From the NCBI GenBank assembly GCA_027365105.1, contig DAHXNZ010000003.1, positions 1-64,000 on the forward strand: 64,000 nt of DNA. The letters run 5' to 3'. The position numbers were made by a program, and so were the translations under genes. This DNA is from Thermoplasmata archaeon. Lineage in GTDB: Archaea; Thermoplasmatota; Thermoplasmata; Lutacidiplasmatales; UBA184. Below the pieces are notes generated by a model. The model did no database searches and was not told the origin of the DNA. It was given only the letters and a program-made list of their open reading frames with translations. Of this stretch, positions 1 to 64,000 are shown in pieces (within the stretch, counting starts at the first letter, position 1; every line of letters begins with the position of its first letter).

Positions 1-1
1 G

Positions 2-115
2 ATCACGGACGCTCAGATGGCTCGAGTCCACGTGCGTCCGGACGAGTTTCACGGTGACTGGAACTACTCCATCCTCCCGAGAAGGACTGTCCGAAGTAGA
101 GCGATTAAAAATTAA
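2..115 (+). CDS. C-terminal fragment of a DDE transposase (ISAzo13-like), 5' end outside window
   Basis: The frame is open from the window edge and ends at TAA 113-115, giving 37 residues. The segment DEFHGDWNYSI resembles the FHGxWNYxI signature near the C-terminus of ISAzo13-family (Rhodopirellula-type DDE) transposases. The frame stays open across its whole visible length, so it could be the true end of an intact element. No terminal inverted repeat was recognised between 116 and 156. Family assignment rests on this short motif only. Confidence 0.5.
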   Translation: MTDAQMARVHVRPDEFHGDWNYSILPRRTVRSRAIKN

Positions 116-156
116 CGAACCCTTAGGTAGCCCTCCGCCCTCCGCTCGCCGGGACG

Positions 157-546
157 ATGCGCTACCTCCACACGTCGCTGACCGTACGGGACCTCGAACG
201 GAGCCTCGCCTTCTACACCGGATTCCTGGGCCTCGAGTTCGAACGCCGTCGGCCGATCCCCGAGAATCGGGCCGAGATCGCCTTTGTCCGGGACCCCGAG
301 ACCGGCGCCCGGGTCGAGCTCACGTGGTGGGCCGACCGCACCGATCCGGCCCCGGGCGACCAGCTCGACCACCTGGCCTTCGAGACCCCCGACCTGGACG
401 CCACGATCGAGCGGGCGCGCCGGGAGGGGGTCCGGATCGCGAAGGAGCCGTATCGCCTGTCGGGCGGTTCCGGCCGGATCGCCTTCCTCCTGGACCCGGA
501 CGACGTGTGGATCGAACTCATCGAACGGCCGGCGGCCCCCGGCTGA
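157..546 (+). CDS. VOC-family protein, glyoxalase I (GloA)-like
   Basis: 129 residues, close to the length of E. coli GloA (135). Two beta-alpha-beta-beta-beta modules are visible. The four metal ligands of glyoxalase I are conserved in place: His5 (YLHTSL), Glu54 (RVELTW), His72 (LDHLAF) and Glu120 (WIELIE). The family converts the hemithioacetal of methylglyoxal to a lactoylthiol, although archaea usually lack glutathione, so the thiol here is unknown. It could also be another VOC activity such as an epimerase. An AT-rich patch at 103-114 may be its TATA element. An MFS gene follows after 12 nt and is probably cotranscribed. Confidence 0.8.
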   Translation: MRYLHTSLTVRDLERSLAFYTGFLGLEFERRRPIPENRAEIAFVRDPETGARVELTWWADRTDPAPGDQLDHLAFETPDLDATIERARREGVRIAKEPYRLSGGSGRIAFLLDPDDVWIELIERPAAPG

Positions 547-558
547 CCGGGCCGTCGG

Positions 559-1797
559 ATGGCGATGCCCGTGCCGGTCGATCCGGCGATCGAACGGCAC
601 CCGCTGACGGCCGTCCTGACCGCGACCCTCTTCGTCCGGTTCGGCTTCGGGATTACGGTCGCGGTCTTCGCCACCTACATCCTCGGCCGCTCGGTCGGGC
701 TCGACGGTTCCCAGGTCGGGGTCGTCGGGTTGGTGAGCGCGATGGCGCCGACCGGCGAGTTCACCACCGTGCTCCTCTCGGGGGCGGTCGCCGACCGCTA
801 CGGGAGGTTTCCGGTCCTGTTCGTGGGCATGGCCGGCTCGGCGATCCTGCTCGCCCTGACCGCGCTGACCCGGGATCCCTGGGCGCTCGGCGGACTCAAC
901 TTTGCCTTTGGCGTCGGCAGCGGGGCGATCCTCGCCTCGAGCCTCGCGCTGATCGCCGACCGGTCGACCCATCCCGAACGCGGCTACGAGATGGGGCGGT
1001 TCGACGCGGTGAACCTGGTCGGCTGGATCGGCGGGTTCGCGTTCGGCTTCGCCGCCCTCGGCCTCCTCCCCCTGGCCCAGCTCCCGGTGGTCTTCCTCGG
1101 CGGAGCCGCGGCGCTCGTCCTCGGCATCGTCCTCGGGATGTGGTGGGTCCCGAGCGGATGGCGGGCCACCCCCAACCGGTCGTACATCCTCTCCAAGGTG
1201 CTACCGGCGATCGTCCGCCGGGACGTCCTGCTGGTCACGCTGCCCTGGCTCGTGATCTACATGTTGATCGGGACCGCCTTCGTCTACCTCGGGACCTCGG
1301 CGGCGGGCATCGGGATTCCGCCCCTCGACCTGGCGCTCGCGATCGGGGTGGGGGGGCTTCTTCTGGTCGTCACCCAGCCGACGTTCGGCCGCCTAGCCGA
1401 CCGGTTCGGCCAGCTCCGGCTCATGCTGGTCGGTACGGTCGGGTTCGTCGGCGCGATGATCTGCGCCGCCCTCCTCGCCAACCTGGGCGCGCAGCCCTGG
1501 ATCCTCGGCGTGCTCGGCGTCTCGGTGGTCGCCGCGCTCGCGTACGGACCGGCGTCCCTCGCCGCGCTCGCCGACCTGACGGCGGCCATCAGTCGGGCGA
1601 CGACGATGGCCATCTATTCCCTGGTCATTTCCCTCGGGATGATCGTCGGCCTGGCCGGCTCGACCGGCCTGTTCGGGGCGCTCGGCAACCTCGGCCTCGA
1701 CCTCTTCTTCGGCAGCATCGCGGCCGGTCTCGCGGCGCTCACCACGCTCCGCACGCTCGACCTTCGGCGGGCGCGGCGGTCCGGCACCGGACCATGA
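559..1797 (+). CDS. MFS transporter (about 12 TM)
   Basis: 412 residues, almost entirely hydrophobic helices, about 12 membrane spans. The cytoplasmic loop between helices 2 and 3 has the MFS signature in the form VADRYGRFP, and a related copy RLADRFGQLR appears at the start of the second half, as expected for the 6+6 repeat. The substrate cannot be read from the sequence; the two-half signature suits a drug or small-solute exporter. It lies 12 nt after the glyoxalase-like gene, so a linked detoxification role is possible but is inference. It converges on the CDF gene with a 6-bp gap. Confidence 0.8.
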   Translation: MAMPVPVDPAIERHPLTAVLTATLFVRFGFGITVAVFATYILGRSVGLDGSQVGVVGLVSAMAPTGEFTTVLLSGAVADRYGRFPVLFVGMAGSAILLALTALTRDPWALGGLNFAFGVGSGAILASSLALIADRSTHPERGYEMGRFDAVNLVGWIGGFAFGFAALGLLPLAQLPVVFLGGAAALVLGIVLGMWWVPSGWRATPNRSYILSKVLPAIVRRDVLLVTLPWLVIYMLIGTAFVYLGTSAAGIGIPPLDLALAIGVGGLLLVVTQPTFGRLADRFGQLRLMLVGTVGFVGAMICAALLANLGAQPWILGVLGVSVVAALAYGPASLAALADLTAAISRATTMAIYSLVISLGMIVGLAGSTGLFGALGNLGLDLFFGSIAAGLAALTTLRTLDLRRARRSGTGP

Positions 1798-1803
1798 CCG
1801 ACG

Positions 1804-2688
1804 CTACGCCTCCGGTTCGATGACCAGGTGGCGGAGGGTCGGCTGGGACGCCTTGAGGTCGGCGGAGAGTTCGTCGATCGCCAGCTCGACCTGGTCGGTG
1901 GTGAGGCCGTCCTGGAAGTTGATCCGCAGCGCCACCAAGGTATCGTCCGGCCCCAGGAGCATCGACTGGATCTCGCGCACCGACCGGACCTTGGGATGCC
2001 GCTGGGCCACCATCAGGATCGAGCGGGCGACCTCCGGCGCGATCGCCCGGCCGGTGAGCAGGTCCCGGCTCTCGGCCGAGAGCAGGATACCCGTGGCGAT
2101 CAGGAGCAGGCCGACGACGGCCGCCGCGATCCCGTCGTACGACGACTGCCGGGTCACGGCGACCCCGACGAGGCCCACGAGGGCGATCCCCGCGCCCACC
2201 AGCCCGACCATGTCCTGGTAGACGATCGTCTTGACCCCCACCTGGGAGGACTCCCAGAGGGCGCCGAAGCTCTCCCGGGAGCGCCGGAGTTCCCGGAAGG
2301 CGACCGCCAGCCCGGCGAGGCTGGCGAGGAGCGTCGCCGCCACCACGAGGAGCGCGTGGGCGACGTCGACGACCCGGACCGGGGAGAGGATCTGCAGGGC
2401 ACCCGCCGCGAGGGCGAAGAAACCGGACAGCGTGAAGGTCACGAGCGTCGCGACGAACGCCCAGAAGAACCGAACCTTGCCGAATCCGAACGGGTGCCGG
2501 GCATCGGGGGGGCGCCGGGAGGAGTAGATCCCGACCAGCAGGAAGGCGCTGCCCAGGAGATCGCTCAGGCTGTAGGCGGCCTGGGAGAGCACAGCCCGGC
2601 TCCCGGTCGAGCCCGCGACGAGAAGGTTGACCGCGAAGAGCGCGATGTCCAAGGCGATCGTCGCGTAGATGAGGAGTTCGGAACGCAT
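1804..2688 (-). CDS. Cation diffusion facilitator (CDF/SLC30-like) transporter
   Basis: 294 residues with about six membrane helices and a C-terminal cytoplasmic alpha/beta domain (residues ~205-292) typical of CDF proteins. The CDF loop motif is present as DARHPFGFGKVRFFWA. The helix-2 metal site reads YSLSD and the helix-5 site YQDMVG, not the HxxxD pair of zinc-specific members. This resembles the SLC30A9-like subfamily, whose substrates are uncertain. ATG start at 2688. A TATA-like TTAATT lies about 42-48 nt upstream (2729-2736) in the divergent promoter region shared with the aldolase gene. Confidence 0.85.
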   Translation of the reverse strand: MRSELLIYATIALDIALFAVNLLVAGSTGSRAVLSQAAYSLSDLLGSAFLLVGIYSSRRPPDARHPFGFGKVRFFWAFVATLVTFTLSGFFALAAGALQILSPVRVVDVAHALLVVAATLLASLAGLAVAFRELRRSRESFGALWESSQVGVKTIVYQDMVGLVGAGIALVGLVGVAVTRQSSYDGIAAAVVGLLLIATGILLSAESRDLLTGRAIAPEVARSILMVAQRHPKVRSVREIQSMLLGPDDTLVALRINFQDGLTTDQVELAIDELSADLKASQPTLRHLVIEPEA

Positions 2689-2782
2689 CTCGGGCCGGGC
2701 CCTGCGGGAGCGCCGGTACGCGCTCGGGAATTAAGCCTGTTCCGGTCGAGGGACCGGACGAACCCTTTTACCCCGGTCCTCC

Positions 2783-3769
2783 GTGCCCCGGGCCGAGGAG
2801 GCTGTGACCGCACCCGCACCTGCCCCGAATGCGCCGACCCGAACGACGCCCCCCGGCGCGTCCCGCGTTGCCCGACTGCCGCTCGATCGGCTCGCTCTGA
2901 GCCCGGGCAAGCGCGCCCGACTCGCCCACATGATGTACGAGCACGGCCCCGGCGGGGGAACGCTGCTGGTCCTGCCGATCGACCAGGGGCTCGAGCACGG
3001 GCCCGTCGATTTCTTCGTGAATCCGGAGGCGCTGGATCCCGCCTACCAGTTCGACCTGGCGGTCGAAGGTCGGTTCAGTGCGATCGCCGTCCACATCGGC
3101 CTCGCCGAGAAGTACTACCCCGACTACGCGGGCCGGATCCCGCTCCTCCTGAAGCTCAACGGGAAGACGTCGATCCCGCCGGATCACGAGGCGTTCAGTG
3201 CGCTCACCGGCACGGTCGAGGATGCGGTCCGCCTGGGGGCCGACGCGGTCGGGTACACCGTCTACGTCGGCTCGCCGGCCCAGGACCGGGACTTCGAGCA
3301 GTTCATGGAGATCCGGTCGGAGGCCGACCGCTTCGGCATGCCGGTCGTGGTCTGGGCGTATCCGCGGGGCGAGGCGGTGGGCCGCCGGGGCGGGAAGGAG
3401 AGTCTCTACGCCATCGACTACGCGGCCCGGGTCGCCCTCGAGCTGGGCGCCGACGTGGTGAAGGTCAACTATCCGGTCCGGTCCGAGCACGACCGGGAAA
3501 GCCCGGCCCCGTACAACACGCTCGACCTCACCCCGGAGGCGGCGTTCCGCAAGGTGGTCCAAAGCGCCGGCCGCGCCCTGGTCCTCGTCTCGGGCGGAGA
3601 GAAGGTCGCCGACGAGAAGCTCCTGGAGAAGGTCCGCATGTCGATGGCTGCCGGGGCGACCGGCATCATTTTCGGTCGCAACCTCTGGCAGCGCCCCCGA
3701 GCCGAGGCGCTCGCCCTGACGCGGACCCTGCATGGAATCTTCCGAGAGTACGCGGTCGATCCCCGGTGA
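2783..3769 (+). CDS. Class I fructose-bisphosphate aldolase (DhnA/FbaB type)
   Basis: 328 residues, a TIM-barrel aldolase of the DhnA family that forms or cleaves fructose 1,6-bisphosphate through a Schiff base in gluconeogenesis/glycolysis. Visible signatures are [13 protein letters not shown] (residues ~65-77), LLLKLNGKT, the Schiff-base lysine K227 in VVKVNYPV, and the phosphate-binding loop VSGGEKV. The length fits FbaB-like aldolases; the related ADH-synthase of archaeal aromatic synthesis is shorter. The start drawn is GTG 2783. A TATA-like CTTTTA at 2764-2770 would place the transcript start near 2790, in which case GTG 2804, right after GAGGAGG, is the better start. Confidence 0.85.
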
Positions 3770-4313
3770 GCCGGCGATCTGGCTCGGGCTGATCGTCCGC
3801 GGGGACGACCGGGCCCGGGCGTGCACCGGCCGGCGGCTGCTCGACTGGCGGAAGGTCCACCGGTTCGCCCCGGGGTCGGACCGGGTCCGACGGCTTCTGC
3901 TCGACCCCCATGCCCCGGAGATCCTGTCCCGACGGGACGACGAGATCGCCCGGGCCGGCGGGGTGGTGGTCGTCGACTGCTCCTGGAACCGGCTGGCTCG
4001 GCGCCCCTCGGCCCTGGGCGACGAGGGACCGCCGACCCCCCGGCTCCTCCGACGCCGGCTCCCCCTCCTGCTCGCCGCGAACCCCCAGCACTTCGGTCGA
4101 CTCGCCGAACTCAACACCGTGGAGGCCTTCGCGGCCGCCCTCTACCTGATCGGAGCGCCGGCCCGGGCGGCCGAGATCCTGGGCGGATTCCGGGGCGGGA
4201 CGACGTTCCTGACATTGAACCGGGAACGGCTCGAGACCTACCGGAGCGCGGCGGGTCCCCCGGAGGTCGAGGCGGCCGAGCGCCGTCTCTTCGGCGGGCC
4301 GGTCACGCCCTAG
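3732..4313 (+). CDS. tsr3: Tsr3-like rRNA aminocarboxypropyltransferase (DUF367)
   Basis: 193 residues. The family transfers the 3-amino-3-carboxypropyl group of SAM to the hypermodified uridine of small-subunit rRNA (m1acp3-psi in eukaryotes, acp3U in archaea), a late ribosome maturation step. Recognisable segments are RACTGRRLL near the N-terminus, [24 protein letters not shown] and [15 protein letters not shown], all typical of the SPOUT-like Tsr3 fold. The first 38 nt overlap the aldolase 3' end in another frame, suggesting translational coupling. The 3' end overlaps the convergent phosphatase gene by 11 bp. Confidence 0.85.
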
Positions 4314-5199
4314 CCGGAGGCGCCGGATCGAGGTGGACGAGCGCCACGCCGGCAAGCGAGGTCAGCCGCCCCTGAAGCGGAACCCGGGCGGCCAGCACCC
4401 CCCCATAGTCCGCAAAATACCGGGTGGTATGCAGCGTCAGGCAGCCGTCGTGGAAGACCCGCCGCCCGGTGAGGTCCGGGTCGTGCCCGCGGACGAAGCC
4501 GACCAGGCCGGCCTCGGCCAGGAACCGGCCGAGGTCCGCCTCGGTGAATGCCCGGGTGACCCTCCGCCGGTTCTGGGAGGCGGCGCAGTCGGCCCAGACG
4601 ATCTCGGCCAGGGTCTCCTCGGTCGGGGATTCGAAGGCCCGGGTCCAGTCCCCCCGGGGACGGTGCCGGGGGAACCCGGCGTGGGAAAGGTAGACCCCGC
4701 TTTCGGTGTAGGCGGCGAGCGGTCCGCGCTCGAGCAGGTGGAAGATCCGAAGCTGCCGTTCGATTTCCGGTCCCCAGAGGTCGTCGATCTCGGCCGGAAG
4801 ATCCGACGGGACCACCGGGATTTGTCGGGCGAGTTCGTGGTTGCCCGTGAGGAGGATCACCCGCTCCGGAAAGCGCGCGGCCCACTGTAGGAGGTAGAGG
4901 GCGTTCAGGACCGACCCATGGGGTATGTCCGGGGGGGTCCGGTCGACATAGTCGCCGAGGCCGATGAGCAGCGGGCAGGTTTCGGCCCGCTGCCACTCGT
5001 CCAGGACCGCCTCGACCGAGGGGAGATCGCCGTGGGTATCCCCAAAGACCAGCGCCTCTCCCTCCCCTGAGGGGATCGGCCGCAGCGGGGGCTGGACCGG
5101 CACCTGGGCCTCCAGCCGGCCCAGGAGCCGGTCCACCTCCTCCGGTGCCAACCGGACGATCTCGTCCGGAGTCAGCGGCTCCTCCGGCGCGTCGATCAC
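4303..5199 (-). CDS. PPP-family metallophosphatase (serine/threonine phosphatase-like)
   Basis: 298 residues from a GTG start at 5199. All PPP motifs occur in order: GDTHGDL, GLGDYVDRT (usually GDYVDRG), LTGNHE, then SHAGF and RGHDP supplying C-terminal metal ligands. The dinuclear metal site therefore looks intact, consistent with a phosphoprotein phosphatase. The frame stays open upstream to 5499, but that extension is Arg/Pro-rich, has no family similarity and runs into the tRNA-Gln gene at 5407-5513, so the short start is preferred. No membrane segment or signal peptide. Confidence 0.85.
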   Translation of the reverse strand: MIDAPEEPLTPDEIVRLAPEEVDRLLGRLEAQVPVQPPLRPIPSGEGEALVFGDTHGDLPSVEAVLDEWQRAETCPLLIGLGDYVDRTPPDIPHGSVLNALYLLQWAARFPERVILLTGNHELARQIPVVPSDLPAEIDDLWGPEIERQLRIFHLLERGPLAAYTESGVYLSHAGFPRHRPRGDWTRAFESPTEETLAEIVWADCAASQNRRRVTRAFTEADLGRFLAEAGLVGFVRGHDPDLTGRRVFHDGCLTLHTTRYFADYGGVLAARVPLQGRLTSLAGVALVHLDPAPPARA

Positions 5200-5406
5200 G
5201 GGCCTTCGCTCCCGGCGCCGGACCAATGCGGGGGGCCGGAGGTTCCGGTGGTCGGGAGGCCCCGACCGTCCCTTTGAACCGGCGAATGCCCTGGGCAACA
5301 GGGTCCTAAGCCCTGCCTCGGTGGCCCGACCCGACCCGGTCGGCGGTCGGGCTGGTTGGCCGAACTGGAGCACCCCCGCATTGGCTCGTGATCCCGGATT
5401 CCCGAG

Positions 5407-5513
5407 TAGCCCCGGCAGGAGTTTCGGCGCGTGGAGTCGGGTCCTTCCACGGCGTTCGAACCTGCGTCGCGAGATCCAGAGTCTCGCATGATTGGCCACT
5501 ACACTACGGGGCT
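5407..5513 (-). tRNA. tRNA-Gln (CUG) with a 34-nt intron in the T loop
   Basis: Read on the minus strand. The acceptor arm AGCCCCG pairs with CGGGGCT (7 bp, A1-U72) with discriminator A73. Anticodon stem CGAGA/TCTCG encloses loop CTCTGGA, anticodon CUG. The D arm has GG at 18-19 and a U13/U22 mismatch. The T stem GCAGG/CCTGC is perfect but is separated by 41 nt instead of 7. Removing 34 nt (5421-5454) restores T loop TTCGAAT and a 73-nt tRNA. The insertion forms a bulge-helix-bulge splice motif (see the intron entry). CCA is not encoded. A TATA-like ATAACGG at 5541-5547 lies about 30 nt upstream. Confidence 0.9.
5421..5454 (-). other. tRNA-Gln intron at position 59/60 with canonical BHB motif
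   Basis: In the transcript, T-loop bases UUCG pair with CGAA near the 3' end of the insertion, giving a central 4-bp helix. It is flanked by a 3-nt bulge on each side (AAC on the 5' side, ACU on the 3' side). The T stem closes the outer side; an inner hairpin GCCGUGGA/UCCACGCGC with one bulged C closes the other. Cutting after the second base of each bulge, as archaeal splicing endonuclease does, removes exactly 34 nt and joins UUCGAA to U. Only the DNA was seen; splicing itself is inferred. Confidence 0.88.
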
Positions 5514-5573
5514 ACGACCGGCGGATGCCGAAGCCCGCAGATAACGGTTTGTCTGCCCGGATCGCGGTGGAGA

Positions 5574-5627
5574 GTACAGGAATTAGTTCCTCCCCCGGAC
5601 GGGGTCGGGTGTACCGGAATCAGTTCC
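5574..5627 (+). promoter_or_regulatory. Paired 17-bp repeat with GGAA-N4-TTCC palindromes (candidate operator)
   Basis: GTACAGGAATTAGTTCC (5574-5590) and GTACCGGAATCAGTTCC (5611-5627) match at 15 of 17 positions, with a 37-bp period. Each contains an inverted GGAA-N4-TTCC. They sit between the tRNA-Gln promoter and the TATA box of the ABC transporter, about 165-215 bp before it. A dimeric regulator binding both sites is a reasonable inference; no regulator gene lies adjacent. Confidence 0.45.
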
Positions 5628-5787
5628 CGGTGCGGCGGGGGCGGCGGGGAAGCCTCCTCACACCGGACCGGGACCCGTGCGGGTCGGGCTCCGGGGGGAG
5701 TCCCGGGCGGCGCGATCCCGATCCCCCGATTCAGCGCAATCGAGCTCGCGTTCGGCCGGCAGTGCCGCGGGCGGGGTGCCGAGCGGC

Positions 5788-5794
5788 ACAAATA
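5788..5794 (+). promoter_or_regulatory. TATA box of the ABC transporter operon
   Basis: The string CAAATAG stands out in GC-rich sequence, 42 nt before the proposed GTG start at 5836. It closely matches the AAATAGGGG element in front of the aEF1A gene at 49861. Confidence 0.5.
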
Positions 5795-5835
5795 GGGGTG
5801 TCGGCTCGGGGGCGAAACCATGTGGGGTGGGGCCG

Positions 5836-7641
5836 GTGAAAGCTCGAGCCGATCGCCTGCAGCAGCCGCACCGACCCTCGGCTGCCTCCGAGGCGTCTGA
5901 CCGGCCGGGCGCCCTCAAGCGGTGGGTCGGATCCGGCCCCCGTTCCGCGATGGTCTATGCGGCGATCCTGGCGGTCGTCATCCCCGCCACCCTGATCAAT
6001 TGGGGGGGCGGAGCCGATGCCCTGATCGGCCATCTACCCTTGGCCGCGGAGGACCTGAGCTACTCGTTCGGCCGGATGCTCTCCGCCTATCTCGCTTCGC
6101 TGGGGTTCGCCTTGGCCTACGGCTACTACGCCGCGGTCCACCGCCCGGCCGAGCGGGTCATGATCCCGGTGCTGGACATCCTCCAGTCGGTCCCGATCCT
6201 CGGGTTCTTTCCGGTCGCGATCCTCTTTTTTGTCGGACTCACGGGACCGGGGAGCTTCCTCGGACCGAACCTCGCCTCGGTCTTCCTCATCTTCACGTCG
6301 ATGGCCTGGAACATGGTGTTCGGCGTCTACGAATCGTTGAAGACAATCCCGACCGATCTTCGGGAGGCCAGCCAGGCGTTCGGGATCACCGGGTTCCAGC
6401 GGTTGCGCCGGGTCGTCTTCCCGGCCACGGCCAACCGGTTGGTCTACAACTCGATCCTGTCCTGGACCGCGGGCTGGTTCTTCCTGGTCGAAGCCGAGAT
6501 TTTCTCGACCAACTCCTCCGCCGGGATCACCCTGCCCGGCATCGGCAGCTTCCTCTCGGTCTCGGCGGCCGCCCAGGACGGGAGCGCCTTCCTGGCAGGA
6601 CTCATCCTCCTGGTCGCGCTGATCGCGGCCCTCGACTTCGGCCTCTGGCGCCCCTTGAGCCGGTGGGCGGAGAGGTTCCGCTACGACCAGACCCCTTCGA
6701 GCGATGGGGGCCCGATGACCGAGGGGCGGTATCGCTCGGCCCGCCTCCAGCGGGCCGCCTCCTTTGTCTCGCGCGGGCTCCGCTCGGGCGCGAGCCGGAT
6801 GCGGGCCTCCTGGCCTCTGATCTCGACGCGTCGCCGGAAGACGACCCGCACCGGCGAAGGTTCATTCCGGTCCATGGCGATCAAGTACCTCGTCCTCGGG
6901 GCGATCCTCGTGATGGTCTGGCTGATCCTGATCGCGATCATCGTGTCGGTCTATCAGCTGTTCACGGCCCCGATCCTACCGGCGGTCCGCCACCAGATCG
7001 TCGAGTTGCCGGCCGCGATGGGAGCCTCGGTCCTCCGGGTGGTCGCGGCCTTCCTGGTCTCCCTCGCCATCACCTTGCCGCTTTCGATCTACTTTGCCCG
7101 GGTCTCCTCTCGGGCCAGCCGCTACGGGCTCCCGATGGTCGAAGTGATCGCCTCGTTCCCCGCGACCGCGCTCTTTCCGGTGATCATCTTCGAGCTGCTC
7201 CCCTACCTGACGGGAGAGGGGGCGGCGATCCTGATGCTGATGACCGGCATGATGTGGTACCTGCTGTTCAACCTCCTTTCGGGAGTCCGGGGGCTTCCGC
7301 CCGACCTCGCCGAAGCCTCGCGGTCGTTCGGCGCGAGCCGGTGGCTCTACCTCCGCCGGGTCCTCCTGCCGGCGATCTTCCCGGCGTTCGTGACCGGAGC
7401 GATCACCGCCTTCGGAGGGGGGTGGAACACGCTGATCGTCGCGGAGTACCTGAGCGTCGGCCCCCGGACGTTCCAGCTGTTCGGCGTCGGGCAGATGATC
7501 GACCTCGGCGCCCAGGAGGCGGGCGGACTGCCGCTCCTCGCCGCCGCCCTGTTCACCCTGGTGATCACCGTCGTGGCGCTGAACGAACTCATATGGAAAC
7601 CCATGTACCGCAGGGCCGTGCAGAAGTATCGCTACGACTGA
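5836..7641 (+). CDS. ABC transporter permease, two fused NitT/TauT-type domains
   Basis: About 601 residues from GTG 5836 (GTG 5827 is also possible). Two BPD_transp_1 permease domains are joined in one chain. The first spans residues ~35-285 with the EAA-type loop around LREASQAFGITGF. A basic linker follows at ~290-345, then a second domain at ~350-600 with the loop LAEASRSFGASRW. This is the SsuC/TauC/NrtB class, which imports nitrate, taurine, sulfonates or related anions; the actual substrate is unknown. The ATPase gene starts 38 nt downstream. No substrate-binding protein gene is visible in the window. The frame is open farther upstream, but that part is unlike the family and precedes the TATA box. 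Confidence 0.85.
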   Translation: MKARADRLQQPHRPSAASEASDRPGALKRWVGSGPRSAMVYAAILAVVIPATLINWGGGADALIGHLPLAAEDLSYSFGRMLSAYLASLGFALAYGYYAAVHRPAERVMIPVLDILQSVPILGFFPVAILFFVGLTGPGSFLGPNLASVFLIFTSMAWNMVFGVYESLKTIPTDLREASQAFGITGFQRLRRVVFPATANRLVYNSILSWTAGWFFLVEAEIFSTNSSAGITLPGIGSFLSVSAAAQDGSAFLAGLILLVALIAALDFGLWRPLSRWAERFRYDQTPSSDGGPMTEGRYRSARLQRAASFVSRGLRSGASRMRASWPLISTRRRKTTRTGEGSFRSMAIKYLVLGAILVMVWLILIAIIVSVYQLFTAPILPAVRHQIVELPAAMGASVLRVVAAFLVSLAITLPLSIYFARVSSRASRYGLPMVEVIASFPATALFPVIIFELLPYLTGEGAAILMLMTGMMWYLLFNLLSGVRGLPPDLAEASRSFGASRWLYLRRVLLPAIFPAFVTGAITAFGGGWNTLIVAEYLSVGPRTFQLFGVGQMIDLGAQEAGGLPLLAAALFTLVITVVALNELIWKPMYRRAVQKYRYD

Positions 7642-7679
7642 CCGCAGGGATCGGGCCGGGAGGAGAAGAGGGAGGAACC

Positions 7680-8456
7680 ATGTCGATCATCCGCGTCGAG
7701 CATGTCGACAAGGCATTCCCGACGCGTCACGGCATTGTGACGGTGATGCGGGACGTCACCTTTGACGTCCACGACTCGGAGTTTCTGGCGATCACCGGCC
7801 CCTCCGGATGCGGCAAGTCGACCCTCCTCCGGCTGATCCACGGCCTCGAGACCCCGACCGGGGGCACCCTCGAGTTTCGCGGTGAGCCGATCCGGGGCGT
7901 CTGTACGCAAATGTCGATGGTCTTCCAGAGCTTCGCGCTCTTCCCGTGGCTCACGGTCCAGGAGAACGTGGCGTTCGGCCTGGAGGCTCTCCGTTGGGAG
8001 CCGGAGCGGCTCCGGGCCCAAGTCGACCGGTACCTCTCGGTGACGGGACTCGTCGGCTTCGAGGAGGCGTACCCCCGGGAGCTTTCGGGCGGCATGCGCC
8101 AGCGGGTGGGCCTCGCCCGTGCGCTGGCGGTCGAGCCCGGGGTCCTGTTGATGGACGAACCGTTCAGTGCCCTGGACCCCCTGACCGCCGAGGCGCTTAG
8201 GGAGGAGGTGCTGCAGCTCTGGCGCGACCCCGCCCTGCCGCCCGAATCGGTGCTCCTCGTGACCCACAATATCGAGGAGGCCATCCTGATGGCCGACCGG
8301 GTCGTGGTGCTTTCGCGCCGTCCGAGCCATGTGCTCGATACGGTCCCCATCCCTCTCGCGCGGCCCAGGGACCGAAAGTCCCCCGAGGTCTACGAGCTCA
8401 TGGACCGGGTCTACTCCCTCATTACCGAGGGCTCGGCCCGGCCCGGGAGCGGCTGA
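7680..8456 (+). CDS. ABC transporter ATP-binding protein, NitT/TauT class
   Basis: 258 residues with ATG start at 7680 preceded by the strong ribosome site GGGAGGAACC. Walker A GPSGCGKST, Q-loop in MVFQSFALFPW, signature LSGGMRQRVGLARAL, Walker B LLMDEPFSALD and H-loop LVTHNIEEAI are all intact. It is the energising subunit for the fused permease just upstream. In many related transporters the ATPase carries a C-terminal AAA-associated domain. Here it stops at residue 258, and a free-standing copy of that domain is encoded at 9384. Confidence 0.92.
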   Translation: MSIIRVEHVDKAFPTRHGIVTVMRDVTFDVHDSEFLAITGPSGCGKSTLLRLIHGLETPTGGTLEFRGEPIRGVCTQMSMVFQSFALFPWLTVQENVAFGLEALRWEPERLRAQVDRYLSVTGLVGFEEAYPRELSGGMRQRVGLARALAVEPGVLLMDEPFSALDPLTAEALREEVLQLWRDPALPPESVLLVTHNIEEAILMADRVVVLSRRPSHVLDTVPIPLARPRDRKSPEVYELMDRVYSLITEGSARPGSG

Positions 8457-8620
8457 CCCCGAGTTCCCGCTCGGGGCCCGGGCCCCGGTCGACCGGATGC
8501 GGAGCCGCTTCGGCCCTTGGACCCGCGGATCGGCCACTGACCGGCCGTCGGGGAGCCCGGGCTCTGGTTCCGATAGCCTCGGCCGGTACGGGACCCGTTC
8601 GTACCGCAGCGGGGCGAGGA

Positions 8621-8686
8621 CCCACCATGATCCGGGGGTGCTGCCCGCGCTCCGGACCCTCCGGGAGCCCACCACGAACCGGGGGT
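8621..8686 (+). repeat. 19-bp imperfect direct repeat, 47-bp period
   Basis: CCCACCATGATCCGGGGGT (8621-8639) and CCCACCACGAACCGGGGGT (8668-8686) match at 17 of 19 positions. Only two copies were seen. Function unknown. Confidence 0.5.
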
Positions 8687-9335
8687 CCGGAAGGAGCGGG
8701 GATTCGCCCTCGACTCAGCGAGTCCGCCCCGGCGCCGGGCCGCCGGTAGGCGAGGTCGAGCGGGCCCCATCGCGGCGCGGAGCGAGAGGCGCGGGCGTTC
8801 CCCTAGGCCCGAGGTCCGCAAGCGCGGATCGCGGCGCATGTCGGCTTCGACTACCCGCTGATCGTCGATGGGAGGTCGTGGACCTACCCGATGAAAGGAG
8901 AGCGGCACGATTTCGAGCCCGTGGCCGCAACGACGACGGTGCTGGACCCCGAGGCCCGGGCCCAGCCCAGGGCTGGACCTCGGAGACTGGGGTGGATACG
9001 CACTGTATGGGAAGTGATGGGACGCCGGGAGGGGCTCCGGATGCCCGCGGGACCGGAGTCGCTCTGGAGACGGGCGAAGAGGGTGCCGGAGTGGCTGCGA
9101 CCGCACGTTGAGCGGTGGAGGGGATCCGGGGCACGGCCCCGACCCGAATCCGTCGAAGGTCCGGTGGGGGGTCTAGACTTGGGCGGAAGAGGCGACGTTG
9201 CGGTCGGTGGTCCCCCCTGGGCCGACTCGGCTATGGGGGGGTCGGACGGCGGGGTGGCCCCGGCCCGGTTCGGACCGGCCCCCTTCCCGTCCAGCCCGGA
9301 CGGATCGTCCGGACTGAAACCAGGCCCCGGGCAAC

Positions 9336-9342
9336 CTATAAG
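9336..9342 (+). promoter_or_regulatory. TATA box of the AAA-associated-domain gene
   Basis: CTATAAG in an otherwise GC-rich stretch, about 45 nt before the GTG at 9384. It gives this gene its own promoter despite its likely functional link to the ABC transporter upstream. Confidence 0.55.
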
Positions 9343-9383
9343 AGGCCACCCCTTCTTTCTTCTTCGGACTCCACGGGACGAAC

Positions 9384-10019
9384 GTGCCAACGATTTATCC
9401 AAAAGCCTCCCGCAGCCAGGTGATGGGCCTGCTCGTCCTTCTCCAGGCCCACAAGGGTTCTGACGATGTTGCGCTCTTGGCCGACGACCTCGAACTCGAA
9501 CTGGACGAGATCCTCCCCGCCCTGGAGTTCGCCGAAGTCCTGGGCCTCCTCAGGGTGACCGACGGCCGGGCGACCCTAACCGAGATCGGCCAGAAACTCC
9601 TGGCCGGCTCAATCTCGGAGCGCAAGGCGCTGATCCGGGACCTACTCACCCAGACGACCCTCTTCCGCACCCTGCTCCGGGCCCTGCAGAATGCTCCCGA
9701 CCACTGTCTGCCCGAGGAGGAGTATACCCAGCTCCTCGAGCTGACCTCCGCCCCTTCGGAGGAGATGGTCCAGACGATCGTCAACTGGGGCCGGTACGCC
9801 GGCCTCTTCCGCTACGATTCGGAGCGACGGGCGTTGGTCGCGATCCAACGCTCCCCGACTTCCGGCAGCGGACGGGAACGGGACCGCCCCCCCATGCCGC
9901 CGGCCTCGACGACCTCGGCCGGGCCCGGCACGCCCCGAGCGGTTGCGCCCTCGGTCGACCCGGTCCCGCGAACCGTCCCATGGCCGGCCGGGGCGATCCT
10001 CTCGCCGGAAAATCCTTAA
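9384..10019 (+). CDS. Stand-alone AAA-associated domain protein (ABC transporter partner)
   Basis: 211 residues from GTG 9384. Residues ~1-155 match the pattern of the AAA-associated C-terminal domain (PF09821-like) normally fused to nitrate/sulfonate-type ABC ATPases: paired winged-helix-like segments LADDLELELDEILPALEFA and LLTQTTLFRTLLRAL, then IVNWGRYAGLFRYD. Residues ~160-211 are a Pro/Arg/Ser-rich disordered tail. Its position 0.9 kb after an ATPase lacking this domain suggests it works in trans as a sensor or regulatory subunit. That link is inference. Confidence 0.7.
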   Translation: MPTIYPKASRSQVMGLLVLLQAHKGSDDVALLADDLELELDEILPALEFAEVLGLLRVTDGRATLTEIGQKLLAGSISERKALIRDLLTQTTLFRTLLRALQNAPDHCLPEEEYTQLLELTSAPSEEMVQTIVNWGRYAGLFRYDSERRALVAIQRSPTSGSGRERDRPPMPPASTTSAGPGTPRAVAPSVDPVPRTVPWPAGAILSPENP

Positions 10020-10045
10020 GGGGCCCCACGGCTCCCGCGCCGTGC

Positions 10046-10117
10046 GGGCACGTAGATCAGCGGAAGATCGCTGCTTTCGCAAAGCAGAGGTCGGGGGTTC
10101 AAATCCCCCCGTGTCCA
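10046..10117 (+). tRNA. tRNA-Ala (CGC)
   Basis: 72 nt with a complete cloverleaf. Acceptor GGGCACG/CGTGTCC contains the G3:U70 wobble that identifies alanine tRNA. Anticodon stem CTGCT/AGCAG carries loop TTCGCAA, anticodon CGC. T arm GGGGG-TTCAAAT-CCCCC. Discriminator A; CCA not encoded; no intron. Confidence 0.95.
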
Positions 10118-10252
10118 TCCCAGCGGGTCCATTGGCGTCCCGTCGCGGGGCGCCAGCGCCGACGAGGCACATGGCCCAGGTCCAGCTCGGGGGCTGGGCC
10201 GCCCGGCCGCCGAACTCACGGCGAGCGCTCGGACCAGGGCCAACCTTGTCCG

Positions 10253-11551
10253 TTACCGGCGCGGCCGTTCCGGCCGTCGGCCCCGGGTCCGGGAGTCGAA
10301 GCCCCTGCCCCCCCGGCGGGGAGGCGGGCCGCCCCGGAACGAACGCGGCCGATCGGGCGGAAACGCCGTCCGGTCGGGGGCCTTATCGTAATCGAAGTCG
10401 GGGAGGCGACTGCGCGGGATCTCGATGCCCAGGTGGGACTCGATGCGGCGGAAGTCGCGTTCCTCCTCCGGGGCGACCAAGGAGTAGGCGTCGCCACGCC
10501 GGGTGGCCCGGGCGGTCCGGCCGACCCGGTGGATGTACGTCTCGGGGCCGTCCGGCAGATCGAAATTGACGACATGGGAGACTCCCTCCACGTCGATCCC
10601 GCGGGCGGCGATGTCGGTGGCGACCAGGATCCGGTGCCGTCCTTCCCGGAACCCGTCGAGGGCCCGTACCCGCTGGCTCTGACTGCGGTTCCCGTGAATC
10701 ACATCGACCGAAAAGTGGGCCGCCGACAGCTTCCGGGCGATCCGGTCGGCCCGGTGCTTCGTTCGCGCGAAGACCAGCACGCTGGTCATCGTCCGGTCCT
10801 GAAGCAAGGCCTCGAGGAGGTCCCCCTTTCGATGGGCCGGGACCGGGAGCGCAAGGTGGGTCACTCCGACCGCCGCGACCGTCGTCGCGGGGATGTGGAC
10901 CATCTTGGGGTCCACGAGGATGTCCCGGGCCAGCTTGATCACATCGGGAGGCATCGTCGCCGAGAAGAAGAGGGTCTGGCGGCGGCGGGGAAGCGACGAG
11001 AGGACCCGGCGAACATCGGGAAGGAATCCCATGTCCAGCATCCGGTCGGCCTCGTCCAGGACCAGGATCTCGAGTCCGCTGAAGTTCACGTACCCGCGGC
11101 TCATGTGGTCGAGGAGCCGGCCGGGGGTCGCCACGACGATCGCGGCCCCGCCCCGCAGCGCCCGCTCCTGGTCGGCCATCCCGACCCCGCCATACACAAC
11201 CGCGGAGCTGACCCCGGTGTGCCGACCGAGCACCCTCAGAAACTCCGCCGCTTGGAGGGCCAGTTCGCGCGTCGGCGTAAGGACCAGCGCCCGGACCCGG
11301 CCCCGGGGCCCCGCCATCAGCCGCTCGAGGATCGGGAGGAGGAACGCGGCCGTCTTTCCGGTGCCGGTCTGGGCCGTCCCGATGATGTCCCGACCGCCGA
11401 CCGCCGCGGGAATCGCCTCCTGCTGGATCTGGGTGGGTTCCCGGTAGCCCAGCTCCGCCACGCCGCGCCGGAGGTGAGGGTGGAGGGGCAAATCGTTGAA
11501 CGAGGAGGCTTTCGTCTTGGCGGGCGGGATCGTCGGCTCGGAGTCTACCAT
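10253..11551 (-). CDS. DEAD-box ATP-dependent RNA helicase (RhlE-like)
   Basis: 432 residues from ATG 11551. Motifs in order: Q motif PTQIQQEAIP, I AQTGTGKT, Ia PTRELALQ, Ib TPGRLLDH, II DEAD, III SAT, V ATDIAARGIDV and VI HRVGRTAR. Residues ~385-432 form an Arg/Gly/Pro-rich tail (RGGPPPRRGGRG) typical of RNA-binding extensions. It unwinds short RNA duplexes, probably in ribosome assembly or RNA turnover. The open frame extends to 11605, but the upstream residues are not conserved in type and follow no promoter. It reads toward tRNA-Ala. Confidence 0.92.
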   Translation of the reverse strand: MVDSEPTIPPAKTKASSFNDLPLHPHLRRGVAELGYREPTQIQQEAIPAAVGGRDIIGTAQTGTGKTAAFLLPILERLMAGPRGRVRALVLTPTRELALQAAEFLRVLGRHTGVSSAVVYGGVGMADQERALRGGAAIVVATPGRLLDHMSRGYVNFSGLEILVLDEADRMLDMGFLPDVRRVLSSLPRRRQTLFFSATMPPDVIKLARDILVDPKMVHIPATTVAAVGVTHLALPVPAHRKGDLLEALLQDRTMTSVLVFARTKHRADRIARKLSAAHFSVDVIHGNRSQSQRVRALDGFREGRHRILVATDIAARGIDVEGVSHVVNFDLPDGPETYIHRVGRTARATRRGDAYSLVAPEEERDFRRIESHLGIEIPRSRLPDFDYDKAPDRTAFPPDRPRSFRGGPPPRRGGRGFDSRTRGRRPERPRR

Positions 11552-11608
11552 GCAATTTCTCGGTCGGGAGGTACCCAAAGTCCTGAGCCGGGGGAGCCGG
11601 CCCACCGG

Positions 11609-12658
11609 TTAAGGTTTGTGCGCGCGGCCGGGAGCGACGGCTCCGGCCGAGTTTCCCCGCCCGGCCCCGCCGAGCCTCGGTCCGCCCGACGTGGCATCCG
11701 CCTCGAAGACCGGGTCCCGGATCCGCCGCCATTGGGCGAACTGGGACCCCGGATCCGGGCCGCCCAGCCGCGCCGCGAGGTTCGCCCAGATCTCCGTCAA
11801 GATCAAGGCCGCCCCGGCCGGAACGCTTCGGCCGGTCCGGAGCAGCTCCCGGGCGATCCGGGCGGTCCCGTCGATGGGGTGGCGGATCGCCCGGCCCCCA
11901 AAGCTCCCCGGCGAACGGCCGAACATCATCTGAATCTGCCGGTGCCCCGCATGGATGCGGCGTCGCTGAGCCCAGTGATCCCGCCACCGTTCGGGCACGA
12001 CGATCTCGACCTCGGCCGAGGGGGCGTAGGCCAGCGTTCCTCCCCGGCAGCACAGTACGGCCGCGAGGTACGCCCCGTCGTTGACGACGCCGGGGGGGAG
12101 CGTCGGGCGTCCCTCCGACCGGACCAGGAGAAGCTCGTCGGAGAGGTGGGGCGTTTCTTCGGAACTCAGGAATTCGCGATGATAGATATCGTGGAATCTC
12201 CAGAGGAGTTCCAGGGTTGCGGAGAGCAGGGTGCCCCGGTCGGTCGACAGGGGAACGGGATGCCCCATGATGGCGAGGGGCCCCTCACGGAGGGTCTCGG
12301 CCCGACGGACCAGTTCGGCCACGGCCCCGGGGCGGGCGCGGGCGTCGCCGTTCAGGAGGATGAAGTAGTCCGCCCCGTCCCACCGGAGGATTTCGGCCAG
12401 GGCGGCCGCCTTCCCGCGGCGCTCAGGTTCGACGAGGAGCCGTATGCGAGGGTCGGTGGCCGCGGCCTGTCGGGCCACGGCCAGGGTTTCGGCGTCGTCG
12501 GCCGGAACCGCGATTCGGAACTCCCGCCAGACGACCCCCGGGGGAAGGCCCTGGTCGACCAGGGAGTCGAGCGACCAGCGAAGGCGTCGCCCTTCCCGGT
12601 ACGCGGGGATGCCCGCGATGAGCCCGAGGGGTCGGGGCGTCGGCTCGGGCCAGGTCAT
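11609..12658 (-). CDS. Family 2 glycosyltransferase
   Basis: 349 residues. The N-terminus AGIPAYREGRRL is the GT-A nucleotide-binding start, LLNGDARA is in the place of the DxD metal site, and NDGAYLA plus RRRIHAGHRQ fit the acceptor and QxxRW-like regions. It probably adds a sugar to a lipid-linked or envelope glycan. The C-terminal ~100 residues include one weakly hydrophobic stretch and a Gly/Ala-rich tail. ATG 12658 overlaps the stop of the upstream nucleotidyltransferase-like gene (ATGA), so the two form one operon. Confidence 0.75.
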   Translation of the reverse strand: MTWPEPTPRPLGLIAGIPAYREGRRLRWSLDSLVDQGLPPGVVWREFRIAVPADDAETLAVARQAAATDPRIRLLVEPERRGKAAALAEILRWDGADYFILLNGDARARPGAVAELVRRAETLREGPLAIMGHPVPLSTDRGTLLSATLELLWRFHDIYHREFLSSEETPHLSDELLLVRSEGRPTLPPGVVNDGAYLAAVLCCRGGTLAYAPSAEVEIVVPERWRDHWAQRRRIHAGHRQIQMMFGRSPGSFGGRAIRHPIDGTARIARELLRTGRSVPAGAALILTEIWANLAARLGGPDPGSQFAQWRRIRDPVFEADATSGGPRLGGAGRGNSAGAVAPGRAHKP

Positions 12659-13584
12659 CGTCCCTCCGTCACGGACACGTCGTGGTACCGACGGGCGAGT
12701 TCATCGAACCGGCGACTCTGATAGAAGAGCCGCCCGAGCCGGGTGATCGTCCGGAACTCCTGGGCGAACCGGCCTTCCCGCCGCAGGCGGTGATTCCGCC
12801 GCAGCCCGACGAGCTGCAGGTAGGGGGCAAGCAGAAGATACAGGCTGAGATTGGCGAGGCGGACCGGCCAGGATGCGGCAGCGGACGGGGGTCGCGGCGG
12901 AAACCCGGTCCGCTCCCAGCGCCGATAGAGTCGGGGCGCCTCCGACGCCATCCAAGGGCAGCCCCCCAGAACGGCCCGGTAGAACGGTTCGCCCACGATG
13001 ATCCGGGCCATCAGTGCCTCCCGGGCGTAGAGCAGCCCCCGGGCGTGGTCGAACTCGTCCATGAGGGTGCGGTCGTCGGCAACGAAGTTGAAGCACCAAC
13101 GGGACGGCTCCGGGCGCGGCCCCCGGTGCGCCCGCCTCCGCACCGCGAGGAACGCCCGGGCCACGAAAACCCAGACGGCGCCTCGGGCCGTGCAGACCAG
13201 GAGGTCGAGATCGTCGGAGACCGCCGCCGAGCCATAGGCGGCCGACCCGGTCACGGCCGCGCATCGAACCTCCGTTCGTCGGCCTTCGACCCACGGGGAG
13301 AAGAACTCCTGGGCCAGGCCGAGATACGCCTCCGCCCGGGCATGGTCCTCCGCGGCCCGGTCCCCGGTCGTCGGCGAGGGCGAATACGCCCGCCCGTTCG
13401 CAACGACCGTGGGAGGAAGATACCGAACGATCCACTCCCCGATCTCCGCCTCCGTTCGAGGGGCGTCGTCCGGCAAGAGTTCGGTCAGGTCCCGGAGCGC
13501 AACTCCCGCAGACGAGCCCTGCCCGAGTTCCAGCGCCAAACGGAGCCGGCCGGCCCATGACGGAGGAGCCCATCGAGTACTCAT
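12655..13584 (-). CDS. Nucleotidyltransferase-fold protein
   Basis: 309 residues. A central VTGSAAYGSAAVSDDLDLLV (residues ~112-131) is the GS-x9-12-DxD signature of the polymerase-beta-type nucleotidyltransferase superfamily, with both aspartates present. Helical regions lie on both sides, and the C-terminal third is basic (RRNHRLRREGR). The transferred nucleotide and acceptor are unknown. Coupling to a glycosyltransferase by a 4-nt overlap suggests a role in modifying a glycan or its carrier. It has its own TATA box at 13621-13630. Confidence 0.6.
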   Translation of the reverse strand: MSTRWAPPSWAGRLRLALELGQGSSAGVALRDLTELLPDDAPRTEAEIGEWIVRYLPPTVVANGRAYSPSPTTGDRAAEDHARAEAYLGLAQEFFSPWVEGRRTEVRCAAVTGSAAYGSAAVSDDLDLLVCTARGAVWVFVARAFLAVRRRAHRGPRPEPSRWCFNFVADDRTLMDEFDHARGLLYAREALMARIIVGEPFYRAVLGGCPWMASEAPRLYRRWERTGFPPRPPSAAASWPVRLANLSLYLLLAPYLQLVGLRRNHRLRREGRFAQEFRTITRLGRLFYQSRRFDELARRYHDVSVTEGR

Positions 13585-13620
13585 TTCTTGAGAATTTCCG
13601 GGGCTCGAAACCTCCCAGGG

Positions 13621-13630
13621 GTATTTATCC
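13621..13630 (-). promoter_or_regulatory. TATA box of the nucleotidyltransferase/GT2 pair
   Basis: GGATAAATAC on the minus strand, about 40 nt before ATG 13584. It overlaps the TAA stop (13625-13627) of the upstream methyltransferase fusion, so the pair can be transcribed independently. GGGAGG follows as a possible ribosome site. Confidence 0.55.
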
Positions 13631-14839
13631 CTCGAAACTGAGCGGAACGGTTCCCGCGGCCCGGCCCTCCTGACGGCGGAACGTGAGCAGGAGATGGTCC
13701 CCCAGCCACCGGCCCGGAGTGTGGGTCCCCACCCAACGATCGATCCGCTCTAAGCGGCGGAAGTGAGGCGCGAAGATCTCGGCATACCGCACGAGATCGG
13801 ACGGGGGAAGGACCACCGGGACGCCCTCGGTCCTCTCGAGGAGGAACCCGTCGGCGAAGAGCCGCCGCATCTGGGAGGCGGAAAACGCCACGACGTCGAC
13901 GCAGAACCGCGAGGAGCCCACCCGGACGGGATCTCGCCAGCGCCCCCTCGCCCGGGCGAACCGGCCGGTCAGGGCATACGCGAGGATCTCGAACGCGCAC
14001 CATCGGTTGTAGACCCCCGCCAGGAACGGGGCGCCGTCCGGGAGCAGTCGTCGGAGGGCCGCGGCGACCGGTGCCAGATCCGGCTCGCAGTTGAGGGCAC
14101 CGTACGTGGAAAACCCTCCCCGGAGTGTGGTCGAGCCGTACTGGGGAACCAGCTCGCCCAGATCGCGCGCGCGGAGCTGGTGGACCCGAAGCCGATCCTC
14201 CGCGCCGACCTCGCGGGCCTTCCGCTGCACCACCTCGAGCATCCGGGCCGAGATGTCGACGGCCACCACTTCGTGGCCGGCCTTGAGCAACTCGAGGGTC
14301 TCCATGCCCGAGCCGCATCCGATCTCGAGGATCGGCGAGCGGCCCTCGAAGATCCGGTGGAGCTGAGCGAGGGACCGGTCCCGGAGCAGCCGGTTCATCC
14401 GGTTGCCGAGGATGTGCCGGTCGTAGTCGAAGGCGATCAGATCGAACTCCGACTCCAGCCATCCATAGTACCTCCCGACAGGGTCGGCGTCCGACGGAGC
14501 GCTGGACGGTGTCAGGAGCAGGACTCGGCCGAGCTGGGAGAACCATCGGTCTACCGAGCGGGATCCGTACTTGGCACGGAACAGGTCTAGGATCCGGCGG
14601 ATCTCCCGGGGGTCGGTGACCAGGCGCGGGGTGGCCGACGTCCCCACGCCGCGACGTCGATAATCGGCCCGGCCGGCCCGCAACACCTCTGTCGGCCATC
14701 GGGCCGCTCGATCGGTAGCGGCCAAGTAGATCGTCGACCCCTCCTCGACGAACGCGAGAGGCACGCCGCCCCCCGAGGTGGCCAGATGAAGCACCTCAGG
14801 ATCCGATGCTCGGGGGCCGGCGGAGGGGGGAGAACTCAT
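13625..14839 (-). CDS. Split-barrel (PNPOx/DUF385-like) domain fused to SAM methyltransferase
   Basis: 404 residues from ATG 14839. Residues ~12-105 look like a flavin/F420-binding split-barrel domain (VLHLATSGGG, then ARWPTEVLRAG and a DPREIRRILDLFRAKYG helix). Residues ~150-395 are a class I methyltransferase with SAM motif ILEIGCGSGMETLELLKAG, acidic VVAVDIS, and a split continuation GGFSTYGALN. The fusion is uncommon; the substrate is not deducible. The start overlaps the stop of the 82-residue upstream protein (ATGA), and the gene lies in a glycan-type cluster. The methyltransferase half is secure, the N-terminal call less so. Confidence 0.65.
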   Translation of the reverse strand: MSSPPSAGPRASDPEVLHLATSGGGVPLAFVEEGSTIYLAATDRAARWPTEVLRAGRADYRRRGVGTSATPRLVTDPREIRRILDLFRAKYGSRSVDRWFSQLGRVLLLTPSSAPSDADPVGRYYGWLESEFDLIAFDYDRHILGNRMNRLLRDRSLAQLHRIFEGRSPILEIGCGSGMETLELLKAGHEVVAVDISARMLEVVQRKAREVGAEDRLRVHQLRARDLGELVPQYGSTTLRGGFSTYGALNCEPDLAPVAAALRRLLPDGAPFLAGVYNRWCAFEILAYALTGRFARARGRWRDPVRVGSSRFCVDVVAFSASQMRRLFADGFLLERTEGVPVVLPPSDLVRYAEIFAPHFRRLERIDRWVGTHTPGRWLGDHLLLTFRRQEGRAAGTVPLSFEG

Positions 14840-15084
14840 CGGTCGAACGACCGATGCCCGGATTCGGCCCGGAGGGCGTTGACGATGGCCGGAATCTCGT
14901 AGTCGAGGTTCTCCACCACCTTGTCCCCGACAGGGCGACGCTGGAAGACGATCCCTCCCCGCGAGGCCAGAAGGAGGTATGAACGCTGCTTCATGTCCAC
15001 CCCAAAGCAGATCCCGTGGTTGCTCACGAGCCACTTGAGGAAGAGCCGTTCCGAGTAGAGCTTCACCGAGGATCCCTCCGTCAT
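14836..15084 (-). CDS. Small conserved-looking protein of unknown function
   Basis: 82 residues, soluble, mixed alpha/beta, not recognised. It reads as a real protein: YSERLFLKWLVSNHGICFGVD, then LLLASRGGIVFQRRP and a final helix YEIPAIVNALRAESG. Its stop overlaps the methyltransferase fusion start by 4 nt, so the two are cotranslated and probably act together. One cysteine, no metal-binding pattern. It is divergent from the glycosyltransferase at 15145, with 60 bp between the starts. Confidence 0.5.
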   Translation of the reverse strand: MTEGSSVKLYSERLFLKWLVSNHGICFGVDMKQRSYLLLASRGGIVFQRRPVGDKVVENLDYEIPAIVNALRAESGHRSFDR

Positions 15085-15144
15085 CAGGCCGCACCATGAT
15101 ATCTACTCTCGGGCGGTACCGGAACCGGTAGGCACCCCGGGCGA

Positions 15145-15954
15145 ATGCAGACCGGAACGGGCCGCAGTGTTCCACCGTCGAGGGCGCTTCCTCCGGTCGA
15201 CGTCGCGGTCCGGACCTTCAACTCCGGCCGGACTATCGAGGCCTGCCTCCGGGCGGCCCGGAAGTGGCTTCCGATCCACCATCTCTGGGTCATCGACCGT
15301 CACAGCACCGACGCGACCCGGCCGATCGCCGAGTCGTTCGGGGCCGAACTCCGGAGCGAGGAGTCGGGCATCGGCCGGGCGACCCGGATGGCGTTCGAAC
15401 TGGCCGACACGCCGACCGTCCTCTTCCTCGATAGTGACGTCGAGTTGGTTCGGCCGGAGTTCTATGCCCTGGCCTGCCGGCGCCTCTCCGAACCCGGCGT
15501 AGGCGCTGTCGTGGGGAACGCATGGCATCACCCGTTCGCCTACGGCCTCCCGCTGGGGCTCACCCTCCTGCCGGTGGCGTGGGGTCGGACGGTCGATCTC
15601 CCGGAGATCGCCCAAGGTTCCGAGACCTACTACCTCCGCCGGGCACTGGTCCGTGACCGCCGGCGGGTGGCCTACATTCCCGATGCGATGGTCCACCGAA
15701 GTCCGTACCGGGGCCGGGACTGGCCGGAGTGGCAGGGCGCCCAGATCCGGGCCGCGGCCGGATCGAATCTCCGGGAACTCGCCTTCTCGCTCCTGGTGCC
15801 GGCCCTGATCCACGCCAACAGCCGCTCGGCCAGGAACCTGCTCTACACACCGATCTTCGACCTCAAGCTCCTGCGGGGGTATCTGACTCCCGATCGCTGG
15901 AGAGTGCGGGATCGTCGGAGGCTGACCGGATCGATCGGGGAGCCGAAGGCGTAA
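15145..15954 (+). CDS. Family 2 glycosyltransferase
   Basis: 269 residues. GT-A fold signatures are VDVAVRTFNSGRTIEACL (nucleotide binding), VIDRHSTDAT, and the metal site LFLDSDVE. A region IAQGSETYYLRR resembles the acceptor loop. Hydrophobic stretches around residues 135-150 and 215-230 may sit on the membrane. It probably belongs with the divergent cluster at 11.6-15.1 kb for surface or lipid-linked glycan assembly. The acceptor is unknown. Confidence 0.75.
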   Translation: MQTGTGRSVPPSRALPPVDVAVRTFNSGRTIEACLRAARKWLPIHHLWVIDRHSTDATRPIAESFGAELRSEESGIGRATRMAFELADTPTVLFLDSDVELVRPEFYALACRRLSEPGVGAVVGNAWHHPFAYGLPLGLTLLPVAWGRTVDLPEIAQGSETYYLRRALVRDRRRVAYIPDAMVHRSPYRGRDWPEWQGAQIRAAAGSNLRELAFSLLVPALIHANSRSARNLLYTPIFDLKLLRGYLTPDRWRVRDRRRLTGSIGEPKA

Positions 15955-16099
15955 TCCGTCGGAAGGCACGACCCACCCGACGGATCCGGGAGTGGTCCCG
16001 GCGAAGGGCGACCACCGGGGGTGGCGGGGATCCCGCGCGGGTAGAGGTGCGGGAGTGTGGCTGTCGGGTTCGGATCCATCGGCCCGAGCGGGGATGGGC

Positions 16100-16862
16100 G
16101 AGGTCGAAGACCATCAGCGAGGGGGATCGAAGGGTCGGCGATGGACCGGTACCAGGAGGCGCCAAGCGGGGGGCGCACTCCGGGCATCGCTTGAGCGCCC
16201 GGCGGCCACCAGGGCTTCGGCCGCCGTCGAACGTCCGGAATACGCTTCGTGACGTTCGGTACCAAGTGCGGGTCTCTCGGCCCATGCGCACCCGGACCCG
16301 CTCGACCTGCCTGAGAACCCCGAGAAGGCGTTCCGGCCCCTCGGCCACCCGCTCCCCCCCGATCCCCCCATCAATGGATCCCGCAACGCGCTCGCGAGAC
16401 GCCGCGCCGGCATGCCGTCGAAGAGATCCGCCCGCCCCCCACTCTCGACGGTGCCGCACTGGTTCGAACTCGGCGAGCGTCTTCGCGGCGCGGAAGCAGT
16501 TCTCCACGAAGTCCTTCCTGAGATCCGCCCGCACCACCTCGCGGGCCGGCAGCCCCGCGTCAGTGTAGAGCAAGGCCCCCCTCCCATCGTGACGCGCCGC
16601 CCGCTTCACCTCCCGGCCCCGATGCTCCCAGACGATCCGCAGGCCCTTCCCGCCCCGCGGCCCTTACACTGAGACAAACTCACCCCAGTCCCCGACCGCC
16701 CCCCGGATCGACGTACGCGGCTTCGTTTCCGACCACGCTGCTCCCTTCGTCACGCGGGCCATCAATGGCTCCCCGATGTTCGAGAGCGCCTTGTTCCGCT
16801 CGATCCGATCCGCCCGAATCTTGTCAGCGATCGTGGAGACGACCACCTCCCGCTCCGATCCC
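16100..16862 (-). pseudogene. Decayed DDE transposase (IS1634/IS4-like)
   Basis: Pieces of one transposase can be read in order on the minus strand, but in different frames. An N-side piece has IRADRIERNKALSNIG. A core piece has LLYTDAGLPAREVVRADLRK followed by DFVENCFRAAKTLAEFEPVRH, the YREXXE-type region of IS1634/IS4 enzymes. A shifted piece has RRLASALRDPL, and then RMGRETRTWYR continues into NVTKRI after another shift. At least two frameshifts and in-frame stops make it inactive. Ends and inverted repeats could not be placed. The surrounding 15955-16888 gap otherwise has no gene. Confidence 0.6.
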
Positions 16863-16888
16863 TAGATCAGCGCTCGGACCGTCACCGC

Positions 16889-17581
16889 ATGGATCCCCCC
16901 CCTTTTAGCCGCGGGCGGGTAGGCGGGTGGGAGCACCCTGTGGAGTGCGCGGAGGGATGCGGCTGCGAGGTCCGCAAGGACGCGGCCCATGTTCGCACCA
17001 TCGATGGCGTGGAGCAGATTTTCTGCTGCTCGGACTGCGCCGATGTGTTTCAAGAAGGCCGCTCAGTAGAAGTTGCCGAGGCGCTTCGAAGGTACGTGCT
17101 CGCCGGTCAAACGACCGTAGACCATGGGTGCGGTGCGGGGTACTACACGCAGCTGCTGATGGAGTTTGTCGGGCCCCGGGGGACCGTCTACGCTGTGGAT
17201 GCGAACCCGGAACGCATCCAACAGGCTCGACGCCACTTGGGATGCAGGTTCGGACCGGAGGCCCCTGAGCGGGTTCGATTTCTGGACACCACCCGCTCCA
17301 TCCCGGAGAGTTCGGTCGACCTGATGTTGAGCAACAACGTCCTGTGCTGCGCGATCGATCGTTTGTCGGAGGTGAAGGAAATGATGCGCCTGCTCCGTCC
17401 CGCCGGATACGCGTATGTCCGCGTCAACAGCGTACGGGTGAAAGGGGTGGCTCCCATTGAGGACCGAGAGTGGAAAGCGCTCTTCTCAGGGTGGAACTGT
17501 CTCGATGAGGGTGCGGCAGGAACCATGCGGTGGAAGCTTCTGACTCGCCCCACCCTGACCGAGGGTTCAACCAGGCCTTGA
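16889..17581 (+). CDS. TRASH-like metal-binding domain fused to SAM methyltransferase
   Basis: 230 residues. Residues ~18-56 hold C20, C24, C26, C46, C47 and C50, a TRASH/YHS-like treble-clef pattern found in archaeal metal sensors and chaperones. Residues ~60-190 are a class I methyltransferase: VDHGCGAGYYTQLL, AVDANPERIQQARRHLG and LSNNVLCCAIDR, where C153-C154 is an additional vicinal pair. The cysteine content suggests methylation or sensing of a thiophilic element such as arsenic, selenium or mercury, which is inference. Base composition is less GC-rich than its neighbours, and it lies beside a dead transposase, suggesting recent acquisition. Confidence 0.7.
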   Translation: MDPPPFSRGRVGGWEHPVECAEGCGCEVRKDAAHVRTIDGVEQIFCCSDCADVFQEGRSVEVAEALRRYVLAGQTTVDHGCGAGYYTQLLMEFVGPRGTVYAVDANPERIQQARRHLGCRFGPEAPERVRFLDTTRSIPESSVDLMLSNNVLCCAIDRLSEVKEMMRLLRPAGYAYVRVNSVRVKGVAPIEDREWKALFSGWNCLDEGAAGTMRWKLLTRPTLTEGSTRP

Positions 17582-18261
17582 CCCGGGCGTTCCGGACCCC
17601 ACAGCACCCCACATAGGCACGGGGTGGGAAAGCCGGTTTCGTAACCAAAGCATGCCTCCGGAACCCCTCAGGCCCCTCATCAGCGTCCGTGACGGTTGTC
17701 CCGAAAAGTTCGCGTTGAGCAGCCGGGGCCCATCCGTCAAGGGGGGAGGCCCGCCCCTGCGCGCGCCCGCCGGTCTTGGCACCGTGGGGCCGGGAGACCC
17801 GCCAAGAGGTTCTGAATGCGGGTCTTAGCGCCCGGAGCCGGGGCGGCCGGGGACGGGCGATATGGGGTCCGTGTTTACCGTTGGATGGGTTGCCGTGCGA
17901 TGTGGCTCGGGCGGGATTCCTCTCCTCCTCGGGTAGTTTGCCGCCGATTCCCGTGAAGTGAGGAGGGCGGCTGCGAAGGGTCTCAGGGCCTCTCGAGCAC
18001 CGACGCCCTCCGAAGGAGTTGGTCGAGCAGTTCGGCTCGCGAGGGCCCGATGTGCATTTCTTCGCTCGCCGGGCCGGCCGCTTCTTCCGACGACGGATCG
18101 GCCCCTCGAATCACGCTCGTCTCATCGTTCCCTTTCCACCCCTCGGCTGGAGCCAAGCGTCGACTTCGATGGGGCCGAGGGTAGAACAAGCGCCCGGGCT
18201 TCGATGGTGCGGATCCCCACGCGCGGAACCCGGACATGCCCCGGCCAATCCTGGGCTGCCT
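17582..18261. other. 680-bp gap without a recognisable gene
   Basis: Short frames exist on both strands, but none has a family signature or a good start. It separates the TRASH-methyltransferase from the GT87-like gene and may be part of the same acquired or decayed segment. No tRNA or repeat was seen. Confidence 0.4.
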
Positions 18262-19644
18262 TCAGCTCTGGTTCGGCTCCGTTCTCGACCGCCACGGCAC
18301 GATCCAGGGGCGGGGAGAGGGGTGGTCCCGAAAGACGGTCCAGATGAATTGGACGAGAAGGAGAGTGACCGGGACACATAGGGCGACGAGCGCCCAGGTC
18401 CGGACTACCCCATAGATCGGGCTCGCATCCAGGCCGATCAGGTAGGGTCCGAGGGTTGGGTCGATGGGCGTCAGGAAGCGGAGCAGGAAGTCGTTGTTGA
18501 ATGCCAGGTAGACATAGGCCACGGCCGTGAACGCCCGGTAGAGGGCCCGGCGGCCGGAGTGCGCGACCGCCACGTCGAGGATACCCAGACCGAAGAGATA
18601 GATGAGATACTGTTCATACAGACCGAACCGGAGGAGAAGGAACACGATCGTCACGAGCAGGATCGGCCGGAGGAGGGTCTGGGTCTCGCCCGGTACGACC
18701 CAACGCGCTCCGAGGTAACCGGCCACTACGACTCCCGGGGCCCAGAGGTTACGGGCGACACTGAGCAGATACGGCACCCCCGAGAAGCTCGGAAGGAGCG
18801 GCCCGGCGGTCAGGATGCCCACCCAGCTCATCCCGCCCCCTCCCCCCTGGGTCTGCGAGGCCGAGGCCGCGAGAAGGTTGGTGACCCCCCACCCGAGCGC
18901 AGCGAACGTTGCAAAGGTGACCGCGACCGGAATGAGGACCCCGATTCCCGCGACCCACCGGCGCCATCCCCGCTCGGCGAAGAACTCGAACGGGAGATAG
19001 ATGAAGGTGATCCATTTGATGAAGATCCCCCAGCCGTCCAGCACGCATCGGGTCAACGAGTCCCGGAAGGCTAGCGAGGCCAGGATCACAGCGAGAACGA
19101 TGGGGTCGAACTGGCCCCAGACGGCGGAGATCAGGATGGCGTACGGGAACAGCGACCAGGCCGTCATGGCGCGGAGCGCCGGGGCGAGGCGACCGGTCCA
19201 TCCGCCGACGAGGCGGTAGAGAAGGTAGGCGTCCAGGACATCGCAGAGGATCGCCGGCTGCTTGAGGAAGAAATAGAGGACGAATCGGTTGCCCCCGCCG
19301 ATGCCCATCCAGAGGCGGTACAGCCCGCCGATCAGCAGGGGCCAAAACGGGAGATACGCGGCCGATGGGAGTTCCTGATTGAGGTAGGAGAAACTGACGC
19401 CCGGGACCGGCGGCCAGAAGGCATACGGATTGGCCCCCACAGCCACGGCATGCGCCGTCCGAATCCAAACCTCGAAGTCGTACGGGTGGCCCGTCCAGAA
19501 AGAGAACGCCTCCCGGATCACAAGTCCGACGAGGAGGACCCCAGCGGCTCGGCGGGTCAGGCGGAAACGTCGCGCGCCCGGCGGAGGGAACGCCGGATCC
19601 CCGCCCGAGGCCCGGGGAGTCTCCCCGGGCGCAGGGCCGGTCAT
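18262..19644 (-). CDS. Multi-pass membrane glycosyltransferase (GT87/DUF2029-like mannosyltransferase)
   Basis: 460 residues with about 10-12 membrane helices after a Pro/Arg-rich N-terminal tail of ~25 residues. The first extracytoplasmic loop has HPYDFEVWIRTAHAVAVGANPY, typical of polyprenol-phosphate-sugar-dependent GT-C enzymes with a catalytic acidic residue in loop 1. Later AVWGQFDPIVL matches the WGQxDp segment common in this class. It would transfer a sugar from a lipid carrier on the outer face of the membrane. The acceptor is unknown. It is divergent from the GT4 gene across a 540-bp gap. Confidence 0.7.
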   Translation of the reverse strand: MTGPAPGETPRASGGDPAFPPPGARRFRLTRRAAGVLLVGLVIREAFSFWTGHPYDFEVWIRTAHAVAVGANPYAFWPPVPGVSFSYLNQELPSAAYLPFWPLLIGGLYRLWMGIGGGNRFVLYFFLKQPAILCDVLDAYLLYRLVGGWTGRLAPALRAMTAWSLFPYAILISAVWGQFDPIVLAVILASLAFRDSLTRCVLDGWGIFIKWITFIYLPFEFFAERGWRRWVAGIGVLIPVAVTFATFAALGWGVTNLLAASASQTQGGGGGMSWVGILTAGPLLPSFSGVPYLLSVARNLWAPGVVVAGYLGARWVVPGETQTLLRPILLVTIVFLLLRFGLYEQYLIYLFGLGILDVAVAHSGRRALYRAFTAVAYVYLAFNNDFLLRFLTPIDPTLGPYLIGLDASPIYGVVRTWALVALCVPVTLLLVQFIWTVFRDHPSPRPWIVPWRSRTEPNQS

Positions 19645-20068
19645 GCTGAACGCGAGCCGTGAAGGCCCTTAAGCCCTGTAGTCCGGCACCCTGCCGGGTC
19701 TCCTACGGGGCCGAATTTTGACCTTCTCCGGTCGACCCCACCAACGGCGAGTTCGGAAGTCGGGTTCATCCCGGTACGGCCATGCCGTCATGGAAGGACC
19801 CCCCCTCCCCCCGGCCGGGGGGACCGACCGGTGCGGGGGCTCGGGAGCCCCTGGCGACCACCTGCTGATCCACCCTCATGGACCTCGGCGGCGTCCGGCG
19901 CTCCGATCAGGGCGCGAGCCTCGGACCGAGATCCATCGGGCTGGAGCGTCGGTGGGTTGGGATTGGGACTGGGATCACGACAGGGCTCGGTCGGACCTTC
20001 TCCAGCTCTGACCGGTCGGTTCTGTCACCCGCGGGACCGGCACGGCCCTCTCCTCCCAAGCCTCCCCC

Positions 20069-20074
20069 ATATAG
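20069..20074 (+). promoter_or_regulatory. TATA box upstream of the GT4 gene
   Basis: ATATAG inside CCCCCATATAGCACC, 26 nt before an ATG at 20100. In archaea this spacing places the transcript start at or next to that ATG. Confidence 0.45.
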
Positions 20075-20099
20075 CACCGGACGGCACTCCCCTCAGCCG

Positions 20100-20180
20100 A
20101 TGCGGTCCGAGGGAAGAAGGCCGAGGGGCCGCGCAGGCCCGGTCGAACCCCGGAGTCCACCGGATCCCTCCGGAGCTTGA
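20100..20180 (+). CDS. Short upstream ORF (26 codons) before the GT4 gene
   Basis: ATG 20100 to TGA 20178-20180 encodes 26 residues rich in Arg, Pro and Gly with no similarity to known proteins. It starts about 26 nt after a TATA box, as a leaderless message would, and ends 4 nt before the GT4 ATG (TGA-ACCG-ATG). This arrangement would let terminating ribosomes re-initiate on GT4. It could be chance in GC-rich sequence, so translation is unproven. Confidence 0.3.
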   Translation: MRSEGRRPRGRAGPVEPRSPPDPSGA

Positions 20181-20184
20181 ACCG

Positions 20185-21333
20185 ATGCGGGTCCTCCTCG
20201 CGGCCCAACGCTTCCCTCCGGCGATCGGCGGGGTGGACCGGCATGTCGAGGCGCTCGCTCGGCGGCTGCCGGCCGAAGGCATCGAACCGGTCGTGGTCAC
20301 CACCGATCTCCGCACTCCGCGCCCCTGGACCCGATGGACCATCGCCGAGTTGCCGCCCCCGGACCGGTATCCGGTCTTCCGGCATCGTCCGTTCCTCGCC
20401 CTGCCGCTTCCGAACGACCTCGGGGTGGTTTCCCCGGGGATGCTGCGCCGCTTGCTGAGCGAACCGGGCGCCCTGGTGCATGCCCACGGCTTTGCCCAGT
20501 TTCCGACCTGGGCCGGATCGCTCGCTTCAACCCTGCGACGGAGGCCGCTCGTCGTGACTCCGCACTCCGACCCGGGCCGGCCCCGGTGGGGTCGGGCCGG
20601 GTTCGACGCACTGGTGCGGTGGGGCACGTTGGACCGGGCCCGCCGAGTCATCGCCGAGACCCAGATGGAGCGGGAGTTCCTCTCCCGGATCGGCGTACCG
20701 AACGACCGCCTCCGGGTCATTCCGGGCGGAATCGACCTCTCGACCTGCCCACCGGCGGCACCGAGGGAACCTCCGGCCAACGCCCCCCTTCGGATCCTCT
20801 TTGTCGGCCGGGTCGAGTTCGAGCAGAAGGGGGTCGACGTGCTGCTGGACGCCGCCCAACGGCTGGCCCGACGGACCGACCTGGAGTGGCGGATCGTGGG
20901 AGAGATCTGGGTCCCGCCGGAGGTCCTGGCGGTTCGGACGGCCCGGCTGCCCCCGTCGGTCCGGCTCGTCGTGACCGGGCGTCGATCCGAGTCGGAACTC
21001 GACCAGGAGTACCGAACCGCCGACCTCCTGGTCGTCCCCTCCCGGTTCGAGCCGTTCGGTCTGGTGCTCCTCGAGGGGCTGGCCCGTGGCCTCCCAATCA
21101 TTGCGAGCCGGGTGGGAGGGATGCCCGAGATTATCGGGGAGAGCGGGACGGCCCTCTGGGTTCCTCCCGGGGACCCCGCCGCCTTGGCCGAGGCTGTCGA
21201 GCGACTGGCCGACGATCCGGCCCTGCGTCGCCGGATGGGATCCGCCGGCCGCCATCGGGCCGAGGCGTTCGACTGGGCGCGGAGAATCCCCGAGGTGGCC
21301 CGGGTCTACCGGGAAGCCGTCGCCGAAGGCTGA
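20185..21333 (+). CDS. Family 4 glycosyltransferase (GT-B)
   Basis: 382 residues from ATG 20185. The N-terminal Rossmann half begins MRVLLAAQRFPPAIGGVDRH, the usual GT4 start with the Gly-Gly loop. The C-terminal half has LRILFVGRVEFEQKGVDVLL, then the nucleotide-sugar site FEPFGLVLLEGLARGLP (E-x7-E motif) and ASRVGGMPEII. It transfers a sugar from a nucleotide donor with retention, in the cytoplasm or at the membrane surface. A small membrane protein gene starts 2 nt after its stop. Part of the glycan accessory region. Confidence 0.88.
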   Translation: MRVLLAAQRFPPAIGGVDRHVEALARRLPAEGIEPVVVTTDLRTPRPWTRWTIAELPPPDRYPVFRHRPFLALPLPNDLGVVSPGMLRRLLSEPGALVHAHGFAQFPTWAGSLASTLRRRPLVVTPHSDPGRPRWGRAGFDALVRWGTLDRARRVIAETQMEREFLSRIGVPNDRLRVIPGGIDLSTCPPAAPREPPANAPLRILFVGRVEFEQKGVDVLLDAAQRLARRTDLEWRIVGEIWVPPEVLAVRTARLPPSVRLVVTGRRSESELDQEYRTADLLVVPSRFEPFGLVLLEGLARGLPIIASRVGGMPEIIGESGTALWVPPGDPAALAEAVERLADDPALRRRMGSAGRHRAEAFDWARRIPEVARVYREAVAEG

Positions 21334-21335
21334 AT

Positions 21336-21836
21336 ATGGGCATCCAGCATAAGGCGGGGCCCCGTTTTCCGGGGGCGGTGACAGCTCGGCGGCAGACGCT
21401 CGGCCTGCTCGAGGGCACGGCCATTGCCGGCGCCGCCGGGGCCGCCCTGGTCGGGTCGGTCGTCACGGTCGGGGCCACCGGCGCTGCGGCCTGCGATTCC
21501 TATCCCGGCTGTCTCTTGAGCCCCTCGGGTCTCGTCGCCGGGATTCATGTCGTCGGCGCCGGACTCCTGCTGCTGCTGGCGCTCGCCTCGCTCATCCTGG
21601 CCCTCGCGGTCCGTTCGACCGCCCGGCAGCCGACCCGGTGGGCCGTGGCCGCCCTGTTGGTGCTGGTCGGGATGGCCGCGTTGGGCAGCGCCTTTGCGGC
21701 GGGGGCCCTCCCCACGTCGCTCGCGCCGGTCCAGTACGGATTCCTGACGGCCCTGGTGGCCCTCGATGTGGGCCTGGCCGTGGCCACCCACCGGGAGCGG
21801 CGCCCTCGGCTCAGTCCGCACGGCCCGGGCGCCTAA
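21336..21836 (+). CDS. Four-helix membrane protein, possible half-size CtaA (heme A synthase)-like
   Basis: 166 residues, about four membrane helices (residues ~27-48, 66-92, 103-124, 130-151). Between helices 1 and 2 lies CDSYPGC (C53, C59), followed by IHVVGAG with H71 in helix 2. This resembles the Cys-x-x-W-P-x-C and heme-ligand His of CtaA/Cox15, and compact four-helix versions exist in archaea. However, helix 4 lacks the second conserved histidine, so catalytic function is doubtful. The start is 2 nt after the GT4 stop, so it could equally be a glycan-linked membrane protein. Confidence 0.35.
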   Translation: MGIQHKAGPRFPGAVTARRQTLGLLEGTAIAGAAGAALVGSVVTVGATGAAACDSYPGCLLSPSGLVAGIHVVGAGLLLLLALASLILALAVRSTARQPTRWAVAALLVLVGMAALGSAFAAGALPTSLAPVQYGFLTALVALDVGLAVATHRERRPRLSPHGPGA

Positions 21837-23569
21837 CTCCGGTTTTCCCGGGCCAGCCAGTCGCGCAGCGGGCGGAAGTACTCGAGGAGCCCGGCCGCGT
21901 CCATCCGGCGCTCTCCGGTGACCGATTCGAGCGCTTCCGGCCACGGCCGGCCCTGCCCCATCTCCATCATCGTGCGGAGTTTCGCGCCGGCCTCCCGGTC
22001 GCCGTAGATCGTGAACTCATGGAGGGGACCGTCCCACCCGGAAGCGCGGGCGAGGGCGCGATGCATCTGGAACTGGAGAATGTAGGCCAGGAAGTACCTC
22101 AAGTACGGCACGCTCGCCGGAATGTGGTACTTCGCCCCCGCGTCGAACGCGACCGGATCCCGGGATCCTGGTGGAGCGATCCCCTGGTACTCCTGGCGGA
22201 GCGCCCACCACTCCGTGGTGAGCCGGTCGGGAGCGACCCGACCCGAAAAGACCTCCCAGCGCCATCGATCGACCGCAATGCTGAACGGAAGGAATGGCAC
22301 CTTGTCGAGGGCGATCCGGAGCAGGGCGCCCAGCGGGGACGGAGGGGGGGCCTCGCCCGGCATGAGGCCGATCCGGGTGAGGTAGGTCGGGGTCACGCTG
22401 AGCCCGATCAGGTCGCCGAGGGCCTCATGGAACCCGTCGTGCGCGCTGTCCCGGAAGAGGAACGGTTGCTTTCGGCAGGCGAGCTGATAGTAGGTGTGTC
22501 CGAGTTCGTGGTGGATGACCTGGAACTCCTCCCCGGTGGTTTCGATGCACATCTTGATGCGTACGTCCTGATCGAAGTCTACGTCCCAGGCACTCGCGTG
22601 GCAGACCACCTCCCGGTCCGTCGGGCGGGAGAACATCGAGCGCTCCCAGAAGGTGGCCGGCAACGGCTCGAAGCCGATTGAGGTGAAGAACCTCTCCGCG
22701 TAGCGCACCATTTCCTTGGGGTCAGAGATACGGGCGCGCAGGGCCTCGGTCAGATCCGGCCCTCCCGAGAGCCCGGCCGGGGCGATCCGGTGGCTGAGCG
22801 ACTCCCAGGACTGGGCCCACATGTTCCCGAGCAGATGGGCGGGGATCGGGCCCTGCGACGGGACAAGGTCGCCGTAGCGCTCGCGGAGCCGGCGCCGGAC
22901 CCAGGTGTGGAGCTCCCGGTAGAGCGGAGCGACCTGGTCCCAGAGCCGCTGGACTTCCATCGCGAGATCGGCCGGGGACATGTCGTAGCGGGAACGCCAC
23001 ATCTCTCCCGTATCGGCAAACCCGAGCTCCCGGGCCCCGCGGTTGGCGAGGTCCACATACCGGAGGAAGTCGGCCTGCATCGGCCGGCCCACCTCGTGCC
23101 ATCCGACCCACACCGCCTCCAACAGCGAGGGGTCGTCGTGTTCCGAGAGGATCCGGGAGAGCCCTTCGAGGTCCAGCGGTTCCGCCCGGCCCGGCAGGGC
23201 GACCCGGAAGGTCGCATAGCGGCTCTCCATCGCCGCCACCCGGTGCGCCAGCTCCTCGGACTCCCCCGGGCCGGAGGGCGCCACCAGCGGCTGGGAGAGC
23301 CGGAGCAGGAGCCCCTTGCGACGCAGCTCGGGCGGCAGTCGCGCCGAGTCGTACCGCGTCCAGGCCCGCGCCATCTCGACGGAGGCCCGGACCCGACGGG
23401 CAAAGGCCCGGGCGGCCAGGTCGTCGGTATCGACCGAGAGGTGGGTCGCATGGACCCACTCGGCTCGCTGGCTCTCGATCGAAAGGTCCAGCAGGCGGGC
23501 TTCCGCATGCCGAAGGAAAGCCTCCGCCGTTTCGCCCACCGCGCTCCCGCCCCCGTCGGCCGCCCTCAT
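21833..23569 (-). CDS. M2-family metallopeptidase (ACE-like peptidyl-dipeptidase)
   Basis: 578 residues, the size of one ACE domain. The zinc site is HHELGH (H354, E355, H358) with the third ligand E382 in GFHEALGD. The segment QPFLFRDSAHDGFHEA closely follows the M2 pattern. No signal peptide or membrane anchor, so it is probably cytoplasmic and trims dipeptides from peptide C-termini, for example downstream of the proteasome. M2 rather than M3 or M32 is chosen because of the spacing and sequence after HExxH. It converges on the preceding gene with a 4-bp overlap. Confidence 0.85.
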   Translation of the reverse strand: MRAADGGGSAVGETAEAFLRHAEARLLDLSIESQRAEWVHATHLSVDTDDLAARAFARRVRASVEMARAWTRYDSARLPPELRRKGLLLRLSQPLVAPSGPGESEELAHRVAAMESRYATFRVALPGRAEPLDLEGLSRILSEHDDPSLLEAVWVGWHEVGRPMQADFLRYVDLANRGARELGFADTGEMWRSRYDMSPADLAMEVQRLWDQVAPLYRELHTWVRRRLRERYGDLVPSQGPIPAHLLGNMWAQSWESLSHRIAPAGLSGGPDLTEALRARISDPKEMVRYAERFFTSIGFEPLPATFWERSMFSRPTDREVVCHASAWDVDFDQDVRIKMCIETTGEEFQVIHHELGHTYYQLACRKQPFLFRDSAHDGFHEALGDLIGLSVTPTYLTRIGLMPGEAPPPSPLGALLRIALDKVPFLPFSIAVDRWRWEVFSGRVAPDRLTTEWWALRQEYQGIAPPGSRDPVAFDAGAKYHIPASVPYLRYFLAYILQFQMHRALARASGWDGPLHEFTIYGDREAGAKLRTMMEMGQGRPWPEALESVTGERRMDAAGLLEYFRPLRDWLARENRS

Positions 23570-24147
23570 GTTCGACGGAGGCCGGACCGGCCTATTACCA
23601 CTGGCCTTCGACGTCCCGGGGTCGAACTCGGCGTTCCTGACGAGACCTCCGTTTAAGTAGGAGCGACCCGGCTAGGGCATCGGGAGGGGGCGATTTCCGA
23701 TACCCACATGGCGGGCTCCAGCCTCACCGCCGGCCCGGCCCCGCCGATCCGCGGCACCGTCGCCATCGGGAAGGCAATCCCCCAGGGGATAGGGCTGCGG
23801 CCTCGGCTCAGCCTCGAGGCGGCGGCAACCTTTGCGGTTGAGATCGATACGGCGAGGGTCCGGGCCGCGACCGAGGGTCGAAACTTCGTGTACACCATCC
23901 GCTGGCACTAACGAGGCGGGCGGCGGGTCCGAGGGACTCCGGAACGGATGGAATGCCACGGGCCGGAATCCGGCGGGCCGCCGATCCGGCCTCAACCCCC
24001 GTCCGAGCCCACCCCCACCGAGCGTCTCGCGACACCACCTCCCGGCGCGCGGCGGCCGGTCCAACGCGCCGGAGCGTCCGGGGGTCGCCGTCGCCCGGAC
24101 CAAGGGCACGGCCCCCGATGGGCGGAGTCCGGCCCGGACCCTCTCCG
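23570..24147. other. 578-bp gap without a recognisable gene
   Basis: Contains the promoter of the M2 peptidase at its left side. A 67-codon frame at 23708-23911 (+) exists but has no family features, and I do not call it. No tRNA, repeat or terminator was identified. Confidence 0.4.
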
Positions 24148-24624
24148 TCATGGCGATTTCCCCGGCCGGGCCGACGGGCCGGAGGAGCCCGGAGAGCCCG
24201 ACGTGGGCGCCCGGCGGAGCAGCCCTTCCTTTGAAAGCGCATCGGCGCGCCGGTTGGCGTCCCGCGGAACCCAACGGAATCGAACCTCTTCAAACCCTTG
24301 CGCCAGTTCCATCAGCCGATCGTGGAGGGGTTTCAGGTGGGCGGTTCGGACGGCGTACTCCCCGGTCGACTGCCGGATGACGAGCTGGCTGTCGCCCCGG
24401 ACCTCGACCGGGCCGGAGTAGCCGGACCGGGCCAGAAACTCGAGCGCCCGGATCGCTCCGAGATACTCGGCGACATTGTTGGTGGCGGTGGGCGCGTTCG
24501 GGCGGACGGCGAGGCCGCACTCCTCCCGGTCCCGGCCCTCGCCTTCGATCGTAAATCCGTAGGCGGCGACGCCTCCCCCCCGGGCCGGCTCGCAGGCTCC
24601 GTCGAAATGGACGACGACCGGCAC
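24148..24624 (-). CDS. Ribonuclease HI-family protein
   Basis: 158 residues from GTG 24624, preceded by GGAGGGAGG. RNase H active-site carboxylates are all present: Asp in HFDGACEP, Glu in NNVAEYLGA, Asp in VRGDSQLVIRQ, and Asp in VPRDANRRADALS. The form NNxAEY and the length match the compact archaeal/Sulfolobus-type RNase HI. It degrades RNA in RNA-DNA hybrids. The last ~20 residues are a Ser/Gly/Pro tail. The frame stays open upstream across the divergent promoter region, but the ribosome site and family alignment support this start. Confidence 0.88.
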   Translation of the reverse strand: MPVVVHFDGACEPARGGGVAAYGFTIEGEGRDREECGLAVRPNAPTATNNVAEYLGAIRALEFLARSGYSGPVEVRGDSQLVIRQSTGEYAVRTAHLKPLHDRLMELAQGFEEVRFRWVPRDANRRADALSKEGLLRRAPTSGSPGSSGPSARPGKSP

Positions 24625-24727
24625 CGGATCCCTCCCTCCGTCCGCCGGAGGGGCGAGTCTCCGCCGGGTCCGGGGGGGGTACGGATGGACCCATAGGTTC
24701 ATGAGGTACGAGCTCCACTCACGGACC

Positions 24728-25159
24728 ATGGAACCCGTAGCGACGCCGACCGCCCCCCCACGGCGGAACCGCCCTCTCGGAGTGACGATCCTGGCCGTCA
24801 TCATGGCCCTTTTGGGCGTGATCCTTCTCCTGGTCGGGCTTGTGGGCCTCGTCCTGGTCATCGGTTCGGTGATTATTCCCGTGGGCCTGGCCGGCTTCCA
24901 GTTCTTCGGCCTCAGCGCCTCGCTGGGCTTCGCCATCCTCTTCCTCCTCGGGATTGTGACGCTCGTCCTCGCGGTCGGTCTCTGGCACCAACGCGAGTGG
25001 GCGCTCATTCTCGCCATCATCATCCTCCTCATCGAAGCCGCGAGCGGGATCTACTCGTTCGTCAAGGGCGGAAGCACCGCGTACGGCGACCTGACCACCC
25101 CGGTCATCGAGATCCTCATCCTGCTCTACCTGGTCGCAGTCCGGCGCCACTTCCATTAG
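24728..25159 (+). CDS. Small integral membrane protein (about four TM), unknown function
   Basis: 143 residues from ATG 24728. A Pro/Arg-rich N-terminus (PPRRNRPLG, positively charged, cytoplasmic) is followed by hydrophobic helices at ~25-55, 60-85, 90-108 and 120-138. The form NRPLGVTILAVI resembles widespread small membrane proteins of unknown role. It is divergent from RNase HI and 43 nt upstream of the cyclophilin gene on the same strand. Confidence 0.6.
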   Translation: MEPVATPTAPPRRNRPLGVTILAVIMALLGVILLLVGLVGLVLVIGSVIIPVGLAGFQFFGLSASLGFAILFLLGIVTLVLAVGLWHQREWALILAIIILLIEAASGIYSFVKGGSTAYGDLTTPVIEILILLYLVAVRRHFH

Positions 25160-25202
25160 ACCCCCCCGCCATCGCTAAGGGGCCGGGGGGCCTTCCGGCG
25201 GC

Positions 25203-25673
25203 ATGGCGAACCCACTGGCCACCCTCCGGACGACCCAAGGCGACGTGAAGATCGAACTCTACCGGGACCGCGCCCCGAAGACCACGGAGAATTTCCTCAC
25301 CCTCGTGCGCAAGGGGTTCTACAACGGCCTGACGTTCCACCGGGTCATCCCCGGATTCATGGTCCAGACCGGCTGTCCGAAGGGCGATGGGACGGGAGGA
25401 CCGGGCTACGAGATCAAGGACGAGTTCCACCCGGAGCTCCGGCACGACGCCCCGGGCGTGGTCTCGATGGCCAACGCCGGCCCCAACACCGGAGGGAGCC
25501 AGTTCTTCATCACCCTCGCGAAGACCCCTTGGCTCGACCAGAAGCACGCGATCTTCGGCCGGGTCCGTTCGGGTCAGGACGTGGTCGAGAAGATCGCCAA
25601 TGTGCCGCGCGACAGCCACGACCGACCCAAGAGCCCCGTCCGGATCGTCGAGATCACGGTCGCGGGCGCTTAG
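25203..25673 (+). CDS. Cyclophilin-type peptidyl-prolyl cis-trans isomerase
   Basis: 156 residues, a single cyclophilin domain with no signal peptide, so cytoplasmic. Active-site segments are FHRVIPGFMVQTG (catalytic Arg, Phe and Gln), ANAGPNTGGSQFFIT and WLDQKHAIFGRV, where the usual Trp/His for cyclosporin contact is His. It accelerates proline isomerisation during folding. The convergent DHA2 transporter ends 7 bp downstream. Confidence 0.93.
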   Translation: MANPLATLRTTQGDVKIELYRDRAPKTTENFLTLVRKGFYNGLTFHRVIPGFMVQTGCPKGDGTGGPGYEIKDEFHPELRHDAPGVVSMANAGPNTGGSQFFITLAKTPWLDQKHAIFGRVRSGQDVVEKIANVPRDSHDRPKSPVRIVEITVAGA

Positions 25674-25680
25674 GGCCGAA

Positions 25681-27147
25681 CTACCCGACCGGCGCCGCGG
25701 CGTCCCGGGCCTCGGGAGGATCCCCGCGCCGGGCCGATGGACGCAGCACCGAGAGCCCGAGCGCCACGGCGAGGAGCACGAGCGAGATCGTGAAGGCGAG
25801 GCTCTGGCCCGACAGGTAGCTCGCCGCATCGTGGGGCGAAAGCCGGCCGTTGATCGTGCCCACAAAGAGCGCATAGGCGACCGAGGCCGGCACGGCGAGC
25901 GTGATCGCCGTCAGGGAAAGCGCGAAGCTCATCACCATGCCGGTCTGGCGCATCGTGTTCATGATGCCGGAGCCGACCCCATACTTGGCGGGCGGAGTCT
26001 CGGTCATGATCGAGGCCGTGTTCGCCGGCCAGAAGAGCCCGCCGCCGACCCCATAGACGGCCTCGATGATCGCGAGGTCGATGAGCGGGGTCGTGGGGGT
26101 GAGCCGGGTCAGGAACAGGAGCGCCCCGGCCTGAAGGAGCAGGCCGGCCGTCGCCACGATCCGAGGGCCGACGCGGTCCGAGAGGATCCCGCCGAAGGGG
26201 CCGACCAGCGCGGTCCCCACCGCGACCGGCAGGATCAGGTAGGACGCAGTGAGCACTGAGAGACCGGCGATCCCCTCCAGGTAGAACAGCAGGAGGAAGT
26301 TGACGCTGAAGAGGGCGAGCATCTGGAGAAAGGCGGTCGCGACTCCGTAGGTGAACCCCCGGTTTCGGAAGAACTCGACGTGGATCACCGGATCCTTGGC
26401 GTACCGGGTCTCCCATCGCGCGAAGAGGGGAAACAGGACCACGGCCCCGATCAGCATCCCGATCGTCGCGGCCTGGGTCCAGCCGTACAGAAGTCCCCAG
26501 CTGACCGCGACCAGGAGCAACGTGATCGCCGCCGTGAAGAGCAGGCCCCCGACCATGTCGAAGTACGGCCGCTCGGATCCCGAGGGGCGCCCCGCGGCCG
26601 ATCGGAGGGTCCAGTAGCCCCACAGGGTGCCGACGAGGCCGATCGGGAGGTTGATGAGGAAGATGAGCCGCCAGGTGGTGAAGGCGATGATCACGCCGCC
26701 GAGGATGATCCCGAGGATGCTCCCGAAGCCCCAGACGACGGCCGTGCCGCCGAAGGCCCGGCCGCGTTCCCCGGCAGGGAACGCCTCCGAGATGATCGCA
26801 AAGGAGTTGGCCATCAGCAGGGCCGCGCCGAACCCCTGGAGCGCCCGAAAGCCGACCAGGGAGACCCCGGTCGGCGCGAGCCCGGAGAAGAGGGATCCGA
26901 CGGTGAAGACGCCGAACCCCACCAGGTACATCTGTTTCCGGCCGAAGAGGTCGCCGAGCCGACCCAGGGTGATCCCGAAGGTCGTGCTGACCAGAAGGTA
27001 GGCGAGGACCACCCAGACGACCGTGATGAAGTCGGTCCGAAGGTCCGACGCGATCGGAAAGAGGGCGAGCAGCACGACCGTGCTGTCCACCGCCGCCATA
27101 AGCGACCCGAGGGAGGTGACCGAGAACGCCTTCCACTTGTACTCCAT
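25681..27147 (-). CDS. MFS exporter, DHA2 family (14 TM)
   Basis: 488 residues from ATG 27147, about 14 membrane helices, the DHA2 architecture of QacA/EmrB-type proton antiporters. Motif A appears as LGRLGDLFGRKQMY, helix 1 contains the acidic AAVDSTVVLLALFPI, and motif C-like GGXXXG glycines occur around helix 5. It probably exports lipophilic or cationic compounds. The open frame reaches 27354, but the added 69 residues are hydrophilic and overlap the divergent MBL-rhodanese gene, so the shorter start is chosen. Confidence 0.87.
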   Translation of the reverse strand: MEYKWKAFSVTSLGSLMAAVDSTVVLLALFPIASDLRTDFITVVWVVLAYLLVSTTFGITLGRLGDLFGRKQMYLVGFGVFTVGSLFSGLAPTGVSLVGFRALQGFGAALLMANSFAIISEAFPAGERGRAFGGTAVVWGFGSILGIILGGVIIAFTTWRLIFLINLPIGLVGTLWGYWTLRSAAGRPSGSERPYFDMVGGLLFTAAITLLLVAVSWGLLYGWTQAATIGMLIGAVVLFPLFARWETRYAKDPVIHVEFFRNRGFTYGVATAFLQMLALFSVNFLLLFYLEGIAGLSVLTASYLILPVAVGTALVGPFGGILSDRVGPRIVATAGLLLQAGALLFLTRLTPTTPLIDLAIIEAVYGVGGGLFWPANTASIMTETPPAKYGVGSGIMNTMRQTGMVMSFALSLTAITLAVPASVAYALFVGTINGRLSPHDAASYLSGQSLAFTISLVLLAVALGLSVLRPSARRGDPPEARDAAAPVG

Positions 27148-27256
27148 CGGGCCCGCGGACCGAAAGTCCCCTTTTGAGGCTTCGCTGACCCGGAGGCCAC
27201 GCACCCCGACGAGAACCCTATGTACGTCCGGCCGCATCCCCCGACCGGTTCGACGG

Positions 27257-28624
27257 ATGCCGGGACGGACGGATCTCTGGCTCGAGGCCTTCCGCCACCC
27301 CGAGCTCGGGAACGCTTCGTACCTGGTGGGCTCGGGCGGGGACGCCGGAGTCATCGACCCGGTCCGGGATGTCGGCAGCTACCTCGTGCGGGCGCGCGAG
27401 CGCGGGGCCCGGATCCGCTGGGTCCTCGAGACCCACCTGCACAACGACTTCCTCTCCGGCGGGCCCGAACTCGCCCGTCGTTCCGGGGCGGTCCTCGGGG
27501 CTCCGAAGGGTTCCCGGCTCGCCGTGGCTCACCGCGCCGTTTCGGACGGCGAGCGGCTGGACCTCGGTTCCGGACAGTTGGTCGGCCGCGCCACGCCCGG
27601 GCATACTCCCGAGCACACGAGCTACCTCCTCCTCGACCAGCACGGCCGGCCCCGCCGACTCTTTTCGGGTGGGAGCCTCATGGTGGGCTCGGCCGCCCGG
27701 CCCGACCTGCTGGGCCCGAGGCACACCCTGCCGCTCGCCCGGGACGAGTGGGCGACCCTCCGGCGCTACACCCGGGAACTCCCCGACCCCGTGACGGTCC
27801 ACCCGACCCATGCCGGGGGAAGCTTCTGCGGGGTCGGGGCCTCTCCCGCATCGGCCTCGACCGTCGGCCGGGAACGACGGGCCAACCCCCTGATCCGGGC
27901 CCGGTCGTTCGTCCAGTTCGTGGAACGCTACCTCACCTCCGACCCTTTTCCCGGCTACTATCGGGGGATGAGGGCCCGCAACCGCCGGGGTGCGGCACCG
28001 CTCGGCGTCGCACCGGAGCCTCCGACACCCCGATCGCCCTCGGAGGTCGCGTTGGCCGCCGGTCGGCCCGGAGTTCAGGTCCTCGATCTCAGGACCCATC
28101 GAGAGTTCGACGCGGGCCATGTCCCCGGTAGTCTCTACGTCGGCCACGAGGGAGCCTATACCGCCTGGGTCGGGTGGACCTGCCGGGCCACCGACCGGTT
28201 TCTCCTGGTCGGCGGAACGGAGGCCGACCAGGTGGACGCCGGCCGGGCCCTCCGACGGATAGGATTCGACCGGATCCTCGGCCAACTCGCCGGCGGGTGG
28301 CCGTCGTACGAGGCCTCAGGGGCTCCCCAACGATCGACCCGACGGGCCCGCATGGCGGCGCTTCGGAGGGCCCTCCACCGCGGGGAACCGATGGTCATCC
28401 TGGACGTCCGGCAACCCAGCGAGTTTGCGGCCCGGCACCTCCCCGGCGCCCGGTCAGTGCCGCTCGGGGAGGTGGGCGCCCGGAGCCTTCAGGGCCTTCC
28501 CCGGGACCTCCCGATCTACGTCCACTGCGCCCGGGGGGAGCGGTCGGCCGTGGCCGTGGGCCGGCTCGAGGCCCTCGGGTTCGAGCAGGTGGTCCATGTC
28601 ACCGATGGTCCGGAGGACTGGTGA
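27257..28624 (+). CDS. MBL-fold hydrolase fused to two rhodanese domains
   Basis: 455 residues from ATG 27257. Residues 1-~240 are a metallo-beta-lactamase domain of the persulfide dioxygenase/GloB class: ETHLHNDF (H60, H62, D64), GHTPEH (H116), and SGGSLMVGSAARPDL (D150). The residue after D64 is Phe, where the usual HxHxDH has His. Residues ~265-360 are a rhodanese-like domain lacking the catalytic Cys. Residues ~370-455 are a second one with Cys424 in HCARGERS. The protein probably handles persulfide sulfur, oxidising it or passing it on. Bacterial-type architecture, likely acquired. Confidence 0.82.
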   Translation: MPGRTDLWLEAFRHPELGNASYLVGSGGDAGVIDPVRDVGSYLVRARERGARIRWVLETHLHNDFLSGGPELARRSGAVLGAPKGSRLAVAHRAVSDGERLDLGSGQLVGRATPGHTPEHTSYLLLDQHGRPRRLFSGGSLMVGSAARPDLLGPRHTLPLARDEWATLRRYTRELPDPVTVHPTHAGGSFCGVGASPASASTVGRERRANPLIRARSFVQFVERYLTSDPFPGYYRGMRARNRRGAAPLGVAPEPPTPRSPSEVALAAGRPGVQVLDLRTHREFDAGHVPGSLYVGHEGAYTAWVGWTCRATDRFLLVGGTEADQVDAGRALRRIGFDRILGQLAGGWPSYEASGAPQRSTRRARMAALRRALHRGEPMVILDVRQPSEFAARHLPGARSVPLGEVGARSLQGLPRDLPIYVHCARGERSAVAVGRLEALGFEQVVHVTDGPEDW

Positions 28625-28652
28625 AGGCCCCGGGGGCCGAGGGTACGGACCC

Positions 28653-29141
28653 CTATCGGGCCGGGTAGTCGAACGGCAGTCGCTCTCCGGGATGCGCGAG
28701 ATCCTCCGCCAGGGTCACGACGCCGGCGACCATCGCGAGACCGGTGATCAGGATCAGCAGGAGGATGAGCAGCCCGAAGCCGATCGACAGGCCCCCCGAG
28801 GTCACCGAAACGTGGATCGTCGAGTTCTGGAAGATCACGTAGAGGTAGCCGATCCCGACGAGGCCGGAGAGGATCGAGAGCGGACCGTACAGCCGGGTCG
28901 GCCGAAGGGTCGTGGCCGCCCCCTCGATGAGCCCGATCGCGATTCCGAGCAGGAGCGGGAGGGTGGCGGCCACCCCGAATCCGACCGAGGCGGGCTTGAA
29001 GTGGGTGAGCAGGTAGTAGGGGATGAACCCGCTCCCCACGGCGACCCCGATCGCCACCGCGGCTCCGCGGGCGATCCGGCGGGGAAGCGAGGGGATCTGG
29101 GCCGGAAGCGGGCCGTCGGGGGTCGACCCGGAGTCCGTCAT
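28653..29141 (-). CDS. Small membrane protein (four TM), unknown function
   Basis: 162 residues with about four hydrophobic helices (residues ~25-45, 52-72, 85-105, 118-148) and a short charged C-terminus. A conserved-looking PARLYGPLSIL-type loop separates helices 2 and 3. I do not recognise the family. ATG 29141 overlaps the stop of the upstream secreted-type protein by 4 nt, so the two are an operon and probably act together at the membrane. Confidence 0.55.
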   Translation of the reverse strand: MTDSGSTPDGPLPAQIPSLPRRIARGAAVAIGVAVGSGFIPYYLLTHFKPASVGFGVAATLPLLLGIAIGLIEGAATTLRPTRLYGPLSILSGLVGIGYLYVIFQNSTIHVSVTSGGLSIGFGLLILLLILITGLAMVAGVVTLAEDLAHPGERLPFDYPAR

Positions 29142-29977
29142 GGCGGGATCTCCTGCGTGGGCAGCGCGAAGGAGAAGGCCGGTCCGATGATGACGCCCCG
29201 GACGGTCCCTCCGAGGGGATTGCAGCCCGAGACCAGGTAGGCGGTCTGGGTCGACTGATAGTCCACCCCGCTGTGCAGATCCATCGGGTAGCTCAGGACT
29301 CCGCAGGTCGATCCTCCCGCGGAGTCGAGCCGGAGCTCAAGGCTCCCCTGAAGGGTCAGGTTGAGGTGGTCGGAAAAGCTCAGCGTGCTGTTGACGCCCA
29401 CCGTCCCGTTGGGCAGCACGAACGGGGTCGCGAAGGTCGTCGAGAGCCCGTGGAACGGGGCGCCCCAGCCGTAGGACTGCTCGAAACTCAGCTGGACCGG
29501 GAACAGGTAGGCGTAGGTGACGTTCGCCCAGATGAAGATCGAGAGCTCCTGGTCGGTGACGAGCAGGGAGCCGGCGGGTGAGGAGTTGGAGAGCGAGATC
29601 GCCAGCGAGAACGGGACCGCCGCGCGGCCCCCCGACGCGATCTGGACCCCGCCCGTCGACCCTCGGGTCAGGAGCACGCCCAGGGGGTTGCGGACCGCCA
29701 GCGCGATCGAAAGACCGTTCACGGGCAGGACCCCGGAGTTGTTGAGCGGGTACTGGGCCGAGAGGTCGAGCGTCTGGTTGGCGGTGAACCGGGTCGTGAA
29801 ACCGCCGAGCTGCTGGGAAGAACCCTGCTGGACCCCTTGGGCGAACCGGATCCCGGAGTAGGTCGCCACCCCCGCGAAGATCAGCACCAGGACGAGGAGG
29901 ACCGCCGAGATCCGCTGGATCGCGCGCGCGGCCCGGTAAAGCGTGGGAGGGCGGGGTCGGGGGGTGCGGTTCGCCAT
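29138..29977 (-). CDS. Membrane-anchored extracellular beta-rich protein, unknown function
   Basis: 279 residues. A basic N-terminus is followed by one strong hydrophobic helix (residues ~20-46, AVLLVLVLIFAGVATYSGI). The remainder is Ser/Thr/Asn/Gly-rich and strand-like, with many N-x-S/T sites (NQTL, NSTL, NLTL), as expected for a glycosylated exterior domain. Two cysteines near the C-terminus may form a disulfide (STCGVL and VSGCNP). The pattern resembles LEA14/WHy-like archaeal surface proteins, but I would not assign a function. It is coupled by a 4-nt overlap to the four-TM protein. Confidence 0.5.
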   Translation of the reverse strand: MANRTPRPRPPTLYRAARAIQRISAVLLVLVLIFAGVATYSGIRFAQGVQQGSSQQLGGFTTRFTANQTLDLSAQYPLNNSGVLPVNGLSIALAVRNPLGVLLTRGSTGGVQIASGGRAAVPFSLAISLSNSSPAGSLLVTDQELSIFIWANVTYAYLFPVQLSFEQSYGWGAPFHGLSTTFATPFVLPNGTVGVNSTLSFSDHLNLTLQGSLELRLDSAGGSTCGVLSYPMDLHSGVDYQSTQTAYLVSGCNPLGGTVRGVIIGPAFSFALPTQEIPP

Positions 29978-30087
29978 GCCGGGTGAGGACGAAGCTGCTA
30001 GCTTGAATAGTTATCTCCACCTCGCCGCGGAGAGTCGACCCGGGGATGGGGCGCGACGCGCCCCCCGGGATCCTGAGGAAGACGTGA

Positions 30088-30160
30088 AGCCGCTGGAGGG
30101 ACTTGAACCCTCGGCCTGCTGATTACGAATCAGCTGCTCTGCCAGCTGAGCTACAGCGGC
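30088..30160 (-). tRNA. tRNA-Thr (CGT)
   Basis: 73 nt on the minus strand with a full cloverleaf. Acceptor GCCGCTG/CAGCGGC, D stem GCTC/GAGC, anticodon stem GCTGA/TCAGC with loop TTCGTAA (anticodon CGU), T arm GAGGG-TTCAAGT-CCCTC. Discriminator U73 is as expected for euryarchaeal threonine tRNA. No intron, CCA not encoded. Confidence 0.95.
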
Positions 30161-30196
30161 GGTACGGCGGGGCAACCGCTCCCCCTTGAAAGAGTT

Positions 30197-31453
30197 TCAC
30201 TCAACCGGGCCGGGGACCGGGGGCCCGGCCCGATCGCCGGAGTGCGGTTCCAGGGCCTCGTTGAGATCCCGGATCAGGTCGGCCGCCTCTTCGATCCCGA
30301 CGCTCAGCCGGACCAGACCGTCGCCGATGCCGAGCCGGGCGCGTTCGGCCGCATCGAGGCGGCGATGGGAGGTCTCCCGGGGGACGCTCACCAGGCTTTC
30401 GACCCCGCCGAGGCTCGAGGCGACCTCGACGAACCGGAGCCGGTGGAGGAAGCGTCGGACCGCCTCCGCCCCCCCCCGGAGATCGAAGGAGACCATCCCC
30501 CCTCGGCCGGTCATCTGGCGTGCGGCGATCGTCTCCTCCTCGGCCGAATTCCAGCCGGGATAGTAGACCCGCGCGACCGAGCGGTGGACCCGGAGCGCGT
30601 GGGCGATCGCGCGGGCGTTCTCGTTCTGGCGGGCGACCCTCAGGGCCAGGGTCTTCAGGCTGCGGTTCAGCAGGTACGCCGACCATGGGTCGAGGACCGA
30701 ACCGAGCGCGCGGTGGGCGTCGATCCGATCGAGGAGCCTCTGGGGCCCGATGACCGCCCCGGCCATCAGGTCGGAGTGACCGCCCAGGTACTTGGTGGCG
30801 CTGTGGACCACGAGATCCGCCCCGAGGGCGAGCGGCCGCTGGTTCAGGGGCGTGGCGAAGGTGTTGTCGACGACCAGGAGCGCCCCCACCGAGTCGGCCT
30901 CCGACGCCCAGGCTCCGAGGTCGTGGACCGAAAGGAGGGGGTTCGTCGGAGACTCGAGGAAAACGAGCCGGGTCGCCTCGCCGACAGCCTCGTGAGGGAA
31001 TCGGGCCGCCTCCGGATAGACCCACTTGACCCGGATCCCCGACGCGCCCCCGAGCTCGGAGAGCAGGCTACGGGTGCCTCCGTAGATGTCGGCGAAGGCG
31101 ACGACCTCGTCGCCCGGACGCAGGAGACTCTGGAAGGTCGCCGCCAGCGCCCCCATCCCCGAACCGAACAGCCGGGCCGCTTCGCCTCCCTCGAGCTGGC
31201 GGATGATCTCGGTCGGGGGCTCGGCGGTGGGATGCCCCTCCCGGGCGTAGAGGTACGGGGGCTCGTGGGGTTCCGCCGGGGAGAACTCGGGCGGGAACCG
31301 GTAGGTGGTGGAGGTGTAGAGCGGCGGGACGACAGCGCCCGCGTTCCGGTCGGCCCGGCGGGCCCCGTGGATGAGCCGGGTCGCCGGGCCGGTCCACTCC
31401 GGCAGTCGATCGAACCCGGCAGGCGGGGGCCGTTGCTTCGGGGCCTCGGTCAC
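30197..31453 (-). CDS. PLP-dependent trans-sulfuration enzyme (cystathionine gamma-synthase/lyase family)
   Basis: 418 residues, the usual family size. PLP lysine K221 sits in HSATKYLGGHSDLM, with the cofactor Asp in LLVVDNTFATP and the phosphate-binding FGSGMGALAA. The C-terminal SLGGVESLVSVPRETSH is the family substrate loop. It could be cystathionine gamma-synthase, gamma-lyase, or an O-acetylhomoserine sulfhydrylase; motifs do not separate these. The start overlaps the nadM stop by 4 nt (ATGA). Thus it is the last gene of the lonB-zinc protein-nadM operon, and sulfur amino acid metabolism is its general role. Confidence 0.88.
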   Translation of the reverse strand: MTEAPKQRPPPAGFDRLPEWTGPATRLIHGARRADRNAGAVVPPLYTSTTYRFPPEFSPAEPHEPPYLYAREGHPTAEPPTEIIRQLEGGEAARLFGSGMGALAATFQSLLRPGDEVVAFADIYGGTRSLLSELGGASGIRVKWVYPEAARFPHEAVGEATRLVFLESPTNPLLSVHDLGAWASEADSVGALLVVDNTFATPLNQRPLALGADLVVHSATKYLGGHSDLMAGAVIGPQRLLDRIDAHRALGSVLDPWSAYLLNRSLKTLALRVARQNENARAIAHALRVHRSVARVYYPGWNSAEEETIAARQMTGRGGMVSFDLRGGAEAVRRFLHRLRFVEVASSLGGVESLVSVPRETSHRRLDAAERARLGIGDGLVRLSVGIEEAADLIRDLNEALEPHSGDRAGPPVPGPVE

Positions 31454-31992
31454 GCGGTCGGTGCCCCCCCGGCCCCGTTCGGGCGGAGCCGAACCAGACG
31501 CGCGGCGCCGTCGATTTCGCCCAGGTAGGCCGCGACCGCCGCCGGGAGCGGGAGCCCCTCCGCCGAACCGGTCCGGGCCAGCTCCTGCCGGATCGTTGCG
31601 CCCTCGGCCCGCGCCCGGTCGGCCCAGGGCACCGGTTCGACCGGGTGGCCGGCCCGCTCAAAGAGGAGGCGGGTGAGCGGGTTGTTGGTATAGACGTGCC
31701 GGAACGGCGGCAGCATCGACTCCACGTACGCCACCCACTGGGCGTGCCGGTCGATGTCGGGCAACGGCACGCACTGGACCCTCGAGATCCCCTCGGCCTG
31801 CAGGGTCCGGTCGATCATCTCAAACCGCTCGCCGGCGGTGAAGGGGTTCGCCCAGGTGTACGACTCCTGGGCCGAACCGATCCCGAGCAGCAGCGGTTCG
31901 TCCCGATGCTCGCGGATCCACCGGACCGTCGCCAGGTGGCCGAGGTGGAACGGCTGGAACCGCCCGACCAGAAGGCCGCGCACGACCCTCAC
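31450..31992 (-). CDS. nadM: Nicotinamide-nucleotide adenylyltransferase, archaeal type
   Basis: 180 residues from GTG 31992. The archaeal NMNAT signature GRFQPFHLGHL stands at the N-terminus with the HxGH-type motif, and GIGSAQESYTWANPFTAGER is the second conserved block. Near the C-terminus GATIRQEL occupies the place of the SxTxIR ATP-binding motif. It joins NMN and ATP to make NAD. The GTG start overlaps the stop of the upstream zinc-binding protein (GTGA), and its stop overlaps the trans-sulfuration enzyme start. Confidence 0.92.
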   Translation of the reverse strand: MRVVRGLLVGRFQPFHLGHLATVRWIREHRDEPLLLGIGSAQESYTWANPFTAGERFEMIDRTLQAEGISRVQCVPLPDIDRHAQWVAYVESMLPPFRHVYTNNPLTRLLFERAGHPVEPVPWADRARAEGATIRQELARTGSAEGLPLPAAVAAYLGEIDGAARLVRLRPNGAGGAPTA

Positions 31993-32240
31993 TCCTGAGC
32001 GAGGTCTTCGACTTCGTCCAGGAACTCCTCGATGTGGGGGCATCGGGCCGTCAGGTAGTGCCGGCAGTGGTCGCACCGGCGGTCGTCGAGCCTCGACGGG
32101 ATCCGGTGGTTGAAGGCGTAGCAAGGCCGGTTCACGAACTCCTCCTCGGGGGAGGAGGGTGCGTCGGCTCCGGGCCACCCCGAGATCGGGCGCTCCCGGA
32201 TCCAGGAGCGATGGACCGACATGGGGGGGTGGGCTCTCAC
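31989..32240 (-). CDS. Small Cys/His-rich, probably zinc-binding protein
   Basis: 83 residues from GTG 32240, whose GTGA overlaps the lonB stop. Four cysteines and nearby histidines (PCYAFNHR, then [19 protein letters not shown]) make a single Zn or Fe-S site likely, followed by an acidic tail [13 protein letters not shown]. The family is not recognised. Its tight placement between LonB and NadM suggests an adaptor or regulator, which is inference. ATG at codon 7 is an alternative start. Confidence 0.55.
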
Positions 32241-34294
32241 GAACCGGTCGGCCGTCCTACCGGGGCGATCCGCCCGGTCGTCGTCGTATCGACGGTGGTC
32301 CGGTTCGTGGCCTTCACCATCTCCGCCAGCCGTCCGAGGAGCGACTCCTTCTGGGCGCCCTGGCCCACCAGGGCGTAGCTGAGGACATCCCGCAGGGTGC
32401 GTACCGGGATGACCTCGATCTTGCCCTTGTAGCGCGCCTCGAGGACCAGGTCCTCCATGTTGTCTTCGGGAATCAGGACCCGCTTGAGCCCCGAATCGGC
32501 GGCCGCCTCGACCTTGGCGGTCACGCCGCCGACGGGGAGGACCGAGCCCCGGACCGACAACGAGCCGGTCATCGCCACCGACTGGTCGACCGGCACGCCC
32601 TCGAGGGCGCTGATGACCGCCGTGGCGATCGAGACCGAAGCGCTGTCCCCCTCCACGCCGTCGGAGGTCCCGACGAACTGGATGTGGACGTCGAACCGGG
32701 AGATGTCCTCCCCGGAGTACTTCTTGATGAGGGCGCTCACGTTCTGGACCGCCTCCTTGGCGATCTCCCCGAGCTTGCCGGTCGCGACGACCACCCCGCC
32801 GTTGCGGGTCTGCGCCGGGGTGACCTCGGCCACGATCGGGAGCACGATGCCCGAGAACTCGCTCATGCCCGACTGGGCGTTGATCGCGGCGAGCCCATTG
32901 ACCGAACCGACCGCGGCGCCGTCGGTCGCGAACATGCGGTACTCCTTGCGCCGCTCGATGTAGCGGTCGGCGATCTGCTGCTCGAGCGACCGGCTCGCGC
33001 GCTTGCCCTGGACGACGTGCGCGGCCGTGACGACGTTCGCGCCCTGGGTGTTCGCGATGTCGCCCGAGACCCGGACCAGGCCGCCCAGTTCCCGGAGTCT
33101 CAGGGTGAGCTGGCCGGACCGGCCGCTGCGCCGCTGGGCCTCCCGGATCACCTCGGTGACCGCCGCCATGTCGAAGTGCGCGATCTTCTTGTCCTTGACG
33201 ACCTCCTGGGCGACGAACCGGACGAGCTTGAGCCGGTTTTCCGGCGTGTCCGGCATGGTGGTCTTGACGTAGAGCTCGTAGCCGTAACCACGGATCCGGG
33301 AGCGGAGCGCGGGGTGCATCGTCTGGACGCTGTCGATGTTCCCGGCCGCGACCAGGACGAAATCGGCCGGGACCGGTTCGGTCTTGACCATCGCGCCCGC
33401 GCTCCGTTCCGACTGGCCGACCACGGGGAACTTCCGCTCCTGGAGGGCGGTCAGCAGGGAGTGCTGGCTCTCGATCTTGAGGAGGTTGATCTCATCGATG
33501 AAGAGGATCCCCCCGTTGGCCTTGTGGATGGCCCCGATCTCGACCCGCTCGTGGGGCGGGGTCTCGAGCCCCCCGGACTGGAACGGATCATGCTTCACAT
33601 CGCCCAACAGGGCCCCCGCATGGGCCCCGGTCGCGTCGATGAACGGCGGCCGCTCGTCGGTCGTGTGGGCGACGAGGAGTTTCGCGACCGTGGCGCCGCC
33701 GTCGTTCCGGCCGCTGCTGAACCGGACGACCGCGTAGAGGATGAAGATGATGAGCAGCCCGATCAGGATCGCGGTGAGATCCTTGTCGACGATCACGATG
33801 TAGAGCGTGAAGCCGAAGATCGCGAGCGCGGCGATCACCAGGAGGATCATCCGCTGCTCCTTGCGTTGGGCCGCCTCGAGCTTCTGGGCCGCGATGATCT
33901 CCTTGCCCTTCCCGGCCGGGACGACCCGGATCTTCGGCTCGTTGGGGTCCTCGGTGTTCGGGTAGGCGAGGATGTCCTGAAGCTGCTCCTTGGGGAGGAA
34001 ATCGACCATCGCCCGGGCGAGCATGCTCTTGCCCGTCCCCGGCTCGCCGATCAGGATCATGTGCCGCTTCTGGGTGGCGGCCTTCTTGGCGACCTCCACC
34101 GCCTCGTCCTGCCCGATGACCTGGTCGAGGAGACGGGTGGGGACCTCCACATTGGCGGTGGTGGTGAAGGGCAGGGTGCGGGCCCACCGTTCGAGTTCCG
34201 TTTCCTCCCCCGTGACCTCCGGCGGCGCCGGGGATGGATTCTCGGGGGTTGTCGTATCTGCTCCAGGGACCGGTCGGAGGATGCGATGAAGCAC
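32237..34294 (-). CDS. lonB: Membrane-bound ATP-dependent protease LonB
   Basis: 685 residues from GTG 34294. An AAA+ domain has Walker A GEPGTGKS (83-90). Two adjacent hydrophobic segments at ~148-190 form the membrane anchor inserted in the AAA+ domain, the hallmark of archaeal LonB, and Walker B lies in [11 protein letters not shown]. The C-terminal protease domain has the Ser in EGDSAS and the Lys in VTAKVEAA exactly 43 residues later, matching the LonB Ser-Lys dyad. It degrades misfolded and membrane proteins. It heads a four-gene operon joined by 4-nt overlaps. Confidence 0.96.
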
Positions 34295-34326
34295 CCCGAT
34301 CCGCCCGACCTTTGAAAGGGGGGCAC

Positions 34327-34336
34327 TGTATAAATC
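34327..34336 (-). promoter_or_regulatory. TATA box of the lonB operon
   Basis: GATTTATACA on the minus strand, about 35 nt before GTG 34294, giving a leader of roughly 10 nt or less. It lies in the divergent region shared with folD. Confidence 0.6.
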
Positions 34337-34440
34337 ATTTAGCGGGAGCCGGGTTTACCGCCGGCCGCCCCCGGGGGTCGGTGACGCCGCCGTACCTTGG
34401 GCGGGGCCTCTTATCTACGGTCCCGAACTCCTCGCGCGCC

Positions 34441-35325
34441 ATGACCGCCCGGCTGGAGGGGGCTCCGATCGCCCGACGGATCAGCGAGGAGCTCCGCCGG
34501 TCTGTCGGGGCCTTCGGGGAGGCTCCGCCGACCCTCGTCAGCGTCCACCAGGGGGCCGCCACTCCCTTCGCCTTCTATCTCCGCCAGCAGGCCCGGCTCT
34601 CCGCAGAGGTTGGGATCCGCTTCCAAGAGCGGACCCTCGCCCCGGGCGCCACCGCCCCGGAACTCCGTCGGCTGCTCCGGGAGCTGGACGCGTCCCGGGA
34701 GGTCGATGCGGTCCTCGTCGAGCACCCGCTCCCCGCGGACCTCGATTTCCGCCGGGCGGTGGACGAGCTCGGGCCCTGGAAGGACGTCGACGGGGTCGGG
34801 ACCACCAACCTCGGTCGGCTGGTCGCCGGCACGCCCGGTCAGGTGCCCGCCGTCGCCCGGGCGGCCCGGGCGCTCGCGACCCATTTCGAGCTCCCGCTGA
34901 CCCGCGAGCATGTCGGCATCGTCGGCCGGTCCGAGTCGGTCGGCCTTCCACTGGCCCTCGGGCTCCTGGGCCGGGCGGCCGGAGTCCATGCCACCGTCAC
35001 CGTGACCCACCGCCAGACCCCGGCGCTGGGCCGGGCACTCGCCGACTGCCGGGTGATCTTCAGCTGCGCCGGACAGCCCGGGCTCCTCAACCGCTCGAAC
35101 GTGCCCCGGGGCGCCTTCGTCGTCGACGTCGGGCTCAGCAGCCGGCCCGATCCGCAGCGGCCCGGGCGGATGCGGGCCGTCGGCGATGCCGACTCCGCCG
35201 ATCTCGAGGGGTGGGCGGACGGGGTCTCGCCGGTCCCCGGGGGGGTCGGGGCGGTCACCGTCCCGATGCTGCTCTCGAACGTCGTCGCCGCCCGACGCCA
35301 CCGGCTCGGGGAGGCGATCGGATGA
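34441..35325 (+). CDS. folD: FolD-type methylene-tetrahydrofolate dehydrogenase with substituted catalytic lysine
   Basis: 294 residues from ATG 34441. Family signatures are TPFAFYLRQQ, WKDVDGVGTTNLGRL, the NADP site VGRSESVGLPLALGLL, and SPVPGGVGAVTVPMLLSN. The catalytic Tyr is present (Y46), but the Lys four residues later is Gln50, and the Gln of the usual QLPLP is Glu94 (VEHPLP). In human MTHFD1 the Lys-to-Gln change abolishes cyclohydrolase while leaving dehydrogenase, so this may be a one-function enzyme. The next gene overlaps its stop by 4 nt. Confidence 0.88.
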   Translation: MTARLEGAPIARRISEELRRSVGAFGEAPPTLVSVHQGAATPFAFYLRQQARLSAEVGIRFQERTLAPGATAPELRRLLRELDASREVDAVLVEHPLPADLDFRRAVDELGPWKDVDGVGTTNLGRLVAGTPGQVPAVARAARALATHFELPLTREHVGIVGRSESVGLPLALGLLGRAAGVHATVTVTHRQTPALGRALADCRVIFSCAGQPGLLNRSNVPRGAFVVDVGLSSRPDPQRPGRMRAVGDADSADLEGWADGVSPVPGGVGAVTVPMLLSNVVAARRHRLGEAIG

Positions 35326-35570
35326 GTCGCCGGGCCGCGGACCCTCGCCCCCTGCACTGTCGGGACTGTCCGATGTGGTACGGAGGCGAGGACGACGGCT
35401 GGGGGCCCTGCTCGATCAAGCATCGCCGGGGCGACGACCGGTACCTGACCTGGGGCGGGCACCGCTGCGACGAAGGGTATACCCCGCCCGGCGCCCCGCA
35501 CCCCCGGGCCCCGGTCCCCGGCGGGGCCGGCCCGGACGGCGCCAAGACCCGGCGTTCCCGGGGGCAGTGA
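35322..35570 (+). CDS. Small cysteine-rich protein, unknown function
   Basis: 82 residues. Four cysteines in HCRDCPMWYGG, GWGPCSIKH and HRCDEG, with nearby histidines, look like one Zn or Fe-S site in the first 50 residues. The C-terminal 30 are a Pro/Ala/Gly/Arg tail. ATG 35322 overlaps the folD stop (ATGA), so it is translated with FolD. Family not recognised. A role as a metal-binding partner of C1 metabolism is only a guess from position. Confidence 0.55.
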   Translation: MSRRAADPRPLHCRDCPMWYGGEDDGWGPCSIKHRRGDDRYLTWGGHRCDEGYTPPGAPHPRAPVPGGAGPDGAKTRRSRGQ

Positions 35571-35645
35571 AGGCGGGGAAAGCGCGGGCGCACTCCTCAA
35601 ATCCCCCCCACGGTGTCCCCTCGCGGTTTCGGAGGCCGATTCACG

Positions 35646-36404
35646 ATGGAGATGCAACCCGGACAGATGGCGTACGACCGTGCCAGCACCGTATTCTCGC
35701 CGGACGGACGCCTGTTCCAGGTGGAGTACGCCCTGCAGGCGATCCAGATGGGCGGGACGGCGGTCGCCGTCACCTACGACCACGGCATCATCTTCGTGGC
35801 GTACCGCAACCTCCCCCAGAGCACGCTCGCCAAGGCCGGATCGATCGAGAAGAGCTTCGCGATCGACACCGGCCTCGGGTGCGTCACCGCGGGCCTCATC
35901 GCCGACTCCCGGGTCCTGGTCGAGTTCCTGAGGCTCGAGGCGCAGCGGCACCGGATCACCTATGGGGAGGGGGCGCCGTACGGGCTCCTCGCGAATGCGC
36001 TCGGGACGCTCCTGCAGCAGTATACCCAGTACGGAGGCACCCGCCCCTTCGCGGTCTCGCTCCTCATCGGAGGATTCTCCGATGGGACCCCGGGCCTGGT
36101 CGAACTCGACCCGAGCGGCGCGACGATCGGCTGGAAGGCGTACGCGATCGGTCGGAACCGCCGGGCCGCCGCCGATTTTCTCGAGGAGAATATCGGGACG
36201 AGCCGATCGGAGGAGGAGGCGTTCAAGCTGGCCGTCCGCGCGGTCGCGGAGGGCTCTCCGACCCCCTTCCCCCCCGACTCCCTGGACGTGGCGATCCTCG
36301 AGCCGGAGACCGCCCTGCGGCGGCTCACGCGGGCCGAGATCGCCACCCGGGTCCAGGGGATGCCGTTCATCGGCTCCCCTGACAAGCCGCACAACGGCCG
36401 TTAG
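35646..36404 (+). CDS. psmA: Proteasome subunit alpha
   Basis: 252 residues from ATG 35646. The N-terminal gate and H0 helix read MAYDRASTVFSPDGRLFQVEYA, very close to the Thermoplasma subunit. The lysine of GSIEKSF is in the pocket that binds HbYX tails of PAN-type activators. It forms the outer rings of the 20S core and is itself non-catalytic. The beta subunit and PAN are not in the window. It ends in a 4-bp convergent overlap with uvrC. In-frame ATGs upstream (35613) and at codon 3 are alternative starts. Confidence 0.95.
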   Translation: MEMQPGQMAYDRASTVFSPDGRLFQVEYALQAIQMGGTAVAVTYDHGIIFVAYRNLPQSTLAKAGSIEKSFAIDTGLGCVTAGLIADSRVLVEFLRLEAQRHRITYGEGAPYGLLANALGTLLQQYTQYGGTRPFAVSLLIGGFSDGTPGLVELDPSGATIGWKAYAIGRNRRAAADFLEENIGTSRSEEEAFKLAVRAVAEGSPTPFPPDSLDVAILEPETALRRLTRAEIATRVQGMPFIGSPDKPHNGR

Positions 36405-38128
36405 GACGGTCCGTCGGGCCCGCTCCCGAGCGCCTGCTCCATCTCGCCCCGGAGCCGGATCCGCCGCCGGGTCCGATGGTAGGTGACCGCGAACCGGTGC
36501 GCCTCGTCCCGGACCGCCCGCAGGAGAAGCATCGCGGGAAGGTTCGGGGACGGCCGAAGCGGCCGGGTCCGGTCCGGCAGGTAGACCTCCTCCTCCCGTT
36601 TCGCGAGCCCGATCGCCGGGACCCGGTCGGCGAGTCCGAGCGCGGCCAGGGCCGCCTCGGCGGCGGCGAGCTGGCCGGCCCCCCCGTCGATCAGGAGGAG
36701 GTCGGGGAGCGGCTCGGCTTCCGCAAGCTGGCGGCGAAACCGGCGCCCGACCACCTCGGCGACGCTCGCAAAGTCGTCGGTCCCCCGGACCGACCGGATC
36801 CGGTAGCGCCGGTACTCCGAGCGTCGGGGGACCCCGTGGTCGAAGACCACCAGCGAACCCACCGCATCGGTCCCCTGGAGGATGGAGATATCGACCCCCT
36901 CGATCCGCTGCGGGATCGTCGGGAGTTGGAGCAGGCTCATCAGGGCGAGGAGGACTTCGCGCGGCGCGGGTCCGCTCGTGATCTGGTCGACCGTCGCCCG
37001 GGCCAGCCGCTCGGCGAGCCGCCCGAGCGCGGCAAAGCGGCCGGTCGGGCGGCTCTGCACCCGGATCCCCCGGGACTCGAAGAGTTCGTCGAGGATCGGG
37101 GCGAGCCCTTCGGGGACCGCGCCGGCCAGGTAGATCCGGGCCGGCAGGTCCCAGCCGTCGCCGTAGAACTGGCCGAGGAACTGCCGCCAGATCTCGGTGG
37201 GATCCGGCGGATCGGCCGCCGAGATCGACAGGAGGTGGGGATCGGTCCCTCGGACCTCGCCGTCCTCGACCCTCAGCCGGCCGACCGCCACCCGGAGCGT
37301 CGACGGATCGTTCGGGTAGGCGAGCGCCAGCACGTCGACCCGGCCCCGGCCCGGTCCGACCACATGCTGGCGCTCGGAGAGCGCGTCGAGCCCCGCGAGC
37401 GCATCCCGGAGATGGGCCGCCCGCTCGAACTCCTGCCGCTCGGCGGCCGAGCGCATCTCGGCATTGAGGGTGGGCCGGAGCTCCTCCCCGTGCCCCTGGA
37501 GGACCCGGATCGCGGCACCGAGGTCCTTCCCGTACTGCTCCGCATCGATCGCCCCGATGCACGGGGCGCTGCAGACCTTGAGGTGGTAGTAGAGGCAGGC
37601 GGTCTTCGGGAGCCGGACGCATCGGCGCAGCCGGAAGGTATCGACCACCATCTGCTGGAGATGGCGCGCCTCCCGGGCGCCGGTGTACGGCCCGAAGAGG
37701 AGCGCACCGGTGCCCTTGCGGGGCCGACGGACGAGAAGCAGCCGCGGGAACGGCTCGCGGAGCGGGACCGAAAGGTACGGGTAGCTGCGGTCGTCCTTGA
37801 GGAGCGCGTTGTACGGCGGCTGGTACTGCTTGATCAGGCTCGCCTCGAGGAGCAGCGCCTCGCGTTCGGAGGTCGTCGGGACGAACTCGACGCTTGCGCT
37901 CTGGGCGAGGATCGAGCCGTCCTTCTCGATCTTGGCCCGAAGGTGGTCGAGCACCCGCCGGCGCAGGCTGCGGGCCTTGCCGACATAGACCACCTCGCCG
38001 GTCCGGCTGCGGAAGAGGTAGACTCCCGGGGTGTCCGGCCCCCGCCGGTACTGACCGACCACCCCGTCGATCTCGCTCGCCGGCACGAACCCCGGGAGCG
38101 CCGGGGCCGTCCGGGGGGGATCGGTCAT
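36401..38128 (-). CDS. uvrC: Excinuclease ABC subunit C
   Basis: 575 residues from ATG 38128, whose ATGA overlaps the uvrA stop. The N-terminal GIY-YIG nuclease domain has GVYLFRSRTGEVVYVGKARSL. The central CLYYHLKVCSAPCIG is the usual Cys cluster, then a UVR-like helix near AERQEFERAAHLRDAL. The C-terminal RNase H-like nuclease has EGVDISILQG and LLLIDGGAGQL. It makes both incisions in nucleotide excision repair. The length is close to bacterial UvrC with a shortened C-terminal HhH region. Bacterial origin is likely. Confidence 0.95.
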   Translation of the reverse strand: MTDPPRTAPALPGFVPASEIDGVVGQYRRGPDTPGVYLFRSRTGEVVYVGKARSLRRRVLDHLRAKIEKDGSILAQSASVEFVPTTSEREALLLEASLIKQYQPPYNALLKDDRSYPYLSVPLREPFPRLLLVRRPRKGTGALLFGPYTGAREARHLQQMVVDTFRLRRCVRLPKTACLYYHLKVCSAPCIGAIDAEQYGKDLGAAIRVLQGHGEELRPTLNAEMRSAAERQEFERAAHLRDALAGLDALSERQHVVGPGRGRVDVLALAYPNDPSTLRVAVGRLRVEDGEVRGTDPHLLSISAADPPDPTEIWRQFLGQFYGDGWDLPARIYLAGAVPEGLAPILDELFESRGIRVQSRPTGRFAALGRLAERLARATVDQITSGPAPREVLLALMSLLQLPTIPQRIEGVDISILQGTDAVGSLVVFDHGVPRRSEYRRYRIRSVRGTDDFASVAEVVGRRFRRQLAEAEPLPDLLLIDGGAGQLAAAEAALAALGLADRVPAIGLAKREEEVYLPDRTRPLRPSPNLPAMLLLRAVRDEAHRFAVTYHRTRRRIRLRGEMEQALGSGPDGPS

Positions 38129-40965
38129 CGGCCGACGGAGCGGAGCGGATGCGCCGTCCGCAGGTGGGGGGCGAGAAACCGGCCCGTATGGGAGCCCGGG
38201 GTCCGGGCGATCTCCTCCGGTGGGCCGGTGGCGATCACGTGGCCTCCCGCGTCCCCGCCCTCCGGCCCGAGGTCGATGACCCAGTCGGCCGACTTGAGCA
38301 CATCCAGATTGTGCTCGATGACGATCACCGTGTTGCCCGCTTCGCGGAGGCGGAAGAGCACCTCGAGGAGCCGCTCGACGTCGGCGAAGTGGAGCCCGGT
38401 GGTCGGTTCGTCCAGCAGGTAGAGGGTCCGGCCGGTCGGGGCCTTGGCGAGCTCGAAGGCGATCTTGATCCGCTGTGCTTCGCCGCCCGAGAGGGTCGTC
38501 GCGCTCTGGCCGAGGTGGATGTAGCCCAACCCGACCGCGCTCAGCAACCCGAGCCGGCCCGCGAGGCGCCGGTGGTTCGAGAAGAAGGTCAGCGCCTCGT
38601 CGACCGTCATCGCGAGGACGTCCGCAATCGACCGCCCCTTGAACCGGACCTCGAGGGTCTCGGCGTTGAACCTCAGGCCGTGGCACTCCTCGCACGCGAC
38701 GTAGACGTCGGGCAGGAAATGCATCTCGTAGCGGATCATCCCGTCCCCGTCGCACGCCTCGCACCGGCCCTCCGCCACGTTGAAGCTGAACCGGCCCGGC
38801 CCGAACCCCCGCGCCTTCGCCTCCGGCAGGCCCGCGAACAGCTCCCGGATCGGGGTCATGATCCCGGTGTAGGTCGCCGGGTTGCTCCGCGGGGTCCGGC
38901 CGATCGGCGACTGATCGATGAAGAGCACCCGGTCGACCTGATCGATCCCGTCGATGAAGTCGTGCCGGCCCGGGGTGTCCCGACCGGTGCCGAGGTGGCG
39001 GCGCAGCGCCTTGTAGAGGATCTCCTCGAGGACGGTCGACTTCCCGCTGCCCGAAACGCCCGAGAAGGCGACCAGAAGGCCGAGCGGGATCCGGATCTCG
39101 TCCCCCTTGAGATTGTTCTCCCGGGCGCCGTGGATCGTGAGCCATCGGGTGCCGGGCGCCCGGCGGGGCGACGGCACCGGGATCGACCGGCGGCCGCCGA
39201 GGAACTCCCCGGTGAGCGAACGCGGGGCGTTCGGGATCTCGGCCGGCGGGCCGGCGTAGAGCAGTTCGCCGCCGAGCGCGCCGGCCCCCGGTCCGAGGTC
39301 GACCAGCCAGTCGGCGGCGCGCATCGTCATCTCGTCGTGCTCGACGACCAGGAGGGTGTTGCCGAGGTCGCGGAGCGCTTTGAGCGTCTCCAGGAGCCGT
39401 TCGTGGTCCCGGGCGTGGAGGCCGATCGACGGCTCGTCGAGGATGTAGAGCACCCCGACCAGTCCGCTCCCGATCTGGGTCGCGAGCGCAATCCGTTCCG
39501 CCTCCCCGCCCGAGAGGCTGCCCGAGCTGCGGTCGAGCGTGAGGTAGGTGAGTCCGACGTTCTCGAGGAACCGGAGCCGCGCCCGGATCTCCCGGACCAC
39601 CTGGCCGACGATCTGCTCGTCCCGTGGGCCGAGCGCGAGCGTCTCGAAGAGCCGGCCCGCGGCCGCGACGGTGAGGCCGCTGATCTCGGCGATCGACCGG
39701 CCGAGGACCGTCACGGCGAGGGTCTCGGGCTTGAGCCGGCGCCCGCCGCACTTGGGGCAGGGAATGAAGGCCATGAAGCCGAGGTAGTACTCCTTCGCGC
39801 TCTCACTGGGGGTGCTCCTCCAGCGGCGCTCCACCGCCGCGAGGAGACCCTCGCGGAGCCAGCCGCTCTGCCACCAGTGGGAGGCCCGGTGCGGCGAGCC
39901 GCCAAGGTCCCGGTCGGTCCCGTACAGGAGCGCCTTCCAACCGGCGTCGGAGAGCTCCCGGACCGGCCGGTGGAGATCGTAGCCGTACCGCTCCGCGAAG
40001 AGTCGCAACGACGCCCGGCTCGGCGTCAGCCCCCAGACGGCGATCGCCTTCCCGAGCGTCTTCTCCCGGTCGGGGATTACCCGGTCGGCCTGCGCGTGGA
40101 GCGTCGCCCCGATCCCCAGGCACTCCGGGCAGGCGCCGAACGGGCTGTTGAAGCTGAACATCCTCGGTGTCAGCTCTTCGATCGAGAAGCCGCACTGGGG
40201 GCAGGCCCGGCGGCTCGAGTAGGTCGTCCGCACCCCCGCGGGCGTCCGGACCACGACCAGGCCGTCAGCGAGCCGACGGGCAAGCTCGACCGACTCGGCG
40301 AGCCGGGCCGCCTCCTCGCCCGGCGCATCGATCCGGTCGACGGCGACCTCGATCGTGTGGCTCTTGTTCTTCGCGAGGCGGACCTCCCGGCCCGGGATCC
40401 GGACCTCCACCCCGTCGATGAAGTACCGACGATACCCCTCGCCGCGCAGCCGCTCGAGCAGCTCCCGGTGCTCCCCCTTCTTGGCCCGGACGACCGGCGC
40501 GAGGAGATCGATCGACTCGGCCGCCCACTGGGTGCGGATCGACTCGACGATCCGATCGACCGACTGCGGGGTGATCTCCGAGCCGTCGTGCGGGCAGTGC
40601 GCGACGCCGATGCGCGCGAAGAGCAGCCTCAGGTAATCGTAGATCTCGGTGACCGTCCCGACGGTCGAGCGCGGGTTGCGGCTGCCCGCCCGCTGCTCGA
40701 TCGCGATCGCCGGCGAGAGGCCGTCGATGCTGTCGACCTCGGGCTTGTCCATCTGTCCGAGGAACTGGCGGGCGTACGACGAGAGGCTCTCGATGTACCG
40801 CCGCTGGCCCTCCGCGTAGAGGGTGTCGAAGGCGAGCGACGACTTGCCCGAGCCGCTCACCCCCGTGATGACGGTGAGCCGGTTGCGCGGGAGATCGAGA
40901 TCGATGTTCTTCAGGTTGTGCTGCCGGGCGCCGCGGATCCGGATCGTCTCGGTCGGGTCGGCCAA
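38125..40965 (-). CDS. uvrA: Excinuclease ABC subunit A
   Basis: 946 residues, the standard length. Two ABC ATPase modules each have Walker A GVSGSGKS (residues ~35 and ~650) and signature [13 protein letters not shown] or [13 protein letters not shown]. Zinc ligands lie in [14 protein letters not shown] and, in the second module, CEACDGDG and CEECHGLRF. The insertion start [14 protein letters not shown] is typical. It recognises DNA damage and loads UvrB, which is not encoded here. It is coupled to uvrC by a 4-nt overlap. Confidence 0.97.
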
Positions 40966-40974
40966 GGTCGCTCC

Positions 40975-41697
40975 CTACGGGGGCAGGATCTGGCGGATCT
41001 CGGACGCCAGCCGGTCCAGGACATGCTCCTGGATCTTGGCGCCGAGCTCGGCCGAGGCCGCGCGGGTGTCCCCGATCACGCTCTCCGGCCACTCCTCGGG
41101 CGTCGGCGAGCCGGGAACGAACCGGCTCGCCCGGTAGGCGACCACCGGCCGGTCGGCGCCGACCGTCTCGGGCGCGAGGGCCAGGACGCGGGAGGTCTCC
41201 AGGAGGCCCCCGTGCCCATCGGTGGCCGGGGCGTCCAGCCCGCGGAGCTCGTAGACGAAGTCGTAGTCGGACAGGACGGCGATCCGGGTCGAGGGATGGT
41301 GGCGCATCGTCTCGGCGGCTGCCTCCCGCAACGCGGCCATGTGCCCGCGCTCGGCATGGCCGGAGAGGACGACGATCCGCCGGAGCCCCTGCCGGGCGAG
41401 TTCGAGCAGAACCCCGCGGGCATGCGCTTCGAGCGTGGCGAGGCTCAGCGAGACGGTGCCCGGAAACTCCCGCGCGCCCGGGCAGGAGCCGTAGGCGAGG
41501 GTCGGGGCGACCCAAGCGTCGAGCCGGCCCGCGAGTTGGCCGGCGGTCGCCTCGGCCTGCAGGATGTCGGCGCCGAGCGGAAGGTGGGGTCCGTGCGCCT
41601 CGAGCGCCCCCACCGGCACGATCACGAGAGGATTCGAAGACCGGCGCGCGGCAAAGGTGCGGGAGTCGATCGACGCCAGGCGGTGGTCGGTCGCCAT
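40975..41697 (-). CDS. Creatininase-family amidohydrolase (ArfB-like formamide hydrolase candidate)
   Basis: 240 residues. The metal site motifs are [16 protein letters not shown] (Glu, His, Asp) and [11 protein letters not shown] (His, Glu). The middle motif GHAERGH replaces the more common GHGGN. Archaeal members include ArfB, which deformylates a riboflavin/F420 precursor, and this is the most likely role. Creatininase proper or mycofactocin-type MftE remain possible. It ends 9 bp before the uvrA start on the same strand, so it may share a transcript with uvrAC. Confidence 0.75.
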
Positions 41698-41722
41698 CGG
41701 CCGCCCAACGAGGGGTGGGTAT

Positions 41723-44236
41723 TTAACCGACGGCCGGAGATCGTGAAACGGCCGCCTTCGCCGGCGCCGATTCCGTGGCGCGGCGGCGTCGCGGCGCGGG
41801 CCTCGACCCCGTCGTCTCGGCCGGCCCGGCCGGTTTCGCCGAGGGGGGCCGGGCCCGGGGGAGCCGCTTCGAGGCCCGGGCCGCGGACTTCTTCGCCCGG
41901 GCCTTCATGCGCTGGGCCGCCGCGCGGGCTTGGGCCCGCTCCTCCTTGGCCGCCCCTTCCCGGAGCCGGCTCGGGCAGGCCGGGTTGATGCACAGCCTCC
42001 ACGGGGGTCGGCCGGCCTCGATGGCGGTCACGATCGGGGCCTTGCACTCCGGGCACGGCTCCGGCGAGATCTCGAGCTTGCCCCGCTGGGGCAGCGGGTA
42101 GGTGGTCCGGCACTCCGGATAGCCGGTGCAGCCCCCGAACCGCTTGCCCTGGAACGAGTAGCGGACCTCGAGCGGACGCCCGCACTGCGGGCAGCTTCCG
42201 AGCCGGAACGCCTTCTGGTGCTCGGGGCACTCCGGGTTGACGCAGTAGAGGTCCGGCCGGACCCCCCGGAAAGTGATCTTGACCCTCGGCACCCGGCACT
42301 GGCGGCAGAGGAACTCGGGCGCCGGTTCGATGAACCCGGCGAGCGGGAGGGGGTAGGTCGCGGTACAGGTGGCGGGGTTGTTGACGCACTGGATCCACCG
42401 GCCGCCCCGGGGGCTCCGGGCGATCCGCAGCGCGCCGCCGCAGAGCGCGCACGGGCCCGCAAAGTGCTGCTGATCGAGAGCGCCGGTGAGGGTTTCCCGG
42501 ACCCGGTCGCGGTTCTGGGCCAGCAACTGGTAGGCCTCCCCGAGCATCTCGCGCGATTCCCGCAGCACCTCCGACTTCGGCTTCTTCGACTCGGCGACGA
42601 GCTCCATGTCGTCCTCGAGCCGGTGGGTCATCTCCGGGCGGGTGACGAGGGGCGCGTGGGCCTGGAGGGCCTCGGTCACGGCGATCCCGGTCGCGGTCGG
42701 TTCGAGCGCCCGGGCCGTCACGTAGTGCCGGTCGAAGAGCTTCTGGAGGACGTCGTGCCGGGTGCTCTTGGTCCCGAGGCCGAGCCGTTCCATCTCCTGG
42801 ATCAGCGTCCCTTGGGTGTACCGGCGCGGCGGCTTGGTCTGCTCCTCGACCAGATCGATTCGGGTGAGCTCGACGGTGCCGCCGACCGGAAGCACCGGCA
42901 TCGGGCTCTCCTCCGCGCGGGTGTACGGATAGATCGCATACCAGCCGGGATCGGTCAGCCGCTGGCCCTTCCCGACGAACGGCTCACCTCGGACGTCCAG
43001 CCGGGCGGTCCGGCTCTGGCCGACCGCATCAGGACCGAGGGTCGCGAGGAACCGACGGACCACAAGTTCGTAGAGCCGCGCGTGGTCCGGTTTGAGCTTC
43101 TTCGGATCGACGGCCTGGGTCGGATAGATCGGGGGGTGGTCGGTCGTTTCGATGCGGCCCCGCGTCGGCCGCAACGACTCCTGGGCGAGCACCAGCTCGG
43201 CGGCGGCCTGGAACGGGCCGTCCTTGAACTTCTCGACCAGCGACCGGAGCCCGAGCCCCCGGGGGTAGACCGTGTTGTCGGTACGCGGGTAGCTGATCAG
43301 TCCCTGCGTGTAGAGGTCCTCGGCGATCCGCATCACGACCGCCGCCCCGAGCCCGAGCCGGGTCGCCTCGGCGACGAAGAGGGTCGTCGAGAACGGGACC
43401 GGGGGCCGCCGGCGCGTCGCCTCCTCCCGGAACTCCCGGACGGTCGCCTGCCGCGCCCCCTCGACCCGGGCGTAGACCGCCTGGGCCTCGTTCCGATCCT
43501 CCCAGATGCCGTGCTCGTGGCGGATCGTGAACGCCGTCCCGTCGTGCGCCGCCTCGGCGGCGATCTGCCAGAAGGGGGTCGGGACGAACTGCTTGATCGC
43601 CCGGTCGCGCTCGACCAGCAGCGCCAGCGTCGGCGTCTGGACCCGTCCGACCGAGAGGAAGCCGCGGCCCCGCTGGCCGGCGGTGAGCGACAGGAACCGG
43701 GTGAGGACCGCCCCCCAGACGAGGTCGATCTCCTGCCGGGATTCGGCCGCCTCGGCCAGGGCCCGGTCGAGCGTCTGAAGGTTCGAGAAGCTGCGCTCAA
43801 TCTCCTCCCGAGTGAGGGCGCTGTAACGGGCCCGCAGGACCTCGATCGTCGGGTGGACCTTCAGGATCAGTTCGAGGCACTCGAGCCCGATGAGCTCGCC
43901 TTCCCGGTCAAAGTCGGTGGCGAGGATGACCCGGTCGAACTGCCGGACGATCCCCTGGAGGGTGTCCACGATCCCGCCTTCGGTGATCCGTTTCAGGGGC
44001 GGCGTCGCGATCAGCGTCGGGAGGGTCTCGAAGCTCCACTCGGCGAGTTCCTTCGGGTAGTCGAGCTCGACGATATGGCCCCGCAGGCCGACCACGGCGA
44101 CCGGGGCGCCGTTCCACTCGAACTCGAAGACCGGGGTCCCGCCGGTCCGGGTCCGCTTCATCCGGCCCTCCGAGAGGACGACCGCGATCCGCAGGGCGGT
44201 GTTGAACTTCTCCGTAACGATGAGGGTTCCCGGCAC
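41723..44236 (-). CDS. topA: DNA topoisomerase IA with C-terminal zinc fingers and basic tail
   Basis: 837 residues. The Toprim domain begins LIVTEKFNTALRIA and has the acidic ATDFDREGE (D108, D110). Catalytic Tyr316 lies in LISYPRTDNTVYP. The C-terminal third has tetracysteine modules CALCGG...CVNNPATC, CRQC...CVNPEC, CPQCGR...CTGYPEC and CPECKA...CINPAC. The last ~95 residues are Lys/Arg/Ala/Pro-rich, like a histone H1 tail, and should bind DNA non-specifically. It relaxes negative supercoils. It is not reverse gyrase, because no helicase module is present. Confidence 0.95.
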   Translation of the reverse strand: MPGTLIVTEKFNTALRIAVVLSEGRMKRTRTGGTPVFEFEWNGAPVAVVGLRGHIVELDYPKELAEWSFETLPTLIATPPLKRITEGGIVDTLQGIVRQFDRVILATDFDREGELIGLECLELILKVHPTIEVLRARYSALTREEIERSFSNLQTLDRALAEAAESRQEIDLVWGAVLTRFLSLTAGQRGRGFLSVGRVQTPTLALLVERDRAIKQFVPTPFWQIAAEAAHDGTAFTIRHEHGIWEDRNEAQAVYARVEGARQATVREFREEATRRRPPVPFSTTLFVAEATRLGLGAAVVMRIAEDLYTQGLISYPRTDNTVYPRGLGLRSLVEKFKDGPFQAAAELVLAQESLRPTRGRIETTDHPPIYPTQAVDPKKLKPDHARLYELVVRRFLATLGPDAVGQSRTARLDVRGEPFVGKGQRLTDPGWYAIYPYTRAEESPMPVLPVGGTVELTRIDLVEEQTKPPRRYTQGTLIQEMERLGLGTKSTRHDVLQKLFDRHYVTARALEPTATGIAVTEALQAHAPLVTRPEMTHRLEDDMELVAESKKPKSEVLRESREMLGEAYQLLAQNRDRVRETLTGALDQQHFAGPCALCGGALRIARSPRGGRWIQCVNNPATCTATYPLPLAGFIEPAPEFLCRQCRVPRVKITFRGVRPDLYCVNPECPEHQKAFRLGSCPQCGRPLEVRYSFQGKRFGGCTGYPECRTTYPLPQRGKLEISPEPCPECKAPIVTAIEAGRPPWRLCINPACPSRLREGAAKEERAQARAAAQRMKARAKKSAARASKRLPRARPPSAKPAGPAETTGSRPAPRRRRATESAPAKAAVSRSPAVG

Positions 44237-44370
44237 GGCCCCCTTCCGAGGCGTGGTCCGGTAGATAACGTCAGGGGAGGCCGGAGCCCAAGGGTCCGCT
44301 CCGAACGCGCGCCAGCGCGTCCGGGAGCCGGGGGAGCGCCGGGGTCGGAACGGCGGCCGGTCCGGCTAAA

Positions 44371-44378
44371 GCGTCTTT
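44371..44378 (+). promoter_or_regulatory. TATA box of tRNA-Phe
   Basis: TTTATACT about 35 nt before the first base of tRNA-Phe, in a GC-rich stretch between topA and the tRNA. Confidence 0.5.
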
Positions 44379-44410
44379 ATACTTCCGTCGGTCGGGGAGA
44401 TGGTCCCCGT

Positions 44411-44484
44411 GCCGCGGTAACTCAGTTTGGGAGAGTGCAAGACTGAAGATCTTGAAGCCGCCGGTTCAAGCCCGGCCCGCGGCA
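44411..44484 (+). tRNA. tRNA-Phe (GAA)
   Basis: 74 nt. Acceptor GCCGCGG/CCGCGGC, D stem ACTC/GAGT, anticodon stem CAAGA/TCTTG with loop CTGAAGA (anticodon GAA), T arm GCCGG-TTCAAGC-CCGGC, discriminator A73. No intron, CCA not encoded. Its last 19 nt overlap the end of the methyltransferase gene on the opposite strand. Confidence 0.96.
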
Positions 44485-45083
44485 CTCTCGGACGGCCGAC
44501 CCGCCCGTCGGGCCTCCACGTACCGGTAGTGAAACCGTCCGAACCCGCCCCGGCCGACCGAATCGATCGTCCACGCGGGAGCGGCGAATGCCCTGCCCAC
44601 CCGATCGAGGAACCCGGGGACGGTCCACCCGGCGCCCCAGATCGCCATCTCCTGGGCCGCGAGTACCAGCCGCGCGCCCGGCGCTGCGACCCGGGTGATC
44701 TCCGCGGCGGCCCGGTCGAACGGCGCCCAGAGCGGGGCGTTGTTCGCCGAGAAGATCGCTCCGAACGCGCCGTCGGGGAACGGAAGCCGCGTCGCGTCCC
44801 CGGCCTGGAGCCGAAACCGGTCGGCCGGAAACCGCCGGCGCAGCCTCGCTTCGGCCATCGACCGCATCACCGGGGAGGGGTCGAGCCCGACGACCCGCCC
44901 CCGGGGAAGACGGCGGGCGATCGCTTCGAGGGCGACGCCCGGGCCCGGACCGATCTCCAGGACCTGCTCGTCGCCGACGAGCGGGAGCCGGGCGACGAGC
45001 CGGCGGTTCATCGGTCCGTTGAACCGCGCGAGGAACCAGCCCGCCCACCGGCTCTTCGGGACCCCGAAGATCCTCCGGATCAT
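44466..45083 (-). CDS. Class I SAM-dependent methyltransferase (UbiE-like)
   Basis: 205 residues from ATG 45083. SAM motif VLEIGPGPGVALEAIARRL, acidic VVGLDPSPVM, motif II RLQAGDATRLPFPDGAF and motif III GARLVLAAQEM are clear. N-terminal ~40 residues (WAGWFLARFNGPMNRRL) resemble small archaeal methyltransferases of unknown target. The C-terminal residues (after about 198) are read from the antisense of the tRNA-Phe 3' end, so the natural end of the domain is before that. It lies 23 bp upstream of the DUF35 gene's stop in the same direction. Confidence 0.82.
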   Translation of the reverse strand: MIRRIFGVPKSRWAGWFLARFNGPMNRRLVARLPLVGDEQVLEIGPGPGVALEAIARRLPRGRVVGLDPSPVMRSMAEARLRRRFPADRFRLQAGDATRLPFPDGAFGAIFSANNAPLWAPFDRAAAEITRVAAPGARLVLAAQEMAIWGAGWTVPGFLDRVGRAFAAPAWTIDSVGRGGFGRFHYRYVEARRAGRPSESAAGRA

Positions 45084-45105
45084 GCCCGGCCCTCCGGGCC
45101 GGTCC

Positions 45106-45642
45106 CTAGGCCTCGGGAGACGCCGGCACGAACCAGACGTCGGTGATCGAGTAGCGGGGGGTCGGGCTGAACCGGGCCTCGACCGGCATGCCGACGTAGA
45201 GATCCGACTCGGTGCAGTCCTTGAGCCGAGCGAGGAGAACGCTGCCGACACCCTCGAACTCGACCAGGCAGAGGTTGTACGGAGTCTCCTGGAGGAACGC
45301 TTCGCTGCCGAAGTGGCAGGTCGTCCACGAGTGGAGCCGACCCTTGAGCGGCAGGTCGACCCACTGGGTCGGAGCCCCGCACTCCATGCAGTGGCCCCGG
45401 GGCGTGGCGTAGACGTAGCCGCACTTCTTGGCGGTGCACTTCGAGCCGCGGAGCCGCCCGTCGGCGAGGCCCAGGAAGAACTCGGAGTCCTCGGCGTAGC
45501 TGTGGATGTAGTTGATCGAGTACGGGCTCCGGACGACCAGGCTCTCGACGCCGTCCGGATCGCGGAAGATCGCGGCCCCGCTGCGCTCGAGCTCCGCCTG
45601 GACCTCCCGGAACTTCTCGAAGACGGGGGGACGGGCGGTCAC
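45106..45642 (-). CDS. DUF35 zinc-ribbon/OB-fold acyl-CoA-associated protein
   Basis: 178 residues from GTG 45642. Zinc-ribbon cysteines C69, C74, C85 and C88 (KCTAKKCG, HCMECGAP) precede an OB-fold that begins LPLKGRLHSWTTCHFG. In archaea such proteins bridge thiolase and HMG-CoA synthase and help channel acetoacetyl-CoA; others support different thiolase-like enzymes. The GTG start overlaps the thiolase stop by 4 nt, which fixes the thiolase as its partner. No HMG-CoA synthase gene is in the window. Confidence 0.88.
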   Translation of the reverse strand: MTARPPVFEKFREVQAELERSGAAIFRDPDGVESLVVRSPYSINYIHSYAEDSEFFLGLADGRLRGSKCTAKKCGYVYATPRGHCMECGAPTQWVDLPLKGRLHSWTTCHFGSEAFLQETPYNLCLVEFEGVGSVLLARLKDCTESDLYVGMPVEARFSPTPRYSITDVWFVPASPEA

Positions 45643-47072
45643 GGCCGGAACCCCCGTTCAAGGATCGAAACCGTCACCGCGGAGCCGGTGCCGGCGTGGC
45701 TATGGATCGCGCCCCGCTGGGCGTTGGGGATCTGGAGCGCCCCGTCCCCGAAGTGCTTGCGAATCGTGCCCTGGAGCTGCCAGAACGCGAAGACGGCCTG
45801 CATGAGGCCGGTGGCACCGACCGGATGACCGCACGCGATCAGGCCGCCGGACGGATTGACCGGGGTCGCGCCCGCGTTCGGGACCGGGAAGCCATAGTCG
45901 ACCTTCTTCAGGAAGGGATCGCCGTGCTCGACGAAGTCGTACCCCTCCCCGTACTTGCACAGCCCGAGGTCCTCGTAGGTCTGGATCTCGCTGGAGGCGT
46001 AGGCGTCGTGCAGCTCGATGAAGTCGAGCTGCCGGTTGGGGTTGGTGATCCCCGCCATGCGGTACGCCTCGAGGCCGGCGGCTCGGCCCGCACGGAAGGA
46101 ATGGACCCCGGGGTATTCGAGGTCGGCGTAGTCGGAGGGCTTTTCCCAGGGCATTCGCGGGACCTCGCCGAACGGCCGGTCGGCGAGCCGCATCGTGTCG
46201 GTTCCGGTGCCCACGCCGGTGACCCGGATCGGCTTGTCCGTGAACTCTCGGGCCCGCGCCTCGTCGCAGAGGATCACGACCGCCGCGCCGTCGCTCATCG
46301 TGCAGATCTGCTCGCGGGTGAGCGGGTAGCTGATCATCTCCGAGCGGAGCACGTCCTCGACGGTGAGCCGCTTCGGGTACTGCGCGTAGGGGTTGTGGAG
46401 CGCGTTGAGGTGGTTCTTGACCGAGACCTTGCTCATGATCCGCTGCCCCTCGGCGATCGCCCGCCGCTGGGCCTCGCGTTCGTCGGGAATGTCGGCGAAC
46501 TTGGTGCGGCGAAGGTACTCGTAGATGTGGCGGACGACCATGAGGGCGTAGTAGCCGGTGTAGAACCCCCCCAGCGGGAAGTCGTAGTTCGTATCGGAGG
46601 CGAGGGCGATGAACTCGTTGCCCTTCCAGGTCGCGACCCGGCTCATCGTCTCAAAGCCCGCGGCGAGGCAGACGTCCATCCGGCCGCTCGCTACGGCCTC
46701 GTAGCCGGCCTGGAAGCACTCGCCGCCCGTGGCGCCGCCCCACTCGATCCGGACCGAGCCCTTGGGGTTCATGCCCAGGTAGTCCTGGACCATGCTCGCC
46801 GCCTTCAGCTGGCGGGTGAAGTGATCGGAAAAATACGAGATCCGGGTCCCGTCGATCCGGTCCTTGGTCAGGTTCGGGATCCCCTTGACCGCGTAGTCGT
46901 AGGCCCGCCGGACCATGAGGCGGAAGTCCATCGCCGGATGGGCCTTGGCGAACTTCGTGAGGCCACCGGTGACCATGTACACCTTCCGCCCCCGACTGCC
47001 CGACGACGCGGGGCGGGAGGTCTTTCGGCGGGGCGGGCGACGCGGCGTACGGGTCCGGGAGCGTGCCGGCAT
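45639..47072 (-). CDS. Thiolase-family acyltransferase (acetyl-CoA acetyltransferase-like)
   Basis: 477 residues as drawn. The nucleophilic Cys is in GGATGGECFQAG, the second catalytic pair in GGLIACGHPVGATG, and the His in FIELHDAYA. The length and the insert NHLNALHNPYAQYP fit the SCP-x-like archaeal thiolases. The first ~28 residues are Arg/Pro-rich and unlike the family, so ATG 46976 (MVTGGLTKF) may be the true start. With DUF35 it forms a complex that condenses or cleaves acyl-CoA, either first in the mevalonate route or in fatty acid breakdown. Confidence 0.9.
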   Translation of the reverse strand: MPARSRTRTPRRPPRRKTSRPASSGSRGRKVYMVTGGLTKFAKAHPAMDFRLMVRRAYDYAVKGIPNLTKDRIDGTRISYFSDHFTRQLKAASMVQDYLGMNPKGSVRIEWGGATGGECFQAGYEAVASGRMDVCLAAGFETMSRVATWKGNEFIALASDTNYDFPLGGFYTGYYALMVVRHIYEYLRRTKFADIPDEREAQRRAIAEGQRIMSKVSVKNHLNALHNPYAQYPKRLTVEDVLRSEMISYPLTREQICTMSDGAAVVILCDEARAREFTDKPIRVTGVGTGTDTMRLADRPFGEVPRMPWEKPSDYADLEYPGVHSFRAGRAAGLEAYRMAGITNPNRQLDFIELHDAYASSEIQTYEDLGLCKYGEGYDFVEHGDPFLKKVDYGFPVPNAGATPVNPSGGLIACGHPVGATGLMQAVFAFWQLQGTIRKHFGDGALQIPNAQRGAIHSHAGTGSAVTVSILERGFRP

Positions 47073-47207
47073 GTTGGAACCTGCCGCCCAATGCGCGGGG
47101 GATTCATAGGGTTTGTCGGACCGGAAGTTCGGGCCCGCCCCGCCGAGCGGGCCGGGCTCCCCGACAGGGAGCCACCCGCAGTCTCGAGGGCCGCGACGCC
47201 CGCAACT

Positions 47208-47214
47208 CTATAAG
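47208..47214 (+). promoter_or_regulatory. TATA box of the carbamoyltransferase gene
   Basis: CTATAAG, 21 nt before GTG 47235. This spacing predicts a transcript beginning at or next to the start codon, a leaderless message. Confidence 0.65.
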
Positions 47215-47234
47215 CGACGGGTCCATCCGGGACC

Positions 47235-48248
47235 GTGGCCCCGCGCGCGGTGACGCCCCGGCATTTCCTCTCGATTCAAGACGTGGCGTCCGACCTCGGG
47301 CGGCTGGTCGACCACGCCGCCCGCCTCAAGTCGCTGCGTCGCCGGGCCCGACTCCGCCCGACCCTGAGCGGCCGAAACATCGCCTTGATTTTCGAAAAAC
47401 CCTCGACCCGGACCCGGACGTCGTTCGAGGTCGGCATCCACGACCTCGGCGGCGATGCGATCTACTACGCGCCGAAGGAGATGCAGCTGGGACGGGGCGA
47501 GACCATCGGGGACACGGCGAAGGTCCTCTCCCGGTACGTCGACGCGATCGTCTACCGCGCCTTCCGGCACGAGAGCCTTCTCGAACTCGCCCGAAGTTCG
47601 ACGGTCCCGGTGATCAATGCCCTGGACGACCGGGAGCACCCGACCCAGATCATCGCCGACCTCCTGACGCTCTCCGAGCGGTGGAAGGGGTCGTTCAAGG
47701 GCCGTCGGCTCGCCTGGATCGGGGACGGCAACAACGTTCTGCACTCGCTGATGCTCGGGGCCGCCTTGGTCGGCCTCGACCTGGTCTGCGCGACGCCGGA
47801 GAACTACCGGCCGCTGCCCGAGATCGTGGCGGCCGCGCGCGAGTACGGCCAGGCCCGCGGGGCGGACCTGACCTTCACCGACGATCCGGCCGCGGCCGCC
47901 ACCGATGCGGACGCCCTCTACACCGATGTCTGGGTGTCGATGGGCGACGAGGCGGAAACGGCGAAGCGCGAACGGGCGTTCCGGGGGTTCCAGATCAATT
48001 CGGAGCTCCTCGCCCGGGCGAAGCCGTCGGCCGTGGTCCTCCACGACCTCCCCGCCCACCGGGGCCAGGAGATCACCGACGAGGTCCTCGATGGGAGCCG
48101 GTCGGCCGCCTGGGACGAGGCCGAGAACCGGCTGCACGCGGAGAAAGCCATCCTCGAACTCCTGCTTGCGCCCGAGCGGATGCCCCGCCCATCCGCAACC
48201 CACCGCTGGGCGCCGAAGCTCACCCGCCGTCGGCCGGCTCGACGCTGA
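47235..48248 (+). CDS. argF: Ornithine carbamoyltransferase-like enzyme with HDLP in place of HCLP
   Basis: 337 residues from GTG 47235. Carbamoyl-phosphate site STRTRTSFE (57-65), HPTQ (135-138), and the ornithine loop DVWVSMGDE (231-239) are intact, supporting OTC of arginine synthesis. The normally invariant HCLP is H270-D271-L272-P273, so the Cys that contacts the ornithine amino group is Asp. A changed amine substrate or altered kinetics is possible. No other arginine gene is nearby. The 3' end overlaps the convergent MBF1 gene by 29 bp. Confidence 0.85.
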   Translation: MAPRAVTPRHFLSIQDVASDLGRLVDHAARLKSLRRRARLRPTLSGRNIALIFEKPSTRTRTSFEVGIHDLGGDAIYYAPKEMQLGRGETIGDTAKVLSRYVDAIVYRAFRHESLLELARSSTVPVINALDDREHPTQIIADLLTLSERWKGSFKGRRLAWIGDGNNVLHSLMLGAALVGLDLVCATPENYRPLPEIVAAAREYGQARGADLTFTDDPAAAATDADALYTDVWVSMGDEAETAKRERAFRGFQINSELLARAKPSAVVLHDLPAHRGQEITDEVLDGSRSAAWDEAENRLHAEKAILELLLAPERMPRPSATHRWAPKLTRRRPARR

Positions 48249-48663
48249 CGTCCCGCAGCCGGACCTTGAGCAGCCGCTCGAGCTTCCCGAGGAGGGCGTC
48301 CGGGGGCCGGAAGCTGCCCGACTCGAGCTTCAGGACGACCGACTTCTTCTCGTTGAGCTTCCGGCCCAGATCGTCGGGAGTCCATCCCAGCGCCTCCCGG
48401 GCGGTCCGGATGCGGCGGCCCCAGTCGCCCGCGAGCTCGAGCTCCGGCATCTCGCTATAGACATCCCGCTCGGCCAGCCGACGGCCCGACAGGCTCGGGC
48501 GACCCCGGCCGAGCGGGGCCGGGCCGGGGCCCGGACGGCTGGGGCCCGGCGGATCGATCGGCTGGCCGAACTTCGCGCACTTCGGGCAGACCGACAGCAC
48601 CGAGCGCTCGAGCCGGATCCAGATCCTCTGGTCGATCTCGGCGCCGCACATCTCGCAGATCAT
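48220..48663 (-). CDS. Archaeal MBF1-like factor (zinc ribbon plus HTH)
   Basis: 147 residues. The N-terminal zinc ribbon has MICEMCGAEI and VCPKCAKFG. A Pro/Gly/Arg-rich linker follows (~38-65). The C-terminal Cro/C1-type HTH (~80-138) includes WGRRIRTAREALGWTPDDLGRKLNEKK. This is the archaeal multiprotein bridging factor 1 layout, associated with ribosomes and transcription in archaea. ATG 48663 overlaps the stop of the thioesterase gene by 4 nt. Confidence 0.93.
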   Translation of the reverse strand: MICEMCGAEIDQRIWIRLERSVLSVCPKCAKFGQPIDPPGPSRPGPGPAPLGRGRPSLSGRRLAERDVYSEMPELELAGDWGRRIRTAREALGWTPDDLGRKLNEKKSVVLKLESGSFRPPDALLGKLERLLKVRLRDVSVEPADGG

Positions 48664-49151
48664 CGCCCCGCCTCCCGGCGCCGCGCGGCCATGCGGGCCT
48701 GCCCCTCGGCGAAACGACGCCGTTCCTCCTCGGTCTCCAGGGCGAGCGGCGGGACGGCCGCGGGTCGGTTGTCGGCATCCAGGGCGACCATCGTGACGAA
48801 GGCCTCGAGCACCCGGCGGGGAGCTCCACCCTCCGACGGCTCGGCATCGACCCGGACCCAGATCTCCATCGAACTCCGTCCGACGCAGGTGATCCGGGCG
48901 TCGAAGCGGACCAGGTCCCCCACGTGGACCGGGGCGACGAAATCCGCCCGATCGAACGACGCGGTGACACAGGTGGTCTTCGCGTGCCGTGAGGCGGTGA
49001 TGTAGGCGACCTGGTCGACATCGGCCAGAATCTTGCCGCCGAAGGCGTTCCCATGGAAGTTGACGTCGGAGGGCACAATCAGCCGATCCATGGTGGCCCG
49101 GCTCAAGGCGACGGTCCGGGGCGGGAGGCTGGAAGCGACGGTTGCGGTCAT
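48660..49151 (-). CDS. Hotdog-fold acyl-CoA thioesterase (YciA/BFIT-like)
   Basis: 163 residues, one hotdog domain. The segment PSDVNFHGNAFGGKILADVDQVAYITA holds the catalytic Asn/His region and the long helix of YciA-type enzymes. FVAPVHVGDLVRFDARI and MEIWVRVDAE are the following strands. It hydrolyses fatty acyl-CoA to free acid and CoA. A TATA-like TTGATAAACT at 49201-49210 lies about 50 nt upstream. It is coupled to MBF1 by a 4-nt overlap. Confidence 0.88.
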   Translation of the reverse strand: MTATVASSLPPRTVALSRATMDRLIVPSDVNFHGNAFGGKILADVDQVAYITASRHAKTTCVTASFDRADFVAPVHVGDLVRFDARITCVGRSSMEIWVRVDAEPSEGGAPRRVLEAFVTMVALDADNRPAAVPPLALETEEERRRFAEGQARMAARRREAGR

Positions 49152-49899
49152 CGGTTCGTTCCCGGCGGGAGGCCCGTCGGAGCGCCCCCCATATGGAGAG
49201 AGTTTATCAACTCGCGGACGGGGCAGTCAGACGAGGACGAGCCGGGTCGCGAGCCCTCCTCGCGCCGACTCCGCGCTGGGCCGCGGCTCGCAAGAACCCC
49301 TACCCTCCCGAGACGCCGGCGCGGCCCGAATCGAGGCCCCGTCCGGACCGTCCCGCCCCCGGTCGGGGAACCGGGACCCGCCGCGGGAATCCCCGGTCCC
49401 GGGGGGTCCGGACGGGTCGGCGGCTCGACCGGGCGTCCCCTCCGGCCGAGCGGCCGTACCGGAAGGCCCGCGGGGATCGAGCTCGACTCAATCCGGCTCA
49501 CCCGACGGGCCAGCGGCGGGAGCGGCGCGGTACGGTTCCGAGGAGCCCGGGCCGGTTTTCGGTCGAGGCCGGGCCCGGAGGTCTCCCTCGTGACGAGGGG
49601 CTCGGACGGGATCGCGGGTTTGTGGAGGCGCCCGCCCGCCACCTCGATCAGGAGGTATCGAAGGGAACGCTCCGCAGCCCGATGGAGCGCGGGCACGAGG
49701 ACGCCGGTGGGCGGTCGTGCAGCATCGTGGGGGCCGGGTCGAGACCGCGGATCGAGGCCCCACGACGCCGCTGGACCCGCTCGGCCCCCACGGGCGGGCG
49801 ACGACGAGGTCCGGGGCTCCGCGGCGGGAGCCTGCCCCTCGGCCCGACTGGACAACGCCTAAATAGGGGGACCTTTTGGGCGCGCCCGGAGCCGGCAGC
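49152..49899. other. 748-bp divergent gap; promoters at both ends, no gene seen
   Basis: Very GC-rich. It holds the thioesterase promoter at its left and the aEF1A promoter at its right. No protein with family features, no tRNA, and none of the conserved motifs of RNase P RNA or SRP RNA were found between. A non-coding RNA cannot be excluded by reading alone. Confidence 0.4.
49859..49867 (+). promoter_or_regulatory. TATA box of the aEF1A operon
   Basis: CTAAATAGG, about 33-40 nt before ATG 49900, implying a leader of roughly 5-15 nt. The same AAATAGGGG core stands before the ABC transporter at 5791. Confidence 0.6.
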
Positions 49900-51177
49900 A
49901 TGGCACAGAAGCCCCACCTCAACATCGTCTTCATCGGCCACGTGGATCACGGCAAATCGACGACCGTCGGTCGCCTTCTTCTGGATACGGGGTACATCCG
50001 GCAGGAAGAGATCGACAAGTTCCGGGCCGAGGCTGAGGCGAAGGGCAAGGCGACGTTCGAGTTCGCCTGGGTCATGGATGACCTCAAGGAGGAACGCGAG
50101 CGCGGGGTCACGATCGACATTGCCCACCGGCGCTTTGACACGCAGAAGTACTACTTCACCATCATCGACGCGCCCGGGCACCGGGACTTCGTCAAGAACA
50201 TGATCACGGGGACCAGCCAGGCCGATGCCGCCGTGCTGGTCTGCTCGGCCGCCGATGGGGTCCAGGAGCAGACCCGGGAACACATCTTCCTCTCCCGGAC
50301 GCTCGGGGTCACGCAGCTCATCTGTGCGATCAACAAGATGGACCGCCAGGAGGTCAAGTACTCCGAGGCGAAGTTCAAGGAGGTCGTCGAGGAACTGACC
50401 AAGCTGCTCAAGAACGTCGGATTCAAGGTCGCCGAGCAGGTGGTCTTCGTCCCGATTTCCGCCTTCAAGGACGACGACATCAACAAGCCCAGCCCCAACA
50501 TGCCCTGGTACAAGGGCCCGACCCTTCTCCAGGCGCTCGACAACCTCAAGGTCCCCGAAAAGCCCACGACGAAGCCCCTCCGACTTCCCGTGCAGGATGT
50601 CTACACCATCACGGGGATCGGCACCGTCCCGGTGGGTCGCGTCGAGACCGGGGTCATGAAGATCGGCGACAAGATCATCTTCCTCCCCAGCGGGAAGTCG
50701 GGCGAAGTCAAGTCCATCGAGATGCACCACGAGCAGGTCACCGAGGCCGGCCCGGGCGACAATGTCGGGTTCAACGTGCGCGGGATCGACAAGAACGACA
50801 TCCGGCGCGGCGATGTCGCCGGGCCGGTCTCCAACCCGCCGACCGTCGTGGAGAGCTTCACCGCGAACATCCAGGTGCTCAACCACCCGAGCGTCATCAC
50901 CGCCGGGTACACGCCGGTCTTCCACTGCCACACCGCCCAGGTGGCCTGCGAGTTCACCGAGCTCCTGAAGCGCCTGGACCCCAAGACCGGCCAGGTCGCG
51001 GAGGAGAACCCCCAGACCCTCAAGACCGGCGATGCCGCGGTCGTCCGGATCACCCCCCGTCGGCCGCTGGTGCTCGAGAAGTACAAAGAGTTCCCCCAGC
51101 TCGGACGGTTCGCCATCCGGGACATGGGTCAGACGGTCGCGGCCGGCGTCGTCGTCGACGTCAAGAAGCGCGAATAG
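49900..51177 (+). CDS. tuf: Translation elongation factor 1 alpha (aEF1A)
   Basis: 425 residues from ATG 49900. GTPase motifs GHVDHGKST, the switch-2 DAPGHRDF and NKMD are intact, followed by two beta-barrel domains ([16 protein letters not shown] begins domain 2). It delivers aminoacyl-tRNA to the ribosome. The uS10 gene follows after 42 nt, the standard archaeal order. The promoter TATA at 49859 supports this start; an in-frame GTG/ATG farther upstream lies before the expected transcript start. Confidence 0.98.
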
Positions 51178-51219
51178 GCCGGAGACCGATCGGAGCTCGA
51201 TCCAGGGGAGAGGCCATCG

Positions 51220-51531
51220 ATGGTTCAGAAGGCCCGCATCTCGCTCACCGGCACCGACTCCGGCAAGGTCGACTCGATCTGCAAGCAGATCCGGGAGATC
51301 ACGCAGAAGACCGGTGTCTTCATCAGCGGGCCGATCCCCCTTCCGACCAAGCGGCTCAAGGTGGCGGTCCGCAAGGGGCCGGACGGCGGCGGCTCGAGCA
51401 CGATCGACCACTGGGAGATGCGGATCCACAAGCGGCTCATCGACATCGGGGCCGACGAGCGGGCGCTCCGCCAGGTGATGCGGATCCAGGTCCCTGACGG
51501 CGTCAATATCGAGATTGTCCTGACGAGCTAG
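51220..51531 (+). CDS. rps10: Ribosomal protein uS10
   Basis: 103 residues, normal archaeal size. [38 protein letters not shown] and [13 protein letters not shown] are the conserved strands and loop. It belongs to the 30S head. GGGGAGAGG lies just before ATG 51220. It is cotranscribed with aEF1A. Confidence 0.97.
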
Positions 51532-51537
51532 CGACCC

Positions 51538-52170
51538 GTGTTCGCGCCGGGAGCGGGCCGGCCGATCGCCTTCACCGCGGTGGTGGCCCTCCTTCTGGCC
51601 CTGGCGGGATGGGGAGCGACCTCGGCCGGCGTGCTCGGGGACGGTCTCATCGGGCTGTCGGTGGGGTTCGCGGTCGTCGCGATCGGCCTCGCGATCTTCT
51701 TTCGGGATCCCGAGCGCGCCCCCGGTGAGGGCCTGGTCTCGGCGGCCGACGGGCGGGTCCGGGCGGTCGACCGCGAGGGGGAGCTCTGGCGGATCTCGGT
51801 CTTCATGAACGTGACCGACGTCCATGTGAACCGGTTTCCCGTGGCGGCCCGCGTTGAAGCGGTCGGCGACGCCGGCGCGGGCTATCGGCCGGCCTACCGC
51901 GAGGAGTCCCGGCACAACGTCCGACGGTCGTACCGGCTGCTCGGTGAGCACGGGGCCATCGAGGTCACCCAGATGACCGGGGCGGTCGCCCGCCGGCTCG
52001 TTTCCTTCGTCCGGCCCGGGGATCGGCGCGCGAAGGGCGACCGACTCGGGATGATCGCCCTCGGCTCGCGCGTCGACATCTGCCTGCCCGCCGAGGGGTA
52101 CACGCCGACGGTCCGGGTCGGAGATCGGGTCATCGCCGGCGTCACGACCATCGCCCGGGACCGGGAATGA
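51538..52170 (+). CDS. psd: Phosphatidylserine/archaetidylserine decarboxylase (short Psd type)
   Basis: 210 residues from GTG 51538. Two N-terminal hydrophobic segments (~10-55) anchor it. FFRDPER, SAADGRV, and the zinc/active-site region VFMNVTDVHVNRFP are conserved. Self-cleavage to form the pyruvoyl group is expected at G176-S177 in IALGSRVDI. In archaea it would convert archaetidylserine to archaetidylethanolamine. The next gene, the synthase for its substrate, overlaps by 4 nt, which fits this pathway well. Confidence 0.92.
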   Translation: MFAPGAGRPIAFTAVVALLLALAGWGATSAGVLGDGLIGLSVGFAVVAIGLAIFFRDPERAPGEGLVSAADGRVRAVDREGELWRISVFMNVTDVHVNRFPVAARVEAVGDAGAGYRPAYREESRHNVRRSYRLLGEHGAIEVTQMTGAVARRLVSFVRPGDRRAKGDRLGMIALGSRVDICLPAEGYTPTVRVGDRVIAGVTTIARDRE

Positions 52171-52922
52171 TCGACCGCTGGCGGCTCGCGGCCAACCTGG
52201 CGACGACCGGAAATGCCGTCCTGGGGATCGCCGCCGTCCTCTACATTCTGGCCGGCAACCCGGTCTGGGCGCTCGTCCTGATCGCGGCCGGGGTCGGGCT
52301 CGACGGGCTCGACGGGCGGTTTTCCCGCCGTAGCCCGAAGCCGCCGAGCCGGTTCGGCCGGGTGGCCGACTCGGTGGCCGATGCGCTGACCTTCGGTGTC
52401 GCCCCATTCTTTCTGCTCGCGTACCACACGGCCCAGGCCTCGATCTGGGCGGCGCTCGGCCCGCTCCCCGAGATCGTGGGCGCCCTCTACCTTGCGGCGG
52501 CGGTCGCCCGCCTGGTCTATTTCACCGGCTGGACCTTCGAGCGGCCGCACTTCCTGGGGGCCCCGACCCCCCAGGCGGCCCTCACGCTCTCCGTCCTTGT
52601 CCTCTGGGCCGGTACCCCGGCCTTCTGGGGAGTCCGGCCGGCGCTCCTCCTGGGCGGGGCGCTCGTCCTCGCCCTCCTCATGGTCGTCCCCGTGCCGTTC
52701 CCGAAGATCAAACGAGGCCACCTTCTCCGGCCGGTCTTCGTCGCGGCCGGGGCGGCGCTCGTCGCCGCGCTGGTGTCGGTCCAGTTTGTCCCGGCCCCCG
52801 GAAGCGGGCTGTACCTCATCGCGGAGGCGGCGAGCCTCGTGGCCGGCGCCGGGCTCATAGCCTACTACGTCGTGGGACCGTGGACCGTGCCCCGCACCGC
52901 GCGGACGGCCTCCGCCCCATGA
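52167..52922 (+). CDS. CDP-alcohol phosphatidyltransferase, archaetidylserine synthase (PssA) candidate
   Basis: 251 residues with about 6-8 membrane helices. The CDP-alcohol motif is D46-G-L-D49-G-R-F-S-R followed by G64-x3-D68-x3-D72, so all four metal-binding aspartates are present; Ser53 takes the place of the usual Ala. It would join CDP-archaeol with serine. Its neighbour psd uses that product. Archaetidylinositol phosphate synthase is the other possible activity, made less likely by context. The MptD gene overlaps its stop by 4 nt. Confidence 0.86.
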   Translation: MIDRWRLAANLATTGNAVLGIAAVLYILAGNPVWALVLIAAGVGLDGLDGRFSRRSPKPPSRFGRVADSVADALTFGVAPFFLLAYHTAQASIWAALGPLPEIVGALYLAAAVARLVYFTGWTFERPHFLGAPTPQAALTLSVLVLWAGTPAFWGVRPALLLGGALVLALLMVVPVPFPKIKRGHLLRPVFVAAGAALVAALVSVQFVPAPGSGLYLIAEAASLVAGAGLIAYYVVGPWTVPRTARTASAP

Positions 52923-53338
52923 CCTCCTCATCGAGACCTACGGCTCCTCCGACTCCCCTCGAGACGCTCTGCTTCGAGGCCGGCATCAAGCTCGGCGGGA
53001 TCTTCCATCAGTACCTCGGGATTCCCGTCGCGCCCCGCACCGCCCCGGAACTCGCCCGGACGATCGAGGCGGCCGTCGGGCTCCAGCCGTTCGTCGAGCA
53101 GATCCGGGTCCGCATCGATGTCCGGCGCGGAGGCCCGCTCGGCCGCGGCCGGTTCGCGTACCGGTACCTGACGCCCGAGATGCTGAGGGTCGACCTCACG
53201 GTCTCGGACCGGGTGAACCGGGTCGAGGCCCGGCTCGAGTTCCGGCCCGATCTCCGCTACCCGTTGATGAGCCTCGTCCGGCTCCGGGGCAGCCGCCGGA
53301 CCGTCCCTAGGTCCGGGAGCCGATCTCGGTATACTTGA
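52919..53338 (+). CDS. mptD: Archaeal dihydroneopterin aldolase MptD
   Basis: 139 residues from ATG 52919 (ATGA overlap with the synthase). ETLCFEAGIKLGGIFHQYLG, then APRTAPELARTIEAAVG and LQPFVEQIRV, form the recognisable DUF381/MptD pattern. The enzyme releases 6-hydroxymethyl-dihydropterin for archaeal pterin or methanopterin-like C1 carriers, which connects to FolD at 34.4 kb. The last 32 bp overlap the convergent citrate synthase gene, and the final residues (RSGSRSRYT) are probably non-essential tail. Confidence 0.9.
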   Translation: MTSSSRPTAPPTPLETLCFEAGIKLGGIFHQYLGIPVAPRTAPELARTIEAAVGLQPFVEQIRVRIDVRRGGPLGRGRFAYRYLTPEMLRVDLTVSDRVNRVEARLEFRPDLRYPLMSLVRLRGSRRTVPRSGSRSRYT

Positions 53339-54437
53339 GATCCGTCGGCCCGACGTAGAGCGCCTTCGGGCGGATCAGGCGGAGATCCTCGTACTCCTCG
53401 AGCACATGGGCGGTCCAGCCCGAGATCCGGCTCACCGCGAAGATCGGGGTGAAGAGGTCGTGCGGGATCCCGAGCTGCGTATAGATGGAGCCGGAGAAGA
53501 GGTCGACGTTGGGGTAGAGGTTCTTCTCCCGGTGGACCACCTCCTGCAGCCGGCCAAGAAGTTCAAAGTAGTGGAGGTCCTGCTTCGCCTCTCCGATCTT
53601 GCGGGACCACTCCCGGAGGATGGTCGCCCGGGGATCCTCGACCTTGTAGACCCGGTGGCCGAAGCCCATGATCCGTTCGTGCTGGGCGAGCTTCGCTTGA
53701 ACCACCGGCTCCACCCGATCGACGGAACCGATCTCGTCGAGCAGCTTCAGCACCTGCTCGTTGGCGCCGCCGTGAAGCGGCCCTTTGAGGGTCCCGATGG
53801 CGCTCGTGATCGCGCTGTAGAGGTCGCTCAGCGTCGAGGCGGTGATCCGGGCCGCGAAGGTCGAGGCGTTGAGCTCGTGGTCGGCGTGGAGGATGAGCGC
53901 GACGTCGAGGGCACGGACCTCCAGGTCATTGCCCTCCCGGTTGAGGAGCGCGTAGAGCAGGTAGGCGGCGTGGGTGAGGTCCGGGCGGGGCGCGAGCGGC
54001 GGGAGGTGGGCGCGCCGCCGGTGGAACTGGCCGAGGATCGTCGGGAGCGCGGCCGTCAGGCGGAGCGCCCCGCTGATCGAGCTTGCCCCGGGGTGTGTCT
54101 CCCCGGGTTCGGAGAGCGCCAGGGCGCTCACCGCCGTCCGCAGGACTTCCATCGGGTTCGACTCGGGCGGCATCCGCTCGATCAGATCGACCAGCGCCTT
54201 CGGAAGGACCCGGAGGCTGACCAGTTGGTGCTGAAGCTCGGTCAGCTGGGCGCGGGTCGGTAGTCGACCGTACCACATGAGGTAGGCGACCTCCTCGAAC
54301 GACGACCGTTCGGCGAGCTCCCGGATGTCGTAGCCGCGGTAGATCAGGCGGCCCTGACGGCCATCGATGAAGCAGATTCGGGACTCCAGTGCGACGACAT
54401 CCTCCAGTCCGCGCTGGACCAGTTCAGTTTCCGGCAT
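53307..54437 (-). CDS. gltA: Citrate synthase (type II-like short form)
   Basis: 376 residues, the size of archaeal and Gram-positive citrate synthases. Active-site blocks are ILHADHELNAST, GPLHGGANEQVL, MGFGHRVYKVEDPR and NVDLFSGSIY, with both catalytic His and the Asp of VDLFSG. It condenses oxaloacetate and acetyl-CoA at the entry of the TCA cycle. 2-Methylcitrate synthase is a possible alternative in this family. It has its own promoter region before 54437, about 40 bp from the MFS stop. Confidence 0.94.
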   Translation of the reverse strand: MPETELVQRGLEDVVALESRICFIDGRQGRLIYRGYDIRELAERSSFEEVAYLMWYGRLPTRAQLTELQHQLVSLRVLPKALVDLIERMPPESNPMEVLRTAVSALALSEPGETHPGASSISGALRLTAALPTILGQFHRRRAHLPPLAPRPDLTHAAYLLYALLNREGNDLEVRALDVALILHADHELNASTFAARITASTLSDLYSAITSAIGTLKGPLHGGANEQVLKLLDEIGSVDRVEPVVQAKLAQHERIMGFGHRVYKVEDPRATILREWSRKIGEAKQDLHYFELLGRLQEVVHREKNLYPNVDLFSGSIYTQLGIPHDLFTPIFAVSRISGWTAHVLEEYEDLRLIRPKALYVGPTDLKYTEIGSRT

Positions 54438-54474
54438 GCAATCACCCTACCCTCCGGGGATGGCGCCGCGGTTC

Positions 54475-55878
54475 TTAACCTATCTTCGCCGCCCCGCGGG
54501 CTTCCGGAGGCGGCGTCGGGACAGGGGGCCGGGGTGGATTGGGATCGTCCCGACGCTTCTGGAAGGCGGCCGTCGCCGCCGCCCAGACCGGAAGCGAGAG
54601 GAGGAGCATGCCGGTGGCGACGAGGAAGACGAGTCGGTAACTGCCCCAGACCGAGAGCGTTCCGGCCACCACGGCGCCGAGGACCGCGGCGAGGCCCCCG
54701 AGCGCGCTGTTGAGGCCGAGCAGCTGGCCCGCCGACCGCCCCTGGACGCCCCGGAAGAGGATCAGGGAGCTCGCCGTCGTGTAGAGGGCGACCGCGACCC
54801 CGAGGATCCCGAACAGGAGGAAATTGATGCCGACCGCCTCCCAGGAGATGATCGCCACGAGGGTCAACATGCCGACGGCGAGGTAGCCGAGGCTCCGGAG
54901 GTAGGTCGCCCGCCGGACGAGCCGGTCCGGCCCCATCCGTTCGCTCAACCGGCCGCTGGCGGGGAAGACCGCCCCTTGACCGAGGCTGTTCGAGACATTG
55001 ACGAGGAAGATCGAGGAGGATCCGAGGCCGATCGAGTAGAGGTAGGGAGTGTAGGAGATGTTGAAGAGGTTGGAGGCAAAGTTGAACAGGAATCCGGCCC
55101 CGAAGATCAAGGGAAGTTCGTGGCGGATCTCCCGCCGGGCCCAGGCGAAAAAGCGGGGGATCGCCCGCGGCCCCAGACGGGGGCGGACGGGGAAGAACGG
55201 CACCGGGACCCGGAACCCGATCAAGGCCCGGCTGCGGGACAGCAGGCTCTCGGGGTGCCTCGCGACCTGCAGGACCGTGAACCTCCGCTGGGGCTCGGTG
55301 ATCAGGAGGCCGACAGCGATCGCGCTCAGGGCCGCGAGGCCGGCGAGGACCGTGAGGAGGGCAAGGAGCGTGTCGCTCGAGAGGGTCCAGAAGTATCCGA
55401 GGAGCAATCCCAGCACCGACCCGACGATGCTCATCTCCTGAAAGGAGGCGTACGCGCGGGGCCGTTCGGATTCGCTGAACTTCTCGAGGATGAGCAGATT
55501 GGAGGCACTGGTACCGGCGGGAGCCAGAAGGCCAATCAGGGCGTAGACGGTGATCAATAACGGGAGATACGGCAGATGGGCCAAGAGAAGGTAGAGCACG
55601 GCGAACCCCCCGTAGTTGAGGAGCAGGAAGACCCGGCGTTGCCGGTATCGGTCGGCGAGGCGACCCCAGACAAACGAAGCGGCGATGAGGGCGATGTTGA
55701 ACCCCAGGGCGGCGAGGGCCACATCGGCCCAGCTCCCGTGAAGGGGCCCCAGGATGAGGAGCGGGAGCACGACGCCGAACCCGGCAGTCGCGGCATTGAT
55801 CGGGACGAAGGCGAGGAGCCAAGGGCGCGCGACAAGCCGGCGGGGCCACGTGCTCACGGTAGTGAACGGACCCCCCAT
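54475..55878 (-). CDS. MFS transporter (12 TM)
   Basis: 467 residues with 12 predicted helices and a central loop of ~60 residues rich in basic residues. The MFS motif A appears as WGRLADRYRQRRVF between helices 2 and 3 and SGRLSERMGPDRLVRR in the second half. Substrate unknown. The C-terminus is Pro/Arg-rich. It lies upstream of citrate synthase on the same strand with 37 bp between, so read-through is possible. Confidence 0.82.
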   Translation of the reverse strand: MGGPFTTVSTWPRRLVARPWLLAFVPINAATAGFGVVLPLLILGPLHGSWADVALAALGFNIALIAASFVWGRLADRYRQRRVFLLLNYGGFAVLYLLLAHLPYLPLLITVYALIGLLAPAGTSASNLLILEKFSESERPRAYASFQEMSIVGSVLGLLLGYFWTLSSDTLLALLTVLAGLAALSAIAVGLLITEPQRRFTVLQVARHPESLLSRSRALIGFRVPVPFFPVRPRLGPRAIPRFFAWARREIRHELPLIFGAGFLFNFASNLFNISYTPYLYSIGLGSSSIFLVNVSNSLGQGAVFPASGRLSERMGPDRLVRRATYLRSLGYLAVGMLTLVAIISWEAVGINFLLFGILGVAVALYTTASSLILFRGVQGRSAGQLLGLNSALGGLAAVLGAVVAGTLSVWGSYRLVFLVATGMLLLSLPVWAAATAAFQKRRDDPNPPRPPVPTPPPEARGAAKIG

Positions 55879-55948
55879 GTTCGATCGGATCGAATCGGGC
55901 GAAGCCCCGGGGGCTTAAAGCCGGCACGCTCGAGTTGACGGATCGCCC

Positions 55949-56278
55949 TCAGGGGACCGGAGGCGGGTCGCGGGGCCGTGGAACCTTCGGAATCGCGGTC
56001 GCACCCTTGAGAAGCTCGATCGAGAGTACGACCAGGTCGTAGGCGAAGTTGACCCGGGCGATCCGGTCCGGCCGGGAGGCTCCCGCGGGGACCGTCCCGA
56101 TCCACCGGAGCGCCCCCTGGACCAGCGACTGGAGGGTGGCGAGTCTCATCGGGTCGGTCACCGCGACCTGGGGTTCGGCGATCCTTGGCAGCAGCTCCGT
56201 CAGCTCCTGGCACAGCTCATCGCCCAGACGGTCAATCGTCGGATCGGGCAGCTCGGTGGCCTCCCAGAGGAGCGGCAT
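55949..56278 (-). CDS. Small helical protein of unknown function
   Basis: 109 residues from ATG 56278. A mostly alpha-helical acidic protein (PTIDRLGDELCQELTELLPR, then ATLQSLVQGALRWIG and FAYDLVVLSIELLKGAT) with a Pro-rich tail. It has the codon bias of a real gene, and its 5' start is marked by the end of protein-like sequence, since upstream codons become Arg/Gly/Pro noise. Family not recognised. No metal or catalytic motif. Confidence 0.5.
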   Translation of the reverse strand: MPLLWEATELPDPTIDRLGDELCQELTELLPRIAEPQVAVTDPMRLATLQSLVQGALRWIGTVPAGASRPDRIARVNFAYDLVVLSIELLKGATAIPKVPRPRDPPPVP

Positions 56279-57018
56279 CGTCCCTCCCGATGCCCGGGCT
56301 CCCGAAGTACTCTTCGCCTCCGGCACCGTCGTGAGGACCGGGGCGCGACGCCCCCGAGGGCCAGGTGCGGCCGGCCGCGGCCCGACGCCCGCGCCCCCAG
56401 CGGTGGCCGGCCGAGGCACGCGGCTCGGTGGAAGGGGTCCGAGTCGCACGGCGCCCTCCCGCGGCGCGCAGGCTGAGGAGATTCCGAAGCGCTCCTCGCC
56501 GTGCTCCCGAAGGTTCGACGCCGGTCCGGGCCCTCGGATACTCCGTGCTCCCCTCCCGAGGCCCGGGAGTCCGACCGGCCGCGGTCCCTGCGATCGGCCG
56601 CTCTGCCGCCGAGACAACCCCCTCCGCCCCGGGCCATCGCTTCCCGTACAGCTTTGGCGGGTCCACGCAGGATGGCCCAGCGCCCGGCAACCCAGCATCA
56701 CCCCTCTCGTTCCCTAACCCCCGGATTTTGGATCTGGACGACCCGTGCTCGGCCCCCGAGGCGGAGGAGCCTGAGATGGAGTCCGAGGTTGGGTTCGCCC
56801 CGGACCACGAGGGCCGCTCGGGAGCTCGGCCGACCACGGCTGTCGCGGTCGGGTCTTCCACCGCCGGGTGAGAACCCGCTCACCTCCCGCAGGTCCGGTC
56901 GTTGCCTCGGACGACGAAGTGGAACCGCTCACCCAGGGGTTTGTTCCGCACCGGCGAGTCGCGGACAACTCTTATAAAGGGGGGCCGGTGTCTCCCTTCG
57001 TCCACACGGGGTATCTTC
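56279..57018. other. 740-bp gap with a strong TATA box at its right end, otherwise no gene seen
   Basis: Long open frames here are artefacts of high GC: Arg/Pro/Gly-rich on several frames at once. No tRNA or family motif was found. The only clear element is the TATA box for the Lrp-type domain gene. Confidence 0.4.
56971..56978 (+). promoter_or_regulatory. TATA box of the Lrp/AsnC-type sensor gene
   Basis: CTTATAAA, the best TATA consensus in the window, about 41 nt before GTG 57019. Confidence 0.7.
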
Positions 57019-57252
57019 GTGGCGATCGGATTTGTACTCATCAGCACCGCCCCCGCCAAGGAACATGAAGTCTACACGGAGTTGCTCCGGGTCAAGGGGA
57101 TCGTCGAGCTGCACCCCCTCTTCGGGGAGTACGACCTGATCGCCAAGGTGGAGGCGGACGACTTCAACGCCCTGGGCCAGCTTGTCGTCGACCGGATCCG
57201 GTCGATTGCCGGCGTCATCGATACGAAGACCCTGACGGGCATCAAATTTTAG
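57019..57252 (+). CDS. Stand-alone Lrp/AsnC ligand-binding (RAM) domain
   Basis: 77 residues from GTG 57019. The whole protein is one RAM domain: IGFVLISTAPAKEHEVYTEL, then GIVELHPLFGEYDLIAKVEA and the final strand VIDTKTLTGIKF. There is no DNA-binding HTH. Such SraA/DM-type proteins form dimers or octamers that bind amino acids and may modulate full-length Lrp proteins. A small membrane protein gene starts 14 nt downstream. Confidence 0.9.
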   Translation: MAIGFVLISTAPAKEHEVYTELLRVKGIVELHPLFGEYDLIAKVEADDFNALGQLVVDRIRSIAGVIDTKTLTGIKF

Positions 57253-57266
57253 GAAGGGTGGAACGA

Positions 57267-57587
57267 ATGTTCGATCTATTGGGGACGTTTGCTGGGAACA
57301 ACGTGGGTGCTTGGGAGTTCATCACGGTCCTGCTCCTGATCTTGGGATTATTCCTCATCTTGGCCGGCGCCTTTACCGCCTATTTCGGAAGCGGGAAGAG
57401 CCGCGCGATCGGTGCTGTGCTCCTGGTCGTGGGCCTCATCATCGGTCTCCTCGGCGGCTACTACTACCACCTGCAGTACCATCTGCTGAGCCAGCTTCTC
57501 TGGGAGAGCTTCCTCATCCTGCTCGCGGCCGTCATCGGGGCCCTGATTGCCGTGGGGATCTTCCTCGTGGCCATCATGAAGTCGTAG
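57267..57587 (+). CDS. Small membrane protein (three TM), unknown function
   Basis: 106 residues from ATG 57267, with GGAAGGGTGG just upstream acting as ribosome site (GTG 57258 is less likely because it lies within it). Hydrophobic helices at ~15-38, ~47-65 and ~75-103 are separated by FGSGKSRAIG and YYYHLQYHL. Family not recognised. It is cotranscribed with the RAM-domain protein, so it could be a membrane partner or a target of the same regulation. Confidence 0.6.
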   Translation: MFDLLGTFAGNNVGAWEFITVLLLILGLFLILAGAFTAYFGSGKSRAIGAVLLVVGLIIGLLGGYYYHLQYHLLSQLLWESFLILLAAVIGALIAVGIFLVAIMKS

Positions 57588-57758
57588 ACGGAAACCCGCC
57601 GCTCGGGGCCGGATCGCCCGAGCACGGGCTCTTTGGAGCGGGGCCGGAATTCCCCGCCACTGGAGAGGCTTTCGGGGCGCCGCCCGGTGCGGATGCGCTT
57701 GGGGAACCTCGAGGGTCGTACGCCCCGGCGGCATGAACGGCCGGGCTCGGCCACTCTG

Positions 57759-57768
57759 CACTCGAGTG
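57759..57768 (+). promoter_or_regulatory. Perfect palindrome before the dnaJ TATA box
   Basis: CACTCGAGTG is a perfect 10-bp palindrome ending 5 bp before the TATA box at 57774. It is at the position where an activator or heat-shock repressor could meet the TFB recognition element. One copy only; it may be chance. Confidence 0.35.
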
Positions 57769-57773
57769 AGAGC

Positions 57774-57781
57774 GTAAATAT
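57774..57781 (+). promoter_or_regulatory. TATA box of dnaJ
   Basis: GTAAATAT, about 50 nt before ATG 57832, predicting a leader of roughly 25 nt. Confidence 0.55.
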
Positions 57782-57831
57782 CGACGGCCCTACGGGCGGG
57801 GCGAGCCGATTTGGACGGCCCGCGGGCACGT

Positions 57832-58974
57832 ATGGCGAAACGGGACTATTACGAAGTCCTCGGGGTCTCGAGGACAGCGTCGCCCGACGAGATCAAGAGC
57901 GCCTACCGCAAGCTTGCCCGGATGTACCACCCGGACCTGAATGCGGCCAACCCCAAGGCCGCCGAGGAGCGATTCAAGGAGCTCTCGGAGGCGTATGAGG
58001 TCCTGGCGGACCCCGAAAAGCGACGCCGCTACGACGTCCAGGGATTCGAAGCGGTCAACTCCGAGTTCGGACCGGGCGGATTCTCCTGGAACAACTTCAG
58101 CCATGCCGACGACCTCGAGGACCTTCTGGGATCAAACCCATTCTTCCAGCAGTTTTTCGGCGGTGGAGGGAGCCTCTTCGGGCGCCGGCCGCCGGGCGCG
58201 CGGGCGCGCGGGGGCGACATCGAGGTCTCGGTCCGGCTCCCCCTTACCGCGGCGGTGACCGGGGCGAAACCGACGCTCGAGATTCCCCGGATCGACCCCT
58301 GCCCTGACTGCCATGGCAACGGGGCCCGCAACGGCACCGCGCTCGAGACCTGTCGGGAGTGCGGGGGGCAGGGTCAGGTCCGTCGCGTCCAGGCCAGCGG
58401 ATTTGGCCAGATGATCACGATTGCCGAGTGCCCCCGCTGCCACGGCACGGGTCGGCGGGTGGTCGACCCCTGCCCGACCTGCAAGGGTACCGGCCGGGTC
58501 CGAAGCCTCCGGCACATCGAGGTCCAGATCCCCCCGGGCATCGAGTCCGGGGCGGTCCTCCGGCTCGCCGGTCAAGGCGCCGAAGGCAGCCGGGGCGGGC
58601 TCGCCGGCGACCTCTATGTGCAGGTCGTTCTGGATGCGGTGCCGGGCATCACCCGGGACGGCACCACGGCCCTCTCCGAAGTCACGGTGCCGCTGGCGAC
58701 CGCGCTGCTGGGAGGCGATGTCAAGGTCCGCACCCTCACCGGGGAGGCGGTCGTCAAGGTCCCCGCGGGCAGCCAGCCCGAGAGCCGCCTGCGGCTGCGC
58801 GGCGAGGGGTTCCCTCACCTCCGCTCGAGCCGGCGGGGCGACCTGGTGATCCTCGTCCATGTCGAGATCCCTCAGCTCAACGGACGGCAGAAGGATCTGA
58901 TTGCCGAGGCGCTGGGCTCGCCCGCCCGCCGGATGGCCGGCCGTCGGGGCACGCTCTTCGGGGCCCGACCGTGA
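57832..58974 (+). CDS. dnaJ: Chaperone protein DnaJ (type I Hsp40)
   Basis: 380 residues from ATG 57832. J domain residues 1-~70 with the HPD triad at 33-35; Gly/Phe-rich region ~75-130 (FGGGGSLFGRR); four zinc repeats CPDCHGNG, CRECGGQG, CPRCHGTG and CPTCKGTG; then the two substrate-binding beta domains. It stimulates DnaK ATPase and holds unfolded protein. Neither dnaK nor grpE is adjacent, unlike the common archaeal order. The next gene starts inside its stop codon (GTGA). Confidence 0.96.
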   Translation: MAKRDYYEVLGVSRTASPDEIKSAYRKLARMYHPDLNAANPKAAEERFKELSEAYEVLADPEKRRRYDVQGFEAVNSEFGPGGFSWNNFSHADDLEDLLGSNPFFQQFFGGGGSLFGRRPPGARARGGDIEVSVRLPLTAAVTGAKPTLEIPRIDPCPDCHGNGARNGTALETCRECGGQGQVRRVQASGFGQMITIAECPRCHGTGRRVVDPCPTCKGTGRVRSLRHIEVQIPPGIESGAVLRLAGQGAEGSRGGLAGDLYVQVVLDAVPGITRDGTTALSEVTVPLATALLGGDVKVRTLTGEAVVKVPAGSQPESRLRLRGEGFPHLRSSRRGDLVILVHVEIPQLNGRQKDLIAEALGSPARRMAGRRGTLFGARP

Positions 58975-59627
58975 CCGAGGAGCCCGACGACGCTCTCTCG
59001 TCGGCCGATCACTACTATTCCGCGCACCCTCGGTCCGCGTCCGACCGCGGACGGCTCCGGTTCCTTTACCGGGGCGAGATCCTGAGCTTCACCGTCGACC
59101 GGGGGGTCTTCGCGGCCCGGGAACTCGATCCCGGCACCGATCTGCTGATCCAGAGCCTCGAGGTGGGCCGGTCGGACCGGGTCCTCGACCTGGGATGCGG
59201 CTGGGGCGCTGTCGGAGTCGCTGCGGCCAAGGCGGCGCCGGACGGGCGGGTCGTGATGGTCGACGTGAACCGCCGGGCCGCCCGGCTCGCCCGGGAGAAC
59301 CTCGCCCAGAACCGGCTCACCAACGCCGAGGTCCGGGTCGGATCGATGTTCGAGGCGGTCCCCGGGGAGCGGTTCGACGTGATCGCCACCAACCCTCCGT
59401 ACCGGATCGGCCGCCCCCAGATCCTAGCGCTGCTGCGCCAAGCCCCGAACGCCCTGACCGAGACCGGGCGCCTCTGGATCGTCGGGAAGAGGAGCCAAGG
59501 CATCCTCCACTACCAGCGCACCCTTGCGGAGGAGTTTCCGGGGACGGTCGAGGTCGTCGCCCGGGGCTCCGGCTACCGGGTCCTCAGAGCGAGCCGGACG
59601 CCCCGGCCCGACGCCCGGGCCCGGTAG
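58971..59627 (+). CDS. RsmC-like class I methyltransferase
   Basis: 218 residues from GTG 58971, overlapping the dnaJ stop by 4 nt. YYSAHPRSASDRGRL is the typical N-terminal block of the MTS (methyltransferase small) family. The SAM motif is VLDLGCGWGAVGVAAAK and the base-binding motif NPPY is present, indicating methylation of an exocyclic amino group of guanine in RNA. rRNA m2G1207-type or tRNA activity is likely. The 3' end overlaps the convergent glycosyltransferase gene by 55 bp. Confidence 0.88.
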   Translation: MTEEPDDALSSADHYYSAHPRSASDRGRLRFLYRGEILSFTVDRGVFAARELDPGTDLLIQSLEVGRSDRVLDLGCGWGAVGVAAAKAAPDGRVVMVDVNRRAARLARENLAQNRLTNAEVRVGSMFEAVPGERFDVIATNPPYRIGRPQILALLRQAPNALTETGRLWIVGKRSQGILHYQRTLAEEFPGTVEVVARGSGYRVLRASRTPRPDARAR

Positions 59628-60310
59628 AGCCTCCCGAGATGGCTCAGATACCTCCCGACCTCTCCACGGTCGAGCTTGCTCTCTCCCGCAATGCGGGGCA
59701 GAAAGCGGTACGGGACCTCCGCGATCGGATCGGGCCGGCAGCGCACGAGGATCTCCAGTCCGATCTTGTAGCCGATCGGATCGAGCGGCGCCCGGTCGAG
59801 CACCTCCCGGCGGACGACAAAGAACCCGGACATCGGGTCCCGGACCCGGGTCAGCGGGCGGGCGAGCCACCGCCCCGCGGTCGAGACGAACCGCCGGCCC
59901 AGGGCGAGGCCCGGCGAGTCGCCGCTCCAGACCTCCCGCGTCGCGATCGCCATCTCCGCCGGTCCGTCCCGGACCGCCTTGAGCATCGCCGGAAGCACGG
60001 CCGGAGGGTGGCTTCCGTCGGCGTCCATCACTGCCAGGTACTCCCCGGCCGACCGCCGGAACCCCTCGAGGACCGCCGTCGCCAGGCCCCGGGTCCCGGT
60101 CCGTTCCACCACATGGACCGGCAGGTCGCCGTCGAGTGAGCGGGCGACCGCCGCCGTCCCGTCCGGGCTCCCGTCGTCGACCACCCAGAGGTCGGCGGGG
60201 ATCCCCGAAAGGGCTCCGACCAGGAGCGGGTAGAGGTAGGCGACTCCGGCCCGCTCGTTGTAGGTGGGCAAAACGACCGATACCCGACCCGGAGGCGGCA
60301 TCGCGGTCAC
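59573..60310 (-). CDS. Dolichyl-phosphate mannose synthase-like GT2
   Basis: 245 residues. VVLPTYNERAGV, WVVDDGSPDGT and the metal site VMDADGSHPP are those of polyprenol-phosphate mannosyl- or glucosyltransferases. Further on, RDPMSGFFVVRREVL and GYKIGLEILVRC match the DPM1 acceptor region. No C-terminal membrane helix, so it is the soluble DPM1-type form. It would make lipid-phosphate sugar donors that GT-C enzymes, such as the one at 18.3 kb, use. ATG at codon 4 is an alternative start. Confidence 0.88.
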   Translation of the reverse strand: MTAMPPPGRVSVVLPTYNERAGVAYLYPLLVGALSGIPADLWVVDDGSPDGTAAVARSLDGDLPVHVVERTGTRGLATAVLEGFRRSAGEYLAVMDADGSHPPAVLPAMLKAVRDGPAEMAIATREVWSGDSPGLALGRRFVSTAGRWLARPLTRVRDPMSGFFVVRREVLDRAPLDPIGYKIGLEILVRCRPDPIAEVPYRFLPRIAGESKLDRGEVGRYLSHLGRLYRARASGRGVRLALRTR

Positions 60311-60393
60311 CTACCCCCCGGCCCTTATGCGGATGCCGACGAACAGGAACTCGGGCCGGAGCCCCGGTTCTCGGCGGCGTCCCCCCCGAAGCG

Positions 60394-60401
60394 CTTAAAA
60401 G
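60394..60401 (+). promoter_or_regulatory. TATA box of the rps13 operon
   Basis: CTTAAAAG in GC-rich sequence, 83-90 nt before ATG 60484. This implies a leader of about 55-60 nt, longer than for most genes here. Confidence 0.5.
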
Positions 60402-60483
60402 GGAAGGCCATCTCGGGCGCCGCGCCCGTTTCCTCGCCCCCCGCGCCCGCCGGGAGGGTGCTGGCATCGGCGCCCTGTACCCC

Positions 60484-61206
60484 ATGAGTCCCGCACCTCA
60501 AGAAACCAAGCCCGCCAAGAGCCCCACTCCGCCGCCGGCCGAAGAGGCCAAGCCGTCGAAGAAGGAAAAGCCCTCGAAGGGCGCGAGCAAGGAAGCGAAG
60601 GGCAAGGAGGGCAAGGACGGCAAGGAGGCGAAGGGCGGGAAAGGCAAGGGGGGTCCGGCCAAGGCCGCCCCGGTCTCCGATAACCCCAACTTCCGCTACA
60701 TTGTCCGGGTCTCCAATACCGACCTGGACGGCCGCCGCCCGACCGCCTTGGCGATCGCCGGGGTCCGCGGAGTCGGCCACCGGATCGCCGGAGTGGTCTG
60801 CCGCCTCGCGCAGGTCAACCCCAAGGAGATGATCGGCAACCTGACCGAGCCGACCGTCGAGCGCATCGAAACCTCCCTGGGCCAGCTCGCGACCCAACTC
60901 CCGCCGTGGATGATCAACCACCCCAAGGAGACGGTGACCGGCCAGCCGCTCCACTTCTTCGGCCCAGACCTCGAGACCAGCCGGCGGGACGACATCAACT
61001 GGATGCGCATGATCCGGTCGTACCGCGGCGTCCGCCACGAACGCGGTCAGAAGGTCCGGGGCCAGCGCACTCGGTCCAACGGACGGACCGGTATGGCCGC
61101 GGGCGTCATCAAGAAGACCGCCCGGGAAGCCCAAGCCGAGTCGAAGGCCAAGGCCGAACCCGCGGCGGCGCCCGCCGCCGCCGCCGCGCCCGCCAAGAAG
61201 GAGTGA
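60484..61206 (+). CDS. rps13: Ribosomal protein uS13 with long charged N-terminal extension
   Basis: 240 residues from ATG 60484; archaeal uS13 is usually ~150. The first ~65 residues are Lys/Glu/Gly/Pro/Ala low-complexity (KPSKKEKPSKG and similar). The core begins NPNFRYIVRVSNTDLDGRRP, with GVRGVGHRIA and RSYRGVRHERGQKVRGQRT conserved. The last ~25 residues are Ala/Lys-rich. The extensions may protrude from the 30S head. First gene of uS13-uS4-uS11-Rpo3. Confidence 0.93.
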   Translation: MSPAPQETKPAKSPTPPPAEEAKPSKKEKPSKGASKEAKGKEGKDGKEAKGGKGKGGPAKAAPVSDNPNFRYIVRVSNTDLDGRRPTALAIAGVRGVGHRIAGVVCRLAQVNPKEMIGNLTEPTVERIETSLGQLATQLPPWMINHPKETVTGQPLHFFGPDLETSRRDDINWMRMIRSYRGVRHERGQKVRGQRTRSNGRTGMAAGVIKKTAREAQAESKAKAEPAAAPAAAAAPAKKE

Positions 61207-61216
61207 TCCAAGTCCT

Positions 61217-61798
61217 ATGGGAGACCCCCGCTTTCTCCGGCGACTCTACGAAACCCCGAAACACCCCTGGGAGGCCACCCGGATGGCCGAGGAACGGAAG
61301 CTCCTCCAGCGCTACGCCCTCAAGAACAAGCGGGAACTCTGGAAGGCCCAGTCGGTCCTCCGGGGATTCCGACGCCAGGCCCGGGATCTTCAGGCCCGGC
61401 TCCGGGCCGGGGAGGAACAGGCCCGCCGTGAGACCGACCTGCTGCTTGCCCGGCTGATCCGGCTCGGCCTGTTCAAGTCCCCGACCGCGACGCTCGACGA
61501 TGTGCTCGCGCTCAACCCGGAAGACCTGCTCAAGCGCCGGTTCGACTTTATCGCGTTCCGCAAGGGACTCGCCCCGACCGCGATCGCGGCCCGCAAGTGG
61601 ATCGTCCACGGCCACCTGCTGATTGGCGACCACAAAGTCACCCGCCCGGGCTACCTCATCCGCGCGGAAGAGGAAGGGCACATCGGCTACGCCCCGACCA
61701 GCCCGTACTTCTCGGAGGACCACCCGACCCGGATCGCGCTCCGGGAACGGGAGAGCCGCGCCCCACCCAGCGAGCCGGTCCCCGCAGGGAGCGTCTAG
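61217..61798 (+). CDS. rps4: Ribosomal protein uS4
   Basis: 193 residues. The start GDPRFLRRLYETPKHPWE is typical of archaeal uS4. The S4 RNA-binding domain covers ~110-165, with RKWIVHGHLLIGDHKVTRPGY. It nucleates assembly of the 30S body. It starts 10 nt after the uS13 stop and 3 nt separate it from uS11. Confidence 0.97.
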   Translation: MGDPRFLRRLYETPKHPWEATRMAEERKLLQRYALKNKRELWKAQSVLRGFRRQARDLQARLRAGEEQARRETDLLLARLIRLGLFKSPTATLDDVLALNPEDLLKRRFDFIAFRKGLAPTAIAARKWIVHGHLLIGDHKVTRPGYLIRAEEEGHIGYAPTSPYFSEDHPTRIALRERESRAPPSEPVPAGSV

Positions 61799-61801
61799 AC
61801 C

Positions 61802-62185
61802 ATGGCGAAGATCGGAATCGCCCACATCTTCGCGAGCTACAACAACATCCACATCACGGTCACCGACCTGACCGGGTCGGAGACGCTGGCGAAGGCGACC
61901 GGCGGGATGGTCGTCAAGGCCGCCCGCGACGAATCGTCGCCGTACGCCGCCATGAAGGCGGCCGATCAGATCGCGTTGGCGATCAAGGAGAAGGGATACG
62001 ACACGGTCCATATCCGGGTCCGCGCCCCGGGCGGCAACCGCTCCCGCTCGCCCGGACCGGGTGCCCAGGCCGCGATTCGTGCCCTTTCTCGGGCGGGCAT
62101 CAAGATCCAGCGGATTGAGGACGTCACCCCGGTGCCGCACGACGGCACGAAGCCCAAGGGGGGCCGACGGGGTCGGCGAGTTTAG
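61802..62185 (+). CDS. rps11: Ribosomal protein uS11
   Basis: 127 residues, standard length. [21 protein letters not shown], then [15 protein letters not shown] and [20 protein letters not shown], and the basic C-terminus [10 protein letters not shown] are all conserved. It sits on the 30S platform. Start ATG 61802, 3 nt after the uS4 stop codon. Confidence 0.98.
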
Positions 62186-62189
62186 ATCC

Positions 62190-63035
62190 ATGGAGATCAC
62201 GATTTCCGAGCTCAAGCCCCGGCGGGCCCGGCTCCGGATCTCGGGCAGCACCCCCTCCCAGGTCAACGCGATCCGACGTGCGCTCCTCGCCGATGTGCCG
62301 AGGCTGGCCATCGAGGACGTCGAGTTCCACCTGGGCCCGATCCGGGACGAAGCGACGGGCAAGGACTACGACTCCTCGACCAGCATGTTCGACGAGGCGG
62401 TCGCCCTCCGGCTCGGCCTCCTCCCGATCCCCACGGACCTCGGCCAGTTCCGACGCCGGTCCGAATGCACCTGCAACGGCGCGGGCTGCTCGAGCTGCCA
62501 GGCCATCTTCTCGATCGACAAAAAAGGCCCCTGCACCGTCTACAGCCGGGATGTGGTCCCGCTCGGGGACGCGAGCCTCCAGATCACGGAGCCCGACATC
62601 CCGATCGTCCAGCTCGGCGCCCGGCAGGCGCTGCTGGCCTACGCGACGGCGGTGATCGGGTCGGGGCGTGACCATGCGAAGTGGCAGGTCGCCCAGGCGG
62701 TCGGCATCGCTCCGGTGGCGACCTTCCAGTTCCACCGCAAGCCGGGATGCACCGACGCCTGCCTCAAGCGGGTCGCCCAGAACTCCCCCGGCCAGATCCT
62801 GAAGTTCTCCGGCGGCAAGCTCGCCCTGGAGGATCCCGAGCAGGCGATCCGCCTGCTCCCGAGCCAGAAGGAGTGCGAGCACGGCTCGATTGAGGTCGAG
62901 CTGAGCCCCGACACCTTCGACTTCCGCTTTGAGACCGACGGTTCGTTGACCGCCCGGGAAGCGTTCCGGTTTGCCCTCAAGGACCTCAAGCGCCGGTTCG
63001 AAGAACTGCGCGAGGCGGTCCAGGCGATCCCGTAG
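62190..63035 (+). CDS. rpoD: RNA polymerase subunit D (Rpo3)
   Basis: 281 residues from ATG 62190, 4 nt after the uS11 stop. The dimerisation alpha-motif TPSQVNAIRRALLADVPRLAIEDV is conserved. Cysteines C93, C95, C100 and C103 form an ECxCx4CxxC cluster. In the extra domain where many archaea bind an Fe-S cluster, only C187, C191 and C229 remain and ferredoxin spacing is absent, so a [4Fe-4S] cluster is unlikely. It assembles with subunit L as the platform of RNA polymerase. Confidence 0.96.
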   Translation: MEITISELKPRRARLRISGSTPSQVNAIRRALLADVPRLAIEDVEFHLGPIRDEATGKDYDSSTSMFDEAVALRLGLLPIPTDLGQFRRRSECTCNGAGCSSCQAIFSIDKKGPCTVYSRDVVPLGDASLQITEPDIPIVQLGARQALLAYATAVIGSGRDHAKWQVAQAVGIAPVATFQFHRKPGCTDACLKRVAQNSPGQILKFSGGKLALEDPEQAIRLLPSQKECEHGSIEVELSPDTFDFRFETDGSLTAREAFRFALKDLKRRFEELREAVQAIP

Positions 63036-63075
63036 GGCGCCCGATCCGACCGGGCGCGGAGCCCCCGGACCGCGC

Positions 63076-64000
63076 TCAGCCCCGTCCGCGCGGACCGACC
63101 GATCGGGTCCAGTCATAGCGCAGGAGCGCCCCGATGCGACCGAGGGCCGCGAGCCGGCGACCGGCGTCGCTCTCCTCCCGTACCACGAACAGCCGGGCCC
63201 GGGCGCTCTGGGCCCGTTCGAGGATCCCCTGGGCGGTCGGGTCGGTCAGCAACCGGTCGGAGAGCAGGACCGTCTCCGCCGCCCCGGCATCGACCGCTTC
63301 GGTGACCTCGGCGAGGCCGACCGCCGACCGGGTCCCGCCCGCCAGTCCCTGGACCAGCCGTTCGACCAGATCGGCCTCCTCGGCGGCGACCGCACCCCGG
63401 AGCGCCTCGGCCGCCCGCCCCGACCGCAACAGCTCGTCGATCCCGGCCCGGCCGGCCTCGGCCGTCGGCAGGAGCTTCAGCTTGGCTGCGATCGACGGGT
63501 CGGCGGCCCGGAGCGCCTCGGCGAGCCGCTCCTTGAGGAATCCCGGCCCGGCGAGGGCCACCGCCGCCACCTCCTTCCCTTCCCGGGCGATCAGCTGGAC
63601 CAGCTCCGCCGAATACGTCGCCCGGTCCTTCTCGCTCTGCCCCCCGTCGTACTGCTTGCCGGCGATCGTCCGGCGCACCTCGGCGACCGGCTCGACCGAG
63701 CGGCCCCGGATCCGGGCCAGAGCGGAGTCGCCCCAATCGACCGCCGCGACCAGGATCGTCGGATCCCCGTGGTGCTGCAGCCCCTCGGAGAGCAGCGCGT
63801 TCTCCCCGAAGGTCAGGTCCGGTTTGACCAGGATCACCTCGTCGCCTTCCTCCAGGTCGAGCGTGTGGTGGCGGCCGATGTCGAACGGCCCGTCGACGAT
63901 CGGGCCGGTGATCCGGACATGCTGGGTGAAGCCGTGGAACTCGACCGCTTCGGCCCGGATCTCCAGGTAGACCCTCCGGCGGCTCCGCTCGGCACCGGGG
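63076..64000 (-). CDS. pelA: mRNA surveillance protein pelota (5' end outside window)
   Basis: Open to the window edge on the minus strand; at least 308 residues are seen and the N-terminal ~50 are missing. The first visible part, VYLEIRAEAVEFHGFTQHVR followed by RITGPIVDGPFDIG and HHTLDLEEGD, is the pelota N-terminal Sm-like domain. The middle domain begins ILVAAVDWGDSALARI. The C-terminal eL30-like domain has TVLLSDRLL. It rescues stalled ribosomes with aABCE1. It converges on rpoD with a 40-bp gap. Confidence 0.92.
   Translation of the reverse strand, partial: PGAERSRRRVYLEIRAEAVEFHGFTQHVRITGPIVDGPFDIGRHHTLDLEEGDEVILVKPDLTFGENALLSEGLQHHGDPTILVAAVDWGDSALARIRGRSVEPVAEVRRTIAGKQYDGGQSEKDRATYSAELVQLIAREGKEVAAVALAGPGFLKERLAEALRAADPSIAAKLKLLPTAEAGRAGIDELLRSGRAAEALRGAVAAEEADLVERLVQGLAGGTRSAVGLAEVTEAVDAGAAETVLLSDRLLTDPTAQGILERAQSARARLFVVREESDAGRRLAALGRIGALLRYDWTRSVGPRGRG

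Follow-up and report, generated by a model that had tools for sequence, protein, structure and literature searches.

Background

It has been argued in reviews that the number and position of tRNA introns in an archaeal lineage go with the type of its splicing endonuclease, EndA, so that lineages with alpha4 or alpha'2 enzymes have few introns at 37/38, whereas those with the loop-bearing (alpha-beta)2 and epsilon2 enzymes have many introns that can lie anywhere. In euryarchaea with alpha4 or alpha'2 EndA, introns are found in fewer than 10% of the tRNA genes, one in each, at 37/38 (PMC4090602). The alpha'2 enzymes have been described as cleaving canonical bulge-helix-bulge (BHB) structures only (PMC4033280), and efficient removal of relaxed BHBs has been ascribed to (alpha-beta)2 and epsilon2 enzymes only (PMC6379350). 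The alpha'2 EndA of Ferroplasma acidarmanus is reported to cleave minimal BHBs (PMC8707768). Position 59/60 is a listed non-canonical site in Thermoproteales and other Thermoproteota (PMC4090602). For the Lutacidiplasmatales, the paper that named them used the archaeal mode of tRNAscan-SE and reported tRNAs for all 20 amino acids, with no mention of introns in its text (PMC9287336).

Results and discussion

Structure of the tRNA-Gln(CUG) gene

The window, which is the whole stretch of 64,000 nt that was analysed and comes from a soil archaeon of the Lutacidiplasmatales (Thermoplasmatota), carries on its minus strand a tRNA-Gln(CUG) gene of 107 nt (5513..5407) that is interrupted in the T loop, at 59/60, by an intron of 34 nt (Table 1). 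Exon 1 begins with AGCCCCG and ends with GCAGGTTCGAA, exon 2 is TCCTGCCGGGGCTA, and the minus strand reads AGCCCCG-UAGUGUAGUGGCCAAUCAUG-CGAGA-CUCUGGA-UCUCG-CGAC-GCAGG-UUCGAA / 34 nt / U-CCUGC-CGGGGCU-A. When the two exons are joined, the resulting 73-mer pairs at 7/7 positions in the acceptor stem, 5/5 in the anticodon stem and 5/5 in the T stem, and its T loop is UUCGAAU. The anticodon CUG lies in a 7-nt loop and the body is that of the intronless relatives. Removal of the intron leaves a complete standard tRNA-Gln that matches its intronless homologues. In the fold of the unspliced RNA the T stem runs on into UUCG:CGAA between two 3-nt bulges, AAC and ACU, with a hairpin beyond, which is the canonical archaeal BHB, its central helix being 4 bp long. 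The rule for cutting such a structure, behind the second base of either bulge, places the intron at 59/60. Compared to shuffled sequences the fold energy has a modest advantage, with z = -1.5 for the whole gene and -2.4 for the T arm.

When the window was scanned for tRNAs by structure, with a scan that is blind to those with D-loop introns, this gene came out as the sole tRNA interrupted in the T loop. When the same scan was run on both strands of 25 first-order Markov copies of the window there was no match with a T-loop intron alone, and the single weak match that was found scored 25 as against 32 for the tRNA-Gln gene. The first-pass annotation had described a tRNA-Gln(CUG) with a 34-nt BHB intron at 59/60, had called such an intron unusual for euryarchaea and had suspected that it hides the gene from standard annotation. 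Every detail of that description that was checked was correct, the rarity of the site in a euryarchaeal-type lineage is borne out, and both ARAGORN and Rfam at its gathering score indeed failed to detect the gene in the window.

Table 1. Exons and introns of the tRNA-Gln(CUG) and tRNA-Leu(UAG) genes in the window
Feature	Position	Strand	Basis
tRNA-Gln(CUG) exon 1, positions 1-59, anticodon CTG	5455..5513	minus	sequence; conserved in 68 distinct genes; same-length intronless homologues elsewhere
tRNA-Gln intron at 59/60, 34 nt, CGAA of BHB central helix near 3' end	5421..5454	minus	fold; constant length
tRNA-Gln(CUG) exon 2, U60 to discriminator base A73	5407..5420	minus	perfect pairing with T stem and acceptor stem of exon 1
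tRNA-Leu(UAG) exon 1, acceptor 5' strand and first part of D arm	5356..5379	minus	locus comparison; 74 distinct full-length homologues
tRNA-Leu D-loop intron, 35 nt, BHB with GGCC:GGCC central helix	5321..5355	minus	pairing kept; natural absence
tRNA-Leu(UAG) exon 2, remainder of D arm, anticodon arm, variable arm, T stem 5' strand, UUCAAA	5273..5320	minus	
tRNA-Leu T-loop intron at 59/60, 32 nt, BHB with UUC:GAA	5241..5272	minus	U54-C56 pairs
tRNA-Leu(UAG) exon 3	5227..5240	minus	locus comparison

The adjoining tRNA-Leu(UAG) gene

A comparison of the locus among relatives revealed a tRNA-Leu(UAG) gene with two introns (5379..5227, minus strand) that begins 27 nt downstream of tRNA-Gln. It was undetected in the window by ARAGORN, by Rfam and by the first-pass annotation, which gave a sound account of one gene and overlooked both this neighbour and the scale of the phenomenon, the tRNA-Gln intron being one of 13 T-loop introns in the genome. 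The D-loop intron is joined as GGCCAA / intron / CGAGG and its central helix is fully paired in 70/72 genes, and the T-loop intron has a UUC:GAA-type helix in which the three U54-C56 pairs are intact in 74/74 distinct full-length genes. In two distinct gene sequences (L034/L099 and L159) the D-loop intron is precisely absent at the joint that the BHB rule predicts, which makes this a natural empty site.

Among the homologues (L031-L170) the lengths of the tRNA-Leu introns differ almost only in steps of 3 nt (24, 27, 30 and 33 in the D loop; 32, 35 and 38 in the T loop), unlike the tRNA-Gln intron, which is constant at 34 nt. These steps are not explained by an overlapping reading frame, since the spacing between tRNA-Leu and the gene downstream shows an even spread modulo 3. 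In the window the gene directly after tRNA-Leu codes for a calcineurin-like phosphoesterase (PF00149; 4303..5199, minus strand), and the phosphoesterase motif is found at a similar spacing behind the tRNA-Leu gene in many relatives.

tRNA introns and splicing enzymes of the source genome

The tRNA genes of the source genome (201 contigs, 97.5% complete) were inventoried with Rfam and with a model that covers a tRNA from its 5' end to two thirds of its length, followed by reading locus by locus. Nineteen of the 43 tRNA genes found (44%) are interrupted, by 21 introns in total, and 18 of these 21 are non-canonical. Thirteen introns are at 59/60, namely in Gln-CUG, Leu-UAG, Gly-UCC, Arg-UCU, Arg-UCG, Ser-CGA, Ser-GCU, Glu-CUC, Asn-GUU, Ala-GGC, Asp-GUC, His-GUG and Lys-UUU; five are in the D arm (Leu-UAG, Lys-UUU, initiator Met, Arg-GCG and Pro-UGG), where the empty site fixes the joint of the Leu intron only; and three are at 37/38 (a Met, Tyr and Leu-UAA). 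A related genome (G018) has T-loop introns in the identical 13 isotypes. No second tRNA-Gln(CUG), which had been named beforehand as the finding that would speak against the interrupted gene, was found in this 97.5%-complete genome, the sole other tRNA-Gln being Gln(UUG). Neither Rfam nor the 5' model found tRNA-Trp, tRNA-Pro(GGG) or tRNA-Ser(GGA) in the genome; these may lie within gaps or may be more heavily interrupted. Transposition of introns between isotypes of this genome was considered and finds no support by eye, the introns sharing the BHB bases only.

When 34 distinct T-loop introns were compared, the pairs of U54, U55 and C56 were all kept in 33, and 17 of these 33 also keep the fourth pair. 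U60 follows directly after the intron in 33/34.

The genome has a single EndA gene (region C66:28633-29412) that codes for two tandem N+C units (PF02778 and PF01974 in each), and the catalytic Tyr, His and Lys, as read from alignments, are in the second unit only. By this predicted architecture the enzyme is of the alpha'2 type, the type of Archaeoglobus and Thermoplasma. When it was aligned to the EndA of A. fulgidus and M. jannaschii no insertion resembling the crenarchaeal CSL loop or the ASL loop of ARMAN was seen before LSLxEA. The placement of these loops just before the LSLxEA helix was deduced from offsets in the alignments together with Lys161, a residue published for ARMAN-2 (PMC12397907). 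Likewise, an alignment with intron-poor relatives showed no family-specific insertion. The enzyme thus has neither the separate beta subunit or third unit nor the CSL/ASL loop with Lys that mark EndA of broad specificity. The recognisable protein is about 354 aa, the same as in relatives. Open frames of 533-617 aa had hinted at a longer protein with one more domain at the N terminus, but they look like read-through of a GC-rich upstream frame and the idea was set aside. A gene for RtcB is present.

These data bear on the proposal, made by the first-pass annotation on the strength of tRNA-Gln, that the splicing endonuclease is relaxed in its choice of site. Extended to the lineage, the proposal would be that a relaxed-specificity endonuclease, acquired or evolved there, removes the intron. 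In its favour, the central helix has no more than 3 bp in 16/34 distinct T-loop introns, and the usual enzymes of lineages rich in introns are (alpha-beta)2 or epsilon2 (PMC6379350), but the only EndA gene here has the alpha'2 architecture with no CSL/ASL-like or family-specific insertion, and we consider this explanation rather unlikely. For tRNA-Gln itself the claim is unsupported, since a plain alpha'2 EndA goes together with a BHB of 4-bp helix and 3-nt bulges that narrow enzymes can cut, and being canonical this intron calls for no relaxation and is no problem for a narrow EndA. The 3-bp introns, those of tRNA-Glu and tRNA-Ala among them, might be a problem, and relaxed cutting may still be required wherever the central helix has just three pairs, as in roughly half of the remaining T-loop introns.

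Conservation of the interrupted gene

When a 108-nt query (the tRNA-Gln gene and one flanking base) was searched against the DNA of 41 related genomes, matches of 85-100% identity were found in most genomes of the same genus. When 84,980 species genomes were scanned for the pattern, at least 80 tRNA-Gln stretches were obtained, nearly all of them in MAGs named 'Thermoplasmata archaeon', and Candidatus Lutacidiplasma silvani AcS3-62 and UBA184 are among the matches listed. There were 68 distinct gene sequences and every one of them is 107 nt long with an intron of 34 nt. The mean majority-base fraction over these genes is 0.995 in the exons and 0.70 in the intron, and each of the four pairs of the central helix is kept in 67-68/68, the intron side having A or G opposite U. 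The inner helix of the intron varies from gene to gene, and RNAalifold predicted no consensus inner helix for the 68 genes. In other families of the class tRNA-Gln(CUG) is intronless with the predicted loop UUCGAAU, which confirms the splice joint. Because the interrupted gene is conserved across its relatives it is to be taken as real, and this conservation is the decisive evidence for it.

The same data make it very improbable that the insertion broke the gene and left a pseudogene, with the CAG codons being read by tRNA-Gln(UUG). An intact tRNA-Gln(UUG) does exist in the genome, and U34 tRNAs are able to stand in for C34 tRNAs in archaea (PMC6000648), but the exons are almost invariant while the intron drifts with its BHB pairs kept, and 12 further isotypes have an insert at the same site, for several of which no alternative tRNA was found. 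That the structure is an artefact of assembly or binning, as might be asked of an assembly in 201 contigs, is exceedingly improbable, since the same structure and the order Gln-Leu recur in dozens of separately assembled genomes. The catalytic core of a group I intron is about 200 nt or more. Self-splicing introns and split or permuted genes are known generally as disruptions of tRNAs (PMC4033280), but they have next to no probability here, as 34 nt is far below group I size, no Rfam intron match was found in the window, and the exons of tRNA-Gln follow each other on a single strand in the normal order, with 34 nt between them.

Distribution of T-loop introns

We searched 200 genomes of the class with a covariance model for the T-loop intron. 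Each of the 30/30 sampled genomes of the family of the source, from several genera, had 6-14 matches, the two other sampled families of the order (three genomes) had zero, and most other families of the class had 0-2 matches, which are candidates, with up to 5 in family f25. With this many matches in every genome of the family and few or none in other families, the expansion is, as far as model matches tell, a family trait, and the site 59/60 itself is used elsewhere too. In three genomes of f25 (L280, L284 and L286) tRNA-Lys(UUU) reads as interrupted in the D, anticodon and T loops.

Other disruptions of tRNA-Gln were also seen. A MAG labelled Woesearchaeota (L120) has a 59/60 intron of 36 nt in tRNA-Gln, and one labelled Undinarchaeales (L140) has a 59/60 intron of 31 nt with anticodon UUG. 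In two other Thermoplasmata MAGs (L100/L173 of G026, and L156) the T loop of tRNA-Gln(CUG) contains an insert of just 14 or 16 nt, and in G026 the short T-loop insert is accompanied by a 22-nt insert at 37/38. In another family of the order (L171 of G027 and L172 of G025) the T loop of tRNA-Gln(CUG) is intact and an insert of 384 or 184 nt that contains repeated motifs is found near 37/38; both lengths exceed the range published for tRNA introns of archaea, 11-129 nt (PMC4090602). For family f2 the idea that tRNA-Gln is split was ruled out, as the 3' half is in cis past the 184- or 384-nt insert.

Proposed mechanism

We have very high confidence in the reading that 5513..5407 is a functional, apparently single-copy tRNA-Gln(CUG) gene with a canonical BHB that would be spliced by the alpha'2 EndA and RtcB. 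Most likely, EndA would cut BHBs wherever they are placed and RtcB would ligate the ends. In the tRNA-Gln transcript, U54-G57 of the T loop would pair with the CGAA that lies close to the intron's 3' end, and the BHB would be stacked on the T stem. The alpha'2 EndA, reading the BHB and not the position in the tRNA, would cut both bulges between their second and third bases (AA^C and AC^U), upon which RtcB would ligate A59 to U60 to give the loop UUCGAAU and a tRNA-Gln of 73 nt, and the 34-nt intron would be released and probably circularised. The 20 other introns of the genome would be removed by the same EndA/RtcB route. A simple reason why 59/60 may recur is that the universal T-loop motif UUCRA supplies one strand of a BHB, so that an insert needs little beyond GAA and a bulge; the site would be favoured for insertion because half of a BHB is already there. 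It is from sequences and predicted folds that we infer the cleavage, the ligation, the enzymes responsible and this reason for the recurrence of 59/60. Removal of the introns with 3-bp helices by the alpha'2 EndA is the less certain part, given the narrow label that has been published for this type (PMC4033280, PMC6379350).

Comparison with known systems

A single intron at 59/60 is of an already known kind. An expansion of such introns in a lineage with alpha'2 EndA was not found in the open literature, where a search for non-canonical tRNA introns in Thermoplasmatota gave nothing on point, subscription papers and GtRNAdb being outside its scope. We suggest tentatively, and with some doubt, that the Lutacidiplasmatales have undergone an intron expansion centred on 59/60 in which an alpha'2 EndA handles relaxed BHBs in the absence of a CSL or ASL loop. 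If true, intron diversity would no longer be tied to the loop-bearing types of EndA, as is now accepted. The idea that enzyme and introns co-evolve becomes directly testable in this family. There is also a practical side to it, as common tRNA finders overlook many tRNAs of these archaea of acid soils.

Ferroplasma acidarmanus belongs to the Thermoplasmatota, the same phylum as the source. Its EndA is alpha'2 like the one here, and non-canonical tRNA introns are not discussed in the accessible part of the paper on that enzyme (PMC8707768). ARMAN-2, of a lineage formerly counted as euryarchaeal, also has non-canonical introns and has an epsilon2 EndA (PMC12397907), but the ARMAN enzyme has three units and an ASL loop and the enzyme here has neither. 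In the Asgard Atabeyarchaeia and Freyarchaeia (PMC11291895), which are likewise soil archaea, there are many non-canonical and multiple tRNA introns, but these belong to a different phylum. The Euryarchaeota that have alpha4 or alpha'2 EndA and introns at 37/38 share the type of enzyme and, as in tRNA-Gln, a canonical BHB with two 3-nt bulges; however, fewer than 10% of their genes are interrupted, by one intron at 37/38 (PMC4090602), whereas here it is 19/43 genes with 18/21 introns elsewhere. The Thermoproteota resemble the source in having BHB introns in the D and T arms, several introns per gene and many interrupted genes, about 48% in Crenarchaeota (PMC4090602) compared to 44% here, but they have (alpha-beta)2 EndA. 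In the Thermoplasmatota, a family with a plain alpha'2 EndA reaches crenarchaeal intron density with most of its introns, 13/21 in the source genome, at one site.
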